NCBI GenBank assembly: GCA_021789935.1
Contig: JAJYIR010000014.1
Location: 1 to 38,339 of the forward strand
From: Nitrospirota bacterium
GTDB lineage: Bacteria; Nitrospirota; Thermodesulfovibrionia; Thermodesulfovibrionales; JdFR-88
Direction of reading: 5' to 3'
Length of the DNA stretch: 38,339 nucleotides
Shown here: in pieces, positions 1 through 38,339 of the stretch
Numbering within the stretch: position 1 is the first letter of the stretch
How the letters are laid out: each line of letters begins with the position of its first letter
Position numbers and translations under genes: made by a program
Notes under the pieces: model-generated
What the model saw: the letters and a program-made list of their open reading frames with translations, nothing else
What the model was told of the DNA's origin: nothing
Database searches by the model: none

Positions 1-38
1 CAGTATTCGCGTCGTTCAATGTGGTCTGTTTTCCCCAT
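1..38 (-). CDS. N-terminus of an unidentified protein, cut by the left edge
   Basis: On the minus strand an ATG (36-38) follows a strong Shine-Dalgarno (GGAGGAG on the minus strand, about 45-51) at good spacing. The readable start is MGKTDHIERREY and then runs off the window. Twelve residues are too few to identify a family; the charged ERREY stretch resembles the start of many small cytosolic domains, PilZ among them, but this is only a resemblance. The gene is supported mainly by its ribosome-binding site and start codon. Confidence 0.35.
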   Translation of the reverse strand, partial: MGKTDHIERREY

Positions 39-326
39 GCCGTTTCTCCTCCTGTTTCGTTATTCAGAAGTAGGATGGCACGGCTGGGCACTTCAGCGGA
101 AGATGGGGTTTCTTAAACGCTTACAAAAGAAGAGCACCAAATACCATTCAAAACACTCTGTCCGAAATGATCAGGTCTAGCGCAGATTTCAGGATATAAC
201 TTGAGCCCCGAAAGGAAATACCGTTTTTGAAGGTTAGAACTCAGAATCGGGCCTCAGCCGTCAAAAGCGTTTCTTTCCGGAAGAAACTTACACCTGCGCC
301 GGGGCTTTTACAGAAAAACAGGAATG
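39..326. other. Intergenic stretch with a long-range inverted repeat, no gene recognised
   Basis: No convincing coding frame. Two inverted repeats are visible. AGCCCCG at 204-210 pairs with CGGGGCT at 300-306, enclosing about 90 nt. Inside it is a compact hairpin, GTTTCTT (269-275) with AAGAAAC (281-287). A short T stretch follows the outer repeat at 306-309. This could be a structured leader or a terminator of an unseen transcript; no known riboswitch consensus was recognised. Confidence 0.3.
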
Positions 327-407
327 ATCAACAACCTCTGTTATCTTCCCTTCAGAAGCTTCTCCACTGTCGGGAACTGGCTTGAATCGGTATGGGGCAA
401 GAAGTGC
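327..407. repeat. Upstream copy of an ~81-bp direct repeat (remnant of the RACo-like gene 3' end)
   Basis: This segment matches 1780-1860 with roughly 7 mismatches in 81 positions and no gap. The 1780-1860 copy is the last 21-22 codons plus stop and about 14 downstream bases of the RACo-like gene. Read on the minus strand, the copy here still encodes a tail ending [17 protein letters not shown] and a stop (Glu to Lys versus the functional copy). Homology ends abruptly at 407. The PEP-CTERM gene and its promoter lie between the two copies. Confidence 0.9.
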
Positions 408-694
408 ATAAATAGGACAGCGACGAATGGCGCTAGTTTAGCAGTTATTAACGGCAAAAAAGCCGAACATTATGCCGCCTATTTTTTCATGCCCCCCGTC
501 TTGTTTTTCATATTGAAATATTCAGAGTATCTCATATGAAGTGTATTGAACGGTCTTGGCAAGAGAATCCGGTTTCCAACTGAATCCAGCGCCCTTGCCA
601 GCTTGCACCTTCAAACCGTGCCCTTTTTCAGTTTCCGGAAAATGTCGCCTTTTTTAACGGTTTGTCGGAAATTTTTACTTCCAGATCTAATTAT

Positions 695-730
695 AATGAG
701 TTATTATTTTAAAAAAACAATGAGTTATTA
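695..730 (+). repeat. 12-bp direct repeat upstream of the sigma-54 promoter, possible activator site
   Basis: AATGAGTTATTA occurs at 695-706 and again at 719-730, 24 bp start to start, close to two helical turns. The pair lies just upstream of the -24/-12 element of the PEP-CTERM gene. It could bind a sigma-54 enhancer-binding protein, although such sites are usually further upstream. Part of the second copy (GAGTT, 722-726) can pair with AACTC at 736-740. Confidence 0.35.
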
Positions 731-742
731 AAAACAACTCGA

Positions 743-757
743 TGGCATAAAAAATGC
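743..757 (+). promoter_or_regulatory. Sigma-54 (-24/-12) promoter of the PEP-CTERM gene
   Basis: TGGCAT, six A residues and TGC give the invariant GG (744-745) and GC (756-757) at the exact sigma-54 spacing, with most flanking consensus positions matched. The predicted start is near 769, giving a leader of about 48 nt. RpoN-dependent control of PEP-CTERM genes is known in exopolysaccharide/exosortase systems of floc-forming bacteria, so the element fits the gene it precedes. Confidence 0.7.
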
Positions 758-816
758 TTCCATAAAGTTGAATTGCTAAAAATTTTACCAAAGGAAAACT
801 AGCGGGGACTAAAAAA

Positions 817-1752
817 ATGAAAAGATTTTATGCGGCAATCGTTGCGGTATTGTTTTGTTTTTCTATCAAGGCGGCCGTAGCTTATGCCACTATATCCTGT
901 TATGAGTTTGCCGGCGCGTCTAGCAGCACTTCGTGCGGCAAAACAAAAACTTACAGCGGAGGCGATTCCTCATGGTCCGCAACATCTTCCGCTTGGTCGA
1001 ATACAGATTTGGGCGTAAATCACATTTACGGCACTGCAGGCGCATTTGTGGTGGAAAATAATGATACATTCCTTAACAGTTACGGTGCCTCTGCAAAGGC
1101 GGAGAGCAAATGGGACGATGCTATAACCATTACTTCCAATAGTCTTGCCAAGAACACCCCGGTTGACATTCAGACCACATTTTATCTCGATGCTTTGGCA
1201 GACAGTTCCAGTCAGGGCGAGTGGGAGGGGGGCGGTTGGAGTGAGGGGGCCAACGTCGAGGTAGCCGGATATGTAGCCTCAGCTCCGTCACAGCCCGGAT
1301 GGGCAGGGCCGTATTCTGAAGATTGGGATTCGTCAAGTGAAGATGTCTTTGAAGCTTATAATGATGCTATAACGATTGGATATTCTGGAAATCCTGCAAC
1401 TTCATTGATCATTAATTCAATTGGATATGTAGGCGAAACTAGTGATATCGGGGTCGACTTAAGTGGAGAGGCCGATGCCTCTGCTGGCTGGTATATTAAT
1501 CCATACACCGGGGCCACCTTATTCGATTCATCCTCAAACGCCACAATTGATGCAAGCGACACGGCCCTCTATGGAATTAATATACTGACTCCCGGAGCTT
1601 CTTACACAAGCGGCAGCGGCTTTGTCTATCCCACGAATGCCGTTAACACCCCCGAGCCTTCGACGCTACCTCTCCTCGGTGCAGGGATAATGGCATTAGC
1701 GGCTTTGAGGGGCATTGGAGTTGGGAAAAAAGCGGACCGCCTTCTGAGATAA
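817..1752 (+). CDS. PEP-CTERM sorting domain protein, secreted
   Basis: A 311-residue exported protein. Residues 1-24 form a signal peptide (MKRF basic start, hydrophobic core, AVAYA cleavage region). The body is rich in Ser, Gly, Ala, Asp and Trp, with no recognised catalytic domain and a Cys pair at the mature N-terminus. The last ~35 residues are a PEP-CTERM signal: NTPEPSTLPLLGAG, a hydrophobic helix, then a basic tail. Proteins with this tail are processed by an exosortase, usually together with exopolysaccharide production; no exosortase or EPS gene lies in the window. A sigma-54 promoter precedes it. The gene and its upstream region look more AT-rich than neighbouring genes and are bracketed by a direct repeat, so it may be an acquired cassette. 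The specific function is unknown. Confidence 0.88.
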   Translation: MKRFYAAIVAVLFCFSIKAAVAYATISCYEFAGASSSTSCGKTKTYSGGDSSWSATSSAWSNTDLGVNHIYGTAGAFVVENNDTFLNSYGASAKAESKWDDAITITSNSLAKNTPVDIQTTFYLDALADSSSQGEWEGGGWSEGANVEVAGYVASAPSQPGWAGPYSEDWDSSSEDVFEAYNDAITIGYSGNPATSLIINSIGYVGETSDIGVDLSGEADASAGWYINPYTGATLFDSSSNATIDASDTALYGINILTPGASYTSGSGFVYPTNAVNTPEPSTLPLLGAGIMALAALRGIGVGKKADRLLR

Positions 1753-1779
1753 TAGACTGCGAAAATATTAGCTTGCCTT

Positions 1780-1860
1780 ACCAACAAGCCCTGTTATCTT
1801 CCTTCCAGAAGCTTCTCCACTGTCGGGAACTGGCTTGAATCGGTATGGGGCAGGAAGAGC
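1780..1860. repeat. Downstream copy of the ~81-bp direct repeat (true RACo-like gene 3' end)
   Basis: This is the functional member of the repeat pair with 327-407. It covers the minus-strand C-terminal codons of the RACo-like gene, its TAA stop at 1794-1796, and the bases just beyond. The offset between the copies is 1453 bp, the size of the PEP-CTERM unit. Confidence 0.9.
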
Positions 1861-3749
1861 GCGGACATGTACTCCTCCATAAACCCGGAGGAGACCGAAA
1901 GCTCCAGGTATGTCATCCTGGAGGCTATTTCTTCGGCCTCTCTCAAAAACCCTTCGGACACAAGACCCAAATAGGCCCCGGTGATTGAAGTGTTTCCAAG
2001 GAAAACGAATTTCTCGCGGGGCATATCAGGAAGCATCCCAAGAATGATTGCCTTCTCCACGTTAAGATAATTTCCGAACCCGCCCGCGATGTAAACCTTT
2101 CCTATCGCGGAGAGATCAAGGCCCACCTCTTTTATCAATGCGGAGACCCCGGCATATATAGCGGCCTTTGCGCGCAGGATGTTTTCAATGTCCACCTCAG
2201 CGAGGGTCACATCTCCGGCAGCGCCCTCCGAGAGCACGAACTCCGGCCCCCAGTCCCCCCTGCGTATGCTTCCCGCGCCCTTGCGGTCCGGCTCCGGATG
2301 GGGAGTGAACTTTCCCTTCCTGTCGATAATGCCTTTAAGGAACAGCTCCGATATCGCGTCTATCATCCCGGAGCCGCAAATGCCCCTGGGAGAGGCCGCC
2401 CTCGAATTATTGCCTATAACTCCTATCTCCACGCCCAGGCCGGGCGTTATCTTTACGGATTCTATCGCGCCTTCCGTGGCCCTCATGCCATGAAGTATGC
2501 CGCTGCCCTCAAAGCACGGGCCGGCGGAGCATGCGGCGGTCATGAGCCATTCGTCGTTGCCCACTGCCACCTCTCCGTTCGTGCCTATGTCCATAAAAAG
2601 GGCAATCTCCTTTTTCCTGGTCATGCCGGAGGCCAGGACGCCCGAGACTATGTCCCCGCCCACATAGCTTGCGATGCACGGCATCGTGTAAACGGCCCCG
2701 GAGCGGTTCACGCTGAGCCCCGCCTCACCTCCTTTTAAAAGCGGAAAATAGCTCACCGTGGGCACATAGGGCTCCTCCCTTATGGAGCCCGGCGGAAGGC
2801 CCCAGAACAGATGGCTCATGGTAGTGTTCCCGCTTAAGACCACAAATTCAATGCCGTCTGTCTTTATCCCGTGCCTCTGTGCCGTCGCGTTTATGAGGCC
2901 GTTTATGTCCTCAAGCACGGTCTGCCTCAGCTCACCCAGCCCGCCGCCCTCGGTGGCATGGACTATCCTGGTGATGACGTCGTCCCCATGGCGTATCTGG
3001 GAATTGTACGTAGAGCCCGCGTCCACGAGCTTCCCGGTCTCAAGCTCCACCAGGTAAACGACTATTGTGGTAGTGCCTATGTCCACGGCAACCCCAAACT
3101 TTTTGTTTTGTCCTTCACCCTCAACAGGCCTGAGAGAAATCGCGAAACCGCCCGCATGGCGGAGGCCGGCCTGCCAGTTTGAGGCCCTTAGAGCCTCTCC
3201 CATCCCGGCAAGGAAATCCCTGGAGAAATTGAGGTCTTTCAGGCCCAGCGGGTCCAGGACAAGCTTCAGGCGGTCAAGATCGCTCGTGTGGTCGCCTATT
3301 GAGGGAGGCACGATGTCCACCCGCACCTGGTTTACCGCGGGCTCTATTTTGCTGCCCATCGAGGAGACAAGACCAAGCAGGTCTTGCGCGCGGGAGACGG
3401 CTATCTTGTCTCCAACCACTATCCTGGAGCTTTCAGGTATATCTATAAAGATGTCCGCCTGCGAATCCCCGGAGGCAAATGTCTGGCAGGCCAGTGCCAC
3501 GCCGGAGCTGCGCTCCTCAACGGTGAGCTTTGTGGAACCCGTTATGCGGACATGCCCTTCGGCAATTTTTATCTTGCATTTCCCGCAGGTGCCTTTTCCT
3601 CCGCAGGACGCGGTCAGGAATATTTCTGCGCCTTTCAGGGCGTCAAGGATGCTTTGCCCTTCCTTAAAAGGGATTTTTTCATTTTCGGGACCGCCCTTTA
3701 TGCGGAGGTTCATCAGGGTCAGGGGCCTTTTATACGGTTTTTGTGCCAC
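1794..3749 (-). CDS. Ferredoxin/ASKHA-domain protein, RACo-like corrinoid activator (DUF4445 family)
   Basis: A 651-residue protein. Residues ~14-110 are a 2Fe-2S ferredoxin domain with cluster ligands C49-x5-C55-x2-C58-x29-C88. A linker follows, then an ASKHA ATPase domain with the phosphate-binding VDIGTTT at ~222-228, a second block FMDIGTNGE and [10 protein letters not shown] near the C-terminus. RACo proteins reductively reactivate the Co(II) form of corrinoid proteins, for example the CODH/ACS corrinoid protein or methyltransferases. No corrinoid protein or methyltransferase is nearby, so the partner is unknown. The GTG start overlaps the purQ end by 20 nt; an ATG 12 codons in (3713) would place the start beyond purQ and just before the ferredoxin fold. 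No clear SD for either. Probably cotranscribed with purQ. Confidence 0.87.
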
Positions 3750-4446
3750 TCAGGAAAGAGAGGATGGATTCAAAAAGCAGCTTGCCGTCCGTGTTGCCAA
3801 GGACCGCCTCGGCACAGCGTTCAGGGTGGGGCATCATTCCAAGCACATTTCCCTGCCGGTTTATAATGCCGGCTATGTTTTCAACGGAACCGTTGGGGTT
3901 GGCCTCAGGCGTTATCCGGCCTTCGGCCGTCGAGTATCTGAAGACTATCTGGCCGTTTTCCTTCAGGGCACTTAGCCCCTCCGGGTTTATGAAATAGTTT
4001 CCCTCCGCGTGCGCTATGGGCAATCTGAGCACCTGCCCCTTTCGAAGCGCATTTGTAAAGGGTGTTTCCCCGGGGGGTTTTTCAAGGGAGACCTCCAGGT
4101 GCACGTCTTTGCATATGAATTTAAGCCCGCGATTTCTAAGCAGCGCCCCTGGAAGCAGGCCGGCCTCCACAAGTATCTGGAAACCGTTGCAGATGCCCAT
4201 GACAGGGCCCCCGGCGCCGGCGAACCTCTGCACCGCGCCCATCACCGGGGAAAGGCGGGCCAGGGCCCCCGTGCGCAGGTAATCCCCATAGGAAAATCCG
4301 CCGGGAAGGACCACCGCCTCCGTCCCTTCAGGGATTTTGTCTTCCTTATGCCATATGAACCTGGCAGGCACACCCATGACATGCTTGAAGACATGGTAGC
4401 AGTCATGGTCGCAGTTGCTGCCGGGGAATACGACAATACCGATCAT
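3730..4446 (-). CDS. purQ: Phosphoribosylformylglycinamidine synthase subunit PurQ (glutamine amidotransferase)
   Basis: Class I glutamine amidotransferase that supplies ammonia to PurL (FGAM synthase) in purine synthesis. From the ATG at 4444-4446 it is 238 residues, beginning [12 protein letters not shown], the family signature. The nucleophile is C86 in GICNGFQ; the catalytic His and Glu lie in HPERCAE near the C-terminus, and HAEG is also conserved. An upstream in-frame ATG at 4489-4491 would add 15 residues but would start upstream of the predicted promoter. The -10 (TACAAT) ends 8 nt before the ATG and there is no SD, so the mRNA may be leaderless. No purL or purS is in the window. It overlaps the RACo-like gene. 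Confidence 0.95.
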
Positions 4447-4454
4447 TGTTATAT

Positions 4455-4484
4455 ATTGTAATCCACGGATGGACTTTTTTTCAA
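4455..4484 (-). promoter_or_regulatory. Promoter of purQ, leaderless type
   Basis: On the minus strand: TTGAAA (4484-4479), an 18-nt spacer, TACAAT (4460-4455), then 8 nt to the purQ ATG (4446). Both hexamers match 5 of 6 sigma-70 consensus positions. Transcription would start at or within about 2 nt of the start codon. Confidence 0.5.
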
Positions 4485-4510
4485 AAGGCAAAAAATGGGA
4501 AAAAAGGAAG

Positions 4511-4540
4511 TTGCCTGGGGTTCACTGAATCAACTAGAAT
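4511..4540 (+). promoter_or_regulatory. Possible promoter of the GlcD-type oxidase gene
   Basis: TTGCCT (4511-4516), 18-nt spacer, TAGAAT (4535-4540). The -10 matches 5 of 6 positions, the -35 is weaker. It would give a leader of about 45 nt that is A-rich and lacks an SD before the ATG at 4594. It is divergent from the purQ promoter in the same 147-bp gap. Confidence 0.35.
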
Positions 4541-4593
4541 TGTATGTCTATATGAATATGCTTTAAAAGACAAATAAAAAACCAAAAGAAAAA

Positions 4594-5940
4594 ATGCCAA
4601 AACCCATTCACCTGGACATAGAACGCTATTCAACCGCGCCCGAAGACCTGTTTGCCTACGGTTTTGACGCTTCGGGGCTTGAGGGGGCCCCGGCGGCGGT
4701 GGCCTGGCCCCGGAACACCGAAGAGGTGATAAAGGTAATGCGCCATGCCTTTGAAAACGAAATTGCGGTTGTCCCCAGGGGGGCCGGAAGCGGCATGACA
4801 GGCGGGGCGGTGCCCTCCAAAGGCGCCATAATCCTCAGTTTCGAGCGCATGAACAGGATACTGGAAGTGGACGACGTAAACCTGAACGTCCTTGTGGAGC
4901 CCGGAGTGGTGAACGGAAGGCTCCAGAGAGAGCTTGAGGGCTATGGGCTGTTCTATCCCCCCGATCCGGCGAGCCTGGAGTTTTGCACATTAGGGGGCAA
5001 CGTGGCGGAAAACGCAGGGGGGCCGCGCGCCCTTAAATATGGCGTTACCAAAGACTATGTGCTTCAGCTGGAAGCGGTCCTTTGCGGAGGGGAGCTCATC
5101 ACTGTGGGGGTGCAAACCCCAAAAGGGGTAGTGGGCTATGATCTGGCAAGGCTGCTGACAGGCTCAGAGGGGACGCTTGCGGCCATAACCAAAATCCGCC
5201 TGAAGGTGCTTCCGCTTCCCGAGGACGTCCTTACCCTGCTTGCCGTATTCGGGGACGCTGCCAGTGCGGGCGAAGCGGTGTCCCGCGTCATTGCCGCAAA
5301 GATAATCCCCCGGACGCTTGAGATAATGGACAAGGACTCCATGATTGCCGTCGAGGGCTGGAGCCCGGTAGGCCTGCCCGTGCAGGCCGGGGCCCTGCTG
5401 CTTATTGAGCTTGACGGCCACCCCGCGGCCATAAAGGAAGAGGCGGAACGGACCATCGGGATATGCGAAAAACTGGGCTCCGAGGTAACAATGGCCGAGG
5501 ACGAAGACGCACGCAGCGCGCTCTGGAAGGCAAGGCGGGGTGTTTCACCCGCCCTTTATCATCTGTGCCCGCATAAAATAAGCGAGGACATCGTGGTGCC
5601 CAGAAGCAGCATAGCCCGGATGCTTTCGGAACTCAAGGCCCTGGCGCAGAGGACATCCGTCCCGATAGCCTCTTTTGGCCACGCCGGGGACGGCAACCTG
5701 CATGTAAATCTGTTGCCTCCCGTGAAAAGGGACGTCACCCCCATACTTAAAGAGATGTTCGAAAAAGTCCTGGAGCTTGGCGGCACCATCTCCGGAGAAC
5801 ACGGCGTGGGGCTGACAAAAAAGCAGTTTATAGGGATGGAGATAAAACCCGCGTCTCTTAAGCTTATGAGGCAGATCAAAAACGTATTCGACCCCAAGGG
5901 GCTTTTAAACCCCGGCAAGGTCTTCCCGGACGCCGAATGA
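4594..5940 (+). CDS. FAD-binding 2-hydroxyacid oxidase/dehydrogenase, GlcD type
   Basis: A 448-residue member of the FAD-binding type 4 (VAO/PCMH) family, like the GlcD subunit of glycolate oxidase and D-lactate dehydrogenases. The N-terminal FAD-binding domain has PRGAGSGMTGG (61-71) and the GGNVAENAGGPRALKYG block. The C-terminal FAD-oxidase domain has FGHAGDGNLHV (~360-370) and SGEHGVGLTKKQF (~399-411). These are the usual motifs for oxidising 2-hydroxyacids such as lactate or glycolate; the exact substrate cannot be read from sequence. Typical length is ~460. No GlcE or GlcF (Fe-S) partner follows, so the electron acceptor is unclear. It is first in a plus-strand run; ccsA begins 34 bp after the stop. 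Confidence 0.9.
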   Translation: MPKPIHLDIERYSTAPEDLFAYGFDASGLEGAPAAVAWPRNTEEVIKVMRHAFENEIAVVPRGAGSGMTGGAVPSKGAIILSFERMNRILEVDDVNLNVLVEPGVVNGRLQRELEGYGLFYPPDPASLEFCTLGGNVAENAGGPRALKYGVTKDYVLQLEAVLCGGELITVGVQTPKGVVGYDLARLLTGSEGTLAAITKIRLKVLPLPEDVLTLLAVFGDAASAGEAVSRVIAAKIIPRTLEIMDKDSMIAVEGWSPVGLPVQAGALLLIELDGHPAAIKEEAERTIGICEKLGSEVTMAEDEDARSALWKARRGVSPALYHLCPHKISEDIVVPRSSIARMLSELKALAQRTSVPIASFGHAGDGNLHVNLLPPVKRDVTPILKEMFEKVLELGGTISGEHGVGLTKKQFIGMEIKPASLKLMRQIKNVFDPKGLLNPGKVFPDAE

Positions 5941-5974
5941 CTGCCTGGCTGCTAGAAAAACGGGCGGGTGGCCG

Positions 5975-6694
5975 ATGAATCTCATATGGCTTGCCTGGGC
6001 GTCAGTCCCCCTTTACCTGGCCGGGCTTTTCAAAAGGCGCCTGCTTTTTGCCGGGGGCCTGGCCCAGGCGGCATATCTGCTGGCAAGAGGCGTAATGCTT
6101 GGCAGGATACCTCTTGTGGGCCCGCACGACACGCTGATATTCCTGGCCGCAAGCCTGGCTGGTTTTTCCTTTTTATTTCATGCCGCCCCGGAGAGGGAAA
6201 AGGCGTTCCGTATATTGATAGGGGCCATGGCCGCTCTCTTCAGTTTTTTTGCCATGTTGGCCCCTCCGTTTGAAGGGGTCCTTCCGCCGGTGCTCAGCAC
6301 CTACTGGTTTGAACTGCACGTGGGGCTTTCTTTTTTCTCGTATGCCTTTTTTGGCATAGGAGCGGCCCTTGGGGCGATCTATCTGCTTAGGCGGGAAGCG
6401 GCGCTTGAAAAGAGCCAGTACCGCTTCATACTCTCGGGCTATCTTCTTTTCAGCGTCGCCATGATAGCGGGAGGTGTCTGGGCATACCTTGCCTGGGGGT
6501 CCTACTGGCTGTGGACCCCGAAGGAGCTCTGGACCTCGATAATCTGGCTCTATTACAGTCTTTACCTGCATCTGCGCCTGCGGCCCGGATGGCACGGCAA
6601 AAATACGGCCCTTGCCGGGGCTATCGGGTTTATCCTGGTATTGTTTACATACCTTGGGGTGGGGCTTCTCATGAAAAGCTCTCACACTTTTTAA
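5975..6694 (+). CDS. ccsA: Cytochrome c maturation protein CcsA (system II haem handling)
   Basis: A 239-residue integral membrane protein with about eight hydrophobic segments. The haem-binding WWD-like motif is WGSYWLWTPKELW at about 173-185, followed by the YYSLYLHLRL helix with a conserved His; another conserved His lies in ELHVGLSFF. In most CcsA/CcmC proteins the motif reads WDPKE; here Asp is Thr. CcsA and ResB (Ccs1) together move haem across the membrane and attach it to CXXCH sites of apocytochromes. The ATG follows a weak GGGTGG SD-like sequence. The resB start codon directly abuts the stop (6692-6694, then ATG at 6695), which implies translational coupling. Confidence 0.88.
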   Translation: MNLIWLAWASVPLYLAGLFKRRLLFAGGLAQAAYLLARGVMLGRIPLVGPHDTLIFLAASLAGFSFLFHAAPEREKAFRILIGAMAALFSFFAMLAPPFEGVLPPVLSTYWFELHVGLSFFSYAFFGIGAALGAIYLLRREAALEKSQYRFILSGYLLFSVAMIAGGVWAYLAWGSYWLWTPKELWTSIIWLYYSLYLHLRLRPGWHGKNTALAGAIGFILVLFTYLGVGLLMKSSHTF

Positions 6695-7447
6695 ATGGAC
6701 CAATTTATCCCGGGAAACAAAAAGGCCCCTGACGGGTCAGCCCCATTCGGTGCAAAAAAGGGTCTCTGGGGTATTTTAATATCCCAGAGACTTGCCGTAT
6801 GGCTTATGGGGCTTGAAATAGCCGCCCTGCTTGCTGGCTCCTTTTTTATGGAGCAAAGCAAGGAAGTGGCGGGCGCCATGAACGGGTCGTTCCCCCTCTA
6901 TCTCTGGATCACAGGGGGCCCGCTTGCGCTCACATGGTGGCTTTGGGCCGCCATATTACTGCTGGCCCTTTTGACCATCAATACCCTCTGCTGCAGCATT
7001 GAATCCATAAAACGCAAAAAGGGCGGCCTCCTTACCCTGCTTGCCCCTCAGATAATACACGCGGGTTTTCTTTTGATACTGGTTGCCCATCTGGCCAGCT
7101 CTCTTGGGGCCTCGAAGCTCACCGGCCAGCTGCCCCAGGGCGCGGCAGCCAGGCTTCCAGGCTTCGATATCTTTATGGACAAGGTGGCGGCTGGCCCAAA
7201 AAAACCTTATGCGCAAGTGGAACTGGTCTCCGGAGGCGCTATCCTTAAGCGGGGGGTCCTTTCCCCGAACCACCCTGTTTTTTTCCGGGGATACGGCATT
7301 TATCTCCAGGGCCTGACAATGGAGCCCTACCCTGCCGCCTATATAGAGGTGAGCCGGGAGCCGGGAGCCACATGGGCCTTTTTTGGAGGTATACTTTTTA
7401 CAGCGGGCACAGTGCTGCTTGTGCTTCTGAAGACGGGACAGGAGTGA
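6695..7447 (+). CDS. resB: ResB-like cytochrome c biogenesis protein
   Basis: A 250-residue membrane protein starting directly after the ccsA stop. Hydrophobic segments lie at about 35-50, 75-100 (WITGGPLALTWWLWAAILLL), 115-135 and near the C-terminus (GGILFTAGTVLLVLLKTG), with a periplasmic domain between the last two. The layout matches the short ResB/Ccs1 form found with CcsA; canonical ResB is often 400 residues or more. It should act with CcsA in haem ligation of c-type cytochromes. Family assignment rests on topology, the SQRLAVWLMGLE N-terminal block and gene context more than on a catalytic motif. Confidence 0.82.
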   Translation: MDQFIPGNKKAPDGSAPFGAKKGLWGILISQRLAVWLMGLEIAALLAGSFFMEQSKEVAGAMNGSFPLYLWITGGPLALTWWLWAAILLLALLTINTLCCSIESIKRKKGGLLTLLAPQIIHAGFLLILVAHLASSLGASKLTGQLPQGAAARLPGFDIFMDKVAAGPKKPYAQVELVSGGAILKRGVLSPNHPVFFRGYGIYLQGLTMEPYPAAYIEVSREPGATWAFFGGILFTAGTVLLVLLKTGQE

Positions 7448-7477
7448 GGGTTTTTTAAAAACTTAAATATCTTGAAA

Positions 7478-7987
7478 ATGGCCATATTTGTTGTGCATGA
7501 ACACCACGCGACGCACCTTCATTATGACTTCAGGCTGGAGATGGAAGGTGTGCTTAAAAGCTGGGCGGTGCCCAAGGGGCCTTCAATGGACCCCGCGGAC
7601 AAAAGGCTTGCGGTGATGGTGGAGGACCATCCCCTTTCATACGGCGGCTGGGAAGGCATAATCCCGGAGGGCCGGTACGGGGCCGGAGAGGTCATCATCT
7701 GGGACACCGGGCAAGCAGAGGTTGAAAAAGGCAGCCCGGAGGAAGGCATCATAGAGTTCACCCTTCACGGCAGAAAACTAAAGGGCAGCTTCGCGCTTGC
7801 CAAAATGAAGGGCGGCAGAACGAAAAACGGCTGGCTCCTGATAAAAAGAAATGACGCATACGCGCACCCGGGCTTTAAGATCGCCCCGGCCCTCACCCCC
7901 GGCAGACTTAAAGAGATCGCCCAAAACCCGCCCTATGGGCCGGATGAAAAAGAACCGCATGGCAAGGGCAAGAAAAGTAAAAGGTGA
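7478..7987 (+). CDS. Stand-alone LigD-type DNA 3'-phosphoesterase domain
   Basis: A protein of about 169 residues equal to the N-terminal 3'-phosphoesterase domain of the bacterial NHEJ ligase LigD. The active-site block HHATHLHYDFRLEMEG supplies the conserved His-x-Asp-x-Arg residues; further matches are SWAVPKGPSMDP, EDHPLSYGGWEGIIPEG, YGAGEVIIWDTG and GWLLIKRND. In LigD this domain trims 3'-phosphates and ribonucleotides from DNA ends. No ligase, polymerase or Ku gene is in the window. A TTG two codons upstream (7472) is an alternative; the ATG at 7478 is preferred. No SD is visible. The stop is one base from the next gene's start, suggesting coupling. Confidence 0.9.
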   Translation: MAIFVVHEHHATHLHYDFRLEMEGVLKSWAVPKGPSMDPADKRLAVMVEDHPLSYGGWEGIIPEGRYGAGEVIIWDTGQAEVEKGSPEEGIIEFTLHGRKLKGSFALAKMKGGRTKNGWLLIKRNDAYAHPGFKIAPALTPGRLKEIAQNPPYGPDEKEPHGKGKKSKR

Positions 7988-7988
7988 A

Positions 7989-8855
7989 ATGAAGATATCT
8001 TTTGTGGACCTCCATGCGCACGGCATGGGCCGCTACGATACAAGGACAAAAAACCCGGAGATGATATTGGAGATGGCCCGCCTTCATGAAAAAAAGGGCA
8101 CCGGGCTCATATACCCTGCAATATATCCTGCGGACACGGAGGCAATGCGGGCGCAGATGAGGGCGGTAAAAGAGGCCATGGCCAAAAGCCCGGCAACAGG
8201 CGGGATAAAAATTGGGGGCATAAATCTGGAAGGTCCTTTCCTCAACCCCTCAAGGTGCGGGGCGCTTGACAGCGCGAGCTTCAAAAGCGCAACGCTGTTG
8301 AACCTGAAAAGGCTCATAGGCGGCTTTGAGGACATCATCAGGATAATCACTATCGCGCCGGAGCTGACGGGGGCGAAAAAACTCATTGCAAGGTGCGCGG
8401 GGCTTGGGATCAGGGTAAACATGGGCCATTCGGACGCCACGATGAAAGAGGCAAGAGAGGGCAAGATGGCCGGCGCCGCCGGGGTCACCCATCTGTTTAA
8501 CGCCATGAGGCCGTTTCATCACAGGGAACCCGGGTTGGCGGGGTTTGCCCTCCTGGATGACGACACCTACGTGGAGGTCATCGCCGACGGAGTGCATCTG
8601 AGCCTGGACACTCTGGCCATTGTCTTCAAGATAAAAAGACCCGAAAGAATAATCCTTGTGTCCGACGCCGTCAAAGGCGGGGGCAAGGACGGAAAGCCGG
8701 TGTACCAAAAGGGCTCTTCATCGCTTCTGGCCGGAGGCGGGATGGCCGTTTCAGAATGCGCGCAGATGCTTAAAAAGTCGCTTGGGGTGCAGGACCGGCT
8801 TCTGGAGCTTTGGGGCCGGAAAAACCCTCTCCGCTTTATCGGCCGTAATTCCTGA
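7989..8855 (+). CDS. NagA-like amidohydrolase (N-acetylglucosamine-6-phosphate deacetylase family)
   Basis: From the ATG at 7989 (AGGTGA just upstream, next to the preceding stop) it is 289 residues. Metal-site motifs run in NagA order: DLHAHG (7-12), LEGPFLNP (Glu ~81), GHSDA (His ~146), THLFNAM (His ~168), DGVHL (~200-204) and VSDAV (catalytic Asp ~226). NagA deacetylates GlcNAc-6-phosphate in amino-sugar and peptidoglycan recycling. Family members are usually ~380 residues; this one begins at the barrel HxH motif and ends soon after the barrel, so the beta-sandwich halves at both ends are missing. It could be a compact variant with another N-acyl or cyclic-amide substrate. No nagB or sugar transporter is adjacent. 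Confidence 0.8.
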   Translation: MKISFVDLHAHGMGRYDTRTKNPEMILEMARLHEKKGTGLIYPAIYPADTEAMRAQMRAVKEAMAKSPATGGIKIGGINLEGPFLNPSRCGALDSASFKSATLLNLKRLIGGFEDIIRIITIAPELTGAKKLIARCAGLGIRVNMGHSDATMKEAREGKMAGAAGVTHLFNAMRPFHHREPGLAGFALLDDDTYVEVIADGVHLSLDTLAIVFKIKRPERIILVSDAVKGGGKDGKPVYQKGSSSLLAGGGMAVSECAQMLKKSLGVQDRLLELWGRKNPLRFIGRNS

Positions 8856-8973
8856 AAAGTCCGGTCAGGAACAGTCTCAAAATAGTCCGGATTATTATGT
8901 AGTCATACCCGCAAGTATTTTTATTTTATTGGGCTTCCAGCCCTTCCTCACGGCATGCCGGCATTTCGCGCCA

Positions 8974-8982
8974 TGATATAAT
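8974..8982 (+). promoter_or_regulatory. Extended -10 promoter before the metallo-hydrolase gene
   Basis: TGATATAAT matches the extended -10 consensus TGnTATAAT exactly. No -35 is recognisable, as expected for extended -10 promoters. The start would be near 8989. It lies in the 159-bp gap after the NagA-like gene. Confidence 0.5.
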
Positions 8983-9068
8983 GTCATCCGGGCCAAAGAT
9001 TTTTATTTGCGGCCATGGCGGAAAAAAAGAACAAAGCAGACTTTTTGAAGAAAGGCAAGAACTGCCAT

Positions 9069-9701
9069 ATGGAGATGATGAAGGACATTCATTGGCTGGG
9101 GCACGACAGTTTCAGGATAAATGCCGGGGGCATTGTCATCTATACGGACCCCTTCCGGATTAAAAAGACTGCCCCTGAAGCGGACCTCATACTGATCACC
9201 CATGAGCACTACGACCATTGCAGCCCGGAAGACGTGGAGAAGATAGCCGGTGAAAATACGGTGATCCTGGCCCCTCCGGACTGCCTGGAAAAATTTACCA
9301 TGGGGAAGGCATCGGGCGTAAGGCCCGGGGACAAGCTGACTACCGCAGGCGTGGAAGTGGAGGTGGTCCCCGCCTATAACATAGGCAAAAAATTCCACCC
9401 GAAAGAGAACCGGTGGGTGGGCTATATCTTCCAGGCGGGGGGCAAAAGGATATACATCGCGGGCGATACCGACTACATCCCGGAGATGAAGGATTTCAGG
9501 GCGGACATAACGCTGCTGCCTGTTTCCGGCACATACGTTATGACGGCGGAGGAGGCGGCCCAGGCCGCCCTTGACATAAAACCCGAAATAGCCGTGCCGA
9601 TGCATTACGGCTCAGTTGTGGGCGACAGAGAAGATGCCCTCCGGTTCGGCAAACTTCTTGAGGGCAGGATAAAAGTCATGATACCGGAACATGAGGAATA
9701 G
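9069..9701 (+). CDS. Metallo-beta-lactamase-fold hydrolase, UlaG/UPF0173-like
   Basis: About 210 residues from the ATG at 9069; an upstream ATG at 9015 would add 18 charged residues. The dinuclear metal site is clear: THEHYDH (~44-50), the AGDTDYIPEM Asp and a late His in PMHYGS. The opening IHWLGHDSFRI is typical of the UPF0173/UlaG branch, whose members hydrolyse phosphodiester, lactone or other small substrates; the substrate here is unknown. It is read from an extended -10 promoter, and birA follows after 5 bp. Neither start has a well-spaced SD. Confidence 0.85.
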   Translation: MEMMKDIHWLGHDSFRINAGGIVIYTDPFRIKKTAPEADLILITHEHYDHCSPEDVEKIAGENTVILAPPDCLEKFTMGKASGVRPGDKLTTAGVEVEVVPAYNIGKKFHPKENRWVGYIFQAGGKRIYIAGDTDYIPEMKDFRADITLLPVSGTYVMTAEEAAQAALDIKPEIAVPMHYGSVVGDREDALRFGKLLEGRIKVMIPEHEE

Positions 9702-9706
9702 TTTTT

Positions 9707-10738
9707 TTGCCGCAGAAAATATTTAAACTTCTCAAGGATTCCACAGGCAAGGCAATTCCGGGTCCGGAATTTTCAAAGGCGCTGGGCATAACCAGGGCCG
9801 CCGTATGGAAAAAAATAAGGCTTCTCCGCTCCGAGGGTTTCCTGATAGAAGCCTCCAGGGAGGGTTACAGGCTTGCCGGAGGGCCTGAGCTGTCCGAAAG
9901 ACAGCTAAGCTGTTGCCTGCCGGGCGTAAAGATAGTATTTAAGGAGAATATGCCCTCCACAAACGACCTGGCGCTTGTTATGGCCATGGAGAAAGGCGCC
10001 TCGCCGGGGACGGACCTGCTTTCCGCCCTTGTGGTGGCGGGTTCCCAGACCGCAGGAAGGGGAAGGCTCGGGAGGGTCTGGCTGTCCCCGCCGGGGGTAA
10101 ATATTTATATGAGCGCCGCCATGAGGCCAAGCCTTCCGCCAAGGAAGGCGCCCCTGCTGGCCCTTGCGGCGGGTCTGGCTTCCGTACTTGCGATAAAGGG
10201 GCGGACGGGCCTGGACGTCCGGCTCAAATGGCCCAATGACATTATTGCCAGGGAGGGAAAAAATAAAAAAACGGACGCCGATGCCGGGACCAAAAAACTG
10301 GGAGGCATCCTGGTTGAGCTGCGCTCCGATCCGGACAGGGTGCTTTTTGCCGCAGCCGGTATAGGCATAAACGCAAACATGAAAAAAACGGACATCCCGA
10401 AGGAGTTAAGGCCGCTGGCAACCTCGATACTCGCGGAGACGGGAAGGCAGGTTGACAGGGCGGCCCTCATAGCGGCCGTATACATGGAGCTTGGCTACTG
10501 GGCCGGAATGCTCCTTACGGGGGCGGAAGCCGGGGAGCAAAGGCTGCTTAAGGCCTATAGAAATCTATGCGATACCATAGGCAGGCAGATCTGCTTGCAG
10601 GCGGAGGGAAAATCCTTCACCGGGACGGCAACAGGGATAGACGACGACGGCAGGCTCATTCTGGAGAGCGCGGGCGGCACGCGCCGCTTTTCAACGGGAG
10701 ACGTGCAGTCGGTCAGGAGCAACAGAACAAAAAATTGA
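9707..10738 (+). CDS. birA: Bifunctional biotin-[acetyl-CoA-carboxylase] ligase / biotin repressor BirA
   Basis: 343 residues. The N-terminal winged helix-turn-helix (about 1-60, ALGITRAAVWKKIRLLR) is the biotin-operon repressor part. The catalytic domain has the biotinyl-AMP loop GRGRLGRVW (~117-125), KWPNDI (~174), KLGGILVE and GIGINAN, then a small C-terminal SH3-like domain. The enzyme activates biotin with ATP and attaches it to a carboxylase carrier lysine. It begins with TTG at 9707, the only start that keeps the whole HTH; GAGG about 11 nt upstream may be its SD. A Lys-rich insert (EGKNKKTDADAGTKKL) interrupts the loop after KWPND. It is 5 bp from the previous gene. Confidence 0.93.
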   Translation: MPQKIFKLLKDSTGKAIPGPEFSKALGITRAAVWKKIRLLRSEGFLIEASREGYRLAGGPELSERQLSCCLPGVKIVFKENMPSTNDLALVMAMEKGASPGTDLLSALVVAGSQTAGRGRLGRVWLSPPGVNIYMSAAMRPSLPPRKAPLLALAAGLASVLAIKGRTGLDVRLKWPNDIIAREGKNKKTDADAGTKKLGGILVELRSDPDRVLFAAAGIGINANMKKTDIPKELRPLATSILAETGRQVDRAALIAAVYMELGYWAGMLLTGAEAGEQRLLKAYRNLCDTIGRQICLQAEGKSFTGTATGIDDDGRLILESAGGTRRFSTGDVQSVRSNRTKN

Positions 10739-10751
10739 AGACCCCGATTTT

Positions 10752-10808
10752 ATGAAGATAACCCTGCTTTATGAAGATAGCCCGCCCTTATGAAGATAGC
10801 CTGGTTTG
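10752..10808 (+). repeat. Tandem 19-bp repeats of the larC start region
   Basis: ATGAAGATA followed by a C-rich decamer occurs at 10752-10770 and 10771-10789, and a third ATGAAGATAGCC at 10790 is the larC start itself. The 19-bp unit is not a multiple of three, so each ATG opens a different frame. The first frame reads 13 codons and ends in a TGA at 10791-10793 that overlaps the larC ATG; the second reads 12 codons and ends at 10807-10809. Confidence 0.85.
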
Positions 10809-11989
10809 ACTGCTCATACGGAATAAGCGGGGACATGCTCATAGGGGCGCTCCTTTCGGCCGGCGCGCCCTTGGACAGGCTTCAGGCAGAGCTTGAAAAA
10901 CTGGCGCTTGAAGGGGTCCGTACCGGCCTGCGGAGGGTTTTGCGAAAGGGGCTCGCCGCCACAAAATTCGATGTAACGGTATCGGGCGGTAAGCATCCCC
11001 TGGGCTGGAAAGATATGTCCGGCATCGTCAGTAAAAGCCCCTTGGCCGCGGACATCAAAAAAACGGCCCTGGACATCATAAAAAACCTGTTTGAAGCCGA
11101 GGCCAAAGTGCATGGGCTCGGGAAGATAGAAGAGGTGCACCTCCACGAGCTGGGAAGCCCGGATACGGTGGTGGACGTCCTGGGCGCGCTTATCTGCCTC
11201 CGGCTGCTTGGGGTGGAGACCACCTATTCCTCGCCGGTAAACCTTGGCGGAGGCACGGTGGACACGCAGCACGGGAGGTTTGGCGTTCCGGCCCCGGCCA
11301 CCGCCCTTCTTCTTGAGGGGGCTCCGGTTTATGGAGCTTCTCTTTCACAAGCGTTCGAGCTCACCACTCCCACCGGGGCGGCCCTTATAAAAGGTCTTTC
11401 CACAAGCTTTGGCCCCATGCCCCCGATGCTCCTGGAGAAAACAGGCGCCGGAGCGGGGGAAAAGGACCCAAAGACCTTCCCCAATGTGCTCAGGGTTTTT
11501 ATCGGGGAAGCGCAGGAGGCCTCAAGAAGGTATGTCCAAGGCGGAAAAGACAAAGAAGAGGGGATACTGGTCATCGAGACAAACATAGACGACATGAACC
11601 CCCAGATATACGGGTATCTGCTGGAAAAGCTCCTGAAGGCCGGGGCACTGGATGCCTTTCTCACTCCCGTCATCATGAAGAAAGGTCGTCCCGCGATCAA
11701 GCTGTCCGTGCTATGCGGCCTTAATAAAGCCCCCTCCCTTAAGGAACTGATATTCAAGGAGACCACAACCCTTGGTGTCAGGTTTTACCACGCCGGAAGA
11801 AGCACGCTCGAAAGGGAGATCGAGACGATAAAAACCGAGTTCGGGCCTGTAAGGTTCAAGACCTCCAGCAGAAACGGCAGGGCGTCGAAGTCCCCGGAAT
11901 ATGATGATTGCGTGAAGATCGCCATAAAAACCGGGCTCCCTCTGAGGGAAGTGATGGAGCGCCTCAGTGCCCTGCACGGCATTTCTTAA
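10790..11989 (+). CDS. larC: Nickel-pincer cofactor biosynthesis protein LarC (nickel insertion)
   Basis: 399 residues in one frame, unlike Lactiplantibacillus larC, which is split by a programmed frameshift. Diagnostic blocks are WFDCSYGISGDMLIGALL at the N-terminus, EVHLHELGSPDTVVDV, NLGGGTVDTQHGRFGVPAPAT, ETNIDDMNPQIYGYLLEKL and a C-terminal KLSVLCG region. LarC is the CTP-dependent cyclometallase that inserts Ni into the pyridinium dithiocarboxylate cofactor of LarA-type racemases. No larA, larB or larE is in the window, so the rest of the pathway must lie elsewhere. The start at 10790 is the third of three tandem ATGAAGATA copies; no good SD is seen, and a short upstream frame ends across the ATG. 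Confidence 0.93.
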   Translation: MKIAWFDCSYGISGDMLIGALLSAGAPLDRLQAELEKLALEGVRTGLRRVLRKGLAATKFDVTVSGGKHPLGWKDMSGIVSKSPLAADIKKTALDIIKNLFEAEAKVHGLGKIEEVHLHELGSPDTVVDVLGALICLRLLGVETTYSSPVNLGGGTVDTQHGRFGVPAPATALLLEGAPVYGASLSQAFELTTPTGAALIKGLSTSFGPMPPMLLEKTGAGAGEKDPKTFPNVLRVFIGEAQEASRRYVQGGKDKEEGILVIETNIDDMNPQIYGYLLEKLLKAGALDAFLTPVIMKKGRPAIKLSVLCGLNKAPSLKELIFKETTTLGVRFYHAGRSTLEREIETIKTEFGPVRFKTSSRNGRASKSPEYDDCVKIAIKTGLPLREVMERLSALHGIS

Positions 11990-12039
11990 AATCCGGTCCA
12001 GCCTCTCCCGCCCCCCAGGAAAGTAAAAAACAAAAAAAA

Positions 12040-12105
12040 GTATTGCAATTGGATATTGGGATGTGCAATACTTGCACAACTTTAAGTTGCATAAAGACAA
12101 GTTGC
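12040..12105 (+). promoter_or_regulatory. Cluster of TTGCA palindromes, likely operator upstream of the LysR gene
   Basis: GTATTGCA (12040-12047) is mirrored by TGCAATAC (12064-12071). Overlapping it, GTGCA (12063-12067) is mirrored by TGCAC (12073-12077), and CAACTT/AAGTTG form a palindrome centred on 12083 (12077-12089). AAGTTGC repeats directly at 12084-12090 and 12099-12105. Several T-rich/A-rich half-sites have the spacing of LysR-type T-N11-A sites, suggesting autoregulation. They lie 31-96 bp before the LysR ATG. Confidence 0.5.
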
Positions 12106-12135
12106 CGGAACGGGGGGCGGGGAGGAGGCTCGGGT

Positions 12136-13044
12136 ATGGAAATTCACCACCTAAGGGTCTTTTGTTCGGTTTACAGAAACCGCAGTTTTACTAAGGCCTC
12201 CAGGGAGCTCTTTTTGAGCCAGCCCACGATAAGCGATCATATAAAGACGCTCGAAGAGGCGCTGGACTCCAGACTGTTCGAGCGCCTGGGCAGGAGTATC
12301 GCCCCCACGAAGGAATCTTCGATACTCTATCCCAGGGCAGTTGAGCTCATTGAAAAACTGGATGCCATAAAATCGGACATAAGACTTGTCATGGAGGAGC
12401 CTTCCGGGGAACTCCTGGTTGGTGCAAGCTCGATGCCGGGCTCCGTCCTCATCCCGAGGGCAGCCGCGAGCTTCAAGCTCCTCTACCCTGCCGTCTCTTT
12501 CAGGCTTGTGGTCAGGGAATCAAGGGCCATAACCAACATGGTTATGGAGCATGTACTGCCCGTTGGCATTGTAGGGGCGATAATGGAGCGCAATGCCCTG
12601 GATTTCACCTGCCTGACCGATGACGACCTTGTGCTGGTCTGCTCCGGCGGGATAATGCCGGCGGACCAGATAAACGCCGGGGATTTGCCGAATCTCCCTT
12701 TCGTTGTAAGACAGGAGGGGTCCGGGACAAAAATGACGGCGGACGGATATTTCGCGAGCAAAGGGGTCCCGGCGGGAAAGCTCAGGGTGGCGGCCTCATT
12801 CAGTTCCGCAGACGCGATGATGGAGGCAATAAAATCGGGCCTGGGGGCGGGCGTGCTGCCGCGCCTGTGCGTTGCCCGGGAGCTTGAAAAAGGGTCTCTC
12901 ATGGAAATAAAGATAAAGGGATTAAGGATGAGGCAGAATTTCTATATACTGTCCCACAAAAGAAGGGCCATCACAGGCGTTTTAAGCCTCTTCATGGACC
13001 ACCTGAAGGCCGTGGCCTCAGGCATGAAACCGGCCGGGTACTGA
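12136..13044 (+). CDS. LysR-family transcriptional regulator
   Basis: 302 residues from the ATG at 12136, preceded by GGAGGAGG at good spacing; the frame is open further upstream but overlaps larC there. The N-terminal winged HTH (MEIHHLRVFCSVYRNRSFTKAS, LSQPTISDHIKTLEEAL) spans ~1-60. Residues ~90-300 form the two-lobed effector domain (LLVGASSMPGSVLIPRAAASF, GVLPRLCVARELEKGSL). The sequence resembles the CysB/CysL-like branch, including regulators associated with selenium metabolism in anaerobes, but that is only a resemblance. The target is unknown; palindromes upstream suggest autoregulation. It is the last gene of the run from 4594, 146 bp after larC. Confidence 0.9.
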   Translation: MEIHHLRVFCSVYRNRSFTKASRELFLSQPTISDHIKTLEEALDSRLFERLGRSIAPTKESSILYPRAVELIEKLDAIKSDIRLVMEEPSGELLVGASSMPGSVLIPRAAASFKLLYPAVSFRLVVRESRAITNMVMEHVLPVGIVGAIMERNALDFTCLTDDDLVLVCSGGIMPADQINAGDLPNLPFVVRQEGSGTKMTADGYFASKGVPAGKLRVAASFSSADAMMEAIKSGLGAGVLPRLCVARELEKGSLMEIKIKGLRMRQNFYILSHKRRAITGVLSLFMDHLKAVASGMKPAGY

Positions 13045-13211
13045 GGGACGTCCCCAGGCGGCCGCCTCCAGGTCTTTCCTTCTTTTCCCGTTTTTCCCGT
13101 TCAGGGCCGGAAGCTCAACTACAAAAATGATACCCCCATCATGTGATAGACTTCAAACAGAAACATAAATATAAAATGCTCATCTGATTATATTAATGCG
13201 GCGGAAAGAAG

Positions 13212-13499
13212 ATGCGGGAAAAAATTATTGACGTAAGGGAAATCCGGGCACTCGCAAAGAAGTTCAGTCCCGATGAAATCGAAAGGTGCATTGAACTGCA
13301 TCTGAGGGAAGAAAAACATAACTGCCCCCTGTCGGGCACAACAGAGCATATAATAAACGAACTTTCCAAGGCCGAATTTGTGAGAACACGCGTGGACAAA
13401 GGGGCGCGGCCGATGGATGCTGTCCGGGAGCTTGCGGAAAAGATACGCCGCTTTCAGCTTGACCCCGAAGGGAAAACAGAAAGACAAACAGGGGCCTGA
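13212..13499 (+). CDS. Small hypothetical protein
   Basis: 95 residues, charged and predicted cytosolic and helical, starting MREKIIDVREIRALAKKFS. A Cys sits in HNCPLSG in mid-protein; the C-terminus is hydrophilic. No family recognised. The ATG has a short purine tract (GGAAAG) just upstream and an AT-rich promoter-like region (TATATT, 13189-13194). Its codon use resembles neighbouring genes and the opposite-strand frames look like shadows, so it is probably real. It stands alone between the LysR gene and the DUF4149 gene. Confidence 0.6.
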   Translation: MREKIIDVREIRALAKKFSPDEIERCIELHLREEKHNCPLSGTTEHIINELSKAEFVRTRVDKGARPMDAVRELAEKIRRFQLDPEGKTERQTGA

Positions 13500-13538
13500 G
13501 GCGGGATGGTTTTTTTGCACATTTCCCGGCAGATTTTC

Positions 13539-13567
13539 TTGACATTTCCCCGCTTGGCCGGTATAAA
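13539..13567 (+). promoter_or_regulatory. Strong sigma-70 promoter of the DUF4149 gene, leaderless
   Basis: TTGACA (13539-13544), exactly 17 nt, TATAAA (13562-13567), then 6 nt and the ATG at 13574. The expected start of transcription coincides with the A of the ATG. There is no SD. Confidence 0.75.
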
Positions 13568-13573
13568 TAGGCA

Positions 13574-14026
13574 ATGGATTTCAGAGCCGTCTGGTCCGTC
13601 TTTTTCAATATATCGGTTGCCTTGTGGACCGGGGGAGTATGGATATTCACCTTCCTGGCCACGCCCGCCATCTTCAAGTCCTTTCCAAGGGACACGGCAA
13701 GCGGGATAGTCGACAAACTGTTTCCGCTTTATTTCCCTTACAACCTCCTCCTATCAGTTTTGGCCCTTGTCTTTTTCCTTGCCTCCGGCGGAAGCGGTGT
13801 TTCCCTTGCCCTGATTGCGGCGGCCGTGCTTACGAACCTTTTTATTGTTTTTGTGCTCTATCCTTCCATAAGGAAAACAAAAAGGCAGATATCCTCCTTT
13901 GAGAAAACGGAACCTTCCCTGCCCGCCAGAAAGCGGTTCAGCAGGATGCACGCCGTAAGCGCCGTCTTGAATCTGCTTCTGCTGGCCCTGGGGCTTGCAC
14001 TGATAATCATCCAGGCGGCCGGATGA
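13574..14026 (+). CDS. DUF4149 (TMEM205-like) integral membrane protein
   Basis: 150 residues with four hydrophobic helices at about 7-28 (VFFNISVALWTGGVWIFTFL), 52-70, 75-95 and 125-148. The first helix has the pattern seen in DUF4149 proteins, followed by FLATPAIFKSFP, and a charged loop (SIRKTKRQISSFEK) lies between the third and fourth helices. The biochemical role of the family is not established. A near-consensus promoter sits directly upstream with no leader. greA follows after 51 bp. Confidence 0.82.
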   Translation: MDFRAVWSVFFNISVALWTGGVWIFTFLATPAIFKSFPRDTASGIVDKLFPLYFPYNLLLSVLALVFFLASGGSGVSLALIAAAVLTNLFIVFVLYPSIRKTKRQISSFEKTEPSLPARKRFSRMHAVSAVLNLLLLALGLALIIIQAAG

Positions 14027-14041
14027 TTTTTTGAAAAAAAT

Positions 14042-14069
14042 TTGAAAAATGAGCTGCATATCTGATAAA
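14042..14069 (+). promoter_or_regulatory. Possible greA promoter, leaderless type
   Basis: TTGAAA (14042-14047), 16 nt, GATAAA (14064-14069, preceded by T and followed by T), then 8 nt to the greA ATG at 14078. The -10 matches 4 of 6 positions, so this is weaker than the promoter at 13539. No SD precedes the ATG. Confidence 0.35.
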
Positions 14070-14077
14070 TTTGAAAC

Positions 14078-14554
14078 ATGCTTGAAAAGTTCCCTATAAC
14101 TCCAGAGGGTTATAAAAAGTTGCGGGAGGAGCTGGAGAGGCTCCTCAAGGTCGAAAGGCCCCGGAACATAAAAGACATAGAAGAGGCCCGCGCCCACGGA
14201 GACCTATCCGAAAACGCGGAGTACGACGCCGCCAAGGCGCGGCAATCCTGGATAGAGGGCAGGATAGCGGATCTTAAACAGAAGGTTGCCCTGGCCCAGG
14301 TGATAGACCCGTCCAAGATAAACCAGAGCAAGGCCGCTTTTGGGGCCACCGTGAAGGTCCTGGACACCGTCGCGGATGCAGAGTACGTCTTTTTTCTTGT
14401 AGGCACCGATGAAGCCGATGCCAAGCAGGGCAGGATATCCATAAGCTCTCCGGTAGGAAGGGCGCTTCTTGGAAAAGAAGTTGGTGACACCGTCACAATA
14501 AAGGCCCCGGCCAGGACCATCGAGTACGAGATCCTTGAAGTCAACTTCTGCTGA
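14078..14554 (+). CDS. greA: Transcription elongation factor GreA
   Basis: 158 residues, the normal GreA length. The N-terminal coiled coil (~1-75) carries the catalytic tip GDLSENAEYDAAKARQ (~41-56), whose acidic residues coordinate Mg in the RNA polymerase secondary channel and stimulate cleavage of backtracked RNA. The C-terminal FKBP-like domain has SPVGRALLGKEVGD. No SD is visible; the start may be leaderless. The 3' end overlaps the pyrK start by 20 nt, tying greA to the pyrimidine genes. Confidence 0.97.
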   Translation: MLEKFPITPEGYKKLREELERLLKVERPRNIKDIEEARAHGDLSENAEYDAAKARQSWIEGRIADLKQKVALAQVIDPSKINQSKAAFGATVKVLDTVADAEYVFFLVGTDEADAKQGRISISSPVGRALLGKEVGDTVTIKAPARTIEYEILEVNFC

Positions 14555-15359
14555 CACCCGCCTTTTCAGAGCCATAGTTCAAACAAACACAAAATTAAAC
14601 GATTCGAATTTTATTTTGGGTTTTTTTGCCGCTGACGGTCCGCTCCCCGAGGCAAATCCCGGCCAGTTCTTCATGTTAGGGGTAAAAAACTGCGGAGACG
14701 ACCCTCTTTTAAAACGTCCTTTCTGCTATTTCAGAAAGAGGGGAAACACGCTTGAGATACTCTACCGCATTGTAGGCAAGATGACTTCCATCATGAAGGG
14801 GCTCAGGCCTGGAGATGAGGTCGAAATCCTTGGACCGCTCGGGAATGTTTACCCTGTCGAAGAGGTTTTTTTTGAGTGTAAAAAAACAGAAAAAACAGAA
14901 AAAACGAAAAAGACAAAAAACCCATTGGTCATTGCCGGGGGGACCGGAATAGCATCGGTCTATCCGCTTCTCGAAGGCCTTCCGGGAAGGGCCTTCCTCT
15001 TTTATGGCGGGCGCAGCAAAAAAGATGTTCTTTTGAGCAGGGAGCTGCGTGCGGTCTCTAAAAAATTTATTCCGGCAACCGATGACGGCTCCCTCGGTTT
15101 TAAGGGCACGTCGGTCGACGCGGCCAGGGATTTTTTAAACGGCAGGGCCCCGGATGATTTTGTCCTGTATGCCTGCGGGCCGAACGGCATGCTCAAGGCG
15201 GCAAGCGCGCTTGGCGTACAGGGCTATATCGCATCTGAGGAAAAAATGGCCTGCGGCATAGGGGTCTGCCTCGGATGCGCAGTAAGGACAAAAGACGGGT
15301 ACAAGAGGGCCTGCAAGGACGGGCCAGTCTTTAAAACGGGGGAACTCCTTTTTGACTGA
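14535..15359 (+). CDS. pyrK: Dihydroorotate dehydrogenase electron-transfer subunit PyrK
   Basis: 274 residues of the ferredoxin-reductase-like PyrK family. The N-terminal FAD barrel contains NPGQFFML and RPFCYFR; the NAD-binding half begins at VIAGGTGIASVYPLLEGL. The C-terminal 2Fe-2S cluster is C240-x4-C245-x2-C248-x11-C260. PyrK passes electrons from PyrD FMN to NAD+ in the class 1B enzyme. It starts at a TTG inside the greA end (20-nt overlap); later starts would truncate the FAD barrel. At ~115-127 a Lys/Thr repeat (KKTEKTEKTKKTK) from an A-rich tract is inserted between the FAD and NAD domains. pyrD follows 12 bp later. Confidence 0.93.
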   Translation: MKSTSADTRLFRAIVQTNTKLNDSNFILGFFAADGPLPEANPGQFFMLGVKNCGDDPLLKRPFCYFRKRGNTLEILYRIVGKMTSIMKGLRPGDEVEILGPLGNVYPVEEVFFECKKTEKTEKTKKTKNPLVIAGGTGIASVYPLLEGLPGRAFLFYGGRSKKDVLLSRELRAVSKKFIPATDDGSLGFKGTSVDAARDFLNGRAPDDFVLYACGPNGMLKAASALGVQGYIASEEKMACGIGVCLGCAVRTKDGYKRACKDGPVFKTGELLFD

Positions 15360-15371
15360 GAGATTTGTTCA

Positions 15372-16322
15372 GTGGTAGACAGGGGGAACAAGAACAAAAA
15401 GCTTGAAGTAAGGATCGGCGGGCTGAAACTCAAAAACCCGGTGATGACGGCATCCGGAACAGCGGGCTATGGGGCTGAGCTGGCGGAATTCTTTGACCTC
15501 TCGAAACTTGGCGCGATAGTCCTTAAAGGCATATCGCTGGTCCCCTGGCAGGGAAACCCGGCCCCCAGGATAACAGAGACCCGCTGCGGGATGATCAACT
15601 CCATTGGCCTCCAGAACGTGGGGCTTGACGCGTTCCTCAGAGAAAAACTCCCTTTTGCACGACAATGGGACGTGCCGGTTATCGCAAACATACTTGGCAC
15701 CAGCGCCACGGAATATACGAGACTTGCGAGCGCGCTGGAGGACGCGGGGGTCGAAGGCATAGAGCTGAACGTCTCCTGCCCCAACGTCAAGGAAGGCGGC
15801 ATCGCCTTTGGACTCAATCTCAAAAGCTTCGCCGGGCTCATACGGGCGGTCAGAAAAAAGGTAAAAAACCCGGTGCTGATAGTAAAACTCTCTCCGGGCG
15901 CTCCCAGCATAGAGGAATTTTCCCGCGCCGCGGAGGCCGAGGGGGCGGACGCCATCTCCCTTATAAACTCCATCCCAGCCATGGCCATAGACGTAAATAC
16001 CCGAAGGCCGCTTATTAAAAATGTTATCGGCGGGCTCTCCGGGCCGGCCATTAAGCCCATAGCAGTGAGAATGGTCTATCAGGCGTCAAAGTCCGTTAAA
16101 ACCATTCCCATTATCGGCATGGGGGGGATAATAACCGGAGAAGATGCGGTTGAGTTCATGCTGGCCGGGGCCACCGCCGTGGCCGTTGGGACCGCCACCT
16201 TCATGGACCCCATGGCCGCGTTGAAAGTTGTCGAGGGCATTGGGTCCTGGATGGAACGCCAGGGGATAAAAAGCGCCTCGCACATAACAGGCGCGATGCT
16301 CTCTGATATCAGAAGAAAATAA
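15372..16322 (+). CDS. pyrD: Dihydroorotate dehydrogenase B, catalytic subunit PyrD
   Basis: 316-residue FMN TIM-barrel enzyme that oxidises dihydroorotate to orotate in pyrimidine synthesis. Seen: ASGTAGYGAELAEFFD, NSIGLQNVGLDAF, NVSCPNVKEGG with catalytic Cys ~136 (Cys marks class 1), VKLSPG, INSIPAMAID, GLSGPAIKPIA and GMGGIITGEDAVEFM with GTATFMDP. The Cys and the adjacent PyrK identify the NAD-linked 1B heterotetramer. It begins with GTG at 15372. A 38-bp A-rich tract of AAAAAGACA units separates it from the next gene. Confidence 0.96.
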   Translation: MVDRGNKNKKLEVRIGGLKLKNPVMTASGTAGYGAELAEFFDLSKLGAIVLKGISLVPWQGNPAPRITETRCGMINSIGLQNVGLDAFLREKLPFARQWDVPVIANILGTSATEYTRLASALEDAGVEGIELNVSCPNVKEGGIAFGLNLKSFAGLIRAVRKKVKNPVLIVKLSPGAPSIEEFSRAAEAEGADAISLINSIPAMAIDVNTRRPLIKNVIGGLSGPAIKPIAVRMVYQASKSVKTIPIIGMGGIITGEDAVEFMLAGATAVAVGTATFMDPMAALKVVEGIGSWMERQGIKSASHITGAMLSDIRRK

Positions 16323-16360
16323 AAAAATAAAAAGACAAAAAGACAAAAAAGACAAGAAAG

Positions 16361-17176
16361 ATGCCCATAACCTTCACAACGGACTTTGGCCTTAAAGACG
16401 GTTTTGCCGGGGTGATGAAAGGCGTGGTCCTCGGCATAAACCCGAAGGCGGCGTTCGTGGACATAAGCCACGAAATAGAGCCCGGGAACATCCGGGAGGC
16501 CATGTTCGTTCTTGAAACCTCGGTCAAATACTTCCCAAAGGGCTCCATACACGTTGCCGTCGTGGACCCGGGGGTGGGCTCGGGACGGAGGGGCATTATC
16601 GTCCGCACAAGGGATTTTCATCTTGTCGGGCCGGACAACGGCATATTCACTCCGTTTTTAACGGATGCGGAAATGATAGTCAGCATAGAGCGGAAGAAAT
16701 TTTCGCTCCCGGTAATAAGCAAAGAGGCGGGCTTTTTCCAGGGAAGCGGAAAAACAAAAACATTTGACGGCAGGGACGTCTTCGCTCCTGCGGCGGCCTG
16801 GCTTTCAAAAGGCGTTAAAGCGGAGGAGTTCGGACCGGAGGTAAAAGACCCTATAAAACTGGCGCTCGCGGAGTCCTCCCTGAAAGGCGGAAAGATCTCC
16901 GGCCGCATCCTCCACGTGGACCGCTTCGGCAACTGCATAACCAATATCGGCCTGGAGCAGCTCTTAAAGCTGGGGAAGGACAAAGAGAGCATTCGCATAA
17001 AGGCAAAGGGCCTTACTTTTGGACTTGTGGATTTTTATCTGCAGGCCCCGGACAAAAAAACAAAAAAGCCTTACGGGATCGTGAACTCCGGAGGGATGTT
17101 GGAGGTATTCATCCCCGAAGGAAACGCAAGCCGGAAGTTTGGGCTCAGAGCCGGTACCCCTGTAACTGTCTTCTAG
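16361..17176 (+). CDS. SAM hydroxide adenosyltransferase (S-adenosyl-L-methionine hydrolase, DUF62)
   Basis: 271 residues, the family length. N-terminal blocks TFTTDFGLKDGFAGVMKG, VDISHEIEPGN, VAVVDPGVGSGRRGI and VGPDNGIFTPF are the SAM-binding site; the C-terminal barrel contains HVDRFGNCITNI and NSGGMLEVFI. The family cleaves SAM with water to adenosine and methionine; it is related to fluorinase and chlorinase but lacks halide use. The physiological role is not settled. The A-rich leader has no SD. Its stop (17174-17176) directly abuts the stop of the convergent lipoprotein gene. Confidence 0.94.
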   Translation: MPITFTTDFGLKDGFAGVMKGVVLGINPKAAFVDISHEIEPGNIREAMFVLETSVKYFPKGSIHVAVVDPGVGSGRRGIIVRTRDFHLVGPDNGIFTPFLTDAEMIVSIERKKFSLPVISKEAGFFQGSGKTKTFDGRDVFAPAAAWLSKGVKAEEFGPEVKDPIKLALAESSLKGGKISGRILHVDRFGNCITNIGLEQLLKLGKDKESIRIKAKGLTFGLVDFYLQAPDKKTKKPYGIVNSGGMLEVFIPEGNASRKFGLRAGTPVTVF

Positions 17177-17575
17177 CTATTCCATCCCCAGGTTTTGCCT
17201 TATGGCTGCCAGCAACCTGTGGGAGATATATACGTTGCCTTCTTCCCCCACCTTTATCGAGACCTCCGTTTTTCCGCCGGATATGGAGCTGAGTTCCGTA
17301 TTGGCCGCATCCCCGCTGGCAAGTTCCCCCAAGACCACCCCCGAAAGCCTGTCGCCGGCGCTCTTGGTTATCTTTATCCCAAATCCCTTGTATGCGGCAA
17401 CCACGGCGTTGTGGACATCCGGGATCGGTTTTTCTATCCGGGAGTTCAGCCGCCCTTCGTAGAACACCTCGCTTCCCGTCGTCTGCGCGTGTTCATATTT
17501 GAAAACGCTGCATCCGGAGGCAAGCATTATGCAGAAGGCCACGGCAAGAACAAGAAAAAACCTGTTTGTTTTCAT
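17177..17575 (-). CDS. DUF3568-like lipoprotein
   Basis: About 132 residues. A lipoprotein signal (MKTNRFF, hydrophobic core, LASGC lipobox) is followed by a small domain with KYEHAQTTGSEVFYEGRLNS and a VSIKVGEEGNVYISHRLL ending, the pattern of DUF3568 proteins of unknown function. It is probably anchored in the outer membrane or inner membrane outer leaflet. An alternative ATG 15 bp upstream (17590) lies right after AGGAGG; the ATG at 17575 has its own AAAGGGG and gives a cleaner signal peptide. A good promoter is directly upstream. It ends exactly against the convergent SAM hydrolase stop. Confidence 0.8.
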   Translation of the reverse strand: MKTNRFFLVLAVAFCIMLASGCSVFKYEHAQTTGSEVFYEGRLNSRIEKPIPDVHNAVVAAYKGFGIKITKSAGDRLSGVVLGELASGDAANTELSSISGGKTEVSIKVGEEGNVYISHRLLAAIRQNLGME

Positions 17576-17607
17576 ATTCCCCTTTGCCATGCCCTCCTTT
17601 CAGCTTA

Positions 17608-17635
17608 ATTATACCGCCATTGCATGGACAGTCAA
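17608..17635 (-). promoter_or_regulatory. Sigma-70 promoter of the DUF3568-like lipoprotein
   Basis: On the minus strand: TTGACT (17635-17630), 16 nt, perfect TATAAT (17613-17608), transcription starting near 17601, then AAGGAGG and the start codon. It lies in the 83-bp gap after the Mur ligase stop, so the lipoprotein can be transcribed on its own. Confidence 0.7.
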
Positions 17636-17658
17636 TTTTCCGGACGGAGGTTTTGGAT

Positions 17659-19059
17659 TTATTTTTGCGGAATTTCTTTCAATTTTTCTGCCAGGCTGGC
17701 GGCAAACGTGGAAAGCGATTCGTCCCTTGCGCCCATGATAACGAAGCTGTCCCATTCGCCGGTAATATTAAGCACATCCGCCCTGCTTCGGACCTCGGCG
17801 GACTTCCCCGCCTCCCTCACGCCGCGGGCGACGTCCTCGCTGGAAATGTCCATGCTCACCGTCCCGCCCTGGTAAAAAATGGGCAGCAGTACCAGATGAT
17901 CTTCCTTCCGGAGATTTTGGACGAACGCCTCTATGTACTCATTTTTCATCATCCGGACCGGGCCGAAACCGTGGGGCTGGAAAACATAGCAAATCCTGTC
18001 CCTCACAGTCGATACCGCCCGCATAAAGGAAGCGATCTTATGCGGGTTATGGGCGTAATCGTCTATGACAAGCTTTTTCCCCCCAGCTTCATTCAGATGA
18101 ACATCGAACCGCCTGTCTATTCCGGTGAACCCGGCCATGGGTCCGGCAATAGCCTTAAGCGGAATGCCAAGCGCCGAAAGCACGGCTATTGCAGAAAGCG
18201 AGTTGTAAATGTTGTAGAGGCCAGGCAGGGAAAGCGTAAAATCAACGCCATCCACCGAGAACCGGGAGCCAAATGGGGAAAGCCCTATATGGTCTGCTTT
18301 GAACCGTGCAGGTGAATTTACACCAAATGTGACCGCCCCTCCCAGGGAAAGACCGCGCAGATTGCGGTCATCGGAATTTATGATAATATGGCCTTTCGTG
18401 TTTTGCGCCAGCGCCCTGAACATAAGAGCGGTCTCCTCCAGCCCCTTGTGGTCCACGTCCAGGTTCAGGATGACAGAGTGGAACGGCCTGTAATTTACGA
18501 TGCTGCCGTCGGACTCGCACGCCTCCAGCACGAGCCATTCGGCCCCCCCCCCGGAACCAACGTTCGTGTTCGCAATGGAATTGCCCGGGTTGCTCTCATT
18601 TTTAAAGGCCTTTACCCTTCCTCCTCCTATGAAGTTGGGCACCAGTCCAAGCTCTCTCATAAGGAAAGCCAGAAGCCCGGAGGCGGTCGATTTTCCGCTT
18701 GTGCCTGCCACCGCTATCGTTTTAAACCCGGCGGCCAGCTCCGCCAGGTACTGGGGCCTTGTCTTAAGAAGCACCCCGATATCACGGGCCTTCACGACCT
18801 CCGGAGTCCCTTCCTCAACCGCGGTGCTCATCACCGCAAAATCAAGAGTTCCGTCTATCCCGGAGCCGTCCTGCGGCAGTACCCTGATGTTCTTTTTACG
18901 GAAAAATGCCGCCACGGGGTGCGCGGGGTCCAGGTCAAAGGCCCTGTCCGACCCGCTTATCTCGTGTCCCCTGTCCGCCATGAAGGAGGCGATGGCGGAA
19001 ACCCCGCTTCCGCCTATGCCGGAGAAAAATATCCTGAGCCTTTTTTTGTCTTTTGTCAT
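17659..19059 (-). CDS. Mur ligase family protein, MurC/Mpl-like
   Basis: 466 residues with three Mur domains: an N-terminal Rossmann fold (IFFSGIGGSGVSAIASFM, SGSD), a central ATPase (VAGTSGKSTASGLLAF, then LEACESDGSIVNY and NLDVDHKG) and a C-terminal domain (GIDRRFDVH, IDDYAHNPHKI). MurC and Mpl add L-Ala or a peptide to UDP-MurNAc. The P-loop differs from MurC GTHGKTT (His to Ser, Thr to Ser), and DDYAHHP is DDYAHNP. Together with its location outside a division cluster, this suggests a recycling or divergent ligase rather than the housekeeping MurC. mtgA precedes it by 6 nt in one operon. No SD before the ATG. Confidence 0.85.
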   Translation of the reverse strand: MTKDKKRLRIFFSGIGGSGVSAIASFMADRGHEISGSDRAFDLDPAHPVAAFFRKKNIRVLPQDGSGIDGTLDFAVMSTAVEEGTPEVVKARDIGVLLKTRPQYLAELAAGFKTIAVAGTSGKSTASGLLAFLMRELGLVPNFIGGGRVKAFKNESNPGNSIANTNVGSGGGAEWLVLEACESDGSIVNYRPFHSVILNLDVDHKGLEETALMFRALAQNTKGHIIINSDDRNLRGLSLGGAVTFGVNSPARFKADHIGLSPFGSRFSVDGVDFTLSLPGLYNIYNSLSAIAVLSALGIPLKAIAGPMAGFTGIDRRFDVHLNEAGGKKLVIDDYAHNPHKIASFMRAVSTVRDRICYVFQPHGFGPVRMMKNEYIEAFVQNLRKEDHLVLLPIFYQGGTVSMDISSEDVARGVREAGKSAEVRSRADVLNITGEWDSFVIMGARDESLSTFAASLAEKLKEIPQK

Positions 19060-19065
19060 TTTTGT

Positions 19066-19950
19066 TTACGGAGACGGTTCCTGGTTCTGGGGAGAAATCT
19101 CGTTTATCTTCTCCTGCTTTGTTGCCCCCTGATACCCGGATGCCGCGGGCGAACCGGAATTTGAGAGGGCGGCATTTGACACAGAGGCGGGGGCCGCCGA
19201 GTTTTGAATTCCGCCCGGCCCTTCCTTCTCAATAATGGTCACCGCCTGGTCGAGCTCCCTCACTACGCCGCGTTTCACCATGATGTCATAGAGGGCCTTT
19301 GAGCGCCGCTTTACAAAGCTGTCCGGTTTTAGCGGGGAGAACCTTATCGGGTTCGGCAAAATGGCCGCAAGCCGGGCAGCCTCCCAGGGCGTAAGTGCTC
19401 CGGCTGGCTTTCCGAAGTAATGGTAGGACGCGGCCCCGATGCCGAATATCCCGTCGCCCCATTCGGCCACGTTCAGGTAGAGCTCAAGTATCCTTCTTTT
19501 GGAAAGGTCCCTGTTGAGCCTCCATGCCAGTATGGCCTCCTTCATCTTCCTCAAAAGGTTCTTTGAGGGTGACAGGTACAGGTTCCTGGCCAGCTGCTGG
19601 GTTATGGTGCTTGCCCCAAACTTGAACCTGCCCGCCTTTATGTCCTGGACCACGGCCGATTCCATCGCGTCGAAATCAAACCCGTCGTTGTTCCAGAACC
19701 GGTCATCCTCGCTTATGAGGACCGCCTTTTTCAGGTAGGGCGATATCCTTGAATACGGCACCCATCTCTGGACCACCTTTTTACCGTCAAGCCCCTCTTC
19801 CTTCCACTGTTTTTCCCTATAGAGCATGAAGGCGGTTTTTCCCGGGCGCCGCGTCCTCAGGGAAGCCACATCCGGATAAAAAAAATAGACGCACGTATCC
19901 AGGACTAAAAACCCCAAAAGAATGACGATAACGGCTTTTATTTTTTTCAT
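19066..19950 (-). CDS. mtgA: Monofunctional peptidoglycan glycosyltransferase (GT51)
   Basis: 294 residues: an N-terminal signal anchor (~4-22), then a GT51 domain that polymerises lipid II into glycan strands. Conserved blocks: SEDDRFWNNDGFD (catalytic Glu), KFGASTITQQLARNLYLSP, KEAILAWRLNRDLSKRRILELYLN and EWGDGIFGIGAASYHYFGK. No transpeptidase domain follows. A low-complexity Ser/Ala/Gln-rich tail of about 50 residues (after ~245) is absent from typical MtgA (~230-240 residues). It lies between hisH (48 nt upstream) and the Mur ligase (6 nt downstream). No SD. Confidence 0.93.
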   Translation of the reverse strand: MKKIKAVIVILLGFLVLDTCVYFFYPDVASLRTRRPGKTAFMLYREKQWKEEGLDGKKVVQRWVPYSRISPYLKKAVLISEDDRFWNNDGFDFDAMESAVVQDIKAGRFKFGASTITQQLARNLYLSPSKNLLRKMKEAILAWRLNRDLSKRRILELYLNVAEWGDGIFGIGAASYHYFGKPAGALTPWEAARLAAILPNPIRFSPLKPDSFVKRRSKALYDIMVKRGVVRELDQAVTIIEKEGPGGIQNSAAPASVSNAALSNSGSPAASGYQGATKQEKINEISPQNQEPSP

Positions 19951-19998
19951 CGGAGTTGTTGAGTTGTTACGCTTTTTTGTTTTGCTCTTGGTCTTTTT

Positions 19999-20625
19999 TC
20001 AGGACTTTTTTACAAAATCTCCGAAGGCTCTGAGGATTTTCAGCCCCATCGCCTGGCTTTTCTCCGGATGAAACTGCACGGCAAAGACATTGTCCTTCCA
20101 GACCATGGAAGTATACTCTATCCCATACTCCGTGGTTGCTGCAATTATGGAGGGGTCTTCCGGGGCAACGTAGTAGGAATGGACAAAATAAAAGCTGGCT
20201 TCATCGGGAATACCTGAAAGGACCGGCGGACGGTTTTTTTTGCTTTTTATGCTTATGGTGTTCCAGCCCATGTGCGGGACTTTAAGTCCGGAATTCTCCG
20301 GGAACCGCAGGACTTTTCCCTTAAAGACCCCCAGACCCTTGTGTACGCCAAACTCGTGGGATTCACTGAAGAGCAACTGGAGCCCCAGGCAGATGCCAAG
20401 AAAGGGTTTCCCGGCCTCTATGGATTTTATGATCGGCCCGGCGAGTCCCAGCTCTTCCAGGTTTCTCATGCAGTCCCTGAACGCCCCAACGCCTGGAAGC
20501 ACTACTGCACTGGCCTCCAGGACCTCGGAAGGGGTGTTCACTATCCGGGCCTCAATGCCTACTTTGGCAAACCCCTTCTGAACGCTCCTCAGGTTCCCCA
20601 TGCCGTAGTCGATTATAGCGAGCAT
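19999..20625 (-). CDS. hisH: Imidazole glycerol phosphate synthase glutaminase subunit HisH
   Basis: 208 residues, normal length. IIDYGMGNLRSV at the N-terminus, oxyanion and nucleophile region VLPGVGAFRDCM and GICLGLQLLF (Cys79), and the catalytic His/Glu in QFHPEKSQ. It releases ammonia from glutamine for HisF in histidine synthesis. No hisF or hisA is adjacent; it instead leads a minus-strand unit with mtgA and the Mur ligase. A perfect TATAAT ends 8 nt before the ATG and no SD is present, so the mRNA is probably leaderless or nearly so. Confidence 0.96.
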   Translation of the reverse strand: MLAIIDYGMGNLRSVQKGFAKVGIEARIVNTPSEVLEASAVVLPGVGAFRDCMRNLEELGLAGPIIKSIEAGKPFLGICLGLQLLFSESHEFGVHKGLGVFKGKVLRFPENSGLKVPHMGWNTISIKSKKNRPPVLSGIPDEASFYFVHSYYVAPEDPSIIAATTEYGIEYTSMVWKDNVFAVQFHPEKSQAMGLKILRAFGDFVKKS

Positions 20626-20633
20626 GATGACTA

Positions 20634-20639
20634 ATTATA
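20634..20639 (-). promoter_or_regulatory. hisH -10 element, leaderless type
   Basis: TATAAT on the minus strand at 20639-20634, 8 nt before the hisH ATG (20625). No -35 match at 16-18 nt spacing. It is divergent from the cbbQ -10 element about 95 bp away. Confidence 0.55.
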
Positions 20640-20667
20640 ACTTAAAATCGAGGCCCGGCGGCAAATA

Positions 20668-20720
20668 GAAACGCGGTACGGCCATGCCCCGCTTGGCCGT
20701 GCGGCGCATGGCGGCGTTTC
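20668..20720. promoter_or_regulatory. Nested inverted repeats between hisH and cbbQ, candidate operator
   Basis: Outer arms GAAACGC (20668-20674) and GCGTTTC (20714-20720); inner arms ACGGCCA (20678-20684) and TGGCCGT (20694-20700) with a 9-nt loop. Both pairs are perfect 7-bp complements. The element lies between two divergent -10 boxes that lack -35 boxes, where an activator or repressor could control both hisH and cbbQ. It is upstream of the predicted starts, so it probably acts as DNA rather than RNA. Confidence 0.5.
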
Positions 20721-20731
20721 GGAAAGGCGGG

Positions 20732-20737
20732 TATAAT
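20732..20737 (+). promoter_or_regulatory. cbbQ -10 element, leaderless type
   Basis: A perfect TATAAT with 6 nt to the ATG at 20744. No SD and no -35 within 16-18 nt. The predicted transcription start is at the ATG. Confidence 0.55.
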
Positions 20738-20743
20738 TAAAAT

Positions 20744-21562
20744 ATGGCGATGTCAAAGCATTTGAAAGTGCAGGAGTTCATAGCAATAAAGGAGAAGCCC
20801 TATTACATGCCTATGGGAAAGGAAATAGAGCTCTTCGAGGCGGCCTACCATAACATGATACCGGTGCTGCTGAAAGGCCCTACCGGCTGCGGCAAGACCC
20901 GTTTCATGCTTCATATGGCATGGAAGCTCGGCAGACCGATGGTAACGGTCTCCTGCCATGACGACCTTACGGCCTCGGACCTTGTGGGGAGATACCTGGT
21001 AAAAGGCGGTGAGACCCTCTGGGTTGACGGCCCGCTTTCAAGGGCGGTGAAGGCCGGGGGTATCTGCTATCTTGACGAGATAGTGGAGGCCAGGAAAGAC
21101 ACCACCGTCGTCATACACCCGCTGGCCGACGACAGGCGCATACTGCCCGTTGAAAAAAGGGGAGAGACGCTTGCGGCGCCGCCTGAGTTCATGCTAACCA
21201 TCTCCTACAACCCCGGTTACCAGAGCGTCCTTAAAGAGCTTAAGCAGAGCACAAGGCAGCGGTTCATGGCCCTGGATTTCAAATATCCGCCAGATGAGCT
21301 GGAGATAGAGATAATAAGGCATGAGTCAGGGGCGGATGCGGAACTGGCAAAAAAGCTGGTCATGTTCGCCGGCAAAACGCGGAACCTTAAGGACCGCGGA
21401 CTTACCGAGGGCGCGAGCACAAGGCTTCTGGTCCATGCGGCAAGGCTCATAAACTCCGGCATTGAGCCTGCAAAGGCATTCGAGGCCGCAATCAGCTTTT
21501 CCCTCACGGACGACACGGAGATGCTCGAAACACTGTCCGAAATACTGGACTCCATACTTTAA
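20744..21562 (+). CDS. cbbQ: CbbQ/NorQ-type MoxR AAA+ ATPase
   Basis: 272 residues. Walker A GPTGCGKT (45-52), SCHDDLTASDLVGRYLV, Walker B ICYLDEI (~106-112), IHPLADDRRILP, ISYNPGYQS sensor region and STRQRFMALDF arginine finger. These blocks match CbbQ, the ATPase that with CbbO activates Rubisco, and the related NorQ/NirQ that mature NO reductase. It forms a hexamer that remodels a client protein. No Rubisco or nor gene is in the window, so the client is open. A second in-frame ATG sits two codons in. Its stop shares a base with the next start (TAATG), giving tight coupling. Confidence 0.92.
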   Translation: MAMSKHLKVQEFIAIKEKPYYMPMGKEIELFEAAYHNMIPVLLKGPTGCGKTRFMLHMAWKLGRPMVTVSCHDDLTASDLVGRYLVKGGETLWVDGPLSRAVKAGGICYLDEIVEARKDTTVVIHPLADDRRILPVEKRGETLAAPPEFMLTISYNPGYQSVLKELKQSTRQRFMALDFKYPPDELEIEIIRHESGADAELAKKLVMFAGKTRNLKDRGLTEGASTRLLVHAARLINSGIEPAKAFEAAISFSLTDDTEMLETLSEILDSIL

Positions 21563-24015
21563 TGGGAAACAACCACCCCCCGGGGGAAAAGCCCCGGGAA
21601 TGCATCTCTTCCCTTCCGGAGCGGCCCGGGGAAAAAACAAGAGCAAAAAAAACAAAAGCTGAAGAAAATAACAGGGATTATGCCTGCCTGAAGGATGAAC
21701 TGGCCAGGAACCTGGGGTTCAACTTCTTCGAGGAAGCGGAGATAGAGGCGCTGCTTGGCGAGATAGAGGCTTTCGGGGAGATGTCCCGCAAGGTGGCGGC
21801 GCTTTGCCTGCAGCTTTCAAACACGAGCTCCAACCTGGTTGAAAGGACGCTTGGGCACATCAGGCGCGCACGGGCGTCGCTGCCGGAGGAGGAGCTTGGG
21901 GCCTGGCTGACCAGGGCATTTGACCTGCTGGACTCTTCAGGGCTCCAGCAGGCGGTAAGTTTTATCTCAAAAAGCGATGAAGCCGATCTGGAACGCTTTA
22001 AAAACAAAAACCCCGGGGCAGTGAAGCTGGAGAGCATCTCAGCCAGGCTTGAGCTGTATCTGAAGGGCATTTCCGGCATGGACTTCCGCATCCGGGCCTC
22101 CGGCCAAATAATAGAAAACCCTTGCTATACGGATTCCTCCGCGATATACCTGCCCGAAAGGCTGGATGTGTTTTGCGGCGCCAGAGAGAACCTTTTACTG
22201 TACAGGCTCATGGCGGCGCACAAATGGGCGCAGGCGGCGGAAGGCACGCTGGCCCCGGCATTTGAAAGCCCTTCGCCCACTGAAGGCCAGCCACCCGCAA
22301 TGGACGCGGCAAAAGAGGCCTCAGACCCTCTTGAGCGCTTTTTTTCGGCCTTCGCGGACAGGGATTTTGCCCTGGACCTCTATAATATCCTTGAATCCAT
22401 AAGGCTGGATTCCTTTTTGAAAAAGGAGGCCCCGGGGCTCTTTGAAAAGGCAAAAAGCCTGAGGCTTCAGCTTCTGGAGGGCAGGTCTGTACCGGACGGA
22501 TTGCCGCAAAAAGAAAAAGATGCCTTTATCGAGGGGCTTTTTGAGCTTTATCTTGCGGGCGGTGCAGAAAAGGCGCCTTATAAGGTCTCCACGGACGGAG
22601 AGCTTTCGCAGAAAGAGATTTGGCGTAAGGCCCGCGGCCATAAATGCGCCGGGGAGTCCGCTCTGGCTCTTTTTGATCTCTGCCGGATGGCGGAGCGGGT
22701 TTTCCCCCACGAAAGATATACACCGGCGAACCTGCTTTTCATAGGCCGGATAAGGCCAGATGAGGTGGCCCGGGAGGCATTCGAAAAACAGCTTGCCCTG
22801 CAAAGGAAGTTCGAAGGGACCGTAACAAAGATAATTGAGATGCCGGACATGTTCCCGCAGCCAAGGGGAACGGGCAAAAAGACACGCGCGCCGTTCCGCC
22901 CGGCCAAGCCGGGGAAGACATATCTGCTTATAAGGGGCAAGCTCCTGGAACTTGAAGACGACCTCCTGGAGAAGGCCCTGAAGAATGCATTGCCCGGCGG
23001 CGGCCCTGTGCCGGGAGGGGTTTTGATTGACGGGGCCGCGGCCGGCGGCAGGCACGTCTACAGGCTCTCGGATTTTCCCTTTGAGGATGAGGGGGACAAG
23101 ACATATGATGAGGCCTCCGGGCAAACAGGGGGGAAAACAAAAAAGACCTTCAAATACGATGAATGGGACTACCGGCGCGGCGGGTACAGGAAAGGATGGT
23201 GCACTCTTTATGAGCAGGACGTCCATGCGGGGCACGGGCCGTTCGTGGAGCAGACGCTCAAGAGATACGGAGGATATGTAACCGCGCTCAGGAACAAATT
23301 TGAGTTGCTCAGGAGTGAGCCAAGATTGCTGCGCCGCCAGATGGATGGCGACGACATAGATATGGATGCCATGGTGGAGGCGCTGGCCGACATGAAAGCA
23401 GGCCTCTTTCCGTCCGGGGAGGACCTCTTTGTCCGGTACGAGAGGAAGGAGCGGAACATCGCAGCGCTTTTTCTACTGGACATGAGCGGCTCGACAAAGG
23501 GATGGGTAAACCAGGCCGAAAAAGAGTCCGTGGTACTCATGTGCGAGGCCCTTCAGGCCCTTGGAGACAGATACGCCATCTATGGATTTTCGGGCATGAC
23601 AAGGGGCAGGTGCGATTTCTACAGGATAAAGAGCTTCGATGAGGTTTTTGGCACTGCGGTAAAAAAGAGGATAGCCGGCATAGAACCGAAGGACTACACG
23701 AGGATGGGCCCCGCCATAAGACATGCCAATTCAATATTGGCGAAGACCGGCGCAAAGACAAGACTGCTCATCGTGCTTAGCGACGGCAAGCCGGAGGACT
23801 ATGATGCCTATAAGGGGGATTACGGCGTAGAGGACACCAGGAAGGCCCTGATAGAGGCCAGGGAGCGGGGACTTCACCCGTTTTGCATCACGATAGACAA
23901 GGAGGCGCGTTCATACCTGCCCCATATGTATGGGGCCGCAAATTACATTCTGATAGACCGCGTTAGGAAATTACCCGGCCGGATACCGGAGATATACAGG
24001 AGGCTTACCGCTTGA
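21562..24015 (+). CDS. cbbO: CbbO/NorD-type von Willebrand factor A protein
   Basis: 817 residues, partner of the preceding AAA+ ATPase. The long N-terminal part is mostly helical, with a poorly conserved, Lys-rich start (~1-36). The C-terminal VWA domain has the MIDAS motif DMSGS (D640-S644), the YTRMGPAIRHAN Thr and the VLSDGKPEDYD Asp. The preceding FKYDEWDYRRGGYRKGWC is a typical CbbO/NorD element. In the CbbQO Rubisco activase one CbbO binds a CbbQ hexamer and recruits the client via MIDAS. The start overlaps the cbbQ stop by one base. Several A-rich coding tracts give EKTRAKKTK- and GGKTKKT-like loops. Confidence 0.9.
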   Translation: MGNNHPPGEKPRECISSLPERPGEKTRAKKTKAEENNRDYACLKDELARNLGFNFFEEAEIEALLGEIEAFGEMSRKVAALCLQLSNTSSNLVERTLGHIRRARASLPEEELGAWLTRAFDLLDSSGLQQAVSFISKSDEADLERFKNKNPGAVKLESISARLELYLKGISGMDFRIRASGQIIENPCYTDSSAIYLPERLDVFCGARENLLLYRLMAAHKWAQAAEGTLAPAFESPSPTEGQPPAMDAAKEASDPLERFFSAFADRDFALDLYNILESIRLDSFLKKEAPGLFEKAKSLRLQLLEGRSVPDGLPQKEKDAFIEGLFELYLAGGAEKAPYKVSTDGELSQKEIWRKARGHKCAGESALALFDLCRMAERVFPHERYTPANLLFIGRIRPDEVAREAFEKQLALQRKFEGTVTKIIEMPDMFPQPRGTGKKTRAPFRPAKPGKTYLLIRGKLLELEDDLLEKALKNALPGGGPVPGGVLIDGAAAGGRHVYRLSDFPFEDEGDKTYDEASGQTGGKTKKTFKYDEWDYRRGGYRKGWCTLYEQDVHAGHGPFVEQTLKRYGGYVTALRNKFELLRSEPRLLRRQMDGDDIDMDAMVEALADMKAGLFPSGEDLFVRYERKERNIAALFLLDMSGSTKGWVNQAEKESVVLMCEALQALGDRYAIYGFSGMTRGRCDFYRIKSFDEVFGTAVKKRIAGIEPKDYTRMGPAIRHANSILAKTGAKTRLLIVLSDGKPEDYDAYKGDYGVEDTRKALIEARERGLHPFCITIDKEARSYLPHMYGAANYILIDRVRKLPGRIPEIYRRLTA

Positions 24016-24088
24016 CGGAACACATAAAGAGCAGCAAGACGAACGGCAAAAGCGTATTTTTTAGCAAAAATGAGAGGCGGTCCGCCTG

Positions 24089-25279
24089 ATGGAACGCATA
24101 ATTGTCGCCAAGGCAAAAAGGCTGCTTGCCGGCCACCAGTGGGTCTTTTCAAACGAGCTTGCCCAAAGCCCCGCGCGTTTTGCGCCGGGACAGCTCGTGG
24201 AGCTTTATGATAACAAGGACAATTTCCTCGGGACGGGGTATGTAAACCCCCGGAGCCTTATCTCCGTCCGCGTTCTCACCAGGGAGCGCGGGGAGATAGA
24301 CGCGGAGTTTTTCAGGAAACGCATGCTTGCCGCAGCCGGTTTCCGCGAGAGGTTTTTTGTTAAAGGCGCCAACGCCTTCCGGCTCATCTTCAGCGAGTCC
24401 GACCGGCTGCCGGGCCTCATAGTGGACAAATACAACGATGTCCTGTCCGTACAGATGCTCACCGCCGGGATGGAAGCGATGAAGGAAACGGTCCTGGAGA
24501 GTCTGGACAGCCTTTTTTCTCCCAGGGCGATAGTCCTGAGAAATGACAGCCGCATGAGGACCCTTGAAGGACTGCCTCTCCACAAGGAGGTCGTAAAAGG
24601 GGAGCTTGAGCCGCTGCCTGTCATAGAAGAGGAAGGCGTAATGTTCGAGGTAGACCCCCTGGGGGGGCAAAAAACAGGTTTTTTCCTGGATCAGCGGGAA
24701 AACAGGGCCGCTTTGAGGGACCTTGTCCGGGGAGGCGAGGGGCTGGACCTCTTTTCCTACGCGGGGGGTTGGGGCGTTCACCTTGCATACGCGGGAGCAC
24801 ACAACGTCACCTGCGTGGACGAATCGGAAAAGGCGTTGTCCATGGCGCAAAGAAACGCGCAGCTTAACGGCCTTGCAGGGAAAATGGAATTCATGAAGAC
24901 CGATGTCTTCGATTTTTTAAAGGAGCGGGTAAAGGAGGGAGAGGGGAACAAAAACGAAAAATATGATTTCATAGTCCTGGACCCTCCCGCATTTGTAAAA
25001 AGCGGGAAAAAACTGAAAGAGGCCATCAAGGCCTATACGCTTTTAAACGGCATGTGCATGCGGCTTTTAAAACCGGGAGGCCTGCTGGCCACGTCATCCT
25101 GCTCCTGGCATCTGGGCCAGCAGGATTTTCTTGATATGCTGAGGGACGCCGCGCACAAGCAGGCCGCGGGCAGAAAGATAAACCTGCTGGAACTCCGCTT
25201 TCAGGGGAGGGACCATCCGGTGCTGCTTGCGATGCCGGAGACGGGATATCTAAAATGCGCCTTCCTGGTTGTCAGCTAA
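24089..25279 (+). CDS. RlmI-type class I SAM-dependent rRNA methyltransferase
   Basis: 396 residues. The N-terminal PUA domain (VFSNELAQSPARFAPGQLVELYDN) is followed by an EEHEE-like region and a Rossmann methyltransferase: QKTGFFLDQRENR, GEGLDLFSYAGGWGVHLAYAG (SAM), DESEKAL, YDFIVLDPPAFVKS (catalytic DPPAF) and SSCSWH. RlmI makes 5-methylcytosine (m5C1962 in E. coli 23S rRNA). A GNKNEKYD loop arises from an A-rich tract. A near-perfect hairpin (AGGCGG 24075-24080, CCGCCT 24082-24087) lies directly before the ATG and could mask initiation. It follows cbbO after 73 bp and may be its third cistron. Confidence 0.92.
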   Translation: MERIIVAKAKRLLAGHQWVFSNELAQSPARFAPGQLVELYDNKDNFLGTGYVNPRSLISVRVLTRERGEIDAEFFRKRMLAAAGFRERFFVKGANAFRLIFSESDRLPGLIVDKYNDVLSVQMLTAGMEAMKETVLESLDSLFSPRAIVLRNDSRMRTLEGLPLHKEVVKGELEPLPVIEEEGVMFEVDPLGGQKTGFFLDQRENRAALRDLVRGGEGLDLFSYAGGWGVHLAYAGAHNVTCVDESEKALSMAQRNAQLNGLAGKMEFMKTDVFDFLKERVKEGEGNKNEKYDFIVLDPPAFVKSGKKLKEAIKAYTLLNGMCMRLLKPGGLLATSSCSWHLGQQDFLDMLRDAAHKQAAGRKINLLELRFQGRDHPVLLAMPETGYLKCAFLVVS

Positions 25280-25303
25280 AGGGCATTCTTAAAAGAAGTC
25301 CCT

Positions 25304-25846
25304 TTACCTTCCGGGTTCAAACGCCCGGTTGCCATCCTGCCTGCCCCCGCTTTTGTTTATGGCGGGGCTGAGCTCTATCCATGCGCTCACGACCCCTTTT
25401 CCCTTAAGCCAGTAGCTTGTGTCAAGGATGTCGCTCATCCCGTAGACAAATGGCTGATAAAGGGGTCTTATCTCATAGCCTATTGTCTCGCCATCCGGCC
25501 CTGATATCCGGGACTGCCTGGTCCCGGCGAAATTCGGGTTTGTGCCGCTAAAAAAACGGACGGCAATTTTAAAGGCTTCGGCCGCGCCCACGTCCTTAAC
25601 AACCCTGTAGTCAAAAGATGGGGCATAAGGCACGATCTTGTATGGCCCACCTTCGATGCCCATTATCGCGACCGTATATAAGTCCTCCGAGTACCTGCCG
25701 CCGTAAAGGATAAGGTCATAGCGAAGGTTTTGCCTGATCCGGGCGTCAGGCTCCACCTTAAGCCTTGGCCCCATCACGCATGCCGCGCATACCAAAACCG
25801 GCAAGACAGAGGCAAGCAGACAGGCGCGGGGGAAGGAGCCCTTCAT
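25304..25846 (-). CDS. Lipoprotein, paralogue of the 27880-28368 gene
   Basis: 180 residues. The signal ends in VCAAC (lipidated Cys23). The mature part is not a family I can name, but it aligns along its length with the lipoprotein at 27880-28368: LRYDLILYGGRYSEDLY against GPYTFLIYTGVYEAQVG, GPYKIVPYAPSFDYRVVKDV against GAYRFQPYPPAYGWNIIRDV, and GYEIRPLYQPFVYG against GYQVSPPTQPPGYD. It is probably outer-membrane-associated. The ATG overlaps the PEBP stop (ATGA), so it is translated after the PEBP gene. Confidence 0.8.
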   Translation of the reverse strand: MKGSFPRACLLASVLPVLVCAACVMGPRLKVEPDARIRQNLRYDLILYGGRYSEDLYTVAIMGIEGGPYKIVPYAPSFDYRVVKDVGAAEAFKIAVRFFSGTNPNFAGTRQSRISGPDGETIGYEIRPLYQPFVYGMSDILDTSYWLKGKGVVSAWIELSPAINKSGGRQDGNRAFEPGR

Positions 25847-26433
25847 TTACGGAATAGCCCCATGATTTCGGAATGGGCCAGTATATGCCCTTTCATCGCG
25901 TCCTCAAGCTCCCTCTTCCCGCTTCCGGGGCCAAGTGAGAGTTTTGTGTCCAGCGCGTAGAGCTTGAAGTGATAATGGTGAGTGCCCGAGGGCGGACAAG
26001 GCCCGCCATATACGTTTTTCCCCCAGCTGTTCACACCCTGCACCGCGCCGTGAGGAACCGCGCCGGCCTCTATTTTTTCCGTTCCGGGTTGTATGTTCCA
26101 CATTACCCAGTGGACCCATGTGCCGGCCGGAGCGTCCGGGTCGTCTATTATGAGGGCAAGCGATTTGGCCTCTTCCGGCACGTTTTCCAAAACCAGCGGC
26201 GGGTTTGTGTCCCTGCCCTTGCAGCTGAACTCCCCGGGGATAAACCCGTTTGCCTCGAATGAGGGGCTTTTTATCTCCATTTTGGTCTTTTTATTTTTTA
26301 TGACAGTCTGTGCCATGTTGGATGCCTCCATTATATGTGCTGCTATGCTTTTTACAGCGGAGGCGGACACGAGGACCAGGAATAGGAGGAATGTGGCCAA
26401 AGTCCGCCCCCATGGTGTTTTTGCTTTTTCCAC
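25843..26433 (-). CDS. PEBP (YbhB/YbcL, Raf-kinase-inhibitor-like) protein, probably exported
   Basis: The PEBP fold is clear: IKSPSFEANGFIPGEFSCKG, LALIIDDPDAPAGTWVHWVMWN, YGGPCPPSGTHHYHFKLYAL and a C-terminal GHILAHSEIMGLF. These small proteins bind phosphate- or phosphoethanolamine-like anions; the bacterial role is unclear. The start is uncertain. The frame is open back to an ATG at 26586, but that would overlap the zinc-ribbon gene. The GTG at 26433 yields a good signal peptide (VEKAKTPWGRTLATFLLFLV); the ATG at 26331 would give a cytosolic form. A TTG at 26523 with AAGGAG upstream is also possible. The 3' end overlaps the lipoprotein start by 4 nt. Confidence 0.8.
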   Translation of the reverse strand: MEKAKTPWGRTLATFLLFLVLVSASAVKSIAAHIMEASNMAQTVIKNKKTKMEIKSPSFEANGFIPGEFSCKGRDTNPPLVLENVPEEAKSLALIIDDPDAPAGTWVHWVMWNIQPGTEKIEAGAVPHGAVQGVNSWGKNVYGGPCPPSGTHHYHFKLYALDTKLSLGPGSGKRELEDAMKGHILAHSEIMGLFRK

Positions 26434-26506
26434 TTTTACTGCAGGAGGGCCGCCGGACGGCGGTAAAGACGCGCCTGCCGTCTTGCCCCTGGTTTTCAGG
26501 GCTGTA

Positions 26507-26671
26507 TTATTTCTTCGCTCCAACGGGTTTTTTTTCTCCTTTTTTCTTGAACTCCGTGCCCTCGCATCCGCACTGTTTAAGGACATCGGTGTCTTTTGCG
26601 AGCGTCTGCTCGGCCCCGCACTCCGCGCACATATAGGTCCCCTTACCGGGTTTGCCGCCTTTTTTGAGCAT
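26507..26671 (-). CDS. Small zinc-ribbon protein
   Basis: 54 residues: MLKKGGKPGKGTYMCAECGA, a C-x2-C knuckle (YMCAEC), then QTLAKDTDVLKQCGCEGTEF with a second Cys pair (C-x-C) and a Lys-rich tail. It resembles the short zinc-ribbon proteins common in anaerobes (GTYxCxxCGxExTLxxD...CxxCxxxEF). The role is unknown; it may bind nucleic acid or act as a small metal-binding accessory. AAGGAGG lies 6 nt upstream of the ATG at 26671; the ATG at 26674 is too close to it. It heads the PEBP/lipoprotein unit. Confidence 0.8.
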   Translation of the reverse strand: MLKKGGKPGKGTYMCAECGAEQTLAKDTDVLKQCGCEGTEFKKKGEKKPVGAKK

Positions 26672-26749
26672 CATGGACCTCCTTTGCAACAAATTACGGG
26701 GAAAGTTTTTTGTTTTTCCCCAGAATGGGCGTGAATGAGATTTTTATCC

Positions 26750-26775
26750 CCCTTTGCGGCCCAAAGGGTTTTTTT
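26750..26775 (+). terminator. Intrinsic terminator, plus orientation, without an obvious gene
   Basis: CCCTTT (26750-26755), 7-nt loop, AAAGGG (26763-26768), then seven T (26769-26775) and further T runs. It works only on the plus strand, while both neighbouring genes (zinc ribbon and DedA) are on the minus strand. A second hairpin, AACCAGG (26808-26814) with CCTGGTT (26819-26825), lies further right. Confidence 0.6.
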
Positions 26776-26891
26776 GTTTTTTTATTTGTTTTTGTTTTGG
26801 TTGCGATAACCAGGCCCTCCTGGTTGAGATTCTATCAGTCTTTCGGGAAATTGCCAGCGGCGGTTTTCGGGCCTGCCGCAGCGCCTGAAAA

Positions 26892-27509
26892 TCAACCCGG
26901 CGTTCGTCCGCGCTTTATGTATTTATAGAAGAAAAAGAAAAAGATGGAGACGACGACAAGCGCCACGGCCGCGTCTCCGATCCTGTATATGTTTTTTGAA
27001 AGCGCATTTATGCTGCTGCCTCCCGCATACCCGATGCTTACCATGATGGACATTGTAAGGAGCGCGGAGGCCATATCGGCGGCGATGAATTTCAGGGAGG
27101 GCATCTTCAGGGTGCCGCAGGCCAGGAAAATCTGCGCGCGGAGGCCCACAAGCTGCCTGCCCACGAGCAGGAAAAAAATCCCCCACCTGGAGAACTTCTG
27201 CTCCAGTTTCAAGAGGCGCTCCTGGGAGAGTATCTTGCTGAACCTCTTTGCGCCAGTCACCTTCGTGCCGTACTTTTTCCCTATGTGGAAGAGGAAAAAA
27301 TCCATGGAGAGAAGGCCTGCGTACGATGCGATGAGCCCGGGCAACGGCCTGACTATTCCAGTGGCTATGAAAATGCCGCACAGGATAAGGGTGGCATCCT
27401 CCGGGAACGGCAGGCCGAGCCCTCCAAGCACAAGGAGGACAAAAAGCCCGACGGCCGGAAAATGGGCCATTATATACGGAATCGGGTTTAAACTTGCCAG
27501 CAAAGCCAT
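26892..27509 (-). CDS. DedA-family membrane protein
   Basis: 205 residues from the ATG at 27509 (a TTG three codons upstream is possible). Hydrophobic helices flank the DedA motifs: GGLGLPFPEDATLILCGIF near the N-terminus, FLFHIGKKYG, and GRQLVGLRAQIFLACGTLKM, the amphipathic re-entrant part with conserved Arg. Members act in lipid (undecaprenyl phosphate or phospholipid) flipping and proton-motive-force homeostasis. The last helix (VVVSIFFFFFYKYIKRGR) is followed by a basic tail. No SD is visible. It is alone between two gaps, in an envelope-related minus-strand cluster. Confidence 0.88.
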   Translation of the reverse strand: MALLASLNPIPYIMAHFPAVGLFVLLVLGGLGLPFPEDATLILCGIFIATGIVRPLPGLIASYAGLLSMDFFLFHIGKKYGTKVTGAKRFSKILSQERLLKLEQKFSRWGIFFLLVGRQLVGLRAQIFLACGTLKMPSLKFIAADMASALLTMSIMVSIGYAGGSSINALSKNIYRIGDAAVALVVVSIFFFFFYKYIKRGRTPG

Positions 27510-27552
27510 AAGTGTCAATTAAGATAGCACAGGCGCCAGGCTGCAGGAAACC

Positions 27553-27592
27553 CAAAAAACAAAAAACGTAAACAGGCGTTTTTTTCTGCCTG
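27553..27592 (-). terminator. Possible terminator after the DUF3096 gene
   Basis: On the minus strand CAGGC (27592-27588), a 10-nt A-rich loop, GCCTG (27577-27573), then TTTACG and two T6 runs. The stem is short, so support is moderate. Confidence 0.4.
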
Positions 27593-27606
27593 CCGTAAAA
27601 TAAAAA

Positions 27607-27741
27607 CTAGTAACGGTGAAAGAGCCCCAGTATGCCTATGATAATCAGGTAAACGGCAACCAGATAATTTAGGAGCCTGGGCCTAAGGAGTATCAATATC
27701 CCTATTACGAGCGCCAAAATGGCATTAAACTGAATGTACAT
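27607..27741 (-). CDS. DUF3096 membrane mini-protein
   Basis: 44 residues: MYIQFNAILALVIGILILLR, then PRLLNYLVAVYLIIIGILGL and FHRY. Two short hydrophobic helices are joined by an RPRLLNY turn, the DUF3096 pattern; function unknown, often near stress or envelope genes. AAGGAGG lies 6 nt before the ATG at 27741 and sets the start; the longer frame upstream is not needed. A possible terminator follows. Confidence 0.85.
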   Translation of the reverse strand: MYIQFNAILALVIGILILLRPRLLNYLVAVYLIIIGILGLFHRY

Positions 27742-27879
27742 ATATGGCCCTCCTTCAAAACGGCTTTTTTGATTTTCCATTTTTAATTTTTGGTTCCGGC
27801 CTTTACATCTAGAGTCTATCAGCATGCCATTCCGTGTCCATTTGTTTTTGCAGGCAGCCCCGGAGCAAATAACAAGCGA

Positions 27880-28368
27880 TCAATAGCCGTGATATACGGG
27901 GGTGGGGAGTATCTGGATGCTGACCGCCTTTTCTTTGGTCAGGAAATAGCTTATCTCGTAATAACTGGAGATATCATAGCCGGGAGGCTGCGTTGGCGGG
28001 CTTACCTGGTAACCCAGCGCCCTGCCCCCGTGCATGATGGCCTGCACCCGCAGGGTGCGGATATCCCTTACCCCCAGGGTCCGGCCAGCCTCGCTCATTG
28101 CCTTGTCCCCGGGAACGTCCCTGATGATATTCCATCCATAGGCAGGCGGATAAGGCTGGAACCTGTAGGCGCCCCGCTGCGGATACATGATGATAACGCT
28201 GCCCACCTGCGCTTCGTAAACGCCCGTATAGATCAGAAAAGTATATGGGCCGCTCAGGGGCGCGTCATAGGAGGAATATTTTGTGAATATCTGCCCCGGC
28301 ACGCAGGAAGAAAACAGAAGTAGAAACAGGCAGGCGGCAGATAAGAAAAACAGCAAAAACTTTCTCAT
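27880..28368 (-). CDS. Lipoprotein, paralogue of the 25304-25846 gene
   Basis: 162 residues with a lipoprotein signal MRKFLLFFLSAACLFLLLFS and lipidated Cys22 in LLFSSC. The mature domain (FLIYTGVYEAQVGSVIIMYP, GAYRFQPYPPAYGWNIIRDV, GYQVSPPTQPPGYDISSYYE) is the same fold as the lipoprotein 2 kb downstream. No name recognised. The ATG lacks an SD. The upstream hypothetical gene ends 114 nt away. Confidence 0.8.
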   Translation of the reverse strand: MRKFLLFFLSAACLFLLLFSSCVPGQIFTKYSSYDAPLSGPYTFLIYTGVYEAQVGSVIIMYPQRGAYRFQPYPPAYGWNIIRDVPGDKAMSEAGRTLGVRDIRTLRVQAIMHGGRALGYQVSPPTQPPGYDISSYYEISYFLTKEKAVSIQILPTPVYHGY

Positions 28369-28482
28369 AACTGAATGCTATCATTTTTCCGTGAAAAGGA
28401 AACTTATGGCTGGACGCCATCACCGCCCGGGCCCGGCGGCGCGGACTTTTTTGCCGCTTTCAAGCCGGGGAGATGCGCCCGT

Positions 28483-28938
28483 TCAGGGCTTCTGCGTCCC
28501 GTCGCTTTTTATCTTCCCGGCCCCGCAGTCGCGGCAGACGGACCCGCAGATCCCGCCGGCCTTTGCAGGGGTGCAGAACCTGTATTTGAAAAAGGACTTC
28601 TCCCTGTAATCGTAAATGACCACCAGGTTGCCGCTTGCCTTGCCCATGAACAGGGAGCAATCCGATGCCGAGTAGCCCCTGAAGGTGTTGCCGCTGATGT
28701 TCAGATATATCTCCCCTGATCTGGAGTTGTAGAGGGCGTATCTGACTCCAAGCTCGTCAAACGGAACAGGCTTTTTAAGAGGCGGCCTCACCTCCAGAAG
28801 GGAGATGTTGTTTTTATCCATCAACTCCGCCGCGTCCAGGTGCCTGCCCTCAAGGCATTCATACATGGCCGCAGTGTCTTTATCTAATATCAACCTGCCA
28901 GCAAGATAGGAGATGCATGCCCGGTACTCGGATTTCAT
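28483..28938 (-). CDS. Hypothetical protein with a Cys-rich C-terminus
   Basis: 151 residues, cytosolic by composition, starting MKSEYRACISYLAGRLILDK. No family recognised. Residues ~75-120 look like beta strands (YALYNSRSGEIYLNISG, LVVIYDYREKSFFKYRF), and the tail carries four Cys (FCTPAKAGGICGSVCRDCGA), enough for a metal site. GGAGGT 5 nt before the ATG strongly supports the start. It is 115 bp downstream of nrdJ on the same strand. Confidence 0.75.
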   Translation of the reverse strand: MKSEYRACISYLAGRLILDKDTAAMYECLEGRHLDAAELMDKNNISLLEVRPPLKKPVPFDELGVRYALYNSRSGEIYLNISGNTFRGYSASDCSLFMGKASGNLVVIYDYREKSFFKYRFCTPAKAGGICGSVCRDCGAGKIKSDGTQKP

Positions 28939-29053
28939 CTTACCTCCGTGTTAAGAAACTTTTTTTTATTTTATTTTCTTTTCCGGAAAAGACCGCGCCC
29001 CTTTTTCCCATTTCCCGCGACCCTCGGTTTTTTTGTTTTTTGTTTTTTGCTTT

Positions 29054-31324
29054 TTACGAACAACGGGTGAACCCGCAGTTGTGGCAGACCGCGCAGCCGC
29101 CCTCATGCTCTACCGAACTCCCGCACTCAGGGCAGGCGCCTATGAGCATCGTCTCCTCATAAACATGCCCGTTGTCCTTTTTTTTGCCGTTGCCATTGCC
29201 GTTGCCTTCCGTATCTTTCATGTGGTACAGCTCCAGGGCCTTGGCTATTGCGTCCGAGCAGGAGAGGACCTTTCCGCCCGCCCCCCATACCTGCTGATGG
29301 CAGGAGATGCCCTTCATCTGTTTTATTATCTCTTCATGGCTTATGTTGGAGCGGAGCGCAAGGGATATGAGCCTGCCAAGCGCCTCCGACTGGCTCGCCG
29401 CGCAACCCCCGGCCTTCCCCATCGAAGTGAAGAGTTCGAAGAAATGGCCCTCGGCATCCTCGTTTATGGTCACATAGATGCGCCCGCAGCCTGTGTACAT
29501 GCGCCTCGTGGTGCCGCGCAGGGAATCGGGGCGTTTTCTCGGGGCGATCTTGGAGACCTCGGTCCTGGCCGGTTCGGCCACCGGCTCCTTTTTCCCGGTG
29601 GAGAGCACCTGTCCCTCCCGTGATCCGTCCCGGTAAACGGTGACGCCCTTGCAGCCGAGGCCGTATGCGAGCAGGTAAACGTCCTCGACATCTTTCCTTG
29701 AGGCCTCTTTGGGGAAGTTCACCGTCTTGGAGACGGCGTTGTCCACGTTCTGCTGGAAGGCCGCCTGCATGCGTATATGGCACTCCGGCGTGATGTCATG
29801 CGCAGTAACAAAGAGCTGCTTGACGTCTTTAGGTATCTCGTCGAAGCCGTGTATGCTGCCTGCCTCCGCGATGCGCTCCATAAGGTCCCGGGACCAAAAG
29901 CCGCGCTTTTTCGCCATCTCCTCGAAAAGGGGATTTACCTCTATGAGTTTTGTCCCCTCCATCACGTTTCTTACATAGCAGACGGCAAAGAGAGGCTCTA
30001 TGCCCGAGGAGCACCCGGCCAAGATGGAAAGAGTGCCCGTGGGGGCAATCGTGGTGACCGTGGCGTTCCTGACCGGGAACCCTTCCCTGGCGCTGCCCTT
30101 GTAGTTTGAAAAAACGCCCCGCTCCCCCGCAAGCAGATGGGACTCTTCCATGGCGTTGCGCCTTATGAAGCCCATGACCTCCTGGGCAAGTTCGAGGGCC
30201 TTGGGCGAGTCGTACGGAAGCCCCAGCTTGATGAGCATGTCGGCCCAACCCATGACGCCCAGGCCAATCTTCCTGTTCGCCTTGGTCATCTGCCCTATCT
30301 CTGGAAGGGGATATTTGTTCATTTCTATGACGTTGTCCAGAAAGTGGACCGCAAGGCGGACCGTACCGGCAAGCCCGTCCCAATCCACCTCGCCGTCTTT
30401 CACCATTAACGACAGGTTGATGGACCCCAGGTTGCAGGATTCATAAGGCAGGAGCGGCTGCTCTCCACACGGGTTAGTGCTTTCGATCGCCCCTATATGA
30501 GGGGTCGGGTTGGAATCGTTTATCCGGTCTATGAAAACAACGCCCGGCTCCCCATTGCCCCAGGCATGGTCCACAATGCTGTCGAACACCTCCCTGGCAC
30601 TGACCCTTTTTACGACCTTGTTCGTGCGCGGATTCACAAGATCATACTGCCCGTCTTCCTGGAGGGCGGTCATGAAGCCGTCGGTTATGGCCACCGAGAT
30701 ATTGAAGTTGTTCAGTTTCGTGTTTACGTCCTTGCACCCTATGAAGGAGAGGATGTCCGGGTGAGTAACGGAAAGCATTCCCATGTTCGCGCCCCTCCTG
30801 GTGCCGCCTTGCTTAACGGCCTCGGTGGCCGTGTCAAATACGGTCATGAAAGAGACAGGCCCGGAGGACACCCCTTTGGTGGAACCCACCACGTCCCCTC
30901 CCGGGCGGAGCCTGGAAAAGGAAAACCCCGTGCCGCCGCCGGATTTATGTATGATCGCCGCATTCTTTACGGCATCGAAAATGGACTCCATGGAGTCTGC
31001 CACAGGCAGAACGAAACAGGCTGAAAGCTGCCCCAGCCTCCTGCCGGCGTTCATGAGGGTGGGGCTGTTTGGCAGGAAGCGAAGCCCCGTCATCGCGCGG
31101 AAAAACTCCTCCGTCAGCGCGTCTACTTTCTCCTGCCCTGCCCCGTATTGCCTGTCCGCCCCGGCAATGAAACCGGCCACCCTGCGGAAGAGTTCCTCCG
31201 CGGTCTCCACCACGTCACCTTCCTCGTTTTTCTTCAGGTAGCGCTTTTCAAGGACTTTCAGCGCGTTCGGGGCAAGACCCAGCCCCGCATGATCGATACC
31301 GGCACTTTTAAAAGATGATTCCAT
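29054..31324 (-). CDS. nrdJ: Adenosylcobalamin-dependent (class II) ribonucleotide reductase NrdJ
   Basis: 756 residues. It makes deoxyribonucleotides using AdoCbl as radical source. Seen: FLPNSPTLMNAGRRLGQLSA with the following active-site Cys, the substrate loop NPCGEQPLLPYESCNLGSIN (radical Cys and conserved Glu), and ITTIAPTGTLSILAGCSSGI with the TIAPTGT block. The C-terminal part adds an RtpR/vitamin-B12-type domain (SEALGRLISLALRS) and a zinc finger CPECGSSVEHEGGCAVCHNC. A short N/G/K linker (~NGNGNGKKKDNG) precedes the finger. Oxygen-independent dNTP synthesis fits an anaerobe. The promoter overlaps an NrdR box; no cobalamin riboswitch was recognised. Confidence 0.97.
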   Translation of the reverse strand: MESSFKSAGIDHAGLGLAPNALKVLEKRYLKKNEEGDVVETAEELFRRVAGFIAGADRQYGAGQEKVDALTEEFFRAMTGLRFLPNSPTLMNAGRRLGQLSACFVLPVADSMESIFDAVKNAAIIHKSGGGTGFSFSRLRPGGDVVGSTKGVSSGPVSFMTVFDTATEAVKQGGTRRGANMGMLSVTHPDILSFIGCKDVNTKLNNFNISVAITDGFMTALQEDGQYDLVNPRTNKVVKRVSAREVFDSIVDHAWGNGEPGVVFIDRINDSNPTPHIGAIESTNPCGEQPLLPYESCNLGSINLSLMVKDGEVDWDGLAGTVRLAVHFLDNVIEMNKYPLPEIGQMTKANRKIGLGVMGWADMLIKLGLPYDSPKALELAQEVMGFIRRNAMEESHLLAGERGVFSNYKGSAREGFPVRNATVTTIAPTGTLSILAGCSSGIEPLFAVCYVRNVMEGTKLIEVNPLFEEMAKKRGFWSRDLMERIAEAGSIHGFDEIPKDVKQLFVTAHDITPECHIRMQAAFQQNVDNAVSKTVNFPKEASRKDVEDVYLLAYGLGCKGVTVYRDGSREGQVLSTGKKEPVAEPARTEVSKIAPRKRPDSLRGTTRRMYTGCGRIYVTINEDAEGHFFELFTSMGKAGGCAASQSEALGRLISLALRSNISHEEIIKQMKGISCHQQVWGAGGKVLSCSDAIAKALELYHMKDTEGNGNGNGKKKDNGHVYEETMLIGACPECGSSVEHEGGCAVCHNCGFTRCS

Positions 31325-31411
31325 CAGAAATTCCCCCCCAGCCCTTTGACTTTTTCCCCAGCTTGCTTATGCCCCCACACAGTTTTGAAGCGTCCTTTTT
31401 CACTGGAACAT

Positions 31412-31476
31412 GACAGCCATATAGTGGTTTTTTATTTTCGATGGTCTATTTAAACACTAGATGTTGTATTAGTCAA
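31412..31476 (-). promoter_or_regulatory. nrdJ promoter with NrdR boxes
   Basis: Minus strand: -35 TTGACT (31476-31471), 17-nt spacer, -10 TTAAAT (31453-31448), start near 31441. The 16-mer ATACAACATCTAGTGT (31469-31454) fills the spacer and matches 14 of 16 positions of the NrdR box ACACWATATMTWGTGT. A second, half-matching site CCACTATATGGCTGTC (31427-31412) has a perfect left half and starts 42 bp away, four helical turns. NrdR is the repressor of ribonucleotide reductase genes and binds box pairs on one DNA face. Confidence 0.75.
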
Positions 31477-31716
31477 GAGGGAAAATGATTTTTTTGAAAG
31501 CTCTTGTTTTAAAAGATTTTTTGCTGTGAAAAATGTGTTTGCGGATTGTGGAGGAAAAATAAAAAAAAGACTTGCATTGCGACATGGAGCTGATAGGATA
31601 AAATTACAAAGTTTTTCAAGCGGCCTGTTTAATAATTACTATGCTTTCTAAATTTAAAAAAATAAGATTATCTAAAGTTTTGCTTGACAGAGGCTTTTTA
31701 ATATGATAGTAAATAG
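31477..31716. other. AT-rich gap between the nrdJ promoter and the small RNA
   Basis: No coding frame. It contains TTGACA at 31684-31689 followed by weak -10 candidates (TAGTAA 31707-31712 at 17-nt spacing; TATGAT 31702-31707 with an upstream TTGCTT), which could drive the plus-strand small RNA. A second weaker pair is TTGCAT (31572-31577) with TAGGAT (31594-31599). Confidence 0.35.
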
Positions 31717-31786
31717 GTAGGCTCAATTAAGCGCCTCGTTACCTCCCCAAGCTTGCTGCTGTCCCCTGGACAGCAGCCTTTTTTTT
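31717..31786 (+). ncRNA. Candidate small RNA (~70 nt) with CUCCCC stretch
   Basis: A strong plus-strand terminator ends at 31786, yet no plus-strand gene lies upstream: nrdJ and the DUF362 gene are both on the minus strand. A TTGACA promoter would start transcription near 31714-31719. The predicted RNA can form a first stem (AGGTA with TACCT, inner GGC/GCC), leaves CTCCCC (31743-31748) single-stranded, complementary to Shine-Dalgarno sequences, then ends in the terminator hairpin whose loop region also reads TCCCC. Such C-rich loops are typical of sRNAs that block ribosome binding. Exact 5' end unknown. Confidence 0.4.
31755..31786 (+). terminator. Strong intrinsic terminator (plus strand)
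   Basis: Perfect 10-bp stem GCTGCTGTCC (31755-31764) and GGACAGCAGC (31768-31777) with a 3-nt loop, one C, then eight T (31779-31786). On the minus strand it has no T run, so the orientation is clear. Confidence 0.85.
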
Positions 31787-31880
31787 GCCGCCACCCACTT
31801 TTTATTTTTTTCCAAGCCCTCCCCCTCTCTTCAAAGCGTGGGACAAATGAAAGGACCAGGAAAGCCAGAGCCGTGTTGTC

Positions 31881-31928
31881 CAAAAACAAAAACAAAAACT
31901 GCCGTTTCCGGCTGCCCGCTCCGGGCAG
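31881..31928 (-). terminator. Terminator of the DUF362 operon
   Basis: Minus strand, just past the DUF362 stop: hairpin CTGCCCG/CGGGCAG (31928-31912, 3-nt loop), a second small hairpin GCCG-GAAA-CGGC (31912-31901), then AG and T5-G-T5-G-T5. It faces the small-RNA terminator, so the two transcripts end towards each other. Confidence 0.6.
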
Positions 31929-31936
31929 ATTCCCGG

Positions 31937-33112
31937 TCAGATCTGGATAAGCTCGTAATCCGTGGAGCCCAAGCCCAGTTTACGGGCGTAAGCTATCTGA
32001 ACGCGATAGTCTTTTTTATGCAGCTCAAGAAGGATATCGTCCCCCTGTTTGAGCCCCGCATCCGAGGCGGCGGAATCCGGCAGGGGAGAGCAGCCCTGAA
32101 GCATGTCTATGCTGGCCTTTTCTACGGCCACAAGATCATCGGAGACCAGTATGCCCTTGTCCTGCGCCACGGGCACATCCGCCCCAGGCATGCAGTCGCA
32201 TTCCGGCTGAATGCCCATAAGGAAATTTATGAAAATGACCTTCCCGGGTTTGAAGGTGCCCATCACCGCCTGCGCGGCCTCGGCCAGCGCCTGCATAAAC
32301 TGTTCCGGATCTGCCTCCTCATGCGTTATGGCATGGCCGGGGCAAACCCTGGTGCATCTGCCGCAACGCCAGCATCGCTCGTCCGCATATTGAAATTTTT
32401 TTTCCTTTTCCCCCTCCTTGCCGAAGCTTATGCATTCCAGCGGGCAGATATCTTCGCACTGGTAGCAGAGCTGGCATTTGTCTTCGTCCCAGAAAAGCCT
32501 GCCTTCCCCTATAGAGTGCATGGCCCCTCTGCCGCACCTCCAGCCGCAGCCCCGGTGCAATGCGCTTACCCCTCCCATCGCAAGGTTTTTTATCGCCCCC
32601 GCGTAGCCGGAGTTGATGTGGCCTTTTATGTGGCTGCATACCACCATACCCGGGGCGTCATGTATAAGGGAGGCCACCGCTATCTCGCCAAGGATATCAC
32701 CGGCCCTGACCAGTACGTTGTCCCTGCCGTAAAGCCCGTCCGCAAGGACGACCGGCGCGCCGACGGAAAGCTGGTTTATGCCGTTTCTGGTTGCGATATC
32801 AAGGTAATCGAGGCCGTTGATCCTCACCGTGTCCGTTACGAAGGGTTTTGCGCCGGCCCTCTTCAGGCCGGAAACGACCCCGGCCAGAAAGACAGGCCTT
32901 ATGATCCTGTGGGCCCCGACCGAGCCGAAATGGGTCTTTACTGCCACCCATTCATCTTTTTCAAAGCGTTCCGGCAGGCCCATCCGCTCCAGAAGGCGGT
33001 CCAGCTTGCCTGGAAGGCTCTCCTCCTGTTTCCATTTAAGCACCCTGGCAGAGGCAAAATAGACTTTTTTTGCGTTCTGTTTTCTTTTTTCTTCCGGGTT
33101 TTTTTTACTCAC
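31937..33112 (-). CDS. DUF362 protein with two 4Fe-4S clusters
   Basis: 391 residues. The DUF362 domain (VAVKTHFGSVGAHRIIRPVF, KPFVTDTVRI, HIKGHINSGYAGAIKNLAMG) is interrupted by a ferredoxin segment with CQLCYQCEDICP and CWRCGRCTRVCP, two 4Fe-4S motifs. DUF362 ferredoxins are common in anaerobes; their reactions are mostly unknown, though electron transfer is likely. The N-terminus is Lys-rich (SKKNPEEKRKQNAKK) and a KEGEKEKKF loop sits between the clusters. The GTG start overlaps the rsmI stop (GTGA). Last gene of the nadE-to-DUF362 unit. Confidence 0.9.
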   Translation of the reverse strand: MSKKNPEEKRKQNAKKVYFASARVLKWKQEESLPGKLDRLLERMGLPERFEKDEWVAVKTHFGSVGAHRIIRPVFLAGVVSGLKRAGAKPFVTDTVRINGLDYLDIATRNGINQLSVGAPVVLADGLYGRDNVLVRAGDILGEIAVASLIHDAPGMVVCSHIKGHINSGYAGAIKNLAMGGVSALHRGCGWRCGRGAMHSIGEGRLFWDEDKCQLCYQCEDICPLECISFGKEGEKEKKFQYADERCWRCGRCTRVCPGHAITHEEADPEQFMQALAEAAQAVMGTFKPGKVIFINFLMGIQPECDCMPGADVPVAQDKGILVSDDLVAVEKASIDMLQGCSPLPDSAASDAGLKQGDDILLELHKKDYRVQIAYARKLGLGSTDYELIQI

Positions 33113-33930
33113 TGAAGGCTCCTGTCATAAAGTTCCTTTTTTGAAAGCCCGTAGCTTTTTGCGACGCTCTTTACGGCCTCTTTCCGGCCAACGCCCTTTT
33201 TCATCAGGGCCTTGACCTCGGCGACGGCCTCCTCAACCGGGGGGCTCCCCAGCCTCTCCGGCCTTCCTTCCACCACTATCACATATTCCCCTGCTATTTT
33301 TTTGTTTTCAAGGGCAGTAAGAATGTCCCGGATGCTGCCCCTTACCACCTCTTCGTGCATCTTCGTAAGTTCTTTGGCCAGGGCCGCGTGCCTTTCCTGG
33401 AAGACCTCCTCCATGTCGGAAAGGGCCTCTATCAACCTGTGAGGGGCCTCGTAAAAAATAAGCGTGCGCTCCTCCATGGCAAGTTCCTTTAATTTTTTGC
33501 TTCTTTCGGTTTTTTTGGGGGGTAAAAATCCTATAAAGGTGAACTCCGCCGTCTCCAGGCCGGAAATGGAGAGCGCGGCGATACTGGCGCTCGGCCCAGG
33601 CACGGCAACCACCTCTATGCCTGCCTCAATGGCAAGGCGCACGAGCTCCCTTCCCGGGTCCTGTATACCAGGGGTGCCTGCATCGGAGACAAGGGCCACT
33701 GAAAGCCCCTCGTTAAGCCGCTGCGTTATCTCCGGGGCCTTCAGTTTCTCCCTCTCGGACCAATAGCTTACAAGCCTTTTCTTTATGCCGAAATGGTTCA
33801 GAAGCTTCAGGGTGTGCCGGGTGTCTTCGGCGGCGATCAGGTCCACCTCCTTCAGCACACTCAGCGCCCTCAGGGTGATATCCTGAAGGTTGCCTATCGG
33901 GGTAGCCACGACGTAGAGTACGCCTTTCAT
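33109..33930 (-). CDS. rsmI: 16S rRNA (cytidine-1402 2'-O) methyltransferase RsmI
   Basis: 273 residues from the ATG at 33930 (the longer frame is not needed). It is a tetrapyrrole-methylase-fold enzyme: YVVATPIGNLQDITLRALSV, AAEDTRHTLKLLNHFGI, SDAGTPGIQDPGRELV, VPGPSASIAALSISG, and a C-terminal HTH-like part. It methylates the ribose of C1402 in the ribosomal decoding centre. The ATG overlaps the preceding stop (ATGA) and its own stop overlaps the DUF362 GTG, so translation is coupled through three genes. Confidence 0.96.
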   Translation of the reverse strand: MKGVLYVVATPIGNLQDITLRALSVLKEVDLIAAEDTRHTLKLLNHFGIKKRLVSYWSEREKLKAPEITQRLNEGLSVALVSDAGTPGIQDPGRELVRLAIEAGIEVVAVPGPSASIAALSISGLETAEFTFIGFLPPKKTERSKKLKELAMEERTLIFYEAPHRLIEALSDMEEVFQERHAALAKELTKMHEEVVRGSIRDILTALENKKIAGEYVIVVEGRPERLGSPPVEEAVAEVKALMKKGVGRKEAVKSVAKSYGLSKKELYDRSLQ

Positions 33931-34265
33931 TTGCTGGCCTTCTCCAGACGGCCCACGTAGCGCCTGAGCTCGGCGTCCCCATGTATGACCTGCCATACAT
34001 TGGGCCCCTCAACCACCCAGGAGTACCGCCCATCGACGTCTCTTTTTAAAATGAACTTCGGGGTGTTTTTGTTTTGCGTGTCCGGTTTTTCTTTTGGCTT
34101 TGCCTTTTCAAGAAGGGCACCGCCTATGACCGGGTCCCTTTTGAACCCCCCGGCCGGAGCGGCCTTGCAGGCGGGCGGAAAACAGAAAAAGAACATAAAA
34201 GGGGCAAGCAGGGCAAACGGCAGCGCGGCCCGTTTAAAGGCCGCTGCCCACCGGTCTCTGACCAT
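33927..34265 (-). CDS. Small exported protein of unknown function
   Basis: About 112 residues from the ATG at 34265. A basic start and hydrophobic core (RAALPFALLAPFMFFFCF) give a signal peptide or lipoprotein-like signal; a Cys in PPACKAAPAG is a possible lipidation site but not a good lipobox. The mature part has a Lys/Pro/Asn stretch (KPKEKPDTQNKNTPK) and a compact C-terminal piece with YSWVVEGPNVWQVIHGDAEL. An earlier ATG (34301) is possible. It starts about 60 nt after nadE and ends overlapping rsmI by 4 nt. No family recognised. Confidence 0.65.
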   Translation of the reverse strand: MVRDRWAAAFKRAALPFALLAPFMFFFCFPPACKAAPAGGFKRDPVIGGALLEKAKPKEKPDTQNKNTPKFILKRDVDGRYSWVVEGPNVWQVIHGDAELRRYVGRLEKASK

Positions 34266-34324
34266 ACCGCCTTTTTTGTCCGCCCCTCCCCAAAAGATCA
34301 TCCGGGCAAAAATCAAATCCTTTC

Positions 34325-36052
34325 CTAGTAGCTTTTGTACTTGTTTGTTATCGGGAATCTCCTGTCCCTGCCGAAGGCGCGCGGGGTTATCTTGATGCCC
34401 GGGGGCGCCTGGCGCCTCTTGTACTCGCTTCTGTCTATCATGGCGATCACCTTTTTCGCGTTTTCGGGGTCGCAGAGGTTCAGTATCTCCTCAAAGCTCA
34501 TATCATCCTCCACGTAGGCCTCCAGGACGGGGTCCAGGAGATCATAGGGAGGCAGGGAATCGGTGTCCTTCTGGTTTGCCCTGAGCTCCGCGGAAGGCTC
34601 TTTCGTGATAATGCGCTCCGGTATCACGGCCCCGTCCTTTTTCTGCCTGGAATTCCTCCATTTGGCAAGGGAATAGACCAGCGATTTAGGGACGTCTTTT
34701 ATCAGGGCGAACCCCCCGGCCATGTCCCCGTAAAGAGTGGCGTAGCCCACGCTCATCTCGGACTTGTTTCCCGTGGTCACGACAAGCCACCCGAATTTGT
34801 TCGAGAATGACATTAGCAGATTCCCCCGTATCCTGGCCTGCAGGTTCTCCTCCGCGGTACCGGCCTTCATGCCCCTGAAATTCGGCGCCAGTACCTTAAG
34901 ATAATTTTTGAACAGGGACTCTATGGATATCTCCTCGAGTTCGAACCCGAGGTTTTTTGCCAGGGCGTAGGAATCCTCCCTGCTCTGGACAGAGGTGAAC
35001 CGCGAAGGCATGAAAAGGGCGTGAACGGCCTCTTTGCCAAGGGCGTCCACCGCGATGGCCGCCACGAGCGCGGAATCAACGCCTCCGCTTAAGCCTATCA
35101 CCACCTCGTTAAAGCCGTTTTTCCTGACATAATCGGCAAGTCCGAACCGGAGGGCGGTATATACCTCCTCCTCCATCTTCAGGGAAGGGGCCAGAGGGGC
35201 TGGCGCTATTTTGTGGGGCACCATCTCAGGGGGCGGCACGCTTACCCTGCTTACCTGCTCCTCAACGGCCAGTTTCTCCTGCCTCCTCCTGGGGTCGTGG
35301 AGCCTCCACATGAAAACGGACTCAAGGTCAAGGTCCGCAAGCAGGAGCTCCTCCCTGAAAAGCCCGGCCCTTGCCGTCAGGTTTCCCCTTTCATTAAACA
35401 CCATGCTGCCGCCGTCGAACACGAGTTCGTCCTGCCCGCCGGCCATATTGAGATACAGGATGATGGCCGAATAGTCGGAAGCCCTGGTGGCGATCATTTT
35501 TTCCCTGAAGGCGTTCTTGCCAATCGTGTAAGGCGAGCCGTTTATGTTTATGATGAACTCCGCCCCGCCAAGCGCCTGGAGCCTTGCGGGCCCCACGGGA
35601 TACCAGATGTCCTCGCAGATCGTCACTCCGAACCGTATGTCCCCCATGTCGTAGACAGGGCACCTCGTGCCGGCCTGGAAATAACGCTGCTCGTCGAAAA
35701 CCCCGTAGTTAGGCAGGAACATTTTATGGTAGATATCTATTATCTGGCCGTCCCTTATGATCGCTGCGGCGTTGTAAATGTCCGGCGCCCGGTCCACGAA
35801 ACCCACTACCGCTATGATGCCCCTGGCCTCGCGGCTTACTTCCCGGAGCACGGAAAGGTTGTCCTCTATGAACTGGGGTTTTAAAAGAAGGTCTTCGGGA
35901 GGATAGCCGGTAAGGGCCAGCTCCGGGAAGGCCACTATGGCAGCGCCGTGGCCGGCGGCCTCTTTCATATAATGCACAATTTTTTTGGCGTTGCCCGACA
36001 GGTCCCCGACAGTGGGGTTTATCTGGGCAAGGGCCACTCTGAGGGTTTTCAT
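34325..36052 (-). CDS. nadE: Glutamine-dependent NAD+ synthetase NadE
   Basis: 575 residues. The N-terminal nitrilase-type glutaminase has the Glu-Lys-Cys triad: FPELALTGYPPEDLL (Glu44), IYHKMFLPNYGVFDEQRYF and GVTICEDIWYP. The C-terminal ATP-pyrophosphatase has GLSGGVDSALVAAIA, TTGNKSEMSVGYATLYGDMA and a GGFALIKDVPK block. It amidates nicotinate adenine dinucleotide to NAD+. A -10 TATTAT and -35 TTTACA lie upstream, leaving a leader of only ~5 nt and no SD. It leads the unit with the small exported protein, rsmI and DUF362. Confidence 0.97.
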   Translation of the reverse strand: MKTLRVALAQINPTVGDLSGNAKKIVHYMKEAAGHGAAIVAFPELALTGYPPEDLLLKPQFIEDNLSVLREVSREARGIIAVVGFVDRAPDIYNAAAIIRDGQIIDIYHKMFLPNYGVFDEQRYFQAGTRCPVYDMGDIRFGVTICEDIWYPVGPARLQALGGAEFIININGSPYTIGKNAFREKMIATRASDYSAIILYLNMAGGQDELVFDGGSMVFNERGNLTARAGLFREELLLADLDLESVFMWRLHDPRRRQEKLAVEEQVSRVSVPPPEMVPHKIAPAPLAPSLKMEEEVYTALRFGLADYVRKNGFNEVVIGLSGGVDSALVAAIAVDALGKEAVHALFMPSRFTSVQSREDSYALAKNLGFELEEISIESLFKNYLKVLAPNFRGMKAGTAEENLQARIRGNLLMSFSNKFGWLVVTTGNKSEMSVGYATLYGDMAGGFALIKDVPKSLVYSLAKWRNSRQKKDGAVIPERIITKEPSAELRANQKDTDSLPPYDLLDPVLEAYVEDDMSFEEILNLCDPENAKKVIAMIDRSEYKRRQAPPGIKITPRAFGRDRRFPITNKYKSY

Positions 36053-36064
36053 AAGCTTCAGTTA

Positions 36065-36093
36065 ATAATAGCGAAAGGCCTTGTTTTTGTAAA
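36065..36093 (-). promoter_or_regulatory. nadE promoter
   Basis: Minus strand: TTTACA (36093-36088), 17 nt, TATTAT (36070-36065), each 5 of 6 matches, then 12 nt to the ATG (36052). The leader would be about 5-6 nt, too short for a normal SD. Confidence 0.6.
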
Positions 36094-36189
36094 TATTTTT
36101 AAGGAATTTCACCCGCGGGAAACATCAGGCCGGACGGACGGAGGCGGTTTTTTGCGCGGGGCGGGGAAGCGGCCGGGCTTTTTTCTATT

Positions 36190-36426
36190 TTACCCGCACC
36201 GGCAGCTTCTGCCGGTCATCCTGAGCAGCCAGCCGTCTTCGCTTTTTCCCATCTCCACCATGCAGCCTGACATGGCCATGAAAGACATGATCTTCCTGGC
36301 CTGCGCCTGGGAATCCGCAAGCACATCTATCATTTGGTCTCCGGAGCAGAGGCCAAGCGCGTCGCGCACCTTTATGAACGGCTCCTTGTCTTTAAGTCCT
36401 CTGGCATCCACAAATATGTTTGGCAC
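36190..36426 (-). CDS. TusA/SirA-fold protein lacking the catalytic Cys
   Basis: 78 residues from a GTG (36424-36426) with GGGGAGG upstream. The fold signature is plain: VDARGLKDKEPFIKVRDAL, DVLADSQAQARKIMSFMAMS, and a C-terminal strand DGWLLRMTG. In TusA the first loop reads GL-x-CPxP, whose Cys carries persulfide sulfur; here positions 13-16 are D-K-E-P, so the Cys and first Pro are lost. Other Cys remain at 27, in SGCMVE and in a SCRCG tail, which may take over sulfur or metal binding. Classical sulfur-carrier activity is therefore unlikely at the usual site. Neighbours give no direct clue. Confidence 0.8.
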   Translation of the reverse strand: MPNIFVDARGLKDKEPFIKVRDALGLCSGDQMIDVLADSQAQARKIMSFMAMSGCMVEMGKSEDGWLLRMTGRSCRCG

Positions 36427-36531
36427 AACAAAAACCTCCCCGGGAAAAACAGCCTTTATTCGATATTAACACCGGCGCAAAAAGAATGCCCGAAAGACCG
36501 CCGCAAAAACAAAAAGGCCTGTGCGCCCGCC

Positions 36532-36561
36532 TTGAAAACTCCTGGCAAATACGTGCATAGT
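36532..36561 (+). promoter_or_regulatory. Possible promoter of the cyclophilin gene
   Basis: TTGAAA (36532-36537), 18 nt, CATAGT (36556-36561). Moderate matches (5 of 6 and 4 of 6). The leader to the ATG at 36651 would be about 82 nt. Confidence 0.35.
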
Positions 36562-36650
36562 AATAATTCACATTAATGCAGGACGGGCCGGGATTTTATG
36601 CCTGAATGCGGTGCCAAAAACCCGGCAATTCCAAAAAGGAGATAAAAAAG

Positions 36651-37139
36651 ATGCAGGATACACAGGCCGTAATAGAGACCAAATTCGGAGACATCACTAT
36701 TAAATTCTTTCCTGATGTGGCCCCTAACCATGTGAAGAATTTCATAGACCTGGCCCAAAAAGGATTTTATGACGGGACGATATTCCACAGGGTAGTGCCG
36801 GGTTTTGTAATACAGGGCGGAGACCCGAACACCAAAGGGCCGGACCGCTCGACATACGGCATGGGAGGCCCGGGGCACACGCTGAAAGCCGAGTTCAACT
36901 CAAGGCCCCATACGCGGGGGACGCTGTCCATGGCGCGGTCCGGCCATCCCGACAGCGCCGGCTCCCAGTTCTTCATAACCGTGGCCGACGCGCATTTCCT
37001 GGACAACCAGTACACGGTCTTCGGGGAGGTAGTGTCCGGCATGGACGTGGCGGACAAGATCGTAAACCTGCCCAGGGATGCGGGCGACAACCCGAAGGAA
37101 CGCGTGGAGATGAAGGTGAAGATAATAGAAGGGGCATAA
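36651..37139 (+). CDS. Cyclophilin-type peptidyl-prolyl cis-trans isomerase
   Basis: 162 residues from the ATG at 36651, which has AAGGAG at proper spacing; the frame is open 45 bp further but without an SD. Cyclophilin motifs: FHRVVPGFVIQGGDP (catalytic Arg/Phe region), LSMARSGHPDSAGSQFFI and VFGEVVSGMDV. No signal peptide, so cytosolic. It speeds proline isomerisation in protein folding. Single gene between divergent and convergent minus-strand genes. Confidence 0.96.
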   Translation: MQDTQAVIETKFGDITIKFFPDVAPNHVKNFIDLAQKGFYDGTIFHRVVPGFVIQGGDPNTKGPDRSTYGMGGPGHTLKAEFNSRPHTRGTLSMARSGHPDSAGSQFFITVADAHFLDNQYTVFGEVVSGMDVADKIVNLPRDAGDNPKERVEMKVKIIEGA

Positions 37140-37230
37140 AAATAATAAAAACCCCTCCGCAAGCTAAGCGGCAGGCTCTCCGGCAAGTTTCTTTTTTTCT
37201 GGCAGATACCGGGTGCCGGGCGGCAAAAAA

Positions 37231-37262
37231 TCAAAAAAGGCCCTCGAATTCCTTAAAAGGGC
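37231..37262 (-). terminator. Terminator of the M23 peptidase-like gene
   Basis: Minus strand: GCCCT (37262-37258), 13-nt loop, AGGGC (37244-37240), then C and T6, a short break and another T6. It begins about 15 nt after the stop at 37277. Confidence 0.5.
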
Positions 37263-37276
37263 GGGAAAAGAGTGCC

Positions 37277-37729
37277 TTATATGAGCTGTTCCGGGTCCAT
37301 GAATATCACCCCCGCCGCTGCATCAAGGGTTTCCCAGCTAAGGGCTTCAAGGGAGATGCCTGCGGGCACAAGGGCAATGGACAGGTGCAGATGCGGGGGG
37401 ACCGGGCCTTTGCCCGCCGCGAGCCTTCCGATGGCGCATCCCCCGGCCAGTTTCGCGTTCCCGATAGCGGCTGCAGGGTTCATGTGGCCGTAAATGGTAA
37501 GGAGCCGTCTTCCGTCATCACGTCTCTCATGCCCGGCAAAGATGCTGTGCCCGATGAAATCGGGGATTATTTTTATGATCCTCCCGGTTTGGAGTAGCGG
37601 TATCTTCGTCTCTTCAGAAAGTGTTCTAGCCTCGCCGCTTCCTGTCTCGTAAAACCGCAGGTCCAGCCCGTTATGGCCCCTGCTCCTGTCCCCTCTGGCC
37701 CACCATTTTCCCTCCGATCTGAAAAGCAT
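37277..37729 (-). CDS. M23 (LytM-like) peptidase domain protein, 5' end uncertain
   Basis: 150 residues from the ATG at 37729. Zinc-site motifs of M23 endopeptidases are present: GHNGLD (His19, Asp23), IYGHM and PHLHLS (His113, His115). M23 enzymes cleave peptidoglycan cross-links, but no signal peptide is seen. The frame stays open about 45 codons upstream with protein-like sequence (ENLVRLNSLDFARWNFLPG), which continues naturally into MLFRSEGKWW, yet that stretch has no ATG, GTG or TTG. An ATG at 37851 opens another frame that stops after 16 codons. So the true start may be unusual, or a frameshift in the tandem repeat has broken the gene. Confidence 0.65.
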   Translation of the reverse strand: MLFRSEGKWWARGDRSRGHNGLDLRFYETGSGEARTLSEETKIPLLQTGRIIKIIPDFIGHSIFAGHERRDDGRRLLTIYGHMNPAAAIGNAKLAGGCAIGRLAAGKGPVPPHLHLSIALVPAGISLEALSWETLDAAAGVIFMDPEQLI

Positions 37730-37787
37730 TCCAGGCAGGAAATTCCATCTGGCAAAATCCAGTGAGTTTAAACGGACAAGGTTTTCT

Positions 37788-37840
37788 GTAAATTCCCCTT
37801 TTATCGTAAATTCCCGCTTTTCCGTAAGTGAACTCCGGTA
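37788..37840. repeat. Tandem 18-bp repeat in the M23 gene upstream region
   Basis: GTAAATTCCCCTTTTATC (37788-37805) and GTAAATTCCCGCTTTTCC (37806-37823) are adjacent near-copies; a degenerate third starts at 37824. Read on the minus strand in the M23 frame they encode repeated EFT hexads (KREFT, KGEFT). Confidence 0.75.
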
Positions 37841-37931
37841 AAAATTTCCATACGAATTAGTATTTCAAACTTGAAAATTTTTGGAAAGAAAAAAGAAAAA
37901 AACAAAAAGCAAAAAGTAAAAATTTCGTTTT

Positions 37932-38339
37932 TTATTTTTCCGGCTCCGCGGTTCCGGCCCATGGAGGGACAGCCAGATGGAAGCGGCCGGCAAGGGCCTG
38001 GACATACGGCTCATACCGGGAGCACAATTTCGCCAGTTTCCTGTCCAACTCGACGGCATCCGGCAGCCCCAAAAAACCTTTCTCCAGCATCTTCAAACGC
38101 AGCCGGTCCAATTCGCCTGGCGCCAGGCGGTCAACCGGAGGTTCCGGCGGGCAGTGAAAGACCGAGGACATATCCGTGATCGCATGCAAGGACATGGAGA
38201 ACGTCAGCTCTGCCTGGCATTTGCATGCCCCTTCCATGCCGGACATGATAAATGCGCAGGTATCCATAATAGCGGCAAGCGCCGTAAGCCATGACTGGTC
38301 TTCATGCTCGGAGCGGAAATAGGCCAGGACCGGGTACGC
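37932..38339 (-). CDS. C-terminus of a probable potassium-channel-family protein, cut by the right edge
   Basis: The frame is open from the right edge to the stop at 37932, about 135 residues: PVLAYFRSEHEDQSWLTALA, AIMDTCAFIMSGMEGACKCQ, AELTFSMSLHAITDMSSVFH, then a Pro-rich CPPEPPVDRLAPGELDRLR and a helical tail. This layout matches the cytosolic end of two-pore-type (Ion_trans_2) potassium channel family proteins. The pore and membrane segments would lie beyond the window, so the call rests on resemblance of the tail only. An internal ATG at 38267 is not the start. Confidence 0.55.
   Translation of the reverse strand, partial: AYPVLAYFRSEHEDQSWLTALAAIMDTCAFIMSGMEGACKCQAELTFSMSLHAITDMSSVFHCPPEPPVDRLAPGELDRLRLKMLEKGFLGLPDAVELDRKLAKLCSRYEPYVQALAGRFHLAVPPWAGTAEPEK

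Follow-up and report, generated by a model that had tools for sequence, protein, structure and literature searches.

Start-adjacent -10 boxes and candidate leaderless genes, including a conserved DUF4149 gene, in an uncultured Nitrospirota lineage

Bacterial leaderless genes with a -10 box some 12 nt ahead of the start codon are already well described. In TA-led genes such a -10-like signal, at a distance of about 12 bp, takes the place of an SD site, and 207 of 953 bacterial genomes were reported to have such genes (Zheng et al. 2011, PMC3160421). In the -10-motif ORFs of Deinococcus-Thermus the adjoining -10 is reported to act as a promoter for leaderless expression, which is raised by a -35 region (PMC12340547, Life Sci Alliance 2025), and GeneMarkS-2 (Lomsadze 2018, as quoted in PMC9581028) defines a leaderless class of bacteria. 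The candidates considered here resemble the TA-led genes of PMC3160421 in their TANNNT/TATAAT-like -10 boxes, the TAtaaT pattern of the medium-GC genomes in that survey also being present, and resemble those of Deinococcus-Thermus in that a -10 region adjoins the ORF. They differ in that Nitrospirae are not among the groups listed in PMC3160421, and in extent, with about 30% of ORFs involved in Deinococcus-Thermus (PMC12340547) compared with a smaller detectable minority in the present genome. The text of PMC12340547 does not name Nitrospirota; its domain-wide figure S7 could include the phylum, and the GeneMarkS-2 surveys, which span thousands of species (PMC9581028), may do so. A search of the literature outside most subscription journals turned up no study of leaderless genes in Nitrospirota, where they seem to be little described.

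The DNA analysed (the window) is a stretch of 38,339 bases, the first part (1-38339) of a contig of 65,172 bases, from a metagenome-assembled genome (MAG) of 2.47 Mb in 60 contigs. The sequence-only reading had described, ahead of one gene, a near-perfect promoter of the form TTGACA-17-TATAAA-6-ATG and had taken the gene to be leaderless. Positions 13539-13576, read directly, hold exactly TTGACA, 17 nt, TATAAA, 6 nt and an ATG at 13574, and the gene encodes a DUF4149 protein. The features of the locus are as follows:

13539-13544, plus strand: -35 element TTGACA, matching the consensus at 6/6 positions and identical in the congeners G002 and G003
13562-13567, plus strand: -10 element TATAAA (5/6), 17 nt past the -35 element and 6 nt ahead of the ATG
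13568-13570, plus strand: in-frame stop codon TAG inside the 6-nt gap, shutting the frame directly upstream of the start
13574, plus strand: predicted transcription start, the A of the ATG, from the position of the -10 element
13574-14026, plus strand: gene for a DUF4149 membrane protein of 150 aa (Pfam PF13664, E 1.5e-17; alignment)

When both strands of the window were scanned for sites with at least 11/12 bases matching TTGACA/TATAAT at a spacer of 16-18, two were found, one being the DUF4149 promoter; 30 dinucleotide shuffles averaged 0.13 such sites and never had more than 1. The description of the promoter as near-perfect is therefore borne out, and sigma-70-type features (-35 and -10 elements at 16-18 nt spacing) are present and kept in the congeners. 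A promoter scanner requiring T as the sixth -10 base omits the site, where that base is A. The other near-perfect site, TTGACT-16-TATAAT (17608-17635, minus strand), lies ahead of an SD-led DUF3568 gene (17590), whose layout of promoter, leader, GGAGG and ATG makes a contrast with that of DUF4149.

The start codon of DUF4149 is secure. The frame is shut by a TAG 6 nt ahead of ATG 13574, and moving the start to the next in-frame candidate, TTG 13622, which encodes the invariant Leu17 of the conserved core, would lose residues 1-16; no start but 13574 keeps them. A start further downstream on grounds of conservation, which the sequence-only reading had named as a thing to check, is thus excluded, and a common cause of false leaderless calls is removed. 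The upstream region has no SD 5-mer and pairs weakly with the anti-SD ACCUCCUUU (-3.9 kcal/mol, compared with -7.8 to -11.9 kcal/mol for three SD-led genes); the anti-SD used is that given for the class Thermodesulfovibrionia (PMC10783764) rather than one from the MAG's own 16S, a gene which was not found in the MAG. DUF4149 thus combines a -10-like hexamer at -12 to -7, a certain start and no SD site, as in TA-led genes.

Comparison with two genomes of the same genus (G002 and G003) further supports the leaderless reading. G002 has TTGACA-17-TATAAA-6-ATG and G003 has TTGACA-17-TATATA-6-ATG (-10 match 4/6), each likewise with an in-frame stop 6 nt ahead of the ATG. The proteins begin MDFR in the window, and MVTSGDFR and MVTSWDFR in G002 and G003, respectively, a difference of four codons (12 coding bases) that has left the distance from promoter to ATG unaltered.

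The gene is present in 16 of 61 genomes searched, and a hexamer with at least 5/6 matches at a gap of 5-8 nt is found in 2/6 genomes of family f1, 2/2 each of f12 and f13 and 1/1 of f8, so that the -10-6-ATG arrangement recurs in other families. Family f3 has it in 0/3, one genome having a gap of 9, and f4 in 0/2, with an SD motif in both genomes. Counting against the leaderless reading are three genomes of the window's own family (G005, G007 and G008) in which the DUF4149 start is without an adjacent -10 box, an SD-like motif at the start in G005, and the range of -10-to-start gaps, from 5 to 8 nt, within f12.

The named relatives closest to the protein come from MAGs whose labels are Nitrospirae, Nitrospiraceae, Thermodesulfovibrionales or Thermodesulfovibrio, at 84% and 74% identity for the nearest two; from these labels the window's genome is taken to be a Nitrospirota MAG, probably near Thermodesulfovibrionales. 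There are 29 named loci, 23 of them Nitrospirota by title; one (L094) was dropped as it had no in-frame start and the window was added, again making 23. Among these 23 (window included), at least 5/6 bases of TATAAT lie exactly 6 nt ahead of the start in 10 and at a gap of 5-8 nt in 13, whereas hexamers starting at control positions -50 to -21 reach the same match in 9/690 slots. Between the 13 carriers, ungapped pairwise identity over the 36 bases from -50 to -15 is 14-53%, so the box has not been kept by mere relatedness; the 23 loci do, however, overlap the 61-genome search and are related to one another, and so do not amount to 23 separate events. The six other loci (labelled Geobacter, Geotalea, Geobacteraceae, Deltaproteobacteria and Deferrisomatales) have an adjacent -10 box in 0/6 and an SD motif in 6/6.

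The genome-wide search for start-adjacent -10 boxes that the sequence-only reading had proposed was run on 746,793 of the 2,471,817 bases (30%) of the window's own genome. Genes were called with a home-made coding-score finder blind to upstream sequence, which in one of five E. coli stretches found 38/41 annotated CDS, with the annotated start in 33/38. Unit-first genes were those that diverge from their neighbour or follow a gene on the same strand at a distance of 30 nt or more; an adjacent -10 box was a hexamer beginning at -14 to -11 with at least 5/6 matches to TATAAT, A2 and T6 being required; genes at contig edges were left out of all position counts. Among 392 unit-first genes, 38 have such a box compared with 8.0 in shuffles and 8.6 in an upstream control, while the 221 operon-internal genes have 0 where 2.5 were expected. 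DUF4149 is itself absent from the 38 because its sixth -10 base is A. The congeners behave similarly (G002, 16 vs 2.5 expected in 143 unit-first genes; G003, 6 vs 1.6 in 60), whereas E. coli shows no peak (2 vs 2.6 in 137).

Across the three genomes an SD 5-mer is found in 0/58 genes with an adjacent -10 box, compared with 139/537 without one (Fisher 1e-7), and a -35-like hexamer at a spacer of 16-18 gives 26 hits in the 58 genes and 65 in the 537 others, hits rather than genes being counted, such that one gene may score twice. The absence of SD motifs, the excess of -35-like hexamers and the restriction to first genes are typical of promoters rather than of AT-rich start contexts. The suggestion that leaderless initiation is common in this organism is sound in essence, but its extent is better put as a sizeable minority: the excess that can be measured at the leaderless position amounts to about 7-8% of unit-first genes, and an SD motif is present in 81/392 (21%).

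The contrast weakens with several candidate starts per gene (55 vs 31.6, with 20-40 in displaced windows) and with a loose -10 definition (91 vs 82.8, range 70-92; the excess is not clear), and start refinement, intended for sensitivity, lifted the background more than the signal, so the true leaderless fraction is uncertain. A positive control, albeit a weak one, came from the Rhodococcus jostii plasmid pRHL1 (five stretches of 50 kb): strict TATAAT gave 1 vs 0.2-0.3, the measure being blunt at 66% GC, loose TANNNT gave 6 vs 1.4, and several starts with another loose definition gave 19 vs 8.0. Within the order, an excess is present in G022 (15 vs 4.2-5.3), G031 (13 vs 3.1-4.6) and G015 (17 vs 4.9-5.7), while G025 shows little (9 vs 4.2-6.3) and none with several starts per gene. 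Three genomes from other Nitrospirota classes have 3, 2 and 1 hits vs 0.7-1.1, 0.6 and 0-0.1, respectively, all small counts. In ortholog heads, comprising only 38 aligned pairs, an adjacent -10 box is kept in 6/8, far hits in 1/8 and hits at -18 to -15 in 2/2, which is suggestive of better retention of adjacent boxes than of far hits.

Five further genes in the window had been proposed as companions of DUF4149, four as leaderless and one, nadE, with a leader of about 5 nt. Their features are:

14042-14071, plus strand: greA promoter TTGAAA-18-TAAATT, 6 nt ahead of ATG 14078; block kept in G002 and G003
14078-14554, plus strand: greA, a candidate leaderless gene (profile matches, GreA per NCBIfam; conservation)
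20634-20639, minus strand: hisH -10 element TATAAT, 8 nt ahead of ATG 20625; conserved in G002 and G003
19999-20625, minus strand: hisH (TIGR01855)
20732-20737, plus strand: cbbQ -10 element TATAAT, 6 nt ahead of ATG 20744; not kept at 5/6 in G003
4455-4484, minus strand: purQ promoter TTGAAA-18-TACAAT, 8 nt ahead of ATG 4446
36065-36093, minus strand: nadE promoter TTTACA-17-TATTAT, 12 nt ahead of ATG 36052; a short leader, not strictly leaderless

NCBIfam confirms the names PurQ, NAD+ synthase, HisH and GreA, and that of cbbQ is based on Pfam CbbQ_C. The proposal holds up for greA and hisH, which have adjacent -10 boxes in both congeners examined: TAAATT-6-ATG with TTGAAA-like bases upstream is kept at greA in all three species, and TATAAT lies 8-9 nt from the ATG of hisH in the congeners. 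At nadE, TTTACA-17-TAT(T/G)AT and a gap of 11-12 nt are kept in three species, a spacing which would give the leader of about 5 nt that had been claimed. At cbbQ the -10 box is not kept at 5/6 in G003, and an A/G-rich stretch upstream of that box in the window pairs with the anti-SD at -8.5 kcal/mol. No purQ ortholog was found in the congener stretches examined, and hisH upstream regions at 29 loci across the phylum, compared by eye, reveal no general rule.

For greA (14030-14078 in the window, and loci L117-L146), a GATAAA-type box has been retained close to the start at 9/11 loci in the window's family (TAAA.T hexamer, gap 6-10 nt), while many loci in other families of the order have an SD motif and an upstream block unlike that of the window, both assessments being by eye. 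It thus seems that greA changes mode between families, with an adjacent -10 box in most of the window's family and SD-led initiation in many others. SD-led genes were also said to coexist with leaderless ones in the window, and do so, with anti-SD pairing of -11.9 kcal/mol for LysR (ATG 12136) and -8.9 kcal/mol for cyclophilin (ATG 36651); the ordinary anti-SD of the class Thermodesulfovibrionia (ACCUCCUUU) means that the two modes can coexist.

The direct observations at DUF4149 are a promoter-like sequence, a fixed distance to a secure start and conservation, together with the position-specific excess in the genome. A -10 box usually lies at a characteristic distance from the transcription start. 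We infer, and regard as very likely, that a sigma-70-type promoter of its own drives DUF4149, with a -10 element ending 6 nt before the start codon; RNA synthesis would begin at the A of the ATG or within 1-2 bases of it, giving an mRNA with neither 5' leader nor SD site. The ribosome would load directly on the 5'-terminal AUG, as in those leaderless mRNAs that have been studied, and the same arrangement would serve a sizeable minority of unit-first genes beside those that are SD-led.

The position of the RNA 5' end is where another reading comes closest. A very short leader of 1-5 nt, likewise without an SD site, would agree with the 5-8 nt range of -10-to-start gaps among candidates in this genome and its relatives, and with the retention of the longer gap at nadE; for DUF4149 it appears rather unlikely, since a gap of exactly 6 nt in 10/23 loci agrees with RNA synthesis beginning on the A of the ATG. 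That the gene is instead read mainly from a leadered mRNA begun upstream, at a distal promoter or by read-through, the promoter at the ATG being minor or silent, is improbable. A same-strand 95-aa frame (13212-13499; no Pfam match) does end 74 nt ahead of the ATG, and the scan of the window shows no terminator on the plus strand from 13500 to 13573, but such an mRNA would offer no SD site, and the exact conservation of promoter and gap against the N-terminal indel also tells against this reading. Read-through from this frame could, nevertheless, add leadered mRNA besides a leaderless one. Chance occurrence of an AT-rich hexamer at this distance can be given very little credence: some 8 such hits are expected per 392 unit-first genes, but a joint 11/12 match with an ideal spacer is rare, as the shuffled windows show, and here it is conserved.

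It may be, as a tentative proposal to which we give somewhat less than even weight, that leaderless initiation is old and selectively kept for particular genes around Thermodesulfovibrionales, with the DUF4149 -10 box fixed 6 nt from the ATG while other upstream bases turned over, and with greA switching between families. Leader loss in Nitrospirota would then be a gene-specific regulatory trait rather than noise. The analysis gives an uncultured lineage of this phylum, unnamed in the list of the 2011 survey, a concrete set of candidate leaderless genes whose anatomy is conserved; for MAGs of this kind, start calling should not rely on SD-only models, and the paired SD-led and leaderless orthologs of greA and DUF4149 are offered for the study of leader gain and loss.

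Some other features of the window may be recorded. Within 27470-27518, the probable start of the VTT-domain gene is ATG 27509 rather than 27470; this upstream ATG is in frame, the N-terminus from it is conserved in G002 and G003, and a TATCTT box lies about 11 nt ahead of it. Of two A-rich runs, that at 14877-14922 is a lysine-rich insert within a PyrK-like frame (14616-15359), and that at 16320-16360 is a spacer between genes.

Follow-up and report, generated by a model that had tools for sequence, protein, structure and literature searches.

The window, which is the whole stretch of 38,339 nucleotides analysed here, carries a strong intrinsic terminator on the plus strand while the genes on both sides of it lie on the minus strand, and the question is which transcript this terminator ends. 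The first-pass annotation had proposed a small RNA with an anti-Shine-Dalgarno (anti-SD) loop beside nrdJ. The features on which the following analysis is based are:

31684-31689, plus strand: -35 box TTGACA, exact in the copies of relatives
31704-31705, plus strand: TG preceding the -10 box (extended -10 type)
31707-31712, plus strand: -10 box TAGTAA, at 17-bp spacing, aligned with relatives carrying TG-N-TATAAA
31719-31786, plus strand: predicted sRNA of about 66 nt, its 5' end estimated at 7 nt past the -10 box
31730-31748, plus strand: conserved single-stranded core AGCGCCUCGUUACCUCCCC, with TCGTTACCTCCCC invariant in alignment A1
31741-31748, plus strand: anti-SD segment ACCUCCCC within the core, in the conserved linker before the stem
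31755-31786, plus strand: intrinsic terminator, from its fold and stem covariation
31755-31764/31768-31777, plus strand: terminator stem of 10 pairs with a 3-nt loop
31779-31786, plus strand: U tract, eight T after a C
29054-31324, minus strand: nrdJ-type ribonucleotide reductase gene, divergent neighbour (Pfam, synteny)
31937-33112, minus strand: DUF362 (PF04015) 4Fe-4S protein gene, convergent 3' neighbour (Pfam, synteny)

The unit is composed, in order, of TTGACA, 17 bp, TAGTAA, a short AT-rich stretch, the core, the 10-pair stem and C plus eight T. The TTGACA for which a promoter had been claimed lies 71 nt before the stem, and an exact TTGACA was found 30-46 nt before the core in 84/84 of the distinct standalone segments whose upstream part could be read. 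The -10 box of the window is weak and was not listed in a generic promoter scan, while many relatives carry a good extended -10 (TG-N-TATAAA); because it is conserved, the window promoter was taken as real despite this weakness. A longer transcript from a TTGCGA-N16-TAAAAT promoter at 31577 was rejected, as the fold of its 176 nt does not stand out from shuffles (z -0.78) and the matches of most relatives begin only at the TTGACA region.

The terminator, described at first as strong and opposite to both neighbours, was confirmed as a plus-strand stem with a U tract, nrdJ and DUF362 both being on the minus strand. Folding of 73 nt gave z = -3.7, with 0/200 shuffles as good. Changes on both sides were found in 9/10 stem pairs, with 99.6% of pairs kept, and this covariation exceeded all 500 shuffles (0/500) and all slid controls. 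The predicted combination of an own sigma-70 promoter and an intrinsic terminator with a U tail is that of an Hfq-type trans-acting sRNA. A 5' hairpin (GGUAGGC/GCC..UACC) in the window was discarded, as relatives lack it. On the minus strand of the window, a second hairpin followed by TTTTTGTTTTTG was seen by eye at 31889-31920; it would terminate the DUF362 transcript before the sRNA is reached.

Conservation is highest in the core, where TCGTTACCTCCCC is unchanged in 31/31 sequences of alignment A1, with variable loop and flanks; in family f3 a single A is lost inside the core. The core is complementary to an SD sequence plus spacer and start codon (GGGGAGGUAACGAG-AUG/GUG), and conservation reaches well past the SD part, into GCGCCUCGUU and the UAAGC linker. 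The anti-SD motif is unpaired and located upstream of the terminator, as in the alpha-R8 RNAs. For the window alone, when the 5' end is extended, the minimum free energy fold has part of ACCUCCCC paired to bases that precede the estimated start, in a helix that is not conserved. Two details had to be corrected: CUCCCC, said to be exposed twice, occurs only once (31743-31748), the supposed second copy being GUCCCCUGG, a non-conserved part of the terminator hairpin that is largely paired, and the motif sits in a single-stranded linker instead of a loop.

A DNA search (BLAST) of the nearest genomes detected sRNA homologues in 32/61. The covariance search proposed in the first-pass annotation found the unit in 123/176 genomes of the order Thermodesulfovibrionales, usually in one copy; on the window, covariance model R2 matched 31727-31785 (66.9 bits, E 1.4e-15). 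One genome from a different order of the class gave a full-length strong match, and a sample of the phylum beyond the order yielded almost nothing further. The wider model R2 added no sRNA in family f9, which may, at a guess, be Thermodesulfovibrio itself. When 84,980 species were scanned with a pattern of the element, 61 stretches matched, found only in Nitrospirota: by record title, 60 are Nitrospirota, Nitrospirae, Nitrospira or Thermodesulfovibrionales/-vibrio, and the remaining one (CALGPO010000022, 'uncultured bacterium') matches a contig of G060 from the same order. Two IMG/VR pattern matches scored only 10.8 bits with the model and were therefore regarded as chance, so that a viral occurrence was dismissed. 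Two promoter-bearing copies per genome were seen in G178 (L136 and L137) and G354 (L134 and L135). Based on these comparisons, the predicted transcript represents a new sRNA family that is real as conserved sequence.

Upstream neighbours differ family by family, and DUF362 is the usual neighbour across the order: 81/~105 loci (some redundant) have a gene of the DUF362 cluster on their 3' side, in opposite orientation. The position beside nrdJ applies to the window but is incidental, conservation of this neighbour being limited to the window's family; regulation of nrdJ was rejected for the same reason. The DUF362 stop is often located just 55-65 nt from the core start, and the 3' ends of the two convergent transcripts could pair perfectly. 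The sRNA might then act mainly in cis on DUF362, through termination, RNase III processing or the use of DUF362 mRNA as an sRNA sponge. We consider this unlikely: cis-antisense pairing would not preserve an invariant core next to a drifting loop, and the window has a gap of 150 nt between the end of the sRNA and the DUF362 stop. Moreover, a minority of loci (e.g. L022, L043, L050, L061, L077 and L092) have the sRNA with its own promoter and no DUF362, and because promoter and core are kept there, the sRNA appears to be an autonomous gene.

Hfq is encoded in the window's genome, G000 (PF17209 match, E 2.2e-28). Across the 176 genomes, both sRNA and Hfq were found in 107, sRNA only in 16, Hfq only in 21 and neither in 32 (Fisher p 4e-10, without correction for kinship). 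Many of the 37/176 discordant genomes are incomplete MAGs, and 10/16 genomes with the sRNA only are below 90% complete. The co-occurrence follows clades: the sRNA is absent from all of family f9 and from most of genus g19 (family f2), as is Hfq in most of these genomes, which makes these clades a natural experiment for what replaces the pair. In family f8, 3/3 Hfq-less genomes have deviating sRNA copies, two without a proper U tract (G048, AACCCCTTTC; G057, TACCCCTTTT) and one with a shifted core (G039). Family f3 has weak U tracts even in genomes with Hfq. The deviating f8 copies and the co-occurrence fit an Hfq-dependent RNA, without being proof of it.

Candidate targets were found among start sites complementary to the core. 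A search of the window's genome for the 14-mer CTTGGGGAGGTAAC, allowing at most one mismatch, gave two sites: the sRNA gene itself and, on contig C13, the start of a gene for a rhodanese-domain lipoprotein, where perfect complementarity extends over 14 nt covering its SD. Orthologues of this gene in G004 and G007 keep CTTGGGGAGGTAAC (15 nt counting the preceding G) and G003 has it with one mismatch, while the sequence further upstream drifts. The sRNA was not detected in G004, and since the contig coordinates of G004 equal those of G007 these two genomes may not be independent. Immediately 5' of the GTG of YeeE/YedE sulfur transporters (PF04143), GGAGGTAACGAG was found in 7 genomes of 4 families; the gene of G006, from the window's family, carries GCTTAGGGGAGGT instead, which matches the other side of G006's own core and linker. 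Two 93% complete MAGs (G021 and G027) show the YeeE/YedE start-site match with no sRNA detected. Genes resembling sulfide:quinone reductase (SQR) have matches of 11-14 nt in 7/24 sRNA-positive genomes scored, and of at most 10 nt in 5 sRNA-negative genomes. The longest match among 423 background genes was 10 nt, reached by only two. Further start-site matches include two rhodaneses, two NMT1-type binding proteins, OsmC, a cytochrome c7 and a small two-CW-like protein.

Target complementarity centres on the SD, where any strong ribosome-binding site supplies part of such a match, and shared ancestry inflates the recurrence of matches. The sulfur theme also represents no calibrated statistic, because the candidate families were picked after pattern searches. 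Sulfur-metabolism genes are named as the leading candidate targets on mechanistic logic, not as a proven regulon.

A core that is the complement of an ideal SD plus spacer could also serve as a general damper of translation, a decoy mimicking the 16S tail that binds SDs broadly and has no defined regulon. Start-site matches in PilT, PilC and GlmS (these named by eye), TctC and cytochrome c7 would agree with such a role. It is nevertheless rather improbable, even slightly more so than action in cis, in view of the conservation well beyond the SD part, the rarity of long exact matches (with at most one mismatch, the window's genome has a single one outside the sRNA gene) and their recurrence in the same gene families. 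That the element works on the minus strand, which reads as a strong SD (GGGGAGGUAACGAG), as the leader of a small protein with an incidental plus-strand promoter and terminator is hardly credible, since the SD is not followed by a conserved start codon or frame, and since the plus strand is the one indicated by the polarity of the terminator, by the U tract and by the conserved TTGACA.

A stand-alone sRNA with an anti-SD segment, as originally suggested, is the best reading of the locus, given the conserved promoter, core and covarying terminator in more than 120 genomes, the Hfq co-occurrence and the complementary start sites. The window element is probably the gene of a new family of Hfq-type trans-acting sRNAs that would block ribosome binding, with sulfur-metabolism genes as leading candidate targets. 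RNA polymerase would start at the TTGACA promoter and stop at the hairpin and U tract, and the 3' hairpin with its U tail could form the Hfq-binding module. The unpaired core 5'-GCGCCUCGUUACCUCCCC-3' would pair with the ribosome-binding sites (GGGGAGGUAACGAG plus start codon) of chosen mRNAs and thereby block their translation. Candidates for such mRNAs are the rhodanese-domain lipoprotein in the window's genome and the YeeE/YedE, SQR-like and other rhodanese genes in relatives.

Sibling copies of core and terminator were also found behind protein genes. In family f6, weaker model matches lie behind a gene for a small periplasmic protein of Metal_resist/Spy-like type, with core and terminator directly 3' of its stop codon (L133 and L239 in G354; L241 in G396; L231 in G279); a clear Pfam match was obtained for only one of these proteins (Metal_resist, slightly below its cut-off), and the others were grouped by eye. 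At L240 (G376) and L242 (G396), a protein of about 290 aa of unknown family is followed by the seed CCTCGTTACCTCC and a terminator. Each f6 sibling has a terminator of its own and contains CUCGUUACCUCC, in some cases as a near variant. In family f13 (L125-L132, L230 and L243), a repeated gene for a membrane protein of about 110 aa is followed by (GTT)ACCTCCCC and a terminator, these copies lying mostly at contig ends. The siblings look like candidate 3'UTR-derived RNAs sharing the seed.

Nitrospirota are important in sulfur and nitrogen cycling and mostly uncultured. A dedicated sulfur regulon of the Thermodesulfovibrionales under one sRNA, the seed of which is reused by 3'UTR-derived siblings (of the Spy-like envelope gene and other mRNAs), is a tentative idea that we regard as possible but doubtful; if true, it would represent an RNA network of an origin independent from the proteobacterial ones. 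Due to the order-wide spread, the strong signature, the tracking with Hfq and the concrete targets, RNA control of Nitrospirota sulfur metabolism can be put to a direct test, for which a heterologous E. coli reporter system is one option. With a covariance model of the family, annotation pipelines would also be able to detect its members.

Neither Rfam nor the open literature searched yielded a regulatory sRNA of Nitrospirota. The first-pass annotation recognised no known family, and Rfam likewise gave no accepted match for the window element at the gathering score. The best, sub-threshold match was RF00519 (suhB/MmgR, alpha-R8), which at 26.5 bits falls short of the gathering score of 41; 13/14 sRNA members scanned had no match to RF00519 at E up to 0.5. 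Membership was rejected on this score and on the lack of Alphaproteobacteria among the 61 stretches from 84,980 species; having failed the score test and belonging to another phylum, the sRNA was not filed under RF00519. It does resemble the alpha-R8 RNAs (MmgR of Sinorhizobium, SisA-D of Caulobacter) in being short, with a conserved anti-SD motif, an intrinsic terminator and a link to Hfq. The alpha-R8 RNAs are Hfq-associated, and SisA pairs with the start regions of many mRNAs (PMC12559287, PMC7143759). The sequences of core and terminator differ from those of this alphaproteobacterial family, and the likeness is probably convergent. An anti-SD seed and a proposed block of translation are also shared, by analogy, with the alpha-r14 RNA NfeR1, which carries CCUCCUCCC (PMC10746234), and with the AbcR sRNAs. 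NfeR1 is an Hfq-independent RNA of 123 nt with three hairpins, each with an unpaired seed, whereas the Nitrospirota sRNA would have one linear seed in about 66 nt. The f6 siblings behind the Spy-like gene resemble, in arrangement alone, CpxQ, the 3'UTR-derived sRNA of cpxP (PMC4817254); unlike CpxQ, the RNA of the window has a predicted promoter of its own, and only its siblings look 3'UTR-derived.
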